From: an uncultured Pelagibacteraceae bacterium
GTDB taxonomy: Bacteria; Pseudomonadota; Alphaproteobacteria; Pelagibacterales; Pelagibacteraceae
NCBI GenBank assembly: GCA_902569735.1
Contig: CACFVE010000008.1
Span: 1-42,247 of the forward strand
Direction: 5' to 3'
DNA length: 42,247 bases
The notes under the pieces: model-generated
Database searches by the model: none
Told to the model about the DNA's origin: nothing
Seen by the model: only the letters and a program-made list of their open reading frames with translations
Part shown: positions 1-42,247 of the stretch, piece by piece
How positions within the stretch are numbered: position 1 is the first letter of the stretch
Layout of the letters: every line of letters starts with the position of its first letter
Translations under genes and position numbers: made by a program

Positions 1-361
1 CGGATCCATGTACAGAATTTTTATCAATTGATATTCCGTATAATTTTCTAATAGTATTTTCTTTTGCTTTTTTCGGGTCTGTTGCTCCCATCAGTTCTCT
101 ATTAAATAATACAGCATTTTCACCTTCTAAAATCATTACTACTATTGGTCCTGATGATAAATAGGAACATAAATCGTCATAGAAAGGTTTTGTTTGATGA
201 ACTTTATAAAATTCAGCTGCCTCTTCTTTTGTAATATGAATTTTTTTATCTTCTTTAATTATCAAATTATTCTTAGTAAAAATTGATTTAATTTCTTCAA
301 TTAAGTTTCTTTCCACTGCATCAGGTTTTATAATTGAAAGAGTTTGCTCTAGCTTACTCAT
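1..361 (-). CDS. ndk: Nucleoside diphosphate kinase (3' end outside window)
   Basis: Transfers the gamma-phosphate between nucleoside tri- and diphosphates in the cytoplasm through a phosphohistidine intermediate. The visible 120 residues begin MSKLEQTLSIIKPDAVER, with the family's IIKPDAV strand near the N-terminus. They continue through a GATDPKKAKENTIRKLYG segment to NSVHGS, which holds the catalytic histidine; the window ends just there. Ndk is usually about 140 residues, so roughly 20 C-terminal residues are missing because of the window edge, not a truncation. Its ATG lies inside the end of pepA (8-bp overlap, ATGAGTAA), so the two are probably translationally coupled. In many proteobacteria holC sits between pepA and ndk; here it is absent. 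Confidence 0.93.
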   Translation of the reverse strand, partial: MSKLEQTLSIIKPDAVERNLIEEIKSIFTKNNLIIKEDKKIHITKEEAAEFYKVHQTKPFYDDLCSYLSSGPIVVMILEGENAVLFNRELMGATDPKKAKENTIRKLYGISIDKNSVHGS

Positions 362-1811
362 AATGTTCTTCTATTAGCTGGTTTAATAATCTTACTCCAA
401 ATCCAGTAGCTCCTCCTGAATTTAAAGCACCACCATATTTTGAAAAAGCCATACCAGCGATATCTAAATGAGCCCAAGGAGTTTTATTTAAAATAAATCT
501 TTGTAAAAACTGTGCTGCAGTTGTTGATCCTGCGCCACCAACATAATTTATATTTTGCACGTCAGCATTTTTAGAATTCATAAGTTTATCATAATTTTTA
601 TGAAGTGGCATTCTCCATACTTTTTCCTCAACCTTTTCTCCAGCATTAAAAATTTGTTTAGATAATTTATCATCGTTTGAAAAGAGCCCAGCATATTCAG
701 ATCCCAGACAAACTATTATAGCTCCTGTCAAAGTTGCCAAATCAACAATAAACTTTGGTTTAAATTTTTTTTCAGTAAATGTTAAAGCATCTGCTAAAAC
801 TAATCGACCTTCAGCATCAGTATTTAAAATTTCTATAGTTTTACCGCTATAAGATTTAACAATATCTCCAGGTCTTTGAGCGTTTCCACTTACCATATTT
901 TCTACGAGCCCGACTACTCCTACAGCATTAATTTTTGCTTTTCTTAAAGCCAAGCTTTTCATTAAACCAACTACTGTAGCAGAACCAGCCATGTCGTATG
1001 TCATATCCTCCATAAATTTTGCAGGCTTAAGAGAATACCCGCCAGTATCAAAGCAAACTCCTTTTCCAACAAAAGCTAAAGGTTTAGAATTGTTTTTAGC
1101 TCCATTCCATTCCATTGTTACAAGATAAGATCCTCTTATACTTCCTTGTCCTACACCAAGCAATGCGTACATACCAAGTTTTTTTAATTTTTTTTCATCA
1201 TATACATTTATTTTTAAACCATCTTTTCTAAGAGAGGTTATTCTTTTTGCATATTCATCTGGATGAAGAATATTTCCTGGTTCTGAAACAAGATCTCTTG
1301 CATAAAAAGTTCCTTCTTCCAAAGCTTTAAATTTTAATTGATTTTGATTTGAAGGTTTATTTTTATTTCCTAATATGTTTAAAGAAATAAGTCTGGTCTC
1401 TTTTTTAGTTTTATATTTTTTAAATTCATAAGATTTTAGTTTCAGTCCGTGAAGAAAATGTCCTAAAAAATTATCATTATTACCAACTATACTGTCAGAT
1501 AATATAAAATACTCACTGTTCTTTCCATAATTGATACGACCGTATAATTCTGCTCCTAAATTTTCTACATCTGAAGTTTTTAACTTTTCTTTAATAGATA
1601 TTAAAATTATTTTTTTTTTTGATGTTAATTCAAAAACAAATAATTTTTTTTTCAAATCACTGGTTTTTAGTAAATCATTTATGTAAGAAAATTCTGAATT
1701 AGAAAGATATTTTTTAAGACCATTGATATTGAATTTCTCATTAGAAAATAAAACTAAATTAGCTGAAATCTTGCTGTAAGTTTTGTTTAAATAGTTAATT
1801 TTAATAGACAT
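354..1811 (-). CDS. pepA: Leucyl aminopeptidase (M17 family, cytosol aminopeptidase)
   Basis: A 485-residue M17 metallo-aminopeptidase, normal length for PepA. It removes N-terminal residues from peptides in the cytoplasm and needs two divalent metals. The signature NTDAEGRL occurs at about residues 330-337 and is followed by a DLATLTGA segment. Upstream lies GVCFDTGGYSLKPA, which supplies metal and active-site lysine residues. The N-terminal 150 residues are the poorly conserved macrodomain-like part. A sigma-70-like promoter and an AGGAG sequence about 16 nt ahead of the ATG support this start. An 11-base homopolymer within the gene (1610-1620) is in frame. It overlaps ndk downstream. Confidence 0.96.
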   Translation of the reverse strand: MSIKINYLNKTYSKISANLVLFSNEKFNINGLKKYLSNSEFSYINDLLKTSDLKKKLFVFELTSKKKIILISIKEKLKTSDVENLGAELYGRINYGKNSEYFILSDSIVGNNDNFLGHFLHGLKLKSYEFKKYKTKKETRLISLNILGNKNKPSNQNQLKFKALEEGTFYARDLVSEPGNILHPDEYAKRITSLRKDGLKINVYDEKKLKKLGMYALLGVGQGSIRGSYLVTMEWNGAKNNSKPLAFVGKGVCFDTGGYSLKPAKFMEDMTYDMAGSATVVGLMKSLALRKAKINAVGVVGLVENMVSGNAQRPGDIVKSYSGKTIEILNTDAEGRLVLADALTFTEKKFKPKFIVDLATLTGAIIVCLGSEYAGLFSNDDKLSKQIFNAGEKVEEKVWRMPLHKNYDKLMNSKNADVQNINYVGGAGSTTAAQFLQRFILNKTPWAHLDIAGMAFSKYGGALNSGGATGFGVRLLNQLIEEHYE

Positions 1812-1844
1812 AGTTTTTTAATAAGCTCCTATCGAGTTGAGTGC

Positions 1845-1873
1845 TATATATGTTCAAATATATCAGATTTCAA
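1845..1873 (-). promoter_or_regulatory. Putative sigma-70 promoter for pepA-ndk
   Basis: Read on the minus strand there is TTGAAA (1868-1873), a 17-bp spacer and TATATA (1845-1850), about 35 bp upstream of the pepA ATG. The 136-bp gap between divergent pepA and lptF must hold promoters for both directions. The lptF promoter is less clear; TTGAAT with TATTTA 17 bp downstream is one weak candidate. Confidence 0.5.
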
Positions 1874-1947
1874 TGGGAAATCGATCATAGTTAAACCATA
1901 GATTGAATTTTCTCTAAGGTTGCTTTATTTATATACATTAAATTGCA

Positions 1948-3090
1948 ATGCTACAAAACAAAATTTATCTGAATTTTATCAAAGAAATACTCAAAACTTT
2001 TTTTGTTATATTATTTGGTTTAACGATAATTGCTTGGACTGTAAGAGCAGTAAATTTTTTGGATTTAATTGTAGAAAGTGGATACTCTATTTCCACATAC
2101 TTTCAATACTCCATATTAAATTTGTTGGGTATATTAACAAAGTTTATACCCTTATCTTTTTTGTTGGCTTTAATAATTTTTATTTTAAAAAAAATTCAAG
2201 AAAAAGAATTTACAATATTATGGACCTCTGGAATAAAAAAATTAACACTGGTGAATCTTTTCTTCATAATTTCTATATTTATTTTATTTTTATATTTGAT
2301 TTTTTCTACTTTTATAACACCAATAGCATTACAAAAATCTAGAGCCTTACTAAATAAAGAGAGTTTTAATTCCTTCTTACCTACAATAAGAATTCAACAA
2401 TTTAGTGATTCATTTCAAGGTTTCACTTTTTTTGTTGAAAAGAAAAAAAATAATAAAATTGAGAATGTGTTTATTCATGATGAGTCAAATGTATTAAAAA
2501 ATTTAACATCTGATCAATCTGATAAGAGTTCTACAACCATTGTTGCAGAAAATGGAATTATTAAAGGAGAAAAAAAATTAATATTATTTAACGGACAAAT
2601 TATATCAACTCAAAAAGAAAATTTAAAAAATAATGTAATAAAATTTGAACAACTTAATATCAACCTAACAAATCTTTCAACGGATACTATTAAGACTCCA
2701 AAATTACAAGAAACTCCCACGATCGATCTTTTAAAATGTATTTCTCATTCATACGAAGAAAAGATTCTTAATTGCAAAAAAAGTGCTGAAAAAGAAATTA
2801 AAACAGTACTAAATAGAAGATTTATTCTTCCTTTCTATATTCCAATAATTTCTCTTTTGTGTTCTTTATTGATGATAAGAATTGAAGAAAAAAAAAGTTA
2901 TTTTTTTAATAAATATTCTATTTTTGGTTTAAGCTTTTTAGTTCTACTCTATGCTGAATTAATTGTTCGGTACACTGGTATTTCAAAAATAATAAATATT
3001 TTATTTACTATTTCTCCATTAATTTTGATTCCTACAATTTATTTATTTTTAATTTATAAATTTTCAAAGGAGTATATTTTATCAAAATGA
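1948..3090 (+). CDS. lptF: LPS export ABC transporter permease LptF
   Basis: A 380-residue YjgP/YjgQ-family inner-membrane protein. With LptG and the LptB ATPase it extracts lipopolysaccharide from the inner membrane and passes it to LptC/LptA/LptD. Hydrophobic helices sit at about residues 12-35, 50-75 and 95-125. A hydrophilic periplasmic domain (about 130-285) follows, then three C-terminal helices, which is the expected 3+3 layout. It is first in the lptF-lptG-lptD-surA-pdxA-rsmA operon and its stop overlaps the lptG start (ATGA). No lptA, lptB or lptC is in the window. LptF rather than LptG is assigned by gene order and is less certain than the family. Confidence 0.88.
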   Translation: MLQNKIYLNFIKEILKTFFVILFGLTIIAWTVRAVNFLDLIVESGYSISTYFQYSILNLLGILTKFIPLSFLLALIIFILKKIQEKEFTILWTSGIKKLTLVNLFFIISIFILFLYLIFSTFITPIALQKSRALLNKESFNSFLPTIRIQQFSDSFQGFTFFVEKKKNNKIENVFIHDESNVLKNLTSDQSDKSSTTIVAENGIIKGEKKLILFNGQIISTQKENLKNNVIKFEQLNINLTNLSTDTIKTPKLQETPTIDLLKCISHSYEEKILNCKKSAEKEIKTVLNRRFILPFYIPIISLLCSLLMIRIEEKKSYFFNKYSIFGLSFLVLLYAELIVRYTGISKIINILFTISPLILIPTIYLFLIYKFSKEYILSK

Positions 3091-4175
3091 TTAAAGTATT
3101 ATCTACATATTTATTATCTGGCTATTTTAAAATGATTTTTAAAGTCATATTGATTGCTTATAGTTTTTGCATAATTTTAAATTTATTTGAAGAAATTGAG
3201 TTTTTTAAAAATTTGAACGTATCAATATTAATTCCAATTTCACTTACAGCATTATTTATACCTAGTTTAATAATAAAGATGTTGCCTTTCATTATTTTTA
3301 TTTCGAGCTTATGGTTTCTTTTAAATTTAAGAAATAGTAGAGATCTCTTAACTTTAAAAGTATTTGGATACTCAAATTTTAAAATTTTTATTATATTAGC
3401 TTTAACATCATTTATTTTTGGTTGGATAATTTTGTTTACAATTAATCCTTTTACATCAACTATGGTTAAATATTATGAGCAAACTAAATCTGAATACTCA
3501 AAAGATATAGATCATTTAGTTTCAATCAACAAAAATGGGCTTTGGACTAAAGAAGATTTAGATACTGGACACCGTATAATTTCAGCAAATGAGATAAAAA
3601 ATAATTTACTTAAAGAAATTACAATTTTTGATCTCGACAAAAATTACAATCCTATTCAAAAAATTTATTCTAAAACTGCAGATATCTCAAAAAATGAATG
3701 GGATCTTAAAGAAGTTCTAATCATCAAATTCGATAAAGGTATGGCTGAAGAGAGCTATAAAGATAATTACTCTATAACCTCAAAATATGACTATAAAAAA
3801 ATTAATAATTTATTCCGTAATTTTGATACTATGTCTTTTTTAGATTTAATTTTAAACTACAAAGATTTACAAAATAAAGGTTACAATAAAGCCTATTTAG
3901 ATCAAAATCTAAATTCAATGTTATCTTTGCCATTCTTCTTGTTTATGATGACTGCTTTAGCATCTATATTAACTATGAATACACTAAAACAATCAAATAG
4001 TTTCACATTTATAGTTGTTGGTCTTATAGCTTGTGTGGCAATTTATTATTTTAAAGATTTATCTTTAGCTTTAGGTAAAACTGACAGAGTTTCTTTATCC
4101 TTAGCAGCCTGGATTCCAGTAGCTGTTATTGGTCTATTTAGTTCAATAGGAATTTTACAAATAAATGAAAAATAA
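3087..4175 (+). CDS. lptG: LPS export ABC transporter permease LptG
   Basis: Second YjgP/YjgQ permease, 362 residues. It has three N-terminal membrane helices, a periplasmic domain (about residues 125-260) and three C-terminal helices. It pairs with LptF to form the LptB2FG lipopolysaccharide extractor. The start overlaps the lptF stop by 4 bp, and the end overlaps the lptD start by 11 bp, so the three export proteins are translationally linked. The LptF/LptG distinction follows the usual order. Confidence 0.88.
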   Translation: MIKVLSTYLLSGYFKMIFKVILIAYSFCIILNLFEEIEFFKNLNVSILIPISLTALFIPSLIIKMLPFIIFISSLWFLLNLRNSRDLLTLKVFGYSNFKIFIILALTSFIFGWIILFTINPFTSTMVKYYEQTKSEYSKDIDHLVSINKNGLWTKEDLDTGHRIISANEIKNNLLKEITIFDLDKNYNPIQKIYSKTADISKNEWDLKEVLIIKFDKGMAEESYKDNYSITSKYDYKKINNLFRNFDTMSFLDLILNYKDLQNKGYNKAYLDQNLNSMLSLPFFLFMMTALASILTMNTLKQSNSFTFIVVGLIACVAIYYFKDLSLALGKTDRVSLSLAAWIPVAVIGLFSSIGILQINEK

Positions 4176-6477
4176 ATTTTTAGTTCTAATTCTTTCAATA
4201 TTTTTTTTTCATCCTTTAATGGGTGAAAATCTTAATATTGAGTCATCTAAAATTTCTATAGATAAAAAGAGTCGTTTAACTATTTTTAAAGGTGATGTTA
4301 TAGCTACAGATTATAAAAATAATGTATTTAAAACAGATTATGCCGAATATCAAAAAGATCTTAAATTTTTAAAAAGTAAAGGCAAAACTACAATACTGAC
4401 TTCCGAGGGTTACTTTCTTACTGGAACAAACATAATATTCGATAATGAAAATAAATACATCAAATCTGATGAACAAGCTACTATTCAAGATTTAGAAAAT
4501 AATAATATTTATTTAGAAAATTTTGAATATTCTACTGCAAGAAATTTTTTTAAATCAACTGGTAAAATCAAAATTATCGACTCTAAAGATAACTCTTATA
4601 ACTTTTCTCAATTATATATAGATGAAAAAAAAAGAGAAATCATTGGAGCAGACATAAAAGCTTTTTTAAATGAAGAAGATTTTAAGATTGATGTTAATAA
4701 CAAGCCTCGTGTTTTTGCAAATACAGTAAAAATTGATAGTGAAAACAGTGAATTTACTAAAAGTATTTTTACTTTATGTAATTATAGAGAAAAAGATAAA
4801 TGTCCTCCTTGGTCTTTAAATGCAAGTAAAATGAGACATAACAAAAAGAACAAAACTATCTACTACGATAATGCAATAATCAAAGTATATGACTTACCTA
4901 TTTTTTATATACCAAGACTATCTCATCCTGACCCTTCAGTAGATCGTAGATCAGGATTTTTACCTCCATCTTTTTCAGATACAAAAAACTTAGGAGCTGG
5001 ATTACAGATTCCGTATTTTTGGAATTTAGATAGAGATAAAGATTTTACTTTAAAAAGTAGATTGTTTGAATCAGAGCACCCCCTATTCTCTGGAGAATAC
5101 CGTCAAGCATTTAAAGAATCTGATTTAATTTTAAATGTTGGATTTACCGAAGGATATAAAAATACAAGTGAATCTAAAAAAAGTGGAAATAAATCTCATT
5201 TTTTTTCTCAATTTATTAAGAAATTTAAGGGTAAAAAAGGATCAGATAATGAATTTAAATTGTCGGTACAAAAAGTGTCTAACAAAAAATATCTCAAACT
5301 GTATAAAATTAAAAATGACTTAGTTGATTACCAGAATGATAGATTGGAAAATTCTTTGAATTTTTCACATGAAAATGAAGATCTTTTTTTTGGTCTTAAG
5401 GCAAGTGCGTATGAGGATTTAACAGTAAATGATACTAGTGATGAGTATGAATACATTTTACCAGATATAATAATTGATAAAAATTTGTTTAGCAGTAATA
5501 AATATGGGTATGCCGATTTACAGTCTAATTTAGTTTTTCATAATTATGAAACCAACAAATTCACCAAATTCTTTATTAACGATATTGACTGGAAATATAA
5601 ACAAACTAATTATCGATCTGGTTTAAAAGGACGTTTGCTAGGAAAATTAAAAAATGTGAATTATGAAGCAAAAAATACTTCGATTTATAAAACTGATACT
5701 ACCAGTGAATTTTTTGGGGCAATAGGTTATTTAAGTGAAATAAATCTTTTCAAGAAAATTAATGAAAATTCAAAGAGTTTTTTGACACCTAAAATGTTGT
5801 TGAGATATGCTCCAGGTCATATGAGGAAAGAAACAGGTAAAACAAGATTAAATCACTCAAATATTTTCACTTTAGATCGATTAAATACAAATAAGAACTT
5901 TGAAAGTGGATTAAGTACAACTTTAGGATTTGATTATGAATTAGAAGAAAAGAATAAAAAACTCGATTTTTCAATAGCTCAAATAATAAATGAAAAAGAA
6001 AATAAAGATATGCCATCTTCATCCAGTTTAGACCAAAGATTTTCAGATGTAATCGGACATTCAAAATTAGAAATTAATGAGAATATAAAATTAAGCTATG
6101 ATTTTGCTTTAGATCAAAATTACGGACAACTTAATTATAATGAGCTTGGTGCCAGTCTAGATTTTAATCCCATTAAATTCGATATTAGTTATTTAGAGGA
6201 AAAAGAACACATAGGCGATCAAGAATATTTCAGAGGAAAAATAGACTTTACTCCAAATAAATACGGTCTTTTTTCTGCAGAAACAAAAAGAAACTTAATA
6301 ACAAATTCTGCTGAATATTACAATTTGAGCTATGAATATACTAATGATTGTTTAAGAGCTGGCTTGGTATATAGAAGAGAGTTTTATAACGACTCTGAAT
6401 TGGAGCCTGAAGACTCATTGATGTTTAAAATTACATTAACACCATTTGGAAATATCAATTCTCCTTCTTTTAATTAA
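4165..6477 (+). CDS. lptD: LPS assembly outer-membrane protein LptD
   Basis: A 770-residue outer-membrane beta-barrel that, with LptE, inserts lipopolysaccharide into the outer leaflet. A signal peptide covers about residues 1-20. An OstA/LptA-like jellyroll follows (about 22-200), with alternating short strands. The barrel then runs to the end, with the conserved RRSGFLPPSFSDTKNLGAGL region at its beginning. Cysteines in CNYREKDKC and a lone late cysteine (YTNDCLRAG) could form the domain-linking disulfide known for the family. The stop shares one base with the surA start (TAATG), placing the transporter beside a chaperone that folds outer-membrane proteins. Confidence 0.93.
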   Translation: MKNKFLVLILSIFFFHPLMGENLNIESSKISIDKKSRLTIFKGDVIATDYKNNVFKTDYAEYQKDLKFLKSKGKTTILTSEGYFLTGTNIIFDNENKYIKSDEQATIQDLENNNIYLENFEYSTARNFFKSTGKIKIIDSKDNSYNFSQLYIDEKKREIIGADIKAFLNEEDFKIDVNNKPRVFANTVKIDSENSEFTKSIFTLCNYREKDKCPPWSLNASKMRHNKKNKTIYYDNAIIKVYDLPIFYIPRLSHPDPSVDRRSGFLPPSFSDTKNLGAGLQIPYFWNLDRDKDFTLKSRLFESEHPLFSGEYRQAFKESDLILNVGFTEGYKNTSESKKSGNKSHFFSQFIKKFKGKKGSDNEFKLSVQKVSNKKYLKLYKIKNDLVDYQNDRLENSLNFSHENEDLFFGLKASAYEDLTVNDTSDEYEYILPDIIIDKNLFSSNKYGYADLQSNLVFHNYETNKFTKFFINDIDWKYKQTNYRSGLKGRLLGKLKNVNYEAKNTSIYKTDTTSEFFGAIGYLSEINLFKKINENSKSFLTPKMLLRYAPGHMRKETGKTRLNHSNIFTLDRLNTNKNFESGLSTTLGFDYELEEKNKKLDFSIAQIINEKENKDMPSSSSLDQRFSDVIGHSKLEINENIKLSYDFALDQNYGQLNYNELGASLDFNPIKFDISYLEEKEHIGDQEYFRGKIDFTPNKYGLFSAETKRNLITNSAEYYNLSYEYTNDCLRAGLVYRREFYNDSELEPEDSLMFKITLTPFGNINSPSFN

Positions 6478-7409
6478 TGAAGCGTTTATTATTTCTTCTT
6501 ATCATTATTTTTTTTAATAAAAACATTTCTTATGCTTCAACTCAAAACAAAATTTTAGTGAATGTCGGAAATCAAATCATTACTTCCTATGAGTTAAAAA
6601 ATAGAATTATGACAATTTTAGTCTTAAGTAATAAAGAATTAAATCAGAGTAATGTAAATAGCACAAAAAAAGAAGCTTTGAGTTTTTTAATAAACTCGAA
6701 ACTAAAAAAAAATGAAGTATTAAAATTTAATACTGTGCCCAATCCAGGATCTGTAGAAAATTATTTAAATGTGATTGCATCTACTTATAATACTGACATA
6801 GAAGGACTTAAAAAGATATTTGTTAGTAATAATATAAGTTTTCAACTTTTTGAGGATGGAGTGAAAACAGAGTATGCGTGGCAACAATTAATTTATAATT
6901 TTCACCAAGATAAATTAAAATTGAATGAAACGGAAATTGATGAAGAATTAAACCAAATAATCACTAAACAAAAACAAGCTGAAGAATACAATTTAGCAGA
7001 AATAGAGGTGTTATTAGAAAATAACGTTAATGATAGAAAAAAAATTGAAGAAGTTAAGAGACAAATTAATGAAATAGGATTTAAAGATACTGCCATAAAA
7101 TACAGTTCATCCTTAACGGCAATGGATGGTGGAAATCTAGGTTGGATTGCCTCTCAAGCTTTATCAAGTGTAATTTTAAATACTGTAAAAAATATGAAAC
7201 CTGGAGATATATCTAAACCAATATTTCAGTCAGAAACAGCAACATTTATAAAATTATTAGATAAGAGAAAAATAAGTTTTAGTGATATAAATTTAAAAAA
7301 AATGAAAGATCAAATAATTTCACAAAAAAGAAATGAGCTACTGAATTTATTCTCAAATAGCTATCTATCAAAAATTAAAAATGCAACTCTTATAAGATAC
7401 AATGAGTAA
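6477..7409 (+). CDS. surA: Periplasmic chaperone / peptidyl-prolyl isomerase SurA
   Basis: A 310-residue exported protein. It has a signal peptide (about residues 1-21), a SurA N-terminal helical domain and one parvulin-type PPIase domain (about 165-270), seen as AMDGGNLGWIASQAL followed by MKPGDISKPI. It escorts unfolded outer-membrane proteins through the periplasm. It is shorter than the enterobacterial protein (about 430 residues), which has two parvulin domains. The lptD-surA-pdxA-rsmA order matches the classical E. coli cluster. It overlaps pdxA by 8 bp. Confidence 0.88.
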   Translation: MKRLLFLLIIIFFNKNISYASTQNKILVNVGNQIITSYELKNRIMTILVLSNKELNQSNVNSTKKEALSFLINSKLKKNEVLKFNTVPNPGSVENYLNVIASTYNTDIEGLKKIFVSNNISFQLFEDGVKTEYAWQQLIYNFHQDKLKLNETEIDEELNQIITKQKQAEEYNLAEIEVLLENNVNDRKKIEEVKRQINEIGFKDTAIKYSSSLTAMDGGNLGWIASQALSSVILNTVKNMKPGDISKPIFQSETATFIKLLDKRKISFSDINLKKMKDQIISQKRNELLNLFSNSYLSKIKNATLIRYNE

Positions 7410-8370
7410 TAAAATCATTATTGTTGCTGGAGATCCTAATAGTGTTAATTCTGAAATAATCTTTAAAGCTTGGAAAAAAATAAATAATAAAATTAAAAAA
7501 AGAATATATTTAATCGCTAATTACAATTTAATTTATAAACAATATAAAAAATTAAGATATAAAATTAAGCTTATTAAAATAGATAATATTGAAGATAGTA
7601 TTATTTCTACTAATATAAAAGTTTTAGATATTCCTATTAATTTTAAAAACCCTTTTAAAGTTAACATAAAAGAATCTTCTAAATATGTGGTACAAAGTTT
7701 AAATTTAGCTCATTCACTCGCAAATAATAAAAAGGTTAAAGCAATTATAAATTGTCCAATAAATAAGAATTTAATAAAAATTTCAAAAAAAATTGGTGTT
7801 ACAGAGTTTTTTGCATCTAAATGTAAAATAAAAAATTCTTCTGAAGTCATGTTAATACACAATAAAAAATTTTCCGTTGTACCGCTTACTACTCATTTAA
7901 ATATTAAAAATGTATCTAGTAAAATTTCTACCGATTTAATAATAAAAAAATTAACAACATTAAATAAAGAATTTAGAAAAATATTTAAAATCAAACCAAA
8001 AATAGGAATGTTAGGCTTAAATCCACATAATGCAGAATTGAGTAAGAAATCTGAGGAATTTAAACAAATAATACCAGCTATAACTAGACTAAAGAAGGCA
8101 GGTTTAAATATTAAGGGTCCATTAATTGCAGACACAATATTTATTAACAATTATAAAAAATATAATGTAATTGTAGGAATGTATCATGATCAAGTATTAA
8201 CTCCTTTTAAAACCTTATTTCATTTTGATGCAATTAATATTACCTTAGGTTTAAATTATTTACGTGTATCTCCTGATCACGGTCCAGCGATTGATTTAAT
8301 TGGAAAAAATAAAGCAAGTTACATTAGCTTACTTCAATGTATAAAATTTATTAACAATATAAATCGATGA
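7402..8370 (+). CDS. pdxA: 4-hydroxythreonine-4-phosphate dehydrogenase
   Basis: NAD-dependent enzyme of the DXP-dependent pyridoxal phosphate pathway. It oxidises 4-phosphohydroxy-L-threonine to the substrate that PdxJ condenses with DXP. The 322 residues show family metal-binding histidines in LNPHNAELS and MYHDQVLTPFK, and the C-terminal SPDHGPAIDLIGK motif. The start codon lies inside the end of surA and the stop overlaps rsmA by ATGA. The sequence is very lysine- and asparagine-rich, as are its neighbours. Whether the cell makes vitamin B6 depends on pdxJ, which is not in the window. Confidence 0.94.
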   Translation: MSNKIIIVAGDPNSVNSEIIFKAWKKINNKIKKRIYLIANYNLIYKQYKKLRYKIKLIKIDNIEDSIISTNIKVLDIPINFKNPFKVNIKESSKYVVQSLNLAHSLANNKKVKAIINCPINKNLIKISKKIGVTEFFASKCKIKNSSEVMLIHNKKFSVVPLTTHLNIKNVSSKISTDLIIKKLTTLNKEFRKIFKIKPKIGMLGLNPHNAELSKKSEEFKQIIPAITRLKKAGLNIKGPLIADTIFINNYKKYNVIVGMYHDQVLTPFKTLFHFDAINITLGLNYLRVSPDHGPAIDLIGKNKASYISLLQCIKFINNINR

Positions 8371-9152
8371 TATATGCTAAAAAGTCTTTAGGACAAAATT
8401 TTTTAATAGACCCTAATATTATTAAAAAGATAATTAACATAACAGGAATTTTTAATAAAAATATTTTAGAAATTGGTCCAGGCAGAGGAGCTCTTACAGA
8501 TGAAATATTAAAAAATAAACCTAAATCCCTCGTGCTTATTGAAAAAGACTCAGTAATTTATGAAGAATTAAAATTAAAATATAATAATTATAAAAATGTA
8601 AAAATTTATAACAATGATTGTCTTGAATTTGATATAGAAAAAAAATTAAAAAAAAATACCGTTATTTTTGGAAATTTACCGTACAACATTTCCTCTCAAA
8701 TTCTTGTTAAAATAATTAAATTTAAAACTTGGCCCCCTAAATATAGCAGTGTAGTTTTTATGTTTCAAAAAGAAATGGCTGAAAGAATAATTGGGAGTTA
8801 TAATACATCTAAATACGGAAGATTGTCTATTTTAGCTAATTATAGATTAAATATTGTAAAAAAATTTAATATATCTCCTAATTGTTTTTTTCCAAAACCA
8901 AAAGTAGATTCAAGTGTTTTGTTTTTTAAGCCAAAAAAAAATATCTCCATAGAAATTAAAAACATAGAGAACTTGGAAAAAATTACCAATATTTTTTTTT
9001 CAAGTAAACGAAAGATGATTAATAAGAAAATAAAGAAAATTTTTAATAAAAAAAAGTTAGATTTAATTAAAGATTTAAATTTAAAATCAAGACCTTCAAA
9101 TCTCAAACCAGAAAAATATTACGAAATTACTGAGTTGTTTGAGAAAATATAG
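8367..9152 (+). CDS. rsmA: 16S rRNA dimethyladenosine transferase (RsmA/KsgA)
   Basis: Dimethylates two adjacent adenines near the 3' end of 16S rRNA during small-subunit maturation, using S-adenosylmethionine. In 261 residues it shows SLGQNFLIDPNI, the SAM-binding LEIGPGRGALTDE, and the catalytic NLPYNISSQ. The small helical C-terminal domain follows. It is last in the lptF operon. Its final 26 bp overlap the antisense end of gmk, an unusually long convergent overlap. Confidence 0.96.
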   Translation: MIYAKKSLGQNFLIDPNIIKKIINITGIFNKNILEIGPGRGALTDEILKNKPKSLVLIEKDSVIYEELKLKYNNYKNVKIYNNDCLEFDIEKKLKKNTVIFGNLPYNISSQILVKIIKFKTWPPKYSSVVFMFQKEMAERIIGSYNTSKYGRLSILANYRLNIVKKFNISPNCFFPKPKVDSSVLFFKPKKNISIEIKNIENLEKITNIFFSSKRKMINKKIKKIFNKKKLDLIKDLNLKSRPSNLKPEKYYEITELFEKI

Positions 9153-9726
9153 ACAATTTATTCTTATTAATTGAAATAATATTCTCAATTTGCTTGTAAC
9201 AATTTTCAAGATTTTGATTTATAATAATATAATCGTAGTCTTTCCAATGTTGAATATCCTTATCGTAGGCTTTGTATCTTCGTTCTACTTCATCAGGAGA
9301 GTCTTGGTTTCTTTTTGTTAATCTTTCTTTTAATTCTTCTTTATTTGGAGGTATCAAATAAATTTTTATTAGTTTTAAATTTTTAAATTTAGATAATTGC
9401 TGAGTTCCTTGCCAATCAATATCAAAAATTATATCACTTTTTTTTATTGATTCGTCCACACTTTCTTTAGAAGTTCCATAGTAGTTATCAAATATTTTTG
9501 CATACTCATAAAATTTCCCATCGTTTATGTATTTTTTAAATTTTTCATGAGAAACAAAATGATAATCAACACCGTCTACTTCGTTAGGTCGAGGTTTACG
9601 AGTTGTGTGAGAAACTGATATTTTAAATGATTGATATTTTTGTTGAATTTTCTTTGTTATCGTTGTTTTGCCAGCCCCAGAAGGAGATGATAAGATTACC
9701 ATGATATTATTTGAATCATAACTCAT
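9127..9726 (-). CDS. gmk: Guanylate kinase
   Basis: Phosphorylates GMP to GDP with ATP in the cytoplasm, following on from the guaB and guaA products encoded elsewhere in the window. The P-loop LSSPSGAGKTTI lies at about residues 12-23. The GMP-binding SHTTRKPRPNEVDGVDYHF and the lid region ERLTKRNQDSPDEVERR are intact. Length (199 residues) is normal. It sits 24 bp downstream of acpP on the same strand and overlaps rsmA tail-to-tail by 26 bp. Confidence 0.96.
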   Translation of the reverse strand: MSYDSNNIMVILSSPSGAGKTTITKKIQQKYQSFKISVSHTTRKPRPNEVDGVDYHFVSHEKFKKYINDGKFYEYAKIFDNYYGTSKESVDESIKKSDIIFDIDWQGTQQLSKFKNLKLIKIYLIPPNKEELKERLTKRNQDSPDEVERRYKAYDKDIQHWKDYDYIIINQNLENCYKQIENIISINKNKLSIFSQTTQ

Positions 9727-9750
9727 AATAGTCTGAAGAAATGTAAAGAT

Positions 9751-9993
9751 TTATTGATTAGTTTTGCTTTCAATAAATTTAATAGCATCTCCGACAGTTA
9801 AAATTTTTTCGGCTTCACTATCTGATATTTCAGAACCAAATTCTTCTTCAAAAGCCATTACCAATTCAACGGTATCTAAACTATCTGCACCCAAATCATC
9901 AATAAAACTTGCTTCTTCCGTAACTTTTTCTTCTTCTATACCTAAATGATCTGCGACTATTTTTTTAATTTTTGGTTTTATATCGTTTGACAT
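9751..9993 (-). CDS. acpP: Acyl carrier protein
   Basis: Small acidic carrier (80 residues) that holds growing acyl chains on a phosphopantetheine arm attached to Ser38 in the [17 protein letters not shown] motif. It is downstream of fabG and fabD as in most bacteria. A reasonable ribosome-binding site (AAAGGT) precedes the ATG. A good sigma-70 promoter overlaps the fabG stop, so acpP can probably be transcribed separately at a high level. Confidence 0.98.
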
Positions 9994-10032
9994 TAATTAC
10001 CTTTGTTGTGTTTATGATATTTTCTTATTTTC

Positions 10033-10060
10033 TTAATAGATTATTAGATAGAATTGTCAA
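10033..10060 (-). promoter_or_regulatory. Putative acpP promoter overlapping the fabG stop codon
   Basis: On the minus strand a perfect TTGACA -35 (10055-10060) is followed by a 16-bp spacer and TATTAA (10033-10038), 40 bp before the acpP ATG. The -35 box contains the TGA stop codon of fabG. This is inferred from consensus match only. Confidence 0.5.
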
Positions 10061-10788
10061 GCCATATACATTCCACCATTAACATGAATGGTTTCACCAT
10101 TAATATAATCAGCCAAATCTGATGCTAAAAAAGCTACACAATTTGATACGTCTTCGCCAGTACCTAAATCACCTGCAGGAATTCTGCTTATTAACTTTGC
10201 TTTGTACTCTTCAGGAATTTTATCGGTCATTTCTGTTTTTATAAAACCAGGTGAAACACAATTAATATTAATATTTTTTTTTGCATATTCTAAAGCTAAA
10301 CTTTTGGAAAAGGCAACTATTCCAGCTTTTGACGCAGAGTAATTTGTTTGACCAAAATTTCCTGTATGTCCAACTATTGAAGTAATATTTATAATTTTTC
10401 CATATTTATTTTTAATCATCTTTTTAATTGCCGATTTACACATTAAAAAAGTTGAAGTTAAATTAATGTCTAAGACTTTTTTCCAATTTTCTTCGGTAAG
10501 TCGTATTGTTAAACTATCTAGGTTTATACCAGCATTGTTTATTAATACATCTAAGCCACCGAGTTTATTATTTGCTGATTCTATAAAAGATTCAATTTTA
10601 GAATGTTCACTTAAGTTAAATTTTTCAATTTGTAAATCGCTAAACTTGCTTTTTAAATTATTTAATTTTTCCTCTTTCGTGCCTGTTGCCAAAACAATGG
10701 ATCCGCCTTCAACAAATTTTTTAACTAGGCTATTACCAATTCCTCCTGTAGCACCTGTAATAATAACTTTTTTATTTTTTAGATTCAT
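10057..10788 (-). CDS. fabG: 3-oxoacyl-[acyl-carrier-protein] reductase
   Basis: Short-chain dehydrogenase that reduces beta-ketoacyl-ACP with NADPH in fatty-acid elongation. Counting from the ATG at 10788 it has the Rossmann motif TGATGGIG (about 11-18), NNAG (84-87), and the catalytic set Asn109, Ser137, Tyr150 and Lys154 (YSASK), in 243 residues. A TTG one codon upstream could also initiate, but the ATG gives the usual N-terminus. It overlaps the end of fabD by 17 bp in the minus-strand operon fabD-fabG-acpP-gmk. Confidence 0.97.
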   Translation of the reverse strand: MNLKNKKVIITGATGGIGNSLVKKFVEGGSIVLATGTKEEKLNNLKSKFSDLQIEKFNLSEHSKIESFIESANNKLGGLDVLINNAGINLDSLTIRLTEENWKKVLDINLTSTFLMCKSAIKKMIKNKYGKIINITSIVGHTGNFGQTNYSASKAGIVAFSKSLALEYAKKNININCVSPGFIKTEMTDKIPEEYKAKLISRIPAGDLGTGEDVSNCVAFLASDLADYINGETIHVNGGMYMA

Positions 10789-11711
10789 CAACTGTTTTTT
10801 TCATATCATCTATTGAATTTATACTAAAGCAATTTATATTCTTTAATGTCCTTTTAACCATCCCAGATAAAACTTTTCCAGGCCCTATTTCAATAAAATT
10901 GGTAACATTTTCATTTGACATATTAATTATACTTTCTCTCCACCTTACTGTTGAACAGATTTGTTCAACTAATAATTTCTTAATATCCTCTGGATTGTTT
11001 TGTGGTTTTGAAGTCACATTACACACAACGCTAATATTAGGTTTTTTAAAATTAGTTAACTCAATTTTCTCTTTCATTATAGTTGCCGCAGGACTCATAA
11101 GAGAACAATGAAAAGGTGCGCTTACATTTAAAGGAATAAATTTTTTTTTATTTTCTTTTAAAATAATTTGTAAAGCATTTATACTTTCGATATCGCCACT
11201 TATAATTATCTGGCCTTCTGCATTGTCATTAGCAATTTCACAGACACCTTTTGTTTTTAATTCTTTAATCAAATTTTTAATTGCTTCTATTTTTGAACCT
11301 AGTACTGCAATCATACTGCCTTTACCTACTGGGACTGCTTCTTGCATTGATTTACCTCTTTCAAAAAGCAAAAATAAGGCATCGTTAAATTTTAGTGAAT
11401 CAGCACAAACTAAAGCGCTATATTCTCCCAATGAGTGACCTGCAAAAAATTTTGTAGATTTAAAATCAAAGTTATATTCTTTTTTTAAGAACTGAAAAAA
11501 TCGAATAACTAACCGTTAAAATTGCTGGCTGGGTATTTTGTGTTAATTTTAATTGATCTTCTGGACCTTCTAAAATTATCTTTGAAATTTTATAATTAAG
11601 TTTATCGTCTGCTTCTTTAAAGATTTTCTTTACAATCTCAAAATTATTGTAAAACTCTGATCCCATCCCTACAATTTGTGAGCCTTGGCCTGGAAAGAGT
11701 ATAGCGTTCAT
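10772..11711 (-). CDS. fabD: Malonyl-CoA:ACP transacylase, frameshifted as sequenced
   Basis: Loads malonate onto ACP to start fatty-acid elongation. As written the reading frame breaks. The first part (11711 down to 11472) gives MNAILFPGQGSQIVGMG and ends after residue 79. The second part resumes in another frame at AGHSLGEYSALVCADS and runs to 10772. Removing one base from the 7-base A run (sense strand) at 11480-11486 joins them into a normal 312-residue FabD. That protein has catalytic Ser93 (GHSLGEY) and the active-site histidine in APFHCSLM. Neither fragment alone would be active, because the first lacks the serine and the second has no good start before it. FabD is usually essential, so a sequencing error, a variant or transcript slippage are all possible. 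Confidence 0.9.
11480..11486 (-). other. Frameshift site in fabD (7-base homopolymer)
   Basis: Seven T on the plus strand (seven A in the mRNA), read CTT AAA AAA AGA ATA TAA in the upstream frame. With six A the codons become AAA AAA GAA TAT AAC and continue into the conserved GHSLGEY motif. The disruption is therefore one extra base in the run. Confidence 0.85.
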
Positions 11712-11742
11712 ATTTTTAGCATTTAATTATAGATAATTAGTA

Positions 11743-11770
11743 TTGATATAAATATCTATTATAGTATAAA
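11743..11770 (+). promoter_or_regulatory. Putative promoter for rpsF operon
   Basis: TTGATA (11743-11748), a 16-bp spacer and TATAAA (11765-11770), about 54 bp ahead of the rpsF start. The 112-bp gap is shared with fabD on the opposite strand. A short inverted repeat AGCTTTT/AAAAGCT in the leader could fold. I see no clear S6:S18-binding leader motif. Confidence 0.4.
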
Positions 11771-11823
11771 GCTTTTTTTACAATTATGAACTTAAAAGCT
11801 AACTAATTAACAATAATATTATT

Positions 11824-12147
11824 ATGTCATTTTACGAAAATACTTTAGTTGCGAAGCAAGATTTGCCTGCATCTGAATTAAAAAAAATTAAAGAAAAATA
11901 TAATGATCTTATCAACAATAATTCAGGCAAAGTGGTAAAAATTGAAGAATGGGGATTATTGAATCTTGCCACAAAAATAAGAAAATATAACAAGGGTTTT
12001 TATATCCACTATAAATTTGAAGGAAGTAAAAAAACTTTAAACGAATTAGATAAAAAAGTTAAAGTTGATAACTCAATAATTAGACATCTTTTAGTAAAAT
12101 ATAAAAAATTGGATACTAAAAGTGAATATTTTAAAAAAGATAAGTAA
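11824..12147 (+). CDS. rpsF: 30S ribosomal protein S6
   Basis: S6 of the small-subunit platform, 107 residues, binding 16S rRNA with S18. It starts MSFYENTLVAKQDLPASEL and contains the conserved VVKIEEWGLLNLATKIRKYNKGFYI core and the KVDNSIIRHLLVK strand. It heads the conserved rpsF-rpsR-rplI order, and its stop directly abuts the rpsR start. Confidence 0.96.
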   Translation: MSFYENTLVAKQDLPASELKKIKEKYNDLINNNSGKVVKIEEWGLLNLATKIRKYNKGFYIHYKFEGSKKTLNELDKKVKVDNSIIRHLLVKYKKLDTKSEYFKKDK

Positions 12148-12417
12148 ATGAAAAGAAAAGGAAAAAAATTTCAAAAAAACTCAAGCTCCTTAAACAAACT
12201 TAGTTTGTTTCAAAAATCTGAGGGAAGATTTAATAGATCATGCCCTTTGTCCGTTAAAAATGCACCGAAAATAGACTATAAAAATATTGGTCTATTAAAA
12301 AAATATATTTCAGAAAATGATAAGATATTATCCTCAAAAATTACTTCTGTATCAAGTGGTAAGCAAAAAAAATTGACTAAAGAAATTAAAAAAGCAAAAA
12401 TTTTAGGACTTATATAA
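12148..12417 (+). CDS. rpsR: 30S ribosomal protein S18
   Basis: S18 (89 residues), partner of S6. The basic N-terminus is somewhat extended. The core follows: NAPKIDYKNIGLLKKYISE and the ending KKLTKEIKKAKILGLI, which matches the family's rRNA-binding part. It starts at the base after the rpsF stop and ends 2 bp before rplI. Confidence 0.95.
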   Translation: MKRKGKKFQKNSSSLNKLSLFQKSEGRFNRSCPLSVKNAPKIDYKNIGLLKKYISENDKILSSKITSVSSGKQKKLTKEIKKAKILGLI

Positions 12418-12419
12418 TC

Positions 12420-12875
12420 ATGGAACTTATACTTTTAGAAAACATAATGAATCTAGGAAATATTGGAGATAAAGTAGAGGTTAAACCAGGATACGGAAGG
12501 AATTTCCTTTTGAAAACTGGAAAAGCATTGAGGTTTAATAAAGAAAATTTAGAGTACGTTTCTAAAAAAAAGGATGAACTAAATAGAAAAAATCTTGAAT
12601 TAAAGAAGAAATTAAAAGATACAGCTCAAATTATTAATAATAAATCTTTTATTTTTAACAAAGAAAGTAAAGAAAATGGTGAATTGTACGGTTCAATCAA
12701 GCCAAAAGAAATTTCCAATGCAATTTTGGAGAAAATGAAGGTAGAAATCAAACCTTCTCAAATAGTTTTAAAAAATGAGCTAAATAAAATTGGTAGCTAC
12801 AAAGTTGATATAAACTTCCATACAGAGGTTTCCGCTCAAATTTCTATCAAAATAGATAAAGTTAAATCGTCTTAA
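12420..12875 (+). CDS. rplI: 50S ribosomal protein L9
   Basis: L9 (151 residues). It has the N-terminal rRNA-binding domain (MELILLENIMNLGNIGDKVE, then KPGYGRNFLL), the long charged connecting helix (about residues 40-75) and the C-terminal domain beginning near ENGELYGSIKPKEI. It is last of the ribosomal trio and is followed after 73 bp by dnaB, the common bacterial order. Confidence 0.96.
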   Translation: MELILLENIMNLGNIGDKVEVKPGYGRNFLLKTGKALRFNKENLEYVSKKKDELNRKNLELKKKLKDTAQIINNKSFIFNKESKENGELYGSIKPKEISNAILEKMKVEIKPSQIVLKNELNKIGSYKVDINFHTEVSAQISIKIDKVKSS

Positions 12876-12876
12876 C

Positions 12877-12956
12877 TTTTCCACAGGCAAGCAAAAAAGT
12901 GTGTAACTTTTAACTTTAATTGTAGTTCACTCAAACTATTATCCTCATGTGGAAAA
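12877..12956 (+). promoter_or_regulatory. Inverted pair of DnaA-box-like 9-mers flanking the dnaB start
   Basis: TTTTCCACA (12877-12885) just after the rplI stop and its exact reverse complement TGTGGAAAA (12948-12956) across the dnaB GTG start. Each fits the relaxed DnaA-box consensus TTWTNCACA. As RNA they could instead pair as a 9-bp stem that hides the start codon. Both readings are inference. Confidence 0.35.
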
Positions 12957-14370
12957 AATCAAATTAAAAGACAATAATTTAGATAAGAAACAACCTTCAA
13001 ATATAGAAGCAGAACAAGCTTTACTAGGATCTATTTTAGTCAATAATGATATAATTGATGAAGTAGCAAATATTGTTAATCCTACAAGTTTTTACGACCC
13101 CGCTCATACTAAAATTTATGAAGTAATTGAAACTTTAAATAATAAAGGAATGATAGCGAACCCTATTACTTTAAAAAACTTCTTTGAAAAAGATAACATG
13201 TTAGATGAAGTCGGGGGAACAGAGTATTTAGTTAAATTGACAAGATTTTCAGGATCGACAAAACAAGCTACGGATTATGCAAAAGTAATTCATGAAATGT
13301 ACCTAAGAAGAGAATTGGTTTTAATTTCTGATAATTTATCTTCAGAAACATTGAATGCAAAAGAACAAAGTGCAGAAAAAATAATTGAAAATACAGAAAA
13401 ATCTCTATTTGATTTGGCTGAAAGAGGAAGTTTTTCTCAATCTTTTTTAAAATTTAATCAAGCTTTAGACCAAACTATAGAGATGGCCACTTTAGCCATG
13501 AAAAATGATAAAGGAATTGTAGGTGTGCCTACCGGTTTGACAGATCTGGATGAAAAACTAGGTGGACTACACAAATCAGATTTAATAATTTTGGCTGGCA
13601 GACCGTCAATGGGTAAAACAGCTTTAGCTACAAATATTGCTTATAACGCAGCCCAAAATATTTTAAATGGAGAAGAAAAATCTTCTGTGGCTTTCTTTTC
13701 TCTAGAAATGTCTTCAGAACAATTATCAACTAGAATTTTATCAGAACAAGCTAGAATCAGATCTGACGATATTAGGAGAGGAAAGGTTACGGAAGAAGAG
13801 ATTAATCGTTATATCGAAACTTCAAGAAACATTTATAATCTCCCTCTTTTTATTGATGAAACACCTGCAATAACAATTGCAACATTAAGTAATAGAGCCA
13901 GAAGAATTAAAAGATTGTTTGGTGTTAGTTTAATAGTTGTGGATTACATACAATTAATGAGATCCAATTCAAATAAAAATGAAGGAAGAGTTCAAGAAAT
14001 TTCTGAAATAACTCAAGGTTTAAAGGCTTTGGCTAAAGAACTTGGAGTGCCTATTCTAGCTTTGTCTCAACTATCTAGAGCTGTTGAACAAAGAGATGAT
14101 AAAATACCTCAACTAGCTGATTTAAGAGAATCTGGTTCAATTGAACAAGATGCTGATGTAGTAATGTTTGTTTATAGAGAAGCTTATTATTTGGAGAGAA
14201 AACAACCTAAACTTGGTTCAATAGAACACGCTGAGTGGCAGTCTAAAATGAACGATGTTAATGGTCTTGCTGACATTATACTAGGTAAACAAAGACACGG
14301 GCCAACAGGTACAATTAAAGTTGAGTTTGAAGGAATTTATACAAAATTCAAAGATTTAAGCAAAAATTAG
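12949..14370 (+). CDS. dnaB: Replicative DNA helicase DnaB
   Basis: Hexameric 5'-3' helicase that unwinds DNA at the replication fork and recruits primase. The 473 residues show the N-terminal DnaB domain (PSNIEAEQALLGSILVNND), Walker A GRPSMGKTALA (about 217-227), Walker B LIVVDYIQLM and the QLSRAVEQR and DLRESGSIEQDADVV motifs. The start is GTG. An ATG two bases upstream is in another frame and soon reaches a stop. No strong Shine-Dalgarno sequence is seen. No intein is present. Confidence 0.96.
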   Translation: MEKIKLKDNNLDKKQPSNIEAEQALLGSILVNNDIIDEVANIVNPTSFYDPAHTKIYEVIETLNNKGMIANPITLKNFFEKDNMLDEVGGTEYLVKLTRFSGSTKQATDYAKVIHEMYLRRELVLISDNLSSETLNAKEQSAEKIIENTEKSLFDLAERGSFSQSFLKFNQALDQTIEMATLAMKNDKGIVGVPTGLTDLDEKLGGLHKSDLIILAGRPSMGKTALATNIAYNAAQNILNGEEKSSVAFFSLEMSSEQLSTRILSEQARIRSDDIRRGKVTEEEINRYIETSRNIYNLPLFIDETPAITIATLSNRARRIKRLFGVSLIVVDYIQLMRSNSNKNEGRVQEISEITQGLKALAKELGVPILALSQLSRAVEQRDDKIPQLADLRESGSIEQDADVVMFVYREAYYLERKQPKLGSIEHAEWQSKMNDVNGLADIILGKQRHGPTGTIKVEFEGIYTKFKDLSKN

Positions 14371-14424
14371 CCATAAATTTTATCTTTAGTTATCGTAAAT
14401 TTAGGATATATCTGAAATATCTCT

Positions 14425-16899
14425 ATGTTTGCTAGTATTTATAAAAAATTGGTTATAGATTTTTCTAAAGTAACTCTTATATTTTTGGCAATATTAATCG
14501 GCTTTTCTTTATATCATGCTAAAAATTTCAATTTAGATGCGTCATCTGACGCTCTCTTGCTTGAGGGAGATCCGGATCTTAAATATTTAAGAGAAGTTAA
14601 TGAAACGTATGGTTCTAAAGACTTCCTGGTTTTAACTTATACTCCAGTTTCAAGTTTTACTGAAAAAGAAACTATTCTTAATCTTCAGTTATTAAAGTCT
14701 AAAATAGAAAAGTTAACTTGGGTTGATAGTGTTATTACGGTTATTGATGTTCCTCTTTTAAAAAGCACTGATGAAGGATTAATGGAAAGGTTAAAAAATT
14801 ATAAAACTTTAGCCTATCCTGAAATAGACAGAAAAAGAGGATTTGATGAAATTATAAATAGTCCTATTTATAAAAATTACGTTATTAGCGAAGATGGTAA
14901 AACATCAGGGATTGTTGTTTATCTAAAAAAAGATGAAAGACTCGCTGAGTATATAAAAGTTAAAGATAAATATTTTAATCAATCTATTGAAACAGGTTTG
15001 TCTAAAAAAGAAAAAACAAATTATAAAAAATTTATCAATGAATACGAAGAATATAAAAATTTATACAATATAAGAAATCATCAAAATATAGCGGAAATAA
15101 GAGACGTGATTAGCAAATATGGAGAAAATGCTAAAATTCATCTAGGAGGTATTCCAATGATTGCTGATGATATGATGAGCTATATTAAAAGTGATATAGT
15201 TGTTTTTGGAATTGGGGTTTTCATTTTTATTATTTTAACACTCTGGTTTATTTTTAGAAATTTTAAATGGGTAATAATGCCTTTATTAGGATGTTCAACT
15301 TCAGTAATTATAATGATTGGTCTCTTAGGATTAATTGGATGGAAAGTAACTGTAATCTCATCAAACTTTATTGCTTTAATGCTGATTTTAAATATGGCAA
15401 TGAATATCCATGTAACTGTTAGATTTTTACAATTAAAAAAAGAGTTTCCTCAATTCACAAAAGATGAAGCTGTTTTTGAGGCTAGTAAAAAAATGATGCT
15501 TCCAATTCTTTATACAGTTTTAACTACTATATGTGCTTTTTTATCCTTAGTGTTTAGCGGAATAAAACCAATAATAGATTTTGGGTGGATGATGACTTTA
15601 GGATTGATAGTTTCATTGTTAGTGACATTTTTATTATTACCTTCTTTATTAAGTTTATTTTCATCTAATGATGAGATAGATGTTAAAGACACAGAAAAAT
15701 CCTTCATTACCTCGGCTTTAGGTTCTTTTGCTAAAAATAATAAAATTATAATTTTTGGGTCTGCCTTGCTAGTGATCTTATTTAGTATAATTGGAATATT
15801 TAAGCTGGAAGTTGAGAATAGTTTTATAAATTATTTTGATAAAGAAACAGAAATTTATAAAGGAATGAAAAAAATTGATGATGATCTAGGTGGTACTACT
15901 CCTTTAAATATAATTCTAAAATTTCCAGTCAAGAAAATAGAAATTAAGGAAGAAAGTGATGAATTTGATGATTGGGAAGAAGAAAATGATACCAATGAAG
16001 ATAAAGCTAAATATTGGTTTACGAGAGATAAAATGAATAAAATTATTAAAGTTCATGATTATTTAGACTCTTTACCAGAAATCGGAAAGGTTTTATCATT
16101 TGCTTCAATTTTAAGAGTAGCTGAAGATTTAAATAATAAAGAACTACAAAGTTTAGAAATAGCAGTTTTATACAGCAAAATTCCTGAGACTATAAAAAAA
16201 GAAATTGTTACACCTTATATCTCAGTTGATAAAGATGAAGCTAGAATTAGCCTTAGAATTAAAGACTCCTTAGAAAATTTAAGAAGAAATGATTTAATCA
16301 AAAAAATTAATTCTGATATGAACTTAAAATTAGGTTTAGATAGAGAAGAGTACAAATTAGCAGGTGTTCTCATCTTGTTTAATAATTTATTGCAGAGTTT
16401 ATTCAAATCTCAAATACTTACATTGGGAATAGTCATGCTCGGGATTTTTTTAATGTTTTTAGTTTTGTTCCGAAATATTGTTCTTGCTTCTATAGGTGTT
16501 GTTCCAAATTTTATAGCAGCTTTTTTTATTCTTGGTATTATTGGTTTGCTTGGTATTCCTTTAGACATGATGACCATAACTATAGCGGCTATTACAATAG
16601 GTATAGCAGTAGATAATAGTATTCATTATATTTACAGATTCAAAGAAGAATTTAAAAAAATTAATAACTACAATAAAACTCTTGATAGGTGTCATAGTAC
16701 TGTTGGTATCGCGATTTTAAATACTTCGATAACTATTGTTTTTGGATTTTCAATTTTAGTTTTGTCAAATTTTATACCAACAATATATTTTGGTGTTTTT
16801 ACAGGTATTGCAATGTTGCTAGCTATGATTTCAGTCTTAACTTTACTTCCCAAATTATTATTAGTTTATAAACCTTTTGGGGCTGAGAAGGCAAATTAA
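14425..16899 (+). CDS. RND superfamily (MMPL/SSD-type) membrane transporter
   Basis: An 824-residue inner-membrane protein built as two similar halves, as in MMPL/HpnN-type exporters. Each half has one N-terminal helix (about residues 13-30 and 438-460), a large periplasmic loop, and a cluster of five helices (about 250-415 and 655-820). The second half carries the AAITIGIAVDNSIHYIYRFKEE motif, typical of helix 4 in this superfamily. The second periplasmic loop has a strongly acidic insert near residues 508-526. RND proteins are driven by the proton gradient and often move lipids or hydrophobic molecules. The substrate cannot be read from the sequence, and a hopanoid-exporter role is possible but unproven. 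It lies 3 bp upstream of cvpA. Confidence 0.8.
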   Translation: MFASIYKKLVIDFSKVTLIFLAILIGFSLYHAKNFNLDASSDALLLEGDPDLKYLREVNETYGSKDFLVLTYTPVSSFTEKETILNLQLLKSKIEKLTWVDSVITVIDVPLLKSTDEGLMERLKNYKTLAYPEIDRKRGFDEIINSPIYKNYVISEDGKTSGIVVYLKKDERLAEYIKVKDKYFNQSIETGLSKKEKTNYKKFINEYEEYKNLYNIRNHQNIAEIRDVISKYGENAKIHLGGIPMIADDMMSYIKSDIVVFGIGVFIFIILTLWFIFRNFKWVIMPLLGCSTSVIIMIGLLGLIGWKVTVISSNFIALMLILNMAMNIHVTVRFLQLKKEFPQFTKDEAVFEASKKMMLPILYTVLTTICAFLSLVFSGIKPIIDFGWMMTLGLIVSLLVTFLLLPSLLSLFSSNDEIDVKDTEKSFITSALGSFAKNNKIIIFGSALLVILFSIIGIFKLEVENSFINYFDKETEIYKGMKKIDDDLGGTTPLNIILKFPVKKIEIKEESDEFDDWEEENDTNEDKAKYWFTRDKMNKIIKVHDYLDSLPEIGKVLSFASILRVAEDLNNKELQSLEIAVLYSKIPETIKKEIVTPYISVDKDEARISLRIKDSLENLRRNDLIKKINSDMNLKLGLDREEYKLAGVLILFNNLLQSLFKSQILTLGIVMLGIFLMFLVLFRNIVLASIGVVPNFIAAFFILGIIGLLGIPLDMMTITIAAITIGIAVDNSIHYIYRFKEEFKKINNYNKTLDRCHSTVGIAILNTSITIVFGFSILVLSNFIPTIYFGVFTGIAMLLAMISVLTLLPKLLLVYKPFGAEKAN

Positions 16900-16902
16900 A
16901 TA

Positions 16903-17445
16903 ATGGGAGATTTTTCTAAAATTATATCAGGTATAAATATTTTTGATATTATTTTTTTAATTTTAATGATTTATTTTATAGTTCAATGTTTTTTAAAAGG
17001 TTTTTCTCTAAGCTTTATTTCTTTTATGAAATGGGTTTTCGCTTTGGTAGTAACTATAGTCTTAGTTCCTAAATTACAACCTTGGGTTAATAATTATATA
17101 GAGTCTGAGTTTATAAATAATTTTGGTATCGGAATTGCTGTATTTATTTGCACTATATTCATTACCATTGTTGCTGGAAAATCTTTAAGTAGAGCTGTTA
17201 CTTGGACTGGAGTGGGATCTATAGATAAAACTTTTGGCTTATTATTTGGATTTTTTAAAGGTTATATTGTTTCGATCTGTTTGTTTTCTATATTAAATTG
17301 GTTTTATCCTTATCAAAATTGGGGTATATCAGCTGAAGATGCAATTTCATTTAATATAGTTAAAAAAGGAAGTGAAATACTTATAGAAGAATTTCCTTCA
17401 AATGAAGATTTCATAGATACAAAAGATAAAATTGAAAAAATTTAA
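16903..17445 (+). CDS. cvpA: CvpA family membrane protein
   Basis: A 180-residue protein with four hydrophobic helices (about residues 12-30, 33-52, 68-90 and 108-130) and a polar C-terminal tail, matching the CvpA (colicin V production protein) family. It lies immediately before purF as in E. coli and many proteobacteria, overlapping it by 14 bp. The biochemical role of the family is not settled. Confidence 0.82.
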   Translation: MGDFSKIISGINIFDIIFLILMIYFIVQCFLKGFSLSFISFMKWVFALVVTIVLVPKLQPWVNNYIESEFINNFGIGIAVFICTIFITIVAGKSLSRAVTWTGVGSIDKTFGLLFGFFKGYIVSICLFSILNWFYPYQNWGISAEDAISFNIVKKGSEILIEEFPSNEDFIDTKDKIEKI

Positions 17446-18883
17446 ATCAGATAAACTAAGAGAAGAGTGTGGTATATTTGGTATATCCAATCATGAAGAT
17501 GCTTCGGCTTTGGTGGCTTTGGGTCTTCATGCCTTACAACATAGAGGCCAAGAAGGATGTGGAATAGTATCTTACGATGGAAAAAACTACCATTCAGAAA
17601 AAAGACAGGGTTTGGTTGGAGATAATTTTACTAAGAGCAATGTTATAAATAAACTGCCTGGTAAATTTGCCATAGGTCATAATCGATATTCTACAACTGG
17701 CGAAACTTCTTTAAGAAACATACAGCCATTTTTTGCCGATCTGCATATGGGCGGATTAAGTATTGCGCATAATGGCAACCTAACTAATGCATTAACTTTG
17801 AGAGAGTCCTTGGTCAAGGAAGGAGCCATTTTTAGAACTACGAGTGATACTGAAACAATTGTTCAACTAATTGCAAAATCAAAAAGAGATAAAATAGTAG
17901 ATAAGTTAATAGATGCACTGTTTCAAATACAAGGAGGTTATTCCTTAGTGATAATGACAAATAAAAAATTGATAGGAGTAAGAGACCCTTTTGGTATAAG
18001 ACCTTTAGTAGTAGGCAAATTAAAAGATTCATATATTCTAGCTTCAGAAACTTGTGCTTTAGACATTGTAGGTGCAAAATTTGTTAGAGAAGTAGAAAAT
18101 GGCGAAATTATTGTAATTGAGAATAATGAAATAAGTAACATTAAACCCTTTCCTAAACAAAAGGCAAGACCATGTATATTTGAATATATTTATTTTGCTA
18201 GACCTGACAGTATTATTCAAGGAAAGTGTGCTTATGAATATCGGAAAAATTTTGGTTTACAGTTAGCAAAAGAAACAGATATAGAAGCTGATATTGTTGT
18301 TCCAGTACCAGACTCAGGTGTCCCAGCGGCTTTAGGTTATGCGGAATACTCGAAAAAAAAATTTGAACTAGGATTAATACGAAATCATTATGTCGGTAGA
18401 ACATTTATTGAACCTTCTCAAAATATTAGAAGTTTAGGTGTTAAACTGAAATTGAGTCCAACTAAAAGTATTGTAAAAAATAAATCTATAATATTAATAG
18501 ATGACTCTTTAGTGAGAGGAACAACATGCTATAAAATTGTAAAGATGCTTTATGAGTCTGGAGCTAAAGAAGTTCATGTTAGAATTGCATGTCCAGAAAT
18601 AAAATTTCCTGATTTTTATGGGGTAGATATGCCAACTAAAGAAGAGCTGTTAGCTCATCAAAAAACTAATATAGAAATGTGTGAATATATAAAAGCTAAA
18701 TCACTAAAATTTTTAAGTTTAGATGGCCTTTATGAAGCTTTAGAAAAAGGTAAAAGAAATAATTCTTACCCACAATTTAGCGATCATTATTTTACAGGCG
18801 AGTACCCAATCAAGCCTTCTGATAATCTAGGAGAACTAAAAATAACACAATTATCATTATTAAGCGGAAAATCTAATAATTAG
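17432..18883 (+). CDS. purF: Amidophosphoribosyltransferase
   Basis: First committed enzyme of purine synthesis: PRPP and glutamine give phosphoribosylamine. The start is TTG and gives KKFKSDKLREECGIFGI. Cys13 is the catalytic nucleophile and becomes N-terminal after loss of a 12-residue propeptide. The Ntn-type glutaminase domain includes HRGQEG and HNGNL. The phosphoribosyltransferase domain has the PRPP loop IILIDDSLVRGTT (about 352-364). The C-terminal segment reads SDHYFTGEYP, where Fe-S-containing homologues carry a CxxC ligand pair, so the 4Fe-4S cluster is probably absent. It overlaps cvpA upstream, and its stop overlaps the bamB stop on the other strand. Confidence 0.95.
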   Translation: MKKFKSDKLREECGIFGISNHEDASALVALGLHALQHRGQEGCGIVSYDGKNYHSEKRQGLVGDNFTKSNVINKLPGKFAIGHNRYSTTGETSLRNIQPFFADLHMGGLSIAHNGNLTNALTLRESLVKEGAIFRTTSDTETIVQLIAKSKRDKIVDKLIDALFQIQGGYSLVIMTNKKLIGVRDPFGIRPLVVGKLKDSYILASETCALDIVGAKFVREVENGEIIVIENNEISNIKPFPKQKARPCIFEYIYFARPDSIIQGKCAYEYRKNFGLQLAKETDIEADIVVPVPDSGVPAALGYAEYSKKKFELGLIRNHYVGRTFIEPSQNIRSLGVKLKLSPTKSIVKNKSIILIDDSLVRGTTCYKIVKMLYESGAKEVHVRIACPEIKFPDFYGVDMPTKEELLAHQKTNIEMCEYIKAKSLKFLSLDGLYEALEKGKRNNSYPQFSDHYFTGEYPIKPSDNLGELKITQLSLLSGKSNN

Positions 18884-20205
18884 TTTAAAACTATCAATTT
18901 ATTATTTTTATTTAAAAATAAAATTGATTTATCAATAAATATTGGAAAAGTTCCTAATTTACTTTTAAGTTTTTCTATCTTTTCAATCTTTGCATTCTTA
19001 TTAAAAGCTATCAAATATGAATTATTTAAAAATATAAGTAAATTATTATTTGCTATTGATAATGATTTAATACTTACTGATTTAGTTTTAGTATCCAAAA
19101 AATTAGCAATTTCTTTAGCTATATTTAGAGAAAAATTTATTTTTCCAGTATCTATGTTTATGCAAACTAACAGATTGTCTTTAGTAATAATAAATAAATT
19201 ATTTCCGGAAAGCACTGGTTTAACAATTGATGTAATAGGTGATTTAAGAATGATTGAACCATTATTAAGATTCAATAAATATATATATGGATCAGTAGAA
19301 ACTATGACCTTGTCTTTAGAAATTATAATAGGATTCGAGAAAAACAAATTTGTTGGATTTAAATCAAGAGAGAGCTTAAAATTTGAAAACCAATTAATTT
19401 GAGAGTTTTGAATATTAATTGAATAAAGAGATCCAAATGTATTTAAGTAAAGTAAAACATCGCTACCTAAAGCTAAGGAATTAACAAAACCACTTTTAAT
19501 GGTTGTTTCTTCTGTAGGAATGAATTTTAATTGAGAACCATCAAATTTATTAAATATATAGAGTATATTATTTTGATCAGCTACTATAATTTTTTCTTCA
19601 AAGATTTTAATGTTAGATCTAAATGGTATCTTTAAATTTTTAGCCCATAATAATTTTTTATTTTTATAATTTAATGCATATAAATAACCTAGATTGTCTG
19701 AAGCATAAACGACATTTGCTTCTACTATTAAATTAAGATTTTTACGTATCTTTTTAAAATTTTTTTGATAAAAGTTGTACTTATAAGTTATTTCTTTTTT
19801 ATCTACTGAGTAAAAAATTATATTACCTCTATCGTCTGCGGCGATAACATTTTCACCATCAAATAAAATCTTATCTTTTATATTATATCTGCTTATTTTT
19901 TTACTTTTAAAGATTATTTCATTTAAATTTTCATATCCAAAATTATTTGAATTATTTGATCCTTGATAAAATTCGTCAGTCCATTTATTACTTTTTTTTA
20001 TTGAATCTAGTTTTAGATTTAAGTTTTTATTAGGAGCAATAATTTTATTAAAAGTTTTTTCTTTTGTATAAAGTGTCTCAAAATCCTTAAATCTATCTGT
20101 TTTTTTTAAATTTATTGTACTGCTGTTGTTCCAAATACCAGATTTGTTATCAAAAGAACAATGTGAAAATAAAATTATAGATATAAATATTATTATTTTT
20201 TTCAT
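18880..20205 (-). CDS. bamB: PQQ-like beta-propeller protein, probable BamB
   Basis: A 441-residue exported protein with repeated beta-propeller blades (for example VVYASDNLGYLYALNYKNKKLLW and NGSIILKSPI). These match the PQQ/Trp-docking repeats of BamB, the outer-membrane assembly lipoprotein that feeds substrates to BamA. The N-terminus is hydrophobic and ends LFSHC, with Cys16 as candidate lipidation site; His at position -1 is atypical for a lipobox. The gene upstream is YfgM-like, and the yfgM-bamB pair is conserved in proteobacteria. The usual third gene, der, does not follow; purF converges instead with a 4-bp overlap. Confidence 0.8.
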   Translation of the reverse strand: MKKIIIFISIILFSHCSFDNKSGIWNNSSTINLKKTDRFKDFETLYTKEKTFNKIIAPNKNLNLKLDSIKKSNKWTDEFYQGSNNSNNFGYENLNEIIFKSKKISRYNIKDKILFDGENVIAADDRGNIIFYSVDKKEITYKYNFYQKNFKKIRKNLNLIVEANVVYASDNLGYLYALNYKNKKLLWAKNLKIPFRSNIKIFEEKIIVADQNNILYIFNKFDGSQLKFIPTEETTIKSGFVNSLALGSDVLLYLNTFGSLYSINIQNSQINWFSNFKLSLDLNPTNLFFSNPIIISKDKVIVSTDPYIYLLNLNNGSIILKSPITSIVKPVLSGNNLFIITKDNLLVCINIDTGKINFSLNIAKEIANFLDTKTKSVSIKSLSIANNNLLIFLNNSYLIAFNKNAKIEKIEKLKSKLGTFPIFIDKSILFLNKNNKLIVLN

Positions 20206-20241
20206 GCATTTTTTGTTTTGATAATATCTATATCTATTATT

Positions 20242-20745
20242 TTAAAACTTTGAAATTTCAGATGCAGTTTCCTTCCAAATTGAATTATCGGAAATAATTT
20301 CATTAAGTAATTTTTTTCCCTCAACATCTTTAGATATCTTTATTAAATATAAAGCTTTTTTTAATTTAACCAAGTTCTTTTGCTCTTTATCTATTTTTGT
20401 ATTTTCAACAATATCAAAAAGTTTTAAAACTTCTTCGTTATTTTTTTCAAGATCGTTATCTATAATATTGTTTAAAGCCAATAATGAATAAAATTTGTTT
20501 TTACTAATTATAATTTCCTCATAAATATTTTTTGATTCTTCTTTTTTGTCAAGTGAAAGGTATATTCCTGCTTGAACAAATTTTTCTGAAATTTTTTCAT
20601 TTTTTGACTTTTGATAATAGTTAAGATAATTGACTCCAATCACAATAAATATTGTTAAAGTTAAAATCGTTAAAAGAATATTTTTATTTTTTTTAACAGA
20701 ATTTTCTACTCTTTCAAAAAAATCTATTTTTTCTTCATTTTCCAT
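20242..20745 (-). CDS. YfgM-like membrane-anchored TPR protein
   Basis: A 167-residue protein with an acidic cytoplasmic N-terminus, one membrane helix (about residues 21-44, KNILLTILTLTIFIVIGVNY) and a helical periplasmic domain with TPR-like A/B helices (about 55-165). This is the layout of YfgM, which helps periplasmic folding alongside the Sec translocon and BamB. Position directly upstream of bamB supports the assignment; sequence similarity alone would be weak. It overlaps the end of panB by 11 bp. Confidence 0.68.
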   Translation of the reverse strand: MENEEKIDFFERVENSVKKNKNILLTILTLTIFIVIGVNYLNYYQKSKNEKISEKFVQAGIYLSLDKKEESKNIYEEIIISKNKFYSLLALNNIIDNDLEKNNEEVLKLFDIVENTKIDKEQKNLVKLKKALYLIKISKDVEGKKLLNEIISDNSIWKETASEISKF

Positions 20746-21517
20746 ATAAAAAGTTTTTTTTGTTTGGAAATACTTTCGTTTTTATTTCTTTACTATATTT
20801 TTTTACAGCTTTTTCAATTATTGTATTTAGATTAGCGTATCTTTTAACAAACTTTGGATAAAATCCACTTAATCCAAGAATATCATCAGTTACTAAAATT
20901 TGTCCATCGCAATACGAAGAAGACCCTATTCCTATAGTTGGAATTTTTAATTTATTTGTAATTTCCTTTGCTACACTAGGGGTTACACATTCTAAAACTA
21001 TAGAAAAAGCTCCAGCTTTTTCAATTGATATTGACTCTCTAATTAATCTTCTAGCTTCCTTTTGCTTTTTACCTTCAACTTTAAATCTACTTTTAAATTG
21101 GGGAGTATATCCTATATGACCCATTACAGGTATTTTAGCTTTTCTTATTTCTTTTATAATTTTGAAATTTTTATTGTTACTTTCTATTTTCACAGCATCA
21201 CACTTTGTTTTTTTGAAAATTAATTTTGCATTTTTTTTTGCTTGGATAGGATTTTTGTAGGAACCTTTTGGCATATCAACAACTAGTAATGATTTTTTAA
21301 TTCCTTTTCTGACACTAATGCTGTGCTGAATAATAGTATTAAGTGAAATTTTATGAGTATTTTTCATTCCATATAAAACATTTGCCATTGAGTCTCCTAC
21401 TAAAGTCATATCACAGTATTTATCTATAATTTGAGCAATATTTTTTGAATATGCGGTTAAGCTTACAATTTTTATTTTATTTTTTTTTGCTAAAATTTTT
21501 TTTATTTTTTGAGACAT
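20735..21517 (-). CDS. panB: 3-methyl-2-oxobutanoate hydroxymethyltransferase
   Basis: Makes ketopantoate from 2-oxoisovalerate and methylenetetrahydrofolate, the first step towards pantothenate and coenzyme A. The 260 residues carry the family motifs MTLVGDSMANVLYGM (metal-binding Asp), VVDMPKGSY, PVMGHIGYTPQ and IPTIGIGSSSYCDGQILV. The ATG shares one base with the guaA stop (TAATG). panC is not adjacent, so completeness of the pathway cannot be judged here. Confidence 0.95.
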   Translation of the reverse strand: MSQKIKKILAKKNKIKIVSLTAYSKNIAQIIDKYCDMTLVGDSMANVLYGMKNTHKISLNTIIQHSISVRKGIKKSLLVVDMPKGSYKNPIQAKKNAKLIFKKTKCDAVKIESNNKNFKIIKEIRKAKIPVMGHIGYTPQFKSRFKVEGKKQKEARRLIRESISIEKAGAFSIVLECVTPSVAKEITNKLKIPTIGIGSSSYCDGQILVTDDILGLSGFYPKFVKRYANLNTIIEKAVKKYSKEIKTKVFPNKKNFLYGK

Positions 21518-23079
21518 TATTCCAACTCAATAGTGCTAGGTGGTTTTGAGGTTATATCATACACTACTCTATTAATGCCAGGTACTCCATTTACAATTTT
21601 ATTTGAAATTTTATCCAAAAAATCCTTTGGAAAGCTAAAATAATCTGCTGTCATACCATCTTCGGAAACAACTGCTCTTAACAAACAAGTGTATTCATAA
21701 GTTCTTGAGTCTCCCATTACACCCACCGTTTTCATGGGTAATAAACCTGCATAAGCTTGCCAAATCTTATTGTAAAGTTTTTGCTTAATTAATTCATTTA
21801 TATAAATGTGGTCTGCTTCTTGTAAGATTTTTATTTTTTGAGAGGTAATATTGCCTATTATTCTAATTGCTAATCCAGGACCTGGAAAAGGATGCTTGTT
21901 TCTTATGCTATCTTTTAATCCTATGGATTTCCCTAAAACTCTTACTTCATCTTTAAAAAATTCTTTTAAAGGTTCTATTAACTTCAAATTCATCTTTTTA
22001 GGCAATCCTCCAACATTGTGATGTGATTTGATTTTAGATGATTGACTTCCTGTAGCTGATCTACTTTCTATAATATCAGGATAAAGAGTTCCTTGTGCAA
22101 GATATTTGATGGATTTAAACTTTTTGGACTCTTTTTCAAAAATTTTGATAAATAAATTTCCTATAATTTTTCTTTTCTTCTCTGGATTATAAATATTTTT
22201 AAGTTTTTTCAAATATAATTTTGATGCGTCGATCAATTTTACATTTAGCTTATATTTGTTTTTAAATATATTATAAGAATCTTTAAATTCATTCTTTCTC
22301 ATCAATCCTGTATCTACCATTATACAAATAAGATTTTTTTTAATAGCTTTATTGATTAGTAAAGCGACCACACTGCTATCTACACCGCCTGATAATGCAC
22401 AAATTACCTTATCATTTTTAACAGTTTTTCTTATATCATCAATCAATCTATTTGCTTCGGAAGATACTTGCCATTTTTTTTTAATTTTACAGATAGAAAA
22501 TAAAAAATTTTTAAAAATTTCTTTTCCATTTTCAGTATGCGTCACTTCTGGATGAAATTGTACTCCATATATTTTAACTTTAGAATTTTCTATAATTGTT
22601 AACTTTGAGTCTTTTGTTGATGCTATTACTTTAAACCCATTAGGTAATTTAGTTACTGCATCTTGGTGGCTCATCCAAACAGATTTGTTCTTGGTATTAA
22701 AAAAATTTTTGATAAGTAGAGACTTTCTCTTTTTATGAAGAATGGCTCTTCCAAATTCTCTTTTTTTTCTTAAAGATTTAATTGAACCTCCAAACAATTT
22801 TGCTATTAACTGAAGACCATAGCATATTCCAAGAATGGGTATTTTTTTCGAAAATATTTCTTTTGGAATTTTTAAATATTTTTTCTTTATTACAGTTGAA
22901 GGACCTCCCGATAAAACTATTCCTTTTATTTGTTTATAATCTTTAATTTTATAAAGATCGTTAATTGTTAAAATTTCTGAATAAACCCTTAAATCCCTTA
23001 TTCTTCTTGCAATAAGTTTTGTAACTTGTGAACCAAAATCAATAATTATAATTTTTTCCTTCTGATCTTGGAGTCCCAT
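21517..23079 (-). CDS. guaA: GMP synthase (glutamine-hydrolysing)
   Basis: Converts XMP, ATP and glutamine to GMP. The class I glutaminase domain has Cys86 in GICYGLQ and the His/Glu pair in [13 protein letters not shown]. The ATP pyrophosphatase domain has SGGVDSS near residue 230. The dimerisation domain ends with the C-terminal KPPSTIELE. Length (520 residues) is normal. It lies downstream of guaB with one small TPR gene between, and its ATG directly abuts the repaired stop of that gene. Confidence 0.97.
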
Positions 23080-23497
23080 TTATTTCTTGAGAGATTTTTC
23101 TATTTCAATTTTAAGAGTATTGCTTTTCTGACAATAGTCTTTACAAAAAAATGAGTAGTTTTTCTATTAATTTTTTACTTCCATCAAAATCCGATTCTTT
23201 TAATTTAAGTTGTGCTAAATTATATGTAGCTTCTTCATTTGTTGGATTAAGTAGTATAACTGTATTTAAATTTTTTTCTTCTAATTCTGTTTTTTCTTGT
23301 TTATTAAATATTTTTGAAAGATAAAGATAAGATTTTTCATTTTTTGGATTAAAAACTATATCTTGCTCGAATTTAAATTTCGCCTTATCAAGTTCTTTTT
23401 TTTCATAAAATGTTAATCCTTCATTAAAATAATTGGGGCCTGCTTGAAGGTTGTTAAAAAACAAAAATACAAAAAAAATAATTTGTAGTAATCTCAT
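23080..23497 (-). CDS. Exported TPR protein between guaB and guaA, frameshifted near its end
   Basis: I do not recognise a named family. There is a signal peptide (about residues 1-19, ending NLQAGP). At least two tetratricopeptide-like repeats follow (YFNEGLTFYEKKELDKAKFKF and EATYNLAQLKLKESDFDGSKK). As sequenced it stops at 23141 after 118 residues. Deleting one base from the 7-base run at 23145-23151 extends it with FCKDYCQKSNTLKIEIEKSLKK. The new stop is then immediately before the guaA ATG with no gap, and the product is 138 residues. The exact fit and the CxxxC tail suggest the longer form is the true gene. It is probably periplasmic, co-transcribed with guaB and guaA. Confidence 0.72.
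23145..23151 (-). other. Frameshift site in the guaB-guaA intervening TPR gene
   Basis: Seven A on the plus strand (seven T in the sense strand). With seven, the frame reads ATT TTT TTG TAA and ends. With six it reads ATT TTT TGT AAA GAC TAT TGT and stays open to 23080. It is the same kind of lesion as the fabD one: one extra base in a 7-mer. Confidence 0.7.
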
Positions 23498-23499
23498 TG

Positions 23500-24582
23500 T
23501 TATAATTTAAAATTTAAAGTTGGCTCCATCATTTCTACACTATGTACCATGCTTTCGTAAAATCCAGCCTTTGTTATTTTAATGAATTTTGCATTTTTTT
23601 TAATATCTTTGAGCTTATTTGCTCCAACATATCCCATAGAAGATCTTAATCCTCCCTTCAATTGATATATAATTTTAGAGACATTTCCTTTGTATTCTAC
23701 TCTACCATCAACTCCCTCCGGAACAAATTTTGATTTATCTTTATAATTTTTTTGAAAATATCTATTAGATGATCCTGCTGACATAGCTCCAATTGATCCC
23801 ATTCCTCTGTACTTTTTATAAAATTTATTTTTAATTTTAAATTTTTTTCCTGGACTTTCCTCTGTTCCAGCAAATATAGATCCCATCATAATGGCATCAG
23901 CTCCTGCAGCTATAGCTTTGGCTATGTCTCCTGAGAATTTTATACCTCCATCAGAAATTATTTTTGTCTTTTTTCCTTTTAAAGCTTTATAAACTTCCAT
24001 TATTGCAGAAATTTGTGGAACTCCTATGCCTGCTACCATTCTCGTAGTGCAGATAGATCCCGGTCCAATTCCAACTTTAATAATATCAGCCCCAGAATTA
24101 TATAATCTCTTTGCTGCCTCAGCGGTAGCAATATTGCCTACACAAACTGGTATTTTATTATTTTTTCTTACCTTAGATAAAATATTTAAAACTTTTTTGC
24201 TATGACCATGAGCAGTATCAATTACAATTAAATCTACACCGCTGTCTACAAGAGATTTTGCTCTTTTTAAATCATCTGTGCTTGTTCCAATAGCAGCGCC
24301 AACAAACAAGTTTTTATTTTTAACTTTTCCTACCTCATTGCTTTGTCTTTTTATATCTAAATTTCTATGTATAATTCCTATTCCCCCAGATTTAGCGAGT
24401 GCTATGGCCATTGAAGATTCTGTAACGGTATCCATCGCAGAAGATAAGAACGGAGTTTTTAGTTTTATATTTTCAGTTAGATTTAACGAAATATCTGTTT
24501 CGGATGGTAAAATTTTTGAAAAGCGCGGAAGTAGTAATACATCATCAAAAGTTAATGCTTCTTTTATTGCTTCCATATACAC
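23500..24582 (-). CDS. guaB: IMP dehydrogenase lacking CBS domains
   Basis: Oxidises IMP to XMP with NAD, the rate-limiting step to GMP. Only 360 residues instead of about 490. After [13 protein letters not shown] (about 70-82) the sequence goes straight to [11 protein letters not shown] (about 89-99), so the regulatory CBS pair is missing while the TIM barrel is intact. Catalytic Cys176 lies in [18 protein letters not shown]. The flap [15 protein letters not shown] and the [11 protein letters not shown] and [11 protein letters not shown] segments are those of IMP dehydrogenase. GMP reductase, which is naturally CBS-less, has a different sequence after CTTR. Position upstream of guaA supports the call. 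Confidence 0.93.
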
Positions 24583-24602
24583 TTATATACAATTTTTAAA
24601 AA

Positions 24603-25229
24603 TTATAAAGTCCTTAATGTCACACAATGTAAATAAGTTTCTTTTGATTCGTTTCTACTAGCCTCAGGTTTAAAAAATTCTACTTTTTTAAACCTAGATT
24701 TTGCTAATTTTTTAACGTCTAGAAAGTCATCCCCCATAAATAATTTTGATACTAAGACCCCATTTGGCTTTAGAATTTTTGATGAAAACTCAATAACTTC
24801 AGCACATAAATGATTTGTTCGAATACAATCTAAAGATTTGTTTCCCGTTGTATTAGCTGCCATGTCCGAAATAACTACGTCCAATTTATCTTTAAAAAAA
24901 TTAAATATTTTTTCTTTTGTGTTTTGTTCAAGAAAATCACATTGCAAAAATGAAACATTTTTTAGTTTATCCATCTTTTTTGTATCTAACGATAATATTT
25001 TACCAGTTCTAATAATTTTACTAGTAACTTGAGCCCATCCTCCAGGGTAAGCTCCTATATCTAATAATTTAGTATTATTTTTAATAAATTTATACTTATT
25101 GTTTAATTCAATTAATTTGAATGCAGACCGCGAGCGGAAACCTAAAGTTTTCGATTTTTTAAAAAATTGATCTCTGTGTTGTTTAATCTTCCAGCTATTA
25201 CTTTTTTTTTTCTTTTTTGATTTTTTCAT
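24603..25229 (-). CDS. rlmE: 23S rRNA 2'-O-ribose methyltransferase (FtsJ/RrmJ)
   Basis: SAM-dependent methyltransferase acting on a uridine in the 23S A-loop. The 208 residues include a lysine-rich N-terminus, FRSRSAFKLIELN (first catalytic Lys), the SAM site LLDIGAYPGGWAQV, the catalytic Asp in VVISDMAANTTGN and Lys in LVSKLFMGDD. Its ATG shares one base with the pssA stop. Confidence 0.93.
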   Translation of the reverse strand: MKKSKKKKKSNSWKIKQHRDQFFKKSKTLGFRSRSAFKLIELNNKYKFIKNNTKLLDIGAYPGGWAQVTSKIIRTGKILSLDTKKMDKLKNVSFLQCDFLEQNTKEKIFNFFKDKLDVVISDMAANTTGNKSLDCIRTNHLCAEVIEFSSKILKPNGVLVSKLFMGDDFLDVKKLAKSRFKKVEFFKPEASRNESKETYLHCVTLRTL

Positions 25230-26020
25230 TATAAAACATCTTCATGCTCATCTTCTGATGTTTCTAAAGTCTCTTTTCTATTTCTGTTTTTATACATAAT
25301 AAAACTAATAGGAATTGAAATTAAATAAGCTAGGCCAAAAATTAAAAGTGTTTGAAATGTATAATACAATAAAGAAATAAAAATTGTTCCAATTCCTAAT
25401 AAAATAAAGGCTGTTGCTTTTGGAGAAATAGATATTTTTTTTAAAGATAGTGTTGGAACTTTGCTTACTAATAAAATAGCAATTAAAATTGCAAAATATG
25501 GTGTTAAGATTTTGATATCAAATTTAAAATTTAAATCTGCAAGTTCAAAAATCAATGGCATCAAAATAAGTATGCCTCCTGCAGGAGCAGGAACTCCTTC
25601 AAAATAATTACTTTTCCAAATATGCTTGCTATCGATTTTAGTTAAATTAAATCTTGCTAATCTTAAAACACAGCAGACCGAATAAATTAATGTAATTGCC
25701 CAACCTAATTTTCCATAATTGTTTAATTCCCAAAAATATAAAATAAAAATAGGAGCTATTCCAAAGCTTACAAAATCTGTTAATGAATCCAGCTCTTTTC
25801 CAAATTCTGATGTTCCTTTTATTAAACGAGCTATTCTTCCATCCAATGCATCAAGTATAGCGGCAAATAAAATAAAAATTACAGCTAAACTATAATTTCC
25901 ATCAATTGAAAATTTTATTGAACTAATCCCAAGACATACTCCTCCTAAAGTTAATATATTAGGAAGTAAGTATCTAGTTTTTTTTGATGAAACTAATTTA
26001 AATTTTTTATTCTCTTGCAT
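25229..26020 (-). CDS. pssA: CDP-diacylglycerol-serine O-phosphatidyltransferase
   Basis: Membrane enzyme joining CDP-diacylglycerol and serine to phosphatidylserine. The 263 residues have several hydrophobic helices and the CDP-alcohol phosphatidyltransferase signature DALDGRIARLIKGTSEFGKELDSLTD (in three stretches: DALDGRIAR, GTSEFGKE, LDSLTD). The C-terminus is charged and acidic. It directly follows psd with a TAATG overlap, so phosphatidylserine made here is decarboxylated by its operon partner. Confidence 0.94.
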   Translation of the reverse strand: MQENKKFKLVSSKKTRYLLPNILTLGGVCLGISSIKFSIDGNYSLAVIFILFAAILDALDGRIARLIKGTSEFGKELDSLTDFVSFGIAPIFILYFWELNNYGKLGWAITLIYSVCCVLRLARFNLTKIDSKHIWKSNYFEGVPAPAGGILILMPLIFELADLNFKFDIKILTPYFAILIAILLVSKVPTLSLKKISISPKATAFILLGIGTIFISLLYYTFQTLLIFGLAYLISIPISFIMYKNRNRKETLETSEDEHEDVL

Positions 26021-26670
26021 TATTCAGAAGCTATTAGGCTTTCTCCTGCTACTACGTTTTGTCCAACCTTGGCTAAAACTTTTTTATTATTAAAATAAAT
26101 ATCAACTCGACTGCCAAAACGTATCATACCAATTCTATCCCCTTGATTTAAATTTTGTCCTTGTTCAACTTCACAAACTATTCTTCTGGCAATTAAACCA
26201 GCTATTTGAACAATAATTATTTCTTCTCCAGATTTACTACATTTAATTTTATAATAATTTCTTTCATTTTCCTCGCTTGCCTTATCCAATGAAGCGTTTA
26301 AAAATTTTCCAGGTTTATAATTAATCTCTTCTACTGTTCCTGTTGTAGGTATTCTATTAACATGACAATTAAACACATTCATAAAAATACTTACTCTAGT
26401 GTAAGATTTATTTTCTAATTGTAATTCTAAAGGTCCAGTTTTTTCTGAAATATCTGTTATTAATCCGTCTGCTGGACTTACTAAAAAAGAATCATCATTA
26501 ATAGGATGTCGTTCTGGGTCTCTAAAAAAATAATACACCCAAATAGTTATTAAAATCAAAATTAAGCCAAGAAATTTTGAAAAAAGTAAAACTATAAATG
26601 TAGCAATTATTGAAATAGCTAAAAATTTATAGCCTTCTTTGTGAATACTTGGAAAAATTGTATTAAACAT
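26020..26670 (-). CDS. psd: Phosphatidylserine decarboxylase proenzyme
   Basis: Produces phosphatidylethanolamine. The 216-residue short-type enzyme has two N-terminal membrane segments (about residues 14-48), YFFRDPERHP, the VSPADG motif, SIFMNVFNCHVNRIP, and the self-cleavage site FGS at about 185-187, where Ser187 becomes the pyruvoyl cofactor. It is the first gene of the nine-gene minus-strand run ending at bamB. Confidence 0.95.
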   Translation of the reverse strand: MFNTIFPSIHKEGYKFLAISIIATFIVLLFSKFLGLILILITIWVYYFFRDPERHPINDDSFLVSPADGLITDISEKTGPLELQLENKSYTRVSIFMNVFNCHVNRIPTTGTVEEINYKPGKFLNASLDKASEENERNYYKIKCSKSGEEIIIVQIAGLIARRIVCEVEQGQNLNQGDRIGMIRFGSRVDIYFNNKKVLAKVGQNVVAGESLIASE

Positions 26671-26680
26671 AATTTTAAGT

Positions 26681-26708
26681 TTGCTAATTTTTTCTTAATA
26701 TGTATAAA
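26681..26708 (+). promoter_or_regulatory. Putative icd promoter
   Basis: TTGCTA (26681-26686), a 16-bp spacer and TATAAA (26703-26708), 31 bp ahead of the icd ATG, in the 68-bp gap between divergent psd and icd. Weak consensus match in AT-rich DNA. Confidence 0.33.
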
Positions 26709-26738
26709 AATCTTGCTTAATCAATCTATATTTATTTT

Positions 26739-27953
26739 ATGGCAAAAATTAAAGTCAAAAACCCAGTAGTAGAGCTAGATGGAGACGAAATGACTCGAAT
26801 TATATGGTCGTTTATTAAGGATAAGCTCATTAAACCCTACTTGGAAATAGATCTTAAATACTACGATCTAGGTATGAAAAATAGAGACAAAACTAGTGAT
26901 CAAGTGACAATTGATAGTGCTAAAGCAATCCAAAAATATGGAGCAGGAGTTAAATGCGCAACCATTACACCAGATGAAGCTCGTGTTAAAGAATTTAAAT
27001 TAAAAAAAATGTGGAGATCCCCTAATGGGACAATTAGAAATATTGTTGGTGGAACAATTTTTAGAGAGCCAATAATTTGTAAAAATGTTCCAAGATTAGT
27101 CCCTCATTGGACCGATAGTGTAATAGTTGGAAGACACGCTTTTGGAGATCAATATAAGGCTACAGATTTTAAAGTTCCAGGAAAAGGAAAAATGACTGTG
27201 AAGTGGGAATCGGAAAATGGAGAGGATAAAATTGAACATGAAGTTTTTAATTTTGATGGCCCAGGTATTGCACTCTCCATGTATAATTTAGATAATTCTA
27301 TTAAAGATTTTGCTAGAGCATGCATGAATTATGGTTTGGTAAGAAAATGGCCTGTTTACTTTTCGTCTAAAAATACAATTTTAAAAGCCTATGATGGAAG
27401 ATTTAAAGATATTTTTGAAGAGGTTTTCCAAAAGGAATTTAAAATTAAATTTGATGAAGTAGGTATAACTTATGAACATAGATTAATTGATGACATGGTT
27501 GCTTGTGCTATGAAATGGAGTGGAAAATATATTTGGGCCTGTAAAAACTATGATGGAGATGTCCAATCTGACACTGTTGCTCAAGGATACGGCTCACTGG
27601 GATTAATGACTAGTGTTCTAAGAACTCCAGATGGGAAAATTGCTGAAGCTGAGGCAGCGCATGGGACTGTGACTAGGCATTATAGACAGCACCAAGCAGG
27701 TAAAGAAACTTCTACAAACCCTATTGCTTCTATCTTTGCTTGGACAAGAGGATTATCTCACAGAGGTAACCTTGATGGAAATCGGGACTTAATTAAATTT
27801 GCAGAATCTCTTGAAAAAGTTTGTATTGAAACTGTTGAAACAGGGTTTATGACTAAAGATTTAGCAGTATTAATTAGTAAAGAGCAAAAATATTTAACCA
27901 CTAATCAATTTTTAGAAGCAATAGACTCGAATCTTAAAAAAAAACTTAACTAA
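26739..27953 (+). CDS. icd: NADP-dependent isocitrate dehydrogenase
   Basis: TCA-cycle enzyme converting isocitrate to 2-oxoglutarate with NADPH formation. The 404-residue protein is of the homodimeric, eukaryote-like type: [14 protein letters not shown], the substrate loop [25 protein letters not shown], metal-binding [19 protein letters not shown], and [12 protein letters not shown] for NADP. It has a single-gene transcription unit between psd and alaS. Its last 8 bp overlap the 3' end of alaS on the other strand. Confidence 0.96.
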
Positions 27954-30621
27954 TTTTATCTGTAATTGCTTTAAATGCTTCTTTAATTTTATTTATATTT
28001 GTTCCTCCAGCTTGAGCAAAATCTTTTCTACCGCCACCACCTTTTCCTCCAAGGATTTCAGAGGCGATTTTCACAAACTCCACTGCATCGTATTTTGAAA
28101 TAAGATCATTTGTAACACCAACAGCAACTCCGACTTTTTCATCCAAAGTAGAAATGCTTATTATTATACCTTTTTCAATATCTTTTTTTCCTTGGTCAAT
28201 TACACTTCTCAATTCTTTTGGTGGAAAATCAATGAGAACTTGTTCTCTAATTATAAAATTATTAATCTTTTTGTCTTTTATTTTGTTTTTATTTTTATCT
28301 TTAATAACATTTTGAATTTTTAATTTTTCAAGTTGTTTATTTAGATTTTTTAAATTCTCAGCTAAATCTTTATTTTCACTTAAATCAGGCTCAACTTTAA
28401 AATTTAAGAGTTCTTTTTTAATTTTTTCTAACTGCTCTTTGGTTATTTTTTCTTTTAAATCTTTGTCTTGTTCTTGAGATTTTTCATACTCAGTAAGCTG
28501 CTTATCTCTGAGAGCCTCTACTCTTCTTACACCAGATGCTATTGAAGACTGACTAACAACTCTAAATTTTCCAACTTCTTTTGTATTTTTAACATGAGTT
28601 CCTCCACATAACTCAGTTGAAAAGAAACCATTAGCCTCTTTTCCCATAAATACTACTCTGACTTCTTCACCATATTTTTCTCCAAAGAGAGCTAAAGCCC
28701 CCATTTTTATTGCTTCTTTAGGTGTCATTATTCTTGTTTGTACGTCAGTCGAACTTTCTACTATTGCATTTACAACTTTATTTATTTTATTCATCTCTTC
28801 CTTTTCAATAGGTTTATTATGACTAAAATCGAACCTGAGTCTTTCAGGAGATACTAATGATCCTTTTTGAGTTACGTGTTTACCTAAAGTCCTTCGTAAA
28901 GACTCATGTAGCAAATGTGTTGCAGAATGATTTGCTTTGGAATTGTTTCTTTTTTCTACATCTATTTCTAGATTAAAACTTTGACCGATCTTTATAGAGC
29001 CCTTTTGAATTTTACCAGTGTGAACAAAAAGATCTCCCATTTTTTTTTGGGTGTCAGTTATATTGATTTTACAATCAGAATTAAACATTACTCCTTGATC
29101 GCCAACTTGGCCTCCTGACTCTCCATAAAAAGGCGTTTGATTTGTAATAATTTCTACCTGATCTCCAACGTTTGCTTTATCTACAAATTTATTATCTTTA
29201 GATATTTTTAATACAACGCCCTCCGCCTTATCAAACTCATAACCCAAAAATTCTGTTGGCTTTAGTTCCTCTCTAACTTTGAACCATTTTTCCTCTACTG
29301 ATTTGTCCCCAGAGCCTTTCCAGTTAGCCCTAGCTACAGCTTTACTTTTTTCCATTTCTTCTTCAAATGCAACGTGGTCAACTTGAATATTTTTAGTTCT
29401 TAAAATATCTGCTGTTAAATCTATGGGAAAACCATAAGTATCATACAATTTAAAAGCTACTGAACCAGGTAATTTATTATTTTGAACTTTATTTAAATTT
29501 TCATCTAAAATTTTCATACCTCTTTCAAGTAGAGAGGAAAATTTCTCTTCTTCATTTTTTAAAGTTTCAACTATAAGATCTTTACCTATTTTTAATTCTG
29601 GGTAACTGTTTTGCATTTCACTAAGCAAAACATCAAAAAGTTTATAAAAAACAGGAGACTTACTTCCTAAAGAATGAGCATGCCTCATGCCTCTTCTCAT
29701 TATTCTTCTTAGAACATACCCTCTACCTTCGTTAGAAGGTAATATTCCCTCCGCTATTAAGAAGCTGCTAGCTCTTAAATGATCAGAAATTACTCTATGG
29801 CTAGCAATAGTCTTGTTATCGACTGGAGCTTTTATAATATCTGATGAGGCTTCAATAATTTTTTTAAAATGATCAATATTATAATTATCATGAGTTCCTT
29901 GAAGAACGGCAGTCATTCTTTCAAGGCCCATTCCAGTATCTACTGAAGGTTTGGGTAAATCTATTCGTTTTTCTTTTGAAATTTGTTCGTATTGCATAAA
30001 AACGAGGTTCCATATTTCTATAAATCTATCTCCATCTTGATTGGCACTACCGGGTGGCCCTCCTTTAAGTTTATCTCCATGATCATAGAATATTTCAGAA
30101 CATGGGCCGCATGGACCAGTGTCTCCCATCGACCAAAAGTTATCAGAAGTTGAAATTTTAATTATTTTATCTTCTCCTAATCCAGCAATCTTTTTCCATA
30201 ATTCGAAAGAGTCTTCATCTTCATTAAAGACTGTAACTGAAAGCTTTTCTTTCGGTAACTCAAAATCTTTTGTTAATAATTTCCAAGCATGTTCTATTGC
30301 TTGTTCTTTAAAGTAATCGCCGAAAGAAAAATTTCCTAGCATTTCAAAAAATGTATGATGACGAGGGGTATAACCAACATTCTCTAAATCATTGTGTTTT
30401 CCTCCTGCTCTTACACATTTTTGGGATGTAGTAGCTCTTTTATATGGTCTTTTTTCTAAACCAGTGAACACATTTTTAAATTGAACCATTCCTGAATTAG
30501 TGAACATTAAGGTTGGATCATTATTTGGAACTAAATTGCTTGAGTCTACTATTTCGTGATTATTTTTCTTAAAATAATTAAGAAATTTTTTCCTTATATC
30601 AGTCAACAAAAATTGGCTCAT
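27946..30621 (-). CDS. alaS: Alanyl-tRNA synthetase
   Basis: Class II synthetase charging tRNA-Ala, 891 residues, full length. The aminoacylation domain begins [20 protein letters not shown] with motif 1 to 3 segments ([37 protein letters not shown]). The editing domain has the zinc-binding [12 protein letters not shown] and CGGTHVKNT. The C-Ala domain ends with the glycine-rich [17 protein letters not shown] charged coiled-coil stretch rich in Lys/Asn precedes it. It overlaps icd tail to tail. Confidence 0.97.
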
Positions 30622-30664
30622 ATAATATTAAATACAGATATTTATAGGGTTGTCTATAAAGAGA

Positions 30665-31021
30665 TTAGCCTGTTTTCTTCTTTTCGTTATCAACTACTAA
30701 GCAAATTTCTGATTTTGTTAAAAATCTTTCTCCAGTTCCATTATCCAAAGAAAACATTCCACCTATACCCTTAACAGCATCAATAGTGAGATCTGTATGT
30801 TTCCATTTTTCATATTGGTCTCCATTCATATAAAAAGGAACTCCTCCTATTTCACCTAGTTTAACGTCATTATCTCCTAGAGGAAATTCACCTTCTTTAA
30901 AACACATAGGTGCACTACCATCACAACATCCCCCTGACTGGTGAAACATTAATTTTTCACCATATTTTTCTTGAAGTTTGGATAATAAGCTTAAAGCCGA
31001 GTGAGTAGCAGACACTTTCAT
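30665..31021 (-). CDS. DUF779 family protein (aldehyde dehydrogenase partner)
   Basis: A short protein with the DUF779 signature MFHQSGGCCDGSAPMCF, then GGVPFYMNGDQYEKWKHTDLTIDAVKGIGG. Homologues are commonly encoded beside acetaldehyde-type aldehyde dehydrogenases; their function is unknown. The cysteine cluster (CC and MC) could bind metal or be redox active. I chose the ATG at 31021, giving MKVSATHSALSLL, where the family usually begins. An in-frame ATG at 31039 would add six residues but is buried in the stem of a strong hairpin. The gene lies about 50 bp downstream of the aldehyde dehydrogenase, the likely operon partner. Confidence 0.82.
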   Translation of the reverse strand: MKVSATHSALSLLSKLQEKYGEKLMFHQSGGCCDGSAPMCFKEGEFPLGDNDVKLGEIGGVPFYMNGDQYEKWKHTDLTIDAVKGIGGMFSLDNGTGERFLTKSEICLVVDNEKKKTG

Positions 31022-31032
31022 TTTTAATGTAC

Positions 31033-31057
31033 GGCCCATGATTTAGAATCATGGGCC
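31033..31057 (-). repeat. Perfect 10-bp stem-loop between aldehyde dehydrogenase and DUF779 gene
   Basis: GGCCCATGAT (31033-31042), loop of 5, ATCATGGGCC (31048-31057). It is GC-rich compared with its surroundings. On the minus strand it follows the aldehyde dehydrogenase stop by about 15 nt and precedes the DUF779 ATG at 31021. No run of T follows, so it is not a standard terminator. It more likely stabilises or attenuates the mRNA, or controls translation of the second gene. Confidence 0.7.
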
Positions 31058-31072
31058 AGTATATATTATTGT

Positions 31073-32626
31073 TTAAAAGAATCCCAATTTCTTCTCAGCG
31101 TAAGAAACGTGTAAGTTCTTATTTTGTCTATAATGATTAAGCATCATTTTGTGAGTTTCTCTTCCCACTCCAGACTGTTTATAGCCTCCAAATGGTGAGT
31201 GAGCTGGATAAGCGTGATAACAATTTGTCCACACTATTCCGGCTTGTATTCCTCTGCCCATTCTGTGAGCTTTATTACCGTCTCTAGTCCATACTGCTGC
31301 TCCTAAACCATAAAGAGTATCATTAGCAATTTTTAATGCTTCTGCCTCATCTTTAAATTTTATTACAGATACAACAGGTCCGAAGATCTCTTCTTGAGAG
31401 ATTCGCATGTCATTTTTAGCTTCAAAAATAGTCGGTTGAATATAATTTCCTTTTTCCAATCCACTATTAAGTTTAGCAACACTTCCTCCGGTTAGAACTT
31501 TAGCACCCTCTTTTTTACCGAGTTCAAGATAAGATTTAATCTTTTCCATCTGCTCTACAGACGCTTGGGCTCCAATCATTGTTTCCATTTTTAAAGGATT
31601 GTCTTGTTTTACAGCTTTAGTTCTTGCAATAGCTCTCTCCATGAATTTATCATAGATTGACTCTTGAATTAAAGCTCTGCTTGGACAAGTACAAACTTCA
31701 CCTTGGTTAAGATTGAACATAACAAAACCTTCAATACATTTATCAAAAAAGTCATCATCTTTTTCCATGACATCTTCAAAGAAAATGTTTGGAGATTTTC
31801 CACCTAATTCCAATGTAATTGGAATTATGTTTTGTGCAGCGTACTGCATAATCAATCTTCCAGTAGTTGTTTCACCAGTAAAAGCAACTTTTGCAACTCT
31901 TTTAGAAGATGCTAAAGGTTTACCTGCTTCCAATCCAAAACCACTAACAATGTTAACCACCCCTGGAGGTAATAAATCTCCAATAAGTTCCATTAAAACA
32001 TTAATAGACGCTGGTGTTTGTTCAGCTGGTTTTAATACAACACAGTTTCCTGCTGCAAGAGCTGGAGCTAATTTCCATGTTGCCATTAATAAAGGAAAGT
32101 TCCATGGAATAATCTGACCTACAACTCCTAAAGGTTCATGAAAGTTATAAGAGTATTGATTATTGCTTATTTCTGCAATTGATCCTTCCTCTGCTCTTAT
32201 TACTCCGGCAAAGTATCTCCAATGATCAACTACCAAGGGCAAGTCTGCTGCCATACACTCCCTGATAGGCTTTCCATTATCTAAACATTCAGCTGTTGCT
32301 AATAAGTTTAGATTTTTTTCAATAACATCAGCTATTTTATTCAAAATGTTTGATCTAGTAGTGATGTCTGTCTTTCCCCATTCAGAGAAAGCTGCGTGAG
32401 CTGCGTCTAATGCAGCTTCTACGTCTTTTTCGTTCGATCGTGCGACTGAACAGATCTTCTCATTATTTATCGGGCTAACATTATCAAAATATTTGCCTGA
32501 CTTGGGTTCTACAAATTTACCATTTATATAATTGCCGTATTTAGCTTTAAATGGAAATTTTACTTTTAAATGAGAGGTATCTAAGGCAGAAGACACTTTC
32601 GAGCTTTTTGCTTGTTGTGTGCTCAT
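31073..32626 (-). CDS. Aldehyde dehydrogenase (acetaldehyde type, ExaC/AcoD-like)
   Basis: NAD(P)-dependent aldehyde dehydrogenase of 517 residues. It has [32 protein letters not shown] for cofactor binding (seen as PWNFPLL and VLKPAEQTP), FTGETTTGR, the catalytic Glu in [13 protein letters not shown], catalytic Cys in [11 protein letters not shown], and EIFGPVVSV. The GEVCTCPSR context and the linked DUF779 gene fit enzymes oxidising acetaldehyde or other short aldehydes; the substrate is inferred. A strong Shine-Dalgarno sequence fixes the start. A palindrome lies about 90-110 bp upstream, suggesting regulation. Confidence 0.92.
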
Positions 32627-32629
32627 TTT

Positions 32630-32637
32630 CCCTCCTT
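32630..32637 (-). promoter_or_regulatory. Strong ribosome-binding site of the aldehyde dehydrogenase
   Basis: AAGGAGGG on the minus strand, 3 bp before the ATG at 32626. Almost complete anti-16S complementarity; most genes in this window have no such match, so strong translation is expected. Confidence 0.75.
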
Positions 32638-32717
32638 GTTAACGAACACACTATTGAACTAAATATAGATTTAATTGTACACTAATTATTTTACAACCTG
32701 AGGTGTTACATACTAAA

Positions 32718-32738
32718 TATTGATTGAGTCAATCAATA
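32718..32738. promoter_or_regulatory. 21-bp palindrome, candidate operator upstream of aldehyde dehydrogenase
   Basis: TATTGATTGA-G-TCAATCAATA, 10-bp arms perfectly complementary around a central G, in the 173-bp gap between recA and the aldehyde dehydrogenase. The symmetry suggests a dimeric regulator. It is not an FNR box, because the TTGAT and ATCAA half-sites are 7 rather than 4 bp apart. Confidence 0.5.
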
Positions 32739-32754
32739 GTTGTTGTTTCATGGG

Positions 32755-32780
32755 AAACGGGAGAAAGTTTTCTCCCGTTT
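32755..32780 (-). terminator. Intrinsic terminator after recA
   Basis: AAACGGGAGAAA (32755-32766) and TTTCTCCCGTTT (32769-32780) form a 12-bp perfect inverted repeat, 20 bp beyond the recA stop. A and T flank it on both sides, so it could work in either direction. It separates recA from the aldehyde dehydrogenase promoter region. Confidence 0.8.
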
Positions 32781-32799
32781 TAATTTAGATGGCAGAAGA

Positions 32800-33903
32800 T
32801 TATTTATCTTCTTTTTCTTCGCTAATTTTTTCCTTTGATGAAGGGTTTCCTTCTAATTCTTTAGAAATTGCTGCTGCTTCGTCGCGAATAATTTTTTCAA
32901 TTTCTGCAGCAACATTAGGATTTTTTTCTAAGTAGATTTTAGCATTTTCTCTACCTTGACCTATCTTTTCACCTTTATATGCATACCAAGCACCAGATTT
33001 TTCAACTACCCCTGCTTTTGCACCAAGATCAACAAGTTCTCCAACTTTGCTAATACCTTTTCCATACATCAAATCAAACTCAACAACTTTAAACGGTGGA
33101 GCTACTTTGTTTTTAATAACTTTAACTCTAGTTGAGTTTCCAATTATCTGATCTTTTTCTTTAATGGCTCCTATTCTTCTTATGTCCATTCTTACAGACG
33201 AATAGAATTTCAATGCGTTTCCACCAGATGTTGTTTCTGGATTTCCAAACATCACGCCAATTTTCATTCTAATTTGATTTATAAATATAACCATTGTGTT
33301 TGATTTAGAAACCGAACCAGTTAATTTTCTTAGAGCTTGACTCATAAGTCTAGATTGAAGGCCGACATGATGATCTCCCATTTCTCCTTCTAATTCAGCT
33401 TTTGGTGTCAATGCTGCAACAGAATCCACAACTAATACAGAAACAGAACCTGATTTAATTAATGTATCAGTTATTTCTAAAGCTTGTTCTCCTGTGTCCG
33501 GTTGTGAGATTAAAAGTTCTTCTGTTTTTACTCCAAGTTTTTTAGCATAAACAGGATCCATTGCATGTTCAGCATCAACAAAAGCACATATTCCTCCAGC
33601 TTTTTGTGCTTCCGCAACAACTTGCAATGCTAATGTTGTTTTACCAGATGACTCTGGTCCATATATCTCTATAATTCTTCCTTTTGGTAGGCCTCCTATT
33701 CCTAAAGCTAAATCTAAACTTAAAGATCCTGTGGAAATTGCCTCAACATCTAAAGCTTGTTGTTGGCCAAGTCTCATTACTGAGCCTTTTCCAAAATTTT
33801 GGTCTATTTGGCTAATAGCTGCCTCTAAAGACTTCTTTTTTTCCTTTAATTCTTGCTCTTTTTTGTTATCTGTCTTTACAACTTTTAAATTATTTTTAGT
33901 CAT
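32800..33903 (-). CDS. recA: Recombinase RecA
   Basis: DNA strand-exchange protein for recombination and repair, and co-protease for LexA where present. The 367 residues have Walker [10 protein letters not shown] (82-90), the VDAEHAMDP segment, Walker [17 protein letters not shown], the L1/L2 DNA-binding loops including [19 protein letters not shown] (split by the core) and [21 protein letters not shown]. It has a charged, lysine- and glutamate-rich N-terminal extension (about 25 residues) and C-terminal tail. It is a single-gene unit with its own terminator. AAGGAT precedes the ATG. Confidence 0.98.
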
Positions 33904-33940
33904 TTTTTATCCTTTTTTTTTTCGAATCGTTATAATAAAT

Positions 33941-33955
33941 GTACACATTTTGTTC
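33941..33955. promoter_or_regulatory. Candidate LexA (SOS) box upstream of recA
   Basis: GTAC-N7-GTTC, one mismatch from the alphaproteobacterial LexA consensus GTTC-N7-GTTC, 38-52 bp upstream of the recA ATG and next to a -10-like TATTAT/TATAAC. A one-mismatch hit could be chance, and presence of lexA in this genome is not known from the window. Confidence 0.3.
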
Positions 33956-33996
33956 TTTTTTGCAAGAAGTATTAAAAAAGCCTTTAAAATAGTTAT

Positions 33997-35292
33997 TTAT
34001 AGAGACTTAATTGAGCTTTTAGCTAAAGTTCCCAGCTGAAAAGCTAGTTCAAATTTAGAAATAATAAAATCTCTTTCAGCTTTAGCAAATGCTATTCTTG
34101 CGTCTAAAAGCAGACTTCTGGATTGAATGACTTCGAGAGTAGTTCTTGTATTTCCAGAGTCATATTCAAGCGTAATTCCCTCATTAGCAATTTCAGCTGC
34201 TTTTAATTGAGCTTCAGTTGCTAAAAGTACGCTTTCTGAAGATTGATACTTTGACCATACATTAGTAGTCTCGGTAATAACTCTATTTTCAGCATCTTCT
34301 GATAAAAATAAAGATCTTTGTTTTTTTAGAGATGATTTTTTAATAGATGAAATATTTTCTCCTCCCTTTATTATTGGCCAAGTTATGGTTGCCTTTACAG
34401 TTTCCTGATCTAATTCATCAACTGTTGAGCTATAATCTTTATTTTCTGATTTAGAGTAATTAATTGAAGCTGATGGAGATAATTTTGCTTTTTCTATATT
34501 TAAATCTTTTTCTGCTATCTGATAGTCTAGTTTTGCAATTAACAAATCTGCGTTATTTAATTTAGCAATTTCTATAGCCTTCTGTAAGGAGCTTGGTAAG
34601 TCAATACCCACTCTTTGGTTTGTATTAATTAAACTAGGTGTTTTTTCTCTAATTATTCTCTCAAAATTTGTTTTTGAAGCTAGCAATTCTGTTTTGGCTT
34701 TAATTAAGTTTGCTTTAGCGCCTGCGAGGGAAGACTCTGACTGAGCTAAATCTGTTAAAGTAATTTCACCTTTTTGTAATCTAGCGCTATCTGACTCAAC
34801 CTGTCTCTGAAATAAATTGACATTGGATAAATTAAATTCTTCATTTTTTGTTTTAAATATAAAATCAAAATACGCAGATATAGTATCTAAAATTGTTTGC
34901 TGTTCGGTTTGCTTAAGTTGTAAATCAGCTTGTTTAACTTCTAATTCGGATTTTTTTAAAGAGTTATAGCCTTTAAATCCTTGAAATAATTTTTGATCTA
35001 TAGATAAAGTTTTTGTTTCTGTATCTAGATTCGTGTCAGATAAATTAGATCCACTTTGGTCAGTTCTATTTGTTGACTCTGAGCTACTTTGATCTCCTGA
35101 TAATGAGATGCTTGGCAAAAATTCACTTCTTGAAATATTTATATTTTCTTTAATAGATTTCTGATTTTTTCTTTCAGCATTTAATTTTAGATTATTTTTT
35201 AATGCAGCATCAATAAAAAATTGAAGATGATCTTTAGCTGATGCTGAGCTAAAAAAAAAGATTATTAGGAATGTGTTGAAAAGAAATTTCAT
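33997..35292 (-). CDS. tolC: TolC family outer-membrane efflux protein
   Basis: A 431-residue outer-membrane channel used by tripartite efflux pumps and type I secretion. The signal peptide ends SSASA before KDHLQ. Two tandem OEP repeats follow, each with long Gln/Lys/Ser/Glu-rich coiled-coil helices (about residues 95-190 and 300-395) and short beta-barrel strands. The 3' portion contains the repeat-type sequence LEYDSGNTRTTLEVIQSRSLLLDA. No RND or MFP partner lies next to it. It starts one base after the stop of the upstream kinase gene. Confidence 0.88.
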   Translation of the reverse strand: MKFLFNTFLIIFFFSSASAKDHLQFFIDAALKNNLKLNAERKNQKSIKENINISRSEFLPSISLSGDQSSSESTNRTDQSGSNLSDTNLDTETKTLSIDQKLFQGFKGYNSLKKSELEVKQADLQLKQTEQQTILDTISAYFDFIFKTKNEEFNLSNVNLFQRQVESDSARLQKGEITLTDLAQSESSLAGAKANLIKAKTELLASKTNFERIIREKTPSLINTNQRVGIDLPSSLQKAIEIAKLNNADLLIAKLDYQIAEKDLNIEKAKLSPSASINYSKSENKDYSSTVDELDQETVKATITWPIIKGGENISSIKKSSLKKQRSLFLSEDAENRVITETTNVWSKYQSSESVLLATEAQLKAAEIANEGITLEYDSGNTRTTLEVIQSRSLLLDARIAFAKAERDFIISKFELAFQLGTLAKSSIKSL

Positions 35293-36213
35293 TTATCTAT
35301 AAAAATTCATCTTTTTTGATCTATGTTTTTCATCTAAAAAAATAGTTAAGTCGGATATATTAGAAAAATCTTTCATCATGTGTTTCGTTATTCTCTCATA
35401 AAACATAATAAATTCTCTTATTTTAGATTTTGACATAGTCTTTTTATTTTTTGATGTCAATTTCAATTTTTGTTCCTGTTGTAAACGCCATTGAAATATA
35501 TGGTTAAAGCTGGGCGCTTTTAAATAAACTAATTTATCCATTTTATTAAAAAGTTTTTTATAATTGTTTTTCAATTGATTGTTTACTTTTTTTCTCCATT
35601 TTAGATTAGTATCATATTTTTTTTCAATAAAGTTCAAGGGTTTTTTAAGATCTCTATCTTTCTGATGTCTTGCTCCTATACACCATCCTTCAAAAATAAT
35701 GACTTGGGGGGCTTTTTTGACTCTTGTCCATTTAGATTTTTTAAATCTATCATCTATCGATTTATCAAATTTGGGAATGAGAACCGGTTTAAAAACTTTT
35801 TTTTTAAGACTCTTAAAAGTTTTACTTATTAAATTAATGTCATGTGTTCCTGGAACACCTCTTGTTAAAAATAAAGGATGAGTATTTTTAGACATTTTGT
35901 TTCTTTCAGCTTTAGTTTTATAAAAATCATCTATCGAAAATACACATAGTTCTAAACCATATTTTTTCTTTAAAATAAATTTCAAAATTCCAGTTATAGT
36001 GCTTTTTCCTGCTCCCTGCCCTCCTGACAATCCAATAATTTTGATTTTACTATCTTTTTTATATGTTGAATAAATCCATTTAGAAAGAGGTAAATAAAAT
36101 GTGTTTAATTTGCCTACTTTATCTATTAAGGGTTTGCCAGCGACTTCCTTTTTTTTTAAAAATTTTAAATATATTTTTTTAATATTATAATAATCAGAGC
36201 TTTTAAAATTCAT
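35293..36213 (-). CDS. P-loop kinase, probable D-glycerate 3-kinase
   Basis: A 306-residue protein of the phosphoribulokinase/uridine kinase-like fold. P-loop GLSGGQGAGKSTIT lies at about residues 59-72. FSIDDFYKTKAERNK and LFLTRGVPGTHDINL follow, resembling plant-type glycerate kinase (GLYK) and related bacterial kinases. The ending includes WRLQQEQKL. The glycerate assignment is by family resemblance. If right, it feeds photorespiration-like glyoxylate/glycerate carbon into 3-phosphoglycerate. It directly precedes tolC, but no functional link is obvious. Confidence 0.72.
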   Translation of the reverse strand: MNFKSSDYYNIKKIYLKFLKKKEVAGKPLIDKVGKLNTFYLPLSKWIYSTYKKDSKIKIIGLSGGQGAGKSTITGILKFILKKKYGLELCVFSIDDFYKTKAERNKMSKNTHPLFLTRGVPGTHDINLISKTFKSLKKKVFKPVLIPKFDKSIDDRFKKSKWTRVKKAPQVIIFEGWCIGARHQKDRDLKKPLNFIEKKYDTNLKWRKKVNNQLKNNYKKLFNKMDKLVYLKAPSFNHIFQWRLQQEQKLKLTSKNKKTMSKSKIREFIMFYERITKHMMKDFSNISDLTIFLDEKHRSKKMNFYR

Positions 36214-36218
36214 TGTAA

Positions 36219-36581
36219 TTATTTTTTATCTAAAGGATGGTTTTGTCCGTCTGCAACGTTTATATTCTCTAACTTAAAAGTGTCTATATTTTCTAAACAC
36301 CCTAAATTGAAACCTGTTAATGCTGGATTAATTCTTGGATGGTGATGGGTATAAATTCCACATATAGAACAAAAGTAGTGTTTTGCGACTTTTGTATAAA
36401 ATTCATAGAGGGATAATTTATCCTCACCTTTAGTAATTTTAAAATCTTCATTTTTTACAATAGACATTATCGCACCTTTTCTTTTACAAATAGAACAATT
36501 ACATCTAAGAATTTTTTCTAGTTTATTAGAAATATTTATTTCAGCCTCCACAGCTCCACAATGACAGGTTAGTTTTTTCAT
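36219..36581 (-). CDS. GFA family zinc protein (CENP-V/GFA domain)
   Basis: A 120-residue protein with the GFA zinc-binding pattern: CHCGAVEAEI (residues 5-7), CNCSICKRKGA, then YFCSICGIYTHHHPRINP. The family includes the glutathione-dependent formaldehyde-activating protein, although many members have no proven activity, so I do not assign one. A good ribosome-binding site (AGGAG, 7 nt before the ATG) marks the start. It is located 5 bp upstream of the kinase gene, likely one transcript. Confidence 0.85.
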   Translation of the reverse strand: MKKLTCHCGAVEAEINISNKLEKILRCNCSICKRKGAIMSIVKNEDFKITKGEDKLSLYEFYTKVAKHYFCSICGIYTHHHPRINPALTGFNLGCLENIDTFKLENINVADGQNHPLDKK

Positions 36582-36644
36582 AAATTTCTCCTTTTTTATA
36601 AGTAAAGAAATGCATAATTTCTCTTTTCAATAGTGTCCACATTT

Positions 36645-36674
36645 AAGGAGAATAAATAAATAGATGTTCTCCTT
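36645..36674. repeat. Inverted repeat in the gap between GFA gene and glycosyltransferase
   Basis: AAGGAGAA (36645-36652) and TTCTCCTT (36667-36674) with a 14-nt loop, in the 136-bp gap downstream of the glycosyltransferase pair. A weak transcription terminator is one possibility. Nothing else recognisable lies in this gap. Confidence 0.35.
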
Positions 36675-36717
36675 TTGATTCCTCTTTGACTCCTTTAGAG
36701 ACTCTATATACAACCCT

Positions 36718-37590
36718 TTAGTGTGTGATCTCAGTCTCATTTAATATGTTGTCATTGCTTTCGATCAAAGCTTTCTCGTTTTCTCTCAAGGAAACAATAA
36801 AAATCAGTAAATTAAAAAGTACGATCAAAATTTGAATGTTCATTACAATTGAGCCTAATGACTTAATCAAAAAAGACAATATTATAATAATAAAAGTTGA
36901 TCTCAAAAAAACTTTATATTTAAAAACCGCAATTATAGAAAATGAATGAATGACAAGGTTTAAAAGAGACATTTTTGAGGGACCAAAATATCTCATACCT
37001 CTAGTTGAGTCGACCTCATTTAAATTTGATAAATTTTTTTTTATACACCCTGAAAAGCTACTCCATAAACTAGCTTTATCTGAAATAATCGTAACATCTT
37101 GTCGAGTCAAACAACTATAGTTACCGAAATTAATTTTTTCTCCTGTAAAAATAAAAGTAATCAATTTATGAATTTTATATAAAGTTTGGAATATCAAACC
37201 TTCTGATCTCTTTACTCTTTTAGCGACAACTGAGTTCCCTGGATTTTTAGTTATTTTATTAATCAAATCTTTTATTTCTACTGGTCTGTCTTCTCCATCA
37301 CTATCCATAATAATTACATAGTCATAGTTCTCTTTTGAGTTAATATACCTTAAGCCAAGAGCATTACATCTTGCGTGTCCTCTATTTTTTTTCATATTTA
37401 TAATTTTTAACGAATTAAAATTTTTTGGTTTAAAGATTGTTGGTTTTTCTACTGAAGAACAATCGTTTACAACAATGCATTTAAATTGATAACCTTTAAT
37501 GTTGTTGATGACAGAATTTATTTCTTCTAGTAGCTTAACAAGAGACTCCCAGTCATTATAAACAGGCATTAATAGAATAATTTTTTTCAT
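36718..37590 (-). CDS. Family 2 glycosyltransferase with C-terminal membrane helices
   Basis: A GT-A fold enzyme: MKKIILLMPVYNDWESL at the N-terminus, then CIVVNDCSS, KKNRGHARCNALGLRYI and the metal/nucleotide motif IIMDSDGEDRPVEI. Two or three membrane helices lie near the C-terminus (about residues 205-280), resembling polyisoprenyl-phosphate sugar transferases of the DPM1/GtrB type. I prefer the ATG at 37590, which overlaps the stop of the upstream gene as ATGA; an ATG at 37608 would add six residues. It probably supplies or transfers a lipid-linked sugar for the adjacent ArnT-like enzyme. Substrate unknown. Confidence 0.82.
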   Translation of the reverse strand: MKKIILLMPVYNDWESLVKLLEEINSVINNIKGYQFKCIVVNDCSSVEKPTIFKPKNFNSLKIINMKKNRGHARCNALGLRYINSKENYDYVIIMDSDGEDRPVEIKDLINKITKNPGNSVVAKRVKRSEGLIFQTLYKIHKLITFIFTGEKINFGNYSCLTRQDVTIISDKASLWSSFSGCIKKNLSNLNEVDSTRGMRYFGPSKMSLLNLVIHSFSIIAVFKYKVFLRSTFIIIILSFLIKSLGSIVMNIQILIVLFNLLIFIVSLRENEKALIESNDNILNETEITH

Positions 37591-38957
37591 TTTTGACCTA
37601 TCATACAATATCCAACTGGTCTAATTACACCAAATACTCCTGGACAAACTTTTTTAAGAACCTGAGGATTGCCAGTATAAATTACTCCTTCGTTAGAACT
37701 TAGATCTATAATGCTATTCTCTAAAGTTAAGTTCCATTGAGGCCTAGATCTCAAATGGTAAGATAAATTTCCTGCAAACCATTCGTCACCAACAACGATT
37801 TTTATTTCATTTTTAAAATTGTTGTCCCATTTATTTTGAACTAAACGTGCTATTTCCCTACCAGGGTAATCAGTTCTTTTGTCAGTTTTTGAGATTGATA
37901 TAAATAAATACGTAACTGGAGAAAAAATAAATAAAGCCAAAAATAAAATAAAAAATTTATTAATCTTTTTTAAATCAATTTTTTTTTGAAACAAAAAAAC
38001 AAATAAAACTCCAAAAAATAAATAAAAAGGTGTCATCCACATTGTTCTAATTTTAACACCCATTATTAAAGAAGTAAGAAATATCAAAATTATCGGAAGA
38101 AGACTGATGCAGATTAAAAATAATAATCTCTGATCTCTAAAGTTAAGTTTAGTTTTAAATTTAGACAATAAAAATAAACACATTGCAAAAAAAGGTAAAA
38201 GTATTCCTATTTGTTTTGTAAAAAATATAACTGGAAGTAAAAAATGATTTAAGAAACTTTGATCTCCTGCTCCCGCTCTATCAAGACCATAAGTAATAGT
38301 AATATAATTGTTCTCTGTTAACCAGATTAAGTGTGGAAATAAAATTATGAAAAAAGGTATTAAAGCGACTAAACTTTTTAAATTGATTTTTTTTTTGCTA
38401 ATCTTATAACAAAGAAATAATGCTATTGCGATTAGCAGGTAGATGAATAAGTATTTTGTTAAAACACCTAAACCAGCAAATAATCCTAGTAACAACCAGT
38501 CCAAAATTTTATTTTCTTTAAATCCTTTCCAGGCATAAAAAACTGAGAGGGCCCAAAAAGGTAGCTGACAAACATTCACGTTAAACTCCGGGCTAGTAAA
38601 ATTATAAAAATAAATTCCTTCTAGAAGAAATATTGAAATCAAACTGTAAACTTGATTTTGAAAAAATTCTTTCGCAAATATCCAAATAATAAAAAAAGTT
38701 GATACAACAAAAATCTGACTTAAAAAATAATATGCCCAATCTTTATTACCAAATATTTGAAAAAAAAACTCTAGAATAAAAGCAACTAAAGGCGGATGTT
38801 TATTAAAACCCCATTCTAAATTGCTTCCCCATGCCAAATGCTCAATAGTATCTAGTGGCAGATTAACATTTGATAAAGCTGGAATTAGAGTCCAAACAAT
38901 TAAATGAATGGATAGAAAGGTTAAAAAAACCATATTTATATTTTTTTTTACAATCAT
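37587..38957 (-). CDS. ArnT/PMT-like membrane glycosyltransferase (family 39)
   Basis: A 456-residue integral membrane protein with about 11 hydrophobic helices. The first periplasmic loop carries LPLDTIEHLAWGSNLEWG followed by NKHPPLVAF, which matches the acidic residue and HPPL pattern of GT39 enzymes that use polyprenyl-phosphate sugars. The C-terminal part is a soluble domain (about 365-456). Likely target is lipid A, LPS or a glycoprotein, which cannot be decided. It is coupled to the downstream family 2 transferase, a common donor-maker/transferase pairing. Confidence 0.82.
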   Translation of the reverse strand: MIVKKNINMVFLTFLSIHLIVWTLIPALSNVNLPLDTIEHLAWGSNLEWGFNKHPPLVAFILEFFFQIFGNKDWAYYFLSQIFVVSTFFIIWIFAKEFFQNQVYSLISIFLLEGIYFYNFTSPEFNVNVCQLPFWALSVFYAWKGFKENKILDWLLLGLFAGLGVLTKYLFIYLLIAIALFLCYKISKKKINLKSLVALIPFFIILFPHLIWLTENNYITITYGLDRAGAGDQSFLNHFLLPVIFFTKQIGILLPFFAMCLFLLSKFKTKLNFRDQRLLFLICISLLPIILIFLTSLIMGVKIRTMWMTPFYLFFGVLFVFLFQKKIDLKKINKFFILFLALFIFSPVTYLFISISKTDKRTDYPGREIARLVQNKWDNNFKNEIKIVVGDEWFAGNLSYHLRSRPQWNLTLENSIIDLSSNEGVIYTGNPQVLKKVCPGVFGVIRPVGYCMIGQK

Positions 38958-38986
38958 TTAATGAAATTAATACAATTTTTAAGCTA

Positions 38987-39014
38987 TTGACACGATTAAA
39001 TTCAAACATATACT
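38987..39014 (+). promoter_or_regulatory. Sigma-70 promoter for dksA, very short leader
   Basis: Perfect TTGACA (38987-38992), a 16-bp spacer and TATACT (39009-39014). Expected transcription start near 39021 is only about 9 nt before the dksA ATG at 39030, leaving no room for a usual ribosome-binding site. Confidence 0.6.
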
Positions 39015-39029
39015 CCCTCGGATTTAAAA

Positions 39030-39455
39030 ATGCTTAAAAAGAAAACAGTTAAAAAAAAGTACGTTCCCAATTCTAAAGAAAAGTATATGTGTTCTAAGCA
39101 TAAAAAATACTTTACTGAAGAATTGATTAAATGGAAGAAAGAAATTGTTAAATCAAATAATCTAGGAAATTTATTAAATTCTTCTGATGACAATGTTTCG
39201 TCTGCAGATATAGTAGACCAAGCATCGTCTTATACTGATAAATCTGTAGAGATGAAAGCTCTGAATCGAAGCAGAAAACTAATTTCTAAAATAAATTCTG
39301 CTTTACAAAGATTAAAAGATGGAACTTATGGTTACTGCCAAGAAACTAGTGAGCCAATCGGTTTGAAAAGATTAATAGCTAGACCAGTGGCTACTCTTTC
39401 AATTGAAGCTCAAGAAAAACATGAAAGAGACGAAAAAATTTTTGTTGAAGATTAA
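39030..39455 (+). CDS. dksA: RNA polymerase-binding transcription factor DksA
   Basis: A 141-residue DksA/TraR protein that binds the RNA polymerase secondary channel and works with ppGpp. The coiled coil with the tip motif DIVDQA (DxxDxA) lies at about residues 60-66, and the C-terminal domain runs GYCQETSEPIGLKRLIARPVATLSIEAQEKHE. Only the first of the four zinc cysteines remains; the other three positions are Thr, Ser and Ala, as in other alphaproteobacterial, zinc-free DksA proteins. Its last 4 bp overlap the glutathione S-transferase stop on the other strand. Confidence 0.93.
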   Translation: MLKKKTVKKKYVPNSKEKYMCSKHKKYFTEELIKWKKEIVKSNNLGNLLNSSDDNVSSADIVDQASSYTDKSVEMKALNRSRKLISKINSALQRLKDGTYGYCQETSEPIGLKRLIARPVATLSIEAQEKHERDEKIFVED

Positions 39456-40078
39456 GCTTTAGGAATAACCTCTCCTTTTTTTAATAAATCATATCCTTTT
39501 TTAACAGCTTCTCTTTTTGAGATTTCTTCATACCATCGACTAAGATTTATAAATTTTTTTAAACCGATATCGTGCCATTCATGTCTAGCTATCCAAGGAA
39601 AAGTTGCAATATCAGCTATGGTATAATTTCCTCCAGCTAAAAATTCTGAGGCAGATAGTCTTTCATCTAATTCTTCATAAATTTTCTTGGCCATTTTGAA
39701 ATATCTCTGTTCACCAAATTCACTTTTTCCAGGATTATAATGATGAAATTGATGATGTTGTCCTAATAAAGGTCCAACATAAGCCATCTGACCCATTAAC
39801 CATTGATTTATAGTTGTTCTTTCATCTTGATCGTAAAATTTTCCACTTTTTTCTCCAAGATAAATTAGAATTGCTCCTGACTCAAAAAGACTTTTTTTGG
39901 CATCATGATCAATTATTACTGGAATTTTTCTAAATGGACTTAACTTTATAAAATCTGGATTAAATTGTTCATCTTTATTGATGTTTATTTTTTTTACTTT
40001 ATATTTAAAATTAATTTCTTCTAACATAATTGATATTTTTTTACCATTTGGTGTATTGGCAGTTAGAAGCTCAATCAT
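39452..40078 (-). CDS. Glutathione S-transferase, YfcG/Ure2p-like
   Basis: A 208-residue protein with thioredoxin-like N-terminal domain (residues 1-80) and helical C-terminal domain. TANTPNGKKISIMLEE is typical of nu-class/YfcG-type proteins with disulfide-bond reductase activity on glutathione adducts. LSPFRKIPVI and LFESGAILIYLGE bind glutathione. The late NYTIADIATFPWI is the conserved helix-6 capping motif. It starts with an ATGA overlap with the ferredoxin reductase gene, the third gene after the ferredoxin. Confidence 0.9.
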   Translation of the reverse strand: MIELLTANTPNGKKISIMLEEINFKYKVKKININKDEQFNPDFIKLSPFRKIPVIIDHDAKKSLFESGAILIYLGEKSGKFYDQDERTTINQWLMGQMAYVGPLLGQHHQFHHYNPGKSEFGEQRYFKMAKKIYEELDERLSASEFLAGGNYTIADIATFPWIARHEWHDIGLKKFINLSRWYEEISKREAVKKGYDLLKKGEVIPKA

Positions 40079-41088
40079 TTTTTTCCAAGTCTATCCTTAA
40101 TAGTTTTAGAGGAAGTGGTAAATTCAAATTTATACTTTTCATTTGGCCTTGCTCTTTTAAAACATTCAACTGAAGCTAAAGCAACTTCATGAAAACCTGA
40201 TAAAATCAATTTTAACTTACCCGGATATGAACAAATATCTCCTACGGCAAATATACCTTTTTTATTTGTTTCAAAATTTTTAGGATTTACTTGAATAGTT
40301 TTTTTATTCATATTAAGACCCCATTCGGCTATCGGACCAAGTTTCATGATTAATCCAAAGAAACTTAAGATTATATCTGTATTAATTTTTTCAATTTTTC
40401 CGTTATCAAATTTAATAGTAATAGATCTTATATTTTTATCACCTTCTATAGCCTCTAATTGACAAGGTGTTTTAATTATAATTTTGCCATCTTTCTCTAA
40501 TTTTTTTATCTCAGATAAAGTATGAGGAGCTCCCCTAAATTCATCTCTTCTATGTATTAAATTGATTTTTGAAAACTTTGATAGTTCAAGTGCCCAGTCT
40601 AAAGCTGAGTCACCTCCTCCAAAAATTGAGATATTTTTACTTTTAAAATCTTCTTTATTTCTTACTGAATAAAATACAGATCTGCCTTCAAATTTTTCAG
40701 CTTCTTTAAGGGACAACTTTCTTGGCTCAAAAGAACCTACGCCACCTGCTATTATAATGTTCGGAGCGAAAAACTGATTATCTTTATTTGTTTTAATAAT
40801 CCAGTTTTCTTTATCCTGAGTTACTTCTTCCACTCTTTCATTGAAAAACATCTTAGTTTTAAAGGGTTTAATTTGGCTTAATAGTTGTTTGGTTAATTCT
40901 TCTCCGGTGCATTCAGGCACAGCGGGAATGTCATAAATTGGTTTGTCAGGATAAAGTTCGATACATTGTCCCCCTGCTTTATCTAAATTATCAATAACTA
41001 CTGCATTGAGTCCCTTAATTCCTAATTGATGAACAGCAAATAACCCAACTGGTCCAGCTCCAATAATGATAGTATCTGTTTTTATCAT
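40075..41088 (-). CDS. FAD/NAD(P) oxidoreductase, ferredoxin-NADP reductase (thioredoxin reductase-like)
   Basis: A 337-residue flavoprotein of the TrxR-like ferredoxin/flavodoxin-NADP reductase group. FAD motif IIGAGPVGLFAVHQLG (about 7-22), NADP motif FGGGDSALDWALEL (about 155-168) and the second FAD motif GIFAVGDICSYPGKLKLI. It has no CxxC redox pair as thioredoxin reductase would, which favours the ferredoxin reductase call. Its ATG shares one base with the stop of the upstream 2Fe-2S ferredoxin gene, the likely electron partner. Confidence 0.88.
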   Translation of the reverse strand: MIKTDTIIIGAGPVGLFAVHQLGIKGLNAVVIDNLDKAGGQCIELYPDKPIYDIPAVPECTGEELTKQLLSQIKPFKTKMFFNERVEEVTQDKENWIIKTNKDNQFFAPNIIIAGGVGSFEPRKLSLKEAEKFEGRSVFYSVRNKEDFKSKNISIFGGGDSALDWALELSKFSKINLIHRRDEFRGAPHTLSEIKKLEKDGKIIIKTPCQLEAIEGDKNIRSITIKFDNGKIEKINTDIILSFFGLIMKLGPIAEWGLNMNKKTIQVNPKNFETNKKGIFAVGDICSYPGKLKLILSGFHEVALASVECFKRARPNEKYKFEFTTSSKTIKDRLGKK

Positions 41089-41408
41089 TAAGATTGTTTT
41101 TCAGGTGTTGTTACTTCAAGTCCATCTAATTCATCAGAGACTATTAATTGACAACTAAGTCTACTATTTTTTTTTGGTTCAAAAGCCATGTCAATCATAT
41201 CAACTTCTCCCTCTTCTGCTTTAGGTAATTTATTAAACCATTTTTCTTCGACATAAACATGGCAGGTTGCACAAGCCATACCACCCCCACAATCAGCATC
41301 AATGCCAGGAACATTGTTTTGTATAGCTCCTTCCATTACTGTAAGTCCATTTTCGACTTCAATGGTTTTGGAGTTTCCTTGATTATCTTTATAAGTAATT
41401 TTAGGCAT
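41088..41408 (-). CDS. 2Fe-2S ferredoxin (adrenodoxin type)
   Basis: A 106-residue electron carrier. Cluster ligands are Cys40, Cys46 and Cys49 (CGGGMACATC) and Cys86 (SRLSCQL), the adrenodoxin spacing C-x5-C-x2-C. MIDMAFEPKKNSRLSCQ is typical of the family. It is followed without a gap by its probable reductase. The upstream proteorhodopsin gene is on the same strand but separated by a strong terminator. Confidence 0.94.
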   Translation of the reverse strand: MPKITYKDNQGNSKTIEVENGLTVMEGAIQNNVPGIDADCGGGMACATCHVYVEEKWFNKLPKAEEGEVDMIDMAFEPKKNSRLSCQLIVSDELDGLEVTTPEKQS

Positions 41409-41434
41409 ATAATTTTATATCAATATAAGTATCT

Positions 41435-41474
41435 AAAAAAAAAGGGCAAGTATGTAAAACATACTCGCCCTTTT
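41435..41474 (-). terminator. Intrinsic terminator after proteorhodopsin
   Basis: On the minus strand AAAAGGGCGAGTATGT pairs with ACATACTTGCCCTTTT around a TTT loop (one G-U pair), followed by a run of nine T (41435-41443). It starts 17 bp after the proteorhodopsin stop. The G-U pair exists only on this strand, which sets its direction. Confidence 0.88.
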
Positions 41475-41490
41475 AAAAGTTTATAATCTA

Positions 41491-42247
41491 TTATCTAGAT
41501 GATAATCTTGTGTTTTGCATTGCTGCTGCCCAGATAACTAGACCGAAAGCGATCTTGTTAATAAAGTCAGCTAAGTTATAAATGATATTCAATGCATTTG
41601 CATCTACGCCACCAGTTAGGTAACCAAATACATATCCTAAAGGATATATCGCCCAACCAATAGTTACGATTATTCTCATTGCACTGAAAGCAGTAGTCAT
41701 TGCTCTGTTTCCAGTTTTAGCAGCCATTGTTCCTGCTTCACCTGAGAATATTTCAAACAAGATATAAATCCATCCCGCCATTCCGATTACGAAACCTACA
41801 AATGGTTGAATGTAACCTGCTTCACCTAAGTATCCACCGATTAACATTACTAATGAACCAATCAATAGTTTCCAGAATATTGAACTTGGCACTTTTCTTA
41901 CAGCTGCCAAGATTAGATAGAATTCTACCATTTGAAGTGGAACAGTAATTAACCAGTCAATATATCTGTATACTGTTGGCGTATCACCTGTCGTCACCCA
42001 AACTTCTCTCATATACATATAGTGAACAAACGCAACACCAGTAACTAGTCCAGCTACTGAAATTGATGTTCTCCATGATGCTGCTACAGTTCCTCTTTCA
42101 GCGAAAAAGAATACAGTAGTTGCAATCATACCCATAGATACGAGCCAAAACGATATACCAACGAAATCATCCGTTGCTAACATCGCAGTCGCTGCATTAG
42201 CTGAGCTAGTAATACCTAAAAAGGCAACTGCCGCTAAAGCAAATAGA
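41491..42247 (-). CDS. Proteorhodopsin, blue-tuned (5' end outside window)
   Basis: Light-driven proton pump of the inner membrane using retinal; seven helices. The reading frame continues past the ATG at 42183 to the window edge as LFALAAVAFLGITSSANAATA, the end of a signal peptide, so the true start lies outside. Key residues are present: His in FVHYMYMRE, proton acceptor Asp in RYIDWL, proton donor Glu in MVEFYLI, and Schiff-base Lys in FINKIAFG. The tuning position after VPL is Gln (equivalent to residue 105), which in this family gives blue absorption, suited to clear open-ocean water. G+C is higher than in its neighbours, as expected for a highly expressed gene. Retinal synthesis genes are not in the window. 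Confidence 0.97.
   Translation of the reverse strand, partial: LFALAAVAFLGITSSANAATAMLATDDFVGISFWLVSMGMIATTVFFFAERGTVAASWRTSISVAGLVTGVAFVHYMYMREVWVTTGDTPTVYRYIDWLITVPLQMVEFYLILAAVRKVPSSIFWKLLIGSLVMLIGGYLGEAGYIQPFVGFVIGMAGWIYILFEIFSGEAGTMAAKTGNRAMTTAFSAMRIIVTIGWAIYPLGYVFGYLTGGVDANALNIIYNLADFINKIAFGLVIWAAAMQNTRLSSR

Follow-up and report, generated by a model that had tools for sequence, protein, structure and literature searches.

Predicted tandem CAA-N7-TTG operators upstream of an ExaC-like aldehyde dehydrogenase gene of SAR11-type bacteria, with NtrX as candidate regulator

The described binding sites closest to the one reported here are those of NtrX, the response regulator of the NtrY/NtrX two-component system. 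In the excerpted text of PMC9223101, these sites are given as CAAN3-5TTG in Brucella abortus and CAAN2-5TTG in Sinorhizobium meliloti, and NtrX of the latter species reportedly binds the dnaA promoter. The NtrX site of Rhodobacter sphaeroides is GCAN9TGC according to the extract from PMC7240162, which describes NtrX as an activator of several operons. For SAR11 bacteria, NtrY/NtrX is counted among four two-component systems, and sigma-70 and sigma-32 are named as the only sigma factors (PMC13198564, in excerpt), and a paper citing Smith et al. 2013 states that their polyamine-metabolism enzymes were not upregulated under nitrogen limitation, a point against the explanation favoured below. Searches of the open-licence PMC literature, judged by titles and the starts of abstracts, showed no report of NtrX binding sites in SAR11. 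These cells, which rank with the most abundant of the ocean, have very few regulators, and the candidate NtrX regulon described below bears on the sensing of nitrogen shortage in bacteria that do not have the usual PII/NtrC machinery. SAR11 bacteria are not known to have PII or NtrBC. NtrC sites have the form TGCACC-N5-GGTGCA, and glnA is an NtrC target.

The whole stretch of DNA analysed, here called the window, is 42 kb long with 28% G+C, and the assembly to which it belongs (G000) amounts to 829 kb and is 73.7% complete; among named relatives, those nearest to it are Pelagibacteraceae (SAR11). On its minus strand lies a gene for an ExaC-like aldehyde dehydrogenase (ALDH) of 517 aa (31073-32626; PF00171; NF050026 at 869 bits, cut-off 900), with recA (32800-33903, minus strand) as the upstream neighbour, a gene for a DUF779 protein (30665-31039, minus strand; PF05610) directly downstream and alaS, named by eye, beyond it. 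The 173-nt gap between recA and ALDH (32627-32799) holds the 21-bp palindrome that drew attention to this locus. The preliminary description had taken this gap for the longest intergenic region of the window, but when ORFs of at least 70 aa are counted two others exceed it in length, 17446-17746 with 301 nt and 12876-13149 with 274 nt, and it ranks third. A recA terminator had also been placed next to the palindrome, and a hairpin with 12-bp arms does adjoin it 3' of recA (32755-32780, minus strand), terminator-like by eye but absent from the output of the terminator scan of the window. Just past this hairpin, the sequence GTTTC-YCAT-GAAA (32740-32754) is kept by most members of an alignment of 40 sequences, one subclade of which has it partly deleted. 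The ribosome-binding site claimed for the ALDH gene is present before its start as AAGGAGGG (32630-32637, minus strand) and reads AAGGAGG or AAGGGGG in most relatives. In loci L057, L058, L063, L064 and L070, the ALDH frame continues in-frame upstream for about 50-65 lysine-rich codons, giving a total of 565-579 aa; this extension would be an N-terminal tail or, alternatively, a leader peptide.

Conservation in the gap was followed in an alignment of 40 sequences with the same recA-ALDH arrangement, the window's own included, and later in 75 genus sequences representing 67 distinct segments, five of the 75 being loci from named records that possibly repeat other genomes in the set. The footprint was read from the main spacing class, which comprises 53 distinct segments from 56 of the 75 sequences (the 19 with other spacing being left out); in these segments the conserved columns read CAACT-nnn-RATTG-A, followed by a variable stretch and then by C-n-AYATnT-n-GT. 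The unit kept by these segments is 13 bp long, CAA-N7-TTG (CAAYTNNNARTTG), and has a variable centre. Its first copy in the window, operator 1 (CAACTATTGATTG; 32730-32742, minus strand), carries the inverted CAA and TTG half-sites of a dyad and is the sole intergenic match in the window to the profile; C0, A1 and A2 are each found in all 53 segments and A9, T10, T11 and G12 in 53, 52, 52 and 53, as compared with 27, 28 and 23 for the three central bases. The second block lies 20 bp on, centre to centre and in the same frame, with conserved columns of which seven are identical in all 53 segments, but this copy is degenerate (CAAYATTTAGTAG), with poor pairing between its dyad halves; in the window it reads CAATATTTAGTAT (operator 2; 32710-32722, minus strand). 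Both copies are perfect, 16 bp apart, in some relatives such as L190. A longer single motif, ATTGAYTNAATCAAYATTTAGTA, was tried and set aside, having only 3-mismatch matches elsewhere in the genome (four, against one for the backwards control); the stretch was later resolved into the two operators. It is very probable that a conserved tandem operator, as predicted here, lies upstream of the ALDH gene.

Downstream of operator 1, a putative ALDH promoter begins with the -35-like hexamer TGTACA (32676-32681, minus strand), 55 nt from the operator centre, paired at a distance of 17 nt with the -10-like hexamer TTCAAT (32653-32658, minus strand), which is TTTAAT in most relatives. Across the 75 genus sequences, the best pair of the form T(G/A)(T/G)ACA-N17-T(T/C)(T/C/G)AAT scored either 11.5 or the maximum of 12.5, with N17 as the single spacing tried and the sites chosen by best consensus score. 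The 40-sequence alignment is gap-free between the two hexamers; the generic promoter scan of the window did not report the pair. Transcription would start near 32646, so that the two operators would be centred near -70 and -90.

The motif belongs to the ALDH gene. The 3' end of recA was rejected as its owner because the readable genomes without ALDH lack the motif too. Among 21 same-genus genomes without a close ALDH, a recA match was found in five, with a readable downstream region in three (G030, G023 and G060); in all three the motif is absent and the recA hairpin is directly followed by alaS. In genus g7 the ALDH gene has other neighbours, as judged by eye, and the upstream site is still present, a script recovering it in 32 of 34 cases (CAA-N7-TTG in 16 and CAA-N7-TAG in 16), mostly 23-28 nt from the -35; a further site, in L175, is visible by eye and was overlooked by the script. 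All nine further ALDH loci from named records carry the site. In six g7 genomes (G103, G150, G189, G192, G208 and G226) ALDH lies less than 3 kb from glnA; the distance is about 5 kb in G135, and the two genes are far apart in G143.

Other genes share the motif. A pattern combining operator and promoter, searched with 0 mismatches in 25 genomes, gave 10 matches in eight genomes and none when run backwards: six before ALDH, three before a solute-binding protein (PF01547) adjoining glycerol kinase, the kinase being scored for L208 only, and one before an EhuB-like ectoine-type binding protein (160 bits, under the cut-off of 191). The window genome itself had no match to this strict pattern, its ninth operator base being G. 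The bare motif occurred at 62 sites in four genomes, against 15 for the backwards control; 61 of them could be placed, 49 within ORFs and 12 in intergenic regions by our own ORF calls, and the remaining one is a solute-binding-protein site already found with the combined pattern. Two of the 12 intergenic sites, in two genomes, lie before glnA, another lies before dnaA (L302, genome G127) and another before a ccrM-like methyltransferase gene (L269, genome G118), the last two in one genome each and all of these genes being named by eye. A fixed -35/-10 sequence was rejected as the shared feature, with eight matches in five of eight genomes (three ALDH, one EhuB-like, one solute-binding protein and three other).

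Since the consensus used to choose the ALDH sites was itself derived from those promoters, only the tests on glnA and on the ammonium transporter genes are independent. Of 32 genomes searched for glnA, 31 matched and 30 loci were analysed, the upstream region being taken from the start of the match. CAA-N7-TTG was present in 20 of these 30 regions, against 2.1 expected from shuffles, and the other 10 lack the core; among spacings of 3 to 12, N7 was the commonest (20) and N6 came next (8). A profile built only from ALDH sites reached a shuffle p below 0.05 in 17 of the 30. In upstream regions of other genes the core occurred in 25 of 210 and a profile score of at least 14 in 11 of 210, the latter compared with 14 of 30 for glnA; these control counts are inflated because the set contains the ammonium transporter as well as some regions that belong to glnA neighbours too. 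The window genome's own glnA site, CAAGTATTGATTG, is borderline (p=0.055). Between the CAA-N7-TTG site and the start of glnA, many of the loci L324-L353 show, by eye, a conserved ATGCATAG-type block. In G126, in stretches chosen by locus number, CAATCAAAGGTTG lies upstream of one of two ammonium transporter genes, near a glutamine-synthetase-type gene, and no such site was found before the other transporter gene or before ntrY. The site is thus shared by nitrogen-assimilation genes (glnA, 20 of 30; ammonium transporter, one of two in one genome), and this shared motif suggests that a nitrogen-response regulator switches the ALDH gene. The preliminary description had proposed an operator for a regulator of aldehyde or alcohol metabolism; a conserved element of the regulator-binding type does lie upstream of ALDH, but the palindrome is not that operator, and a regulator specific to aldehydes or alcohols is unlikely because the same motif precedes glnA, an ammonium transporter and two solute-binding proteins.

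Candidate regulators were sought as Fis-type helix-turn-helix matches in 12 genomes. NtrX was found in nine of them, a RegA-like regulator, named by eye, in 11 and a GAF-HTH protein related to DhaR in one; the window's own assembly gave no such match. Across the family, NtrX occurs in 284 of 377 genomes; when the good genomes alone are counted, the figure is 123 of 140. It was found neither in the window's assembly, at 73.7% completeness, nor in G136 (95% complete), though the ALDH gene there has both operators. Among the 20 NtrX-less genomes listed, beyond which there are 73 more, 17 have an ALDH match and G136 alone is at least 90% complete; assembly gaps may explain the ALDH genomes without NtrX, and since all of these but G136 are less than 90% complete, the co-occurrence of NtrX and ALDH neither supports nor excludes NtrX. 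The SAR11 NtrX of G171 scored 533 bits against NF051870 (cut-off 600). That of G127 aligns over its length to the solved chain 5m7n, which we take to be Brucella NtrX; the helix-turn-helix of the two is almost identical, with GMERSALHRKLK common to both, and neither has the GAFTGA loop shown by chain 4l4u in the same output. From this helix match and the form of the published NtrX sites, NtrX is the best candidate for binding the CAA-N7-TTG sites, a proposal held with moderate confidence, and the site could work like an NtrX site. It is not filed as a proven one because its spacing differs from the published CAAN2-5TTG. A DhaR/AcoR-like GAF-HTH protein was rejected as a universal regulator, as it occurs in 17 of 377 genomes, all of genus g7 and none of the window's genus. 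Such a protein, with GAF and Fis-type HTH domains and no AAA+ domain by Pfam scan, is encoded at L221:490-1572 and at 16 other loci; the L221 gene adjoins, by eye, one for a zinc-type alcohol dehydrogenase and has CAACTTATGGTTG just upstream of its start.

It is also possible, if less probable, that the tandem operators are real and serve another binder, such as RegA, a regulator of the LysR or CRP/FNR type or one of unknown kind. The RegA-like protein with its Fis-type helix-turn-helix, named by eye and present in 11 of the 12 genomes searched, would be available for this role, positions near -70 and -90 fit several activator classes, and G136 has the operators without a detected NtrX. The TTGA...TCAA at the junction of the two operators further resembles FNR half-sites. 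However, the box of LysR-type regulators is a T-N11-A dyad and that of FNR/CRP is TTGAT-N4-ATCAA, geometries unlike those of the single-copy g7 sites: the motif has C-N11-G, and TTGA-N5-TCAA occurs only at the junction and is absent from the single-copy sites. Moreover, glnA and the ammonium transporter as targets point to a nitrogen regulator.

It is improbable that the conservation stems only from a further promoter or from a site for the architectural proteins IHF or HU. The stretch AATCAAYATTTAG is one mismatch away from the IHF consensus and TTGACT is similar to a -35, but inspection by eye shows no conserved -10 to match it at a distance of 16-18 nt downstream, and the dyad recurs in g7 and at glnA without the IHF-like half.

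The palindrome itself, TATTGATTGAGTCAATCAATA, is exact at 32718-32738 with all 10 pairs complementary, and its core, TTGATTGANTCAATCAA, occurs at a single place in the genome. Its perfect arms would favour reading it as the operator of a dedicated aldehyde or alcohol regulator, and the earlier judgement that such a match is unlikely by chance holds for the gap considered alone, where a comparable palindrome arose in nine of 20,000 shuffles, but not for the window as a whole, where 25% of 60 dinucleotide shuffles contain one (arms of at least 10, spacer 1). Perfect palindromes with arms of at least 10 and spacers of 0-10 number six in the window, against a shuffle mean of 2.5. Conservation upstream of orthologous ALDH genes, the lack of which had been named beforehand as evidence against the proposal, was not observed: the palindrome is perfect only in the window, in one of 67 distinct orthologous segments, one other segment has nine pairs, and the mean over the segments is 5.54. 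When 50 distinct segments from the main spacing class were compared, pairing between the arms was 0.546, against 0.534 for permuted columns, a value reached in 90 of 1000 permutations; this near-identity and the rarity of perfect arms indicate that nothing holds the arms together, either as a DNA dyad or as an RNA stem. In addition, nothing but CAA-N7-T(T/A)G is kept at the ALDH promoters of g7, and the acetoin/dihydroxyacetone-type regulators (17 of 377 genomes) are missing from the window's genus, so that the palindrome is very unlikely to be an operator in its own right. It is a chance symmetry of one genome bridging two neighbouring operator copies: it arises because the right half of operator 1 (ATTGA) faces the left half of operator 2 (TCAAT), and the bases flanking this junction would have happened to extend the symmetry to ten pairs in the window genome. 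The case carries a methodological lesson, since the palindrome that stood out most within a single genome proved to be the gap between the true sites. An RNA hairpin, as attenuator or second terminator, is hardly credible, even with arms able to pair and the recA hairpin adjoining, given that the arms lack covariation and the compensatory changes expected of a structured RNA, that no U run follows, that Rfam gave no match in the window at gathering score and locally only sub-threshold ones, and that the palindrome is probably not transcribed, as it lies between the recA hairpin and the putative ALDH promoter, upstream of the latter.

A hairpin of a different kind lies between ALDH and DUF779 (GGCCCATGATTCTAAATCATGGGCC; 31033-31057, minus strand), just before or over the DUF779 start, where no obvious ribosome-binding site is present. 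It is far more conserved than the palindrome, with arms of 10-11 bp in 29 of 30 loci and of 7 bp in the remaining one, L015. The exact arms occur in 41 of 358 loci, and diverged loci, some of them of g7, keep the hairpin with paired changes (L017, L063, L067 and L068). Its predicted fold has -20.7 kcal/mol (z -5.0) and matches no Rfam family. This hairpin is a candidate cis-acting RNA.

Taken together, the favoured explanation is one in which two tandem 13-bp operators in the CAA-N7-TTG frame, spaced 20 bp, or two helical turns, from centre to centre and lying some 70 and 90 bp upstream of the putative start, would serve a sigma-70-type promoter of the ALDH-DUF779 genes. A dimeric response regulator of the Fis-type helix-turn-helix class, most likely NtrX, would bind there and adjust ALDH-DUF779 transcription together with that of glnA and an ammonium transporter, probably as an activator since the operators lie upstream of the promoter. 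The conservation of the motif, its geometry, its linkage to ALDH and its recurrence at glnA and one amt gene are direct observations; the promoter and its start, the identity of the binding protein, the activation and the nitrogen signal are what we infer from them, and the explanation as a whole seems somewhat more probable than otherwise. In the wider sense, there is perhaps an even chance that SAR11-type bacteria use NtrX as a regulator of sigma-70 promoters through CAA-N7-TTG operators, forming a small regulon as a cis-encoded nitrogen response. Besides glnA and an ammonium transporter, it would take in solute-binding proteins of the ectoine type and others as well as the ExaC-like ALDH-DUF779 pair, and some of the promoters would carry tandem operators two helical turns apart. 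A concrete 13-bp operator and the match to the recognition helix of a solved regulator make this regulon testable by binding assay.

Among the known systems, the NtrX sites of B. abortus and S. meliloti, as excerpted from PMC9223101, resemble those described here in their CAA...TTG inverted halves and in the occurrence of two such motifs, there in the ntrY promoter probe. They differ in the footprinted spacing, N2-5 there and N7 here at ALDH and glnA, and in their targets, which are ntrY and cell-cycle genes there and glnA, an ammonium transporter and ALDH here. The geometry of the R. sphaeroides site, CA-N9-TG, is identical to that of CAA-N7-TTG, although the outer G...C is not kept here and the targets given in the extract of PMC7240162, cell-envelope and division operons, are unlike those found here. 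On the side of the enzyme, the locus resembles that of the ExaC-type acetaldehyde dehydrogenase with a DUF779 partner, as ALDH lies next to DUF779 and NF050026 is the best NCBIfam model, but its 869 bits fall under the curated cut-off of 900. NtrC sites share the CA-N9-TG geometry and glnA as a target with the sites described here; in contrast to NtrC systems, these genomes were found to encode NtrX as their regulator of the NtrC family, and the ALDH promoter looks sigma-70-like.
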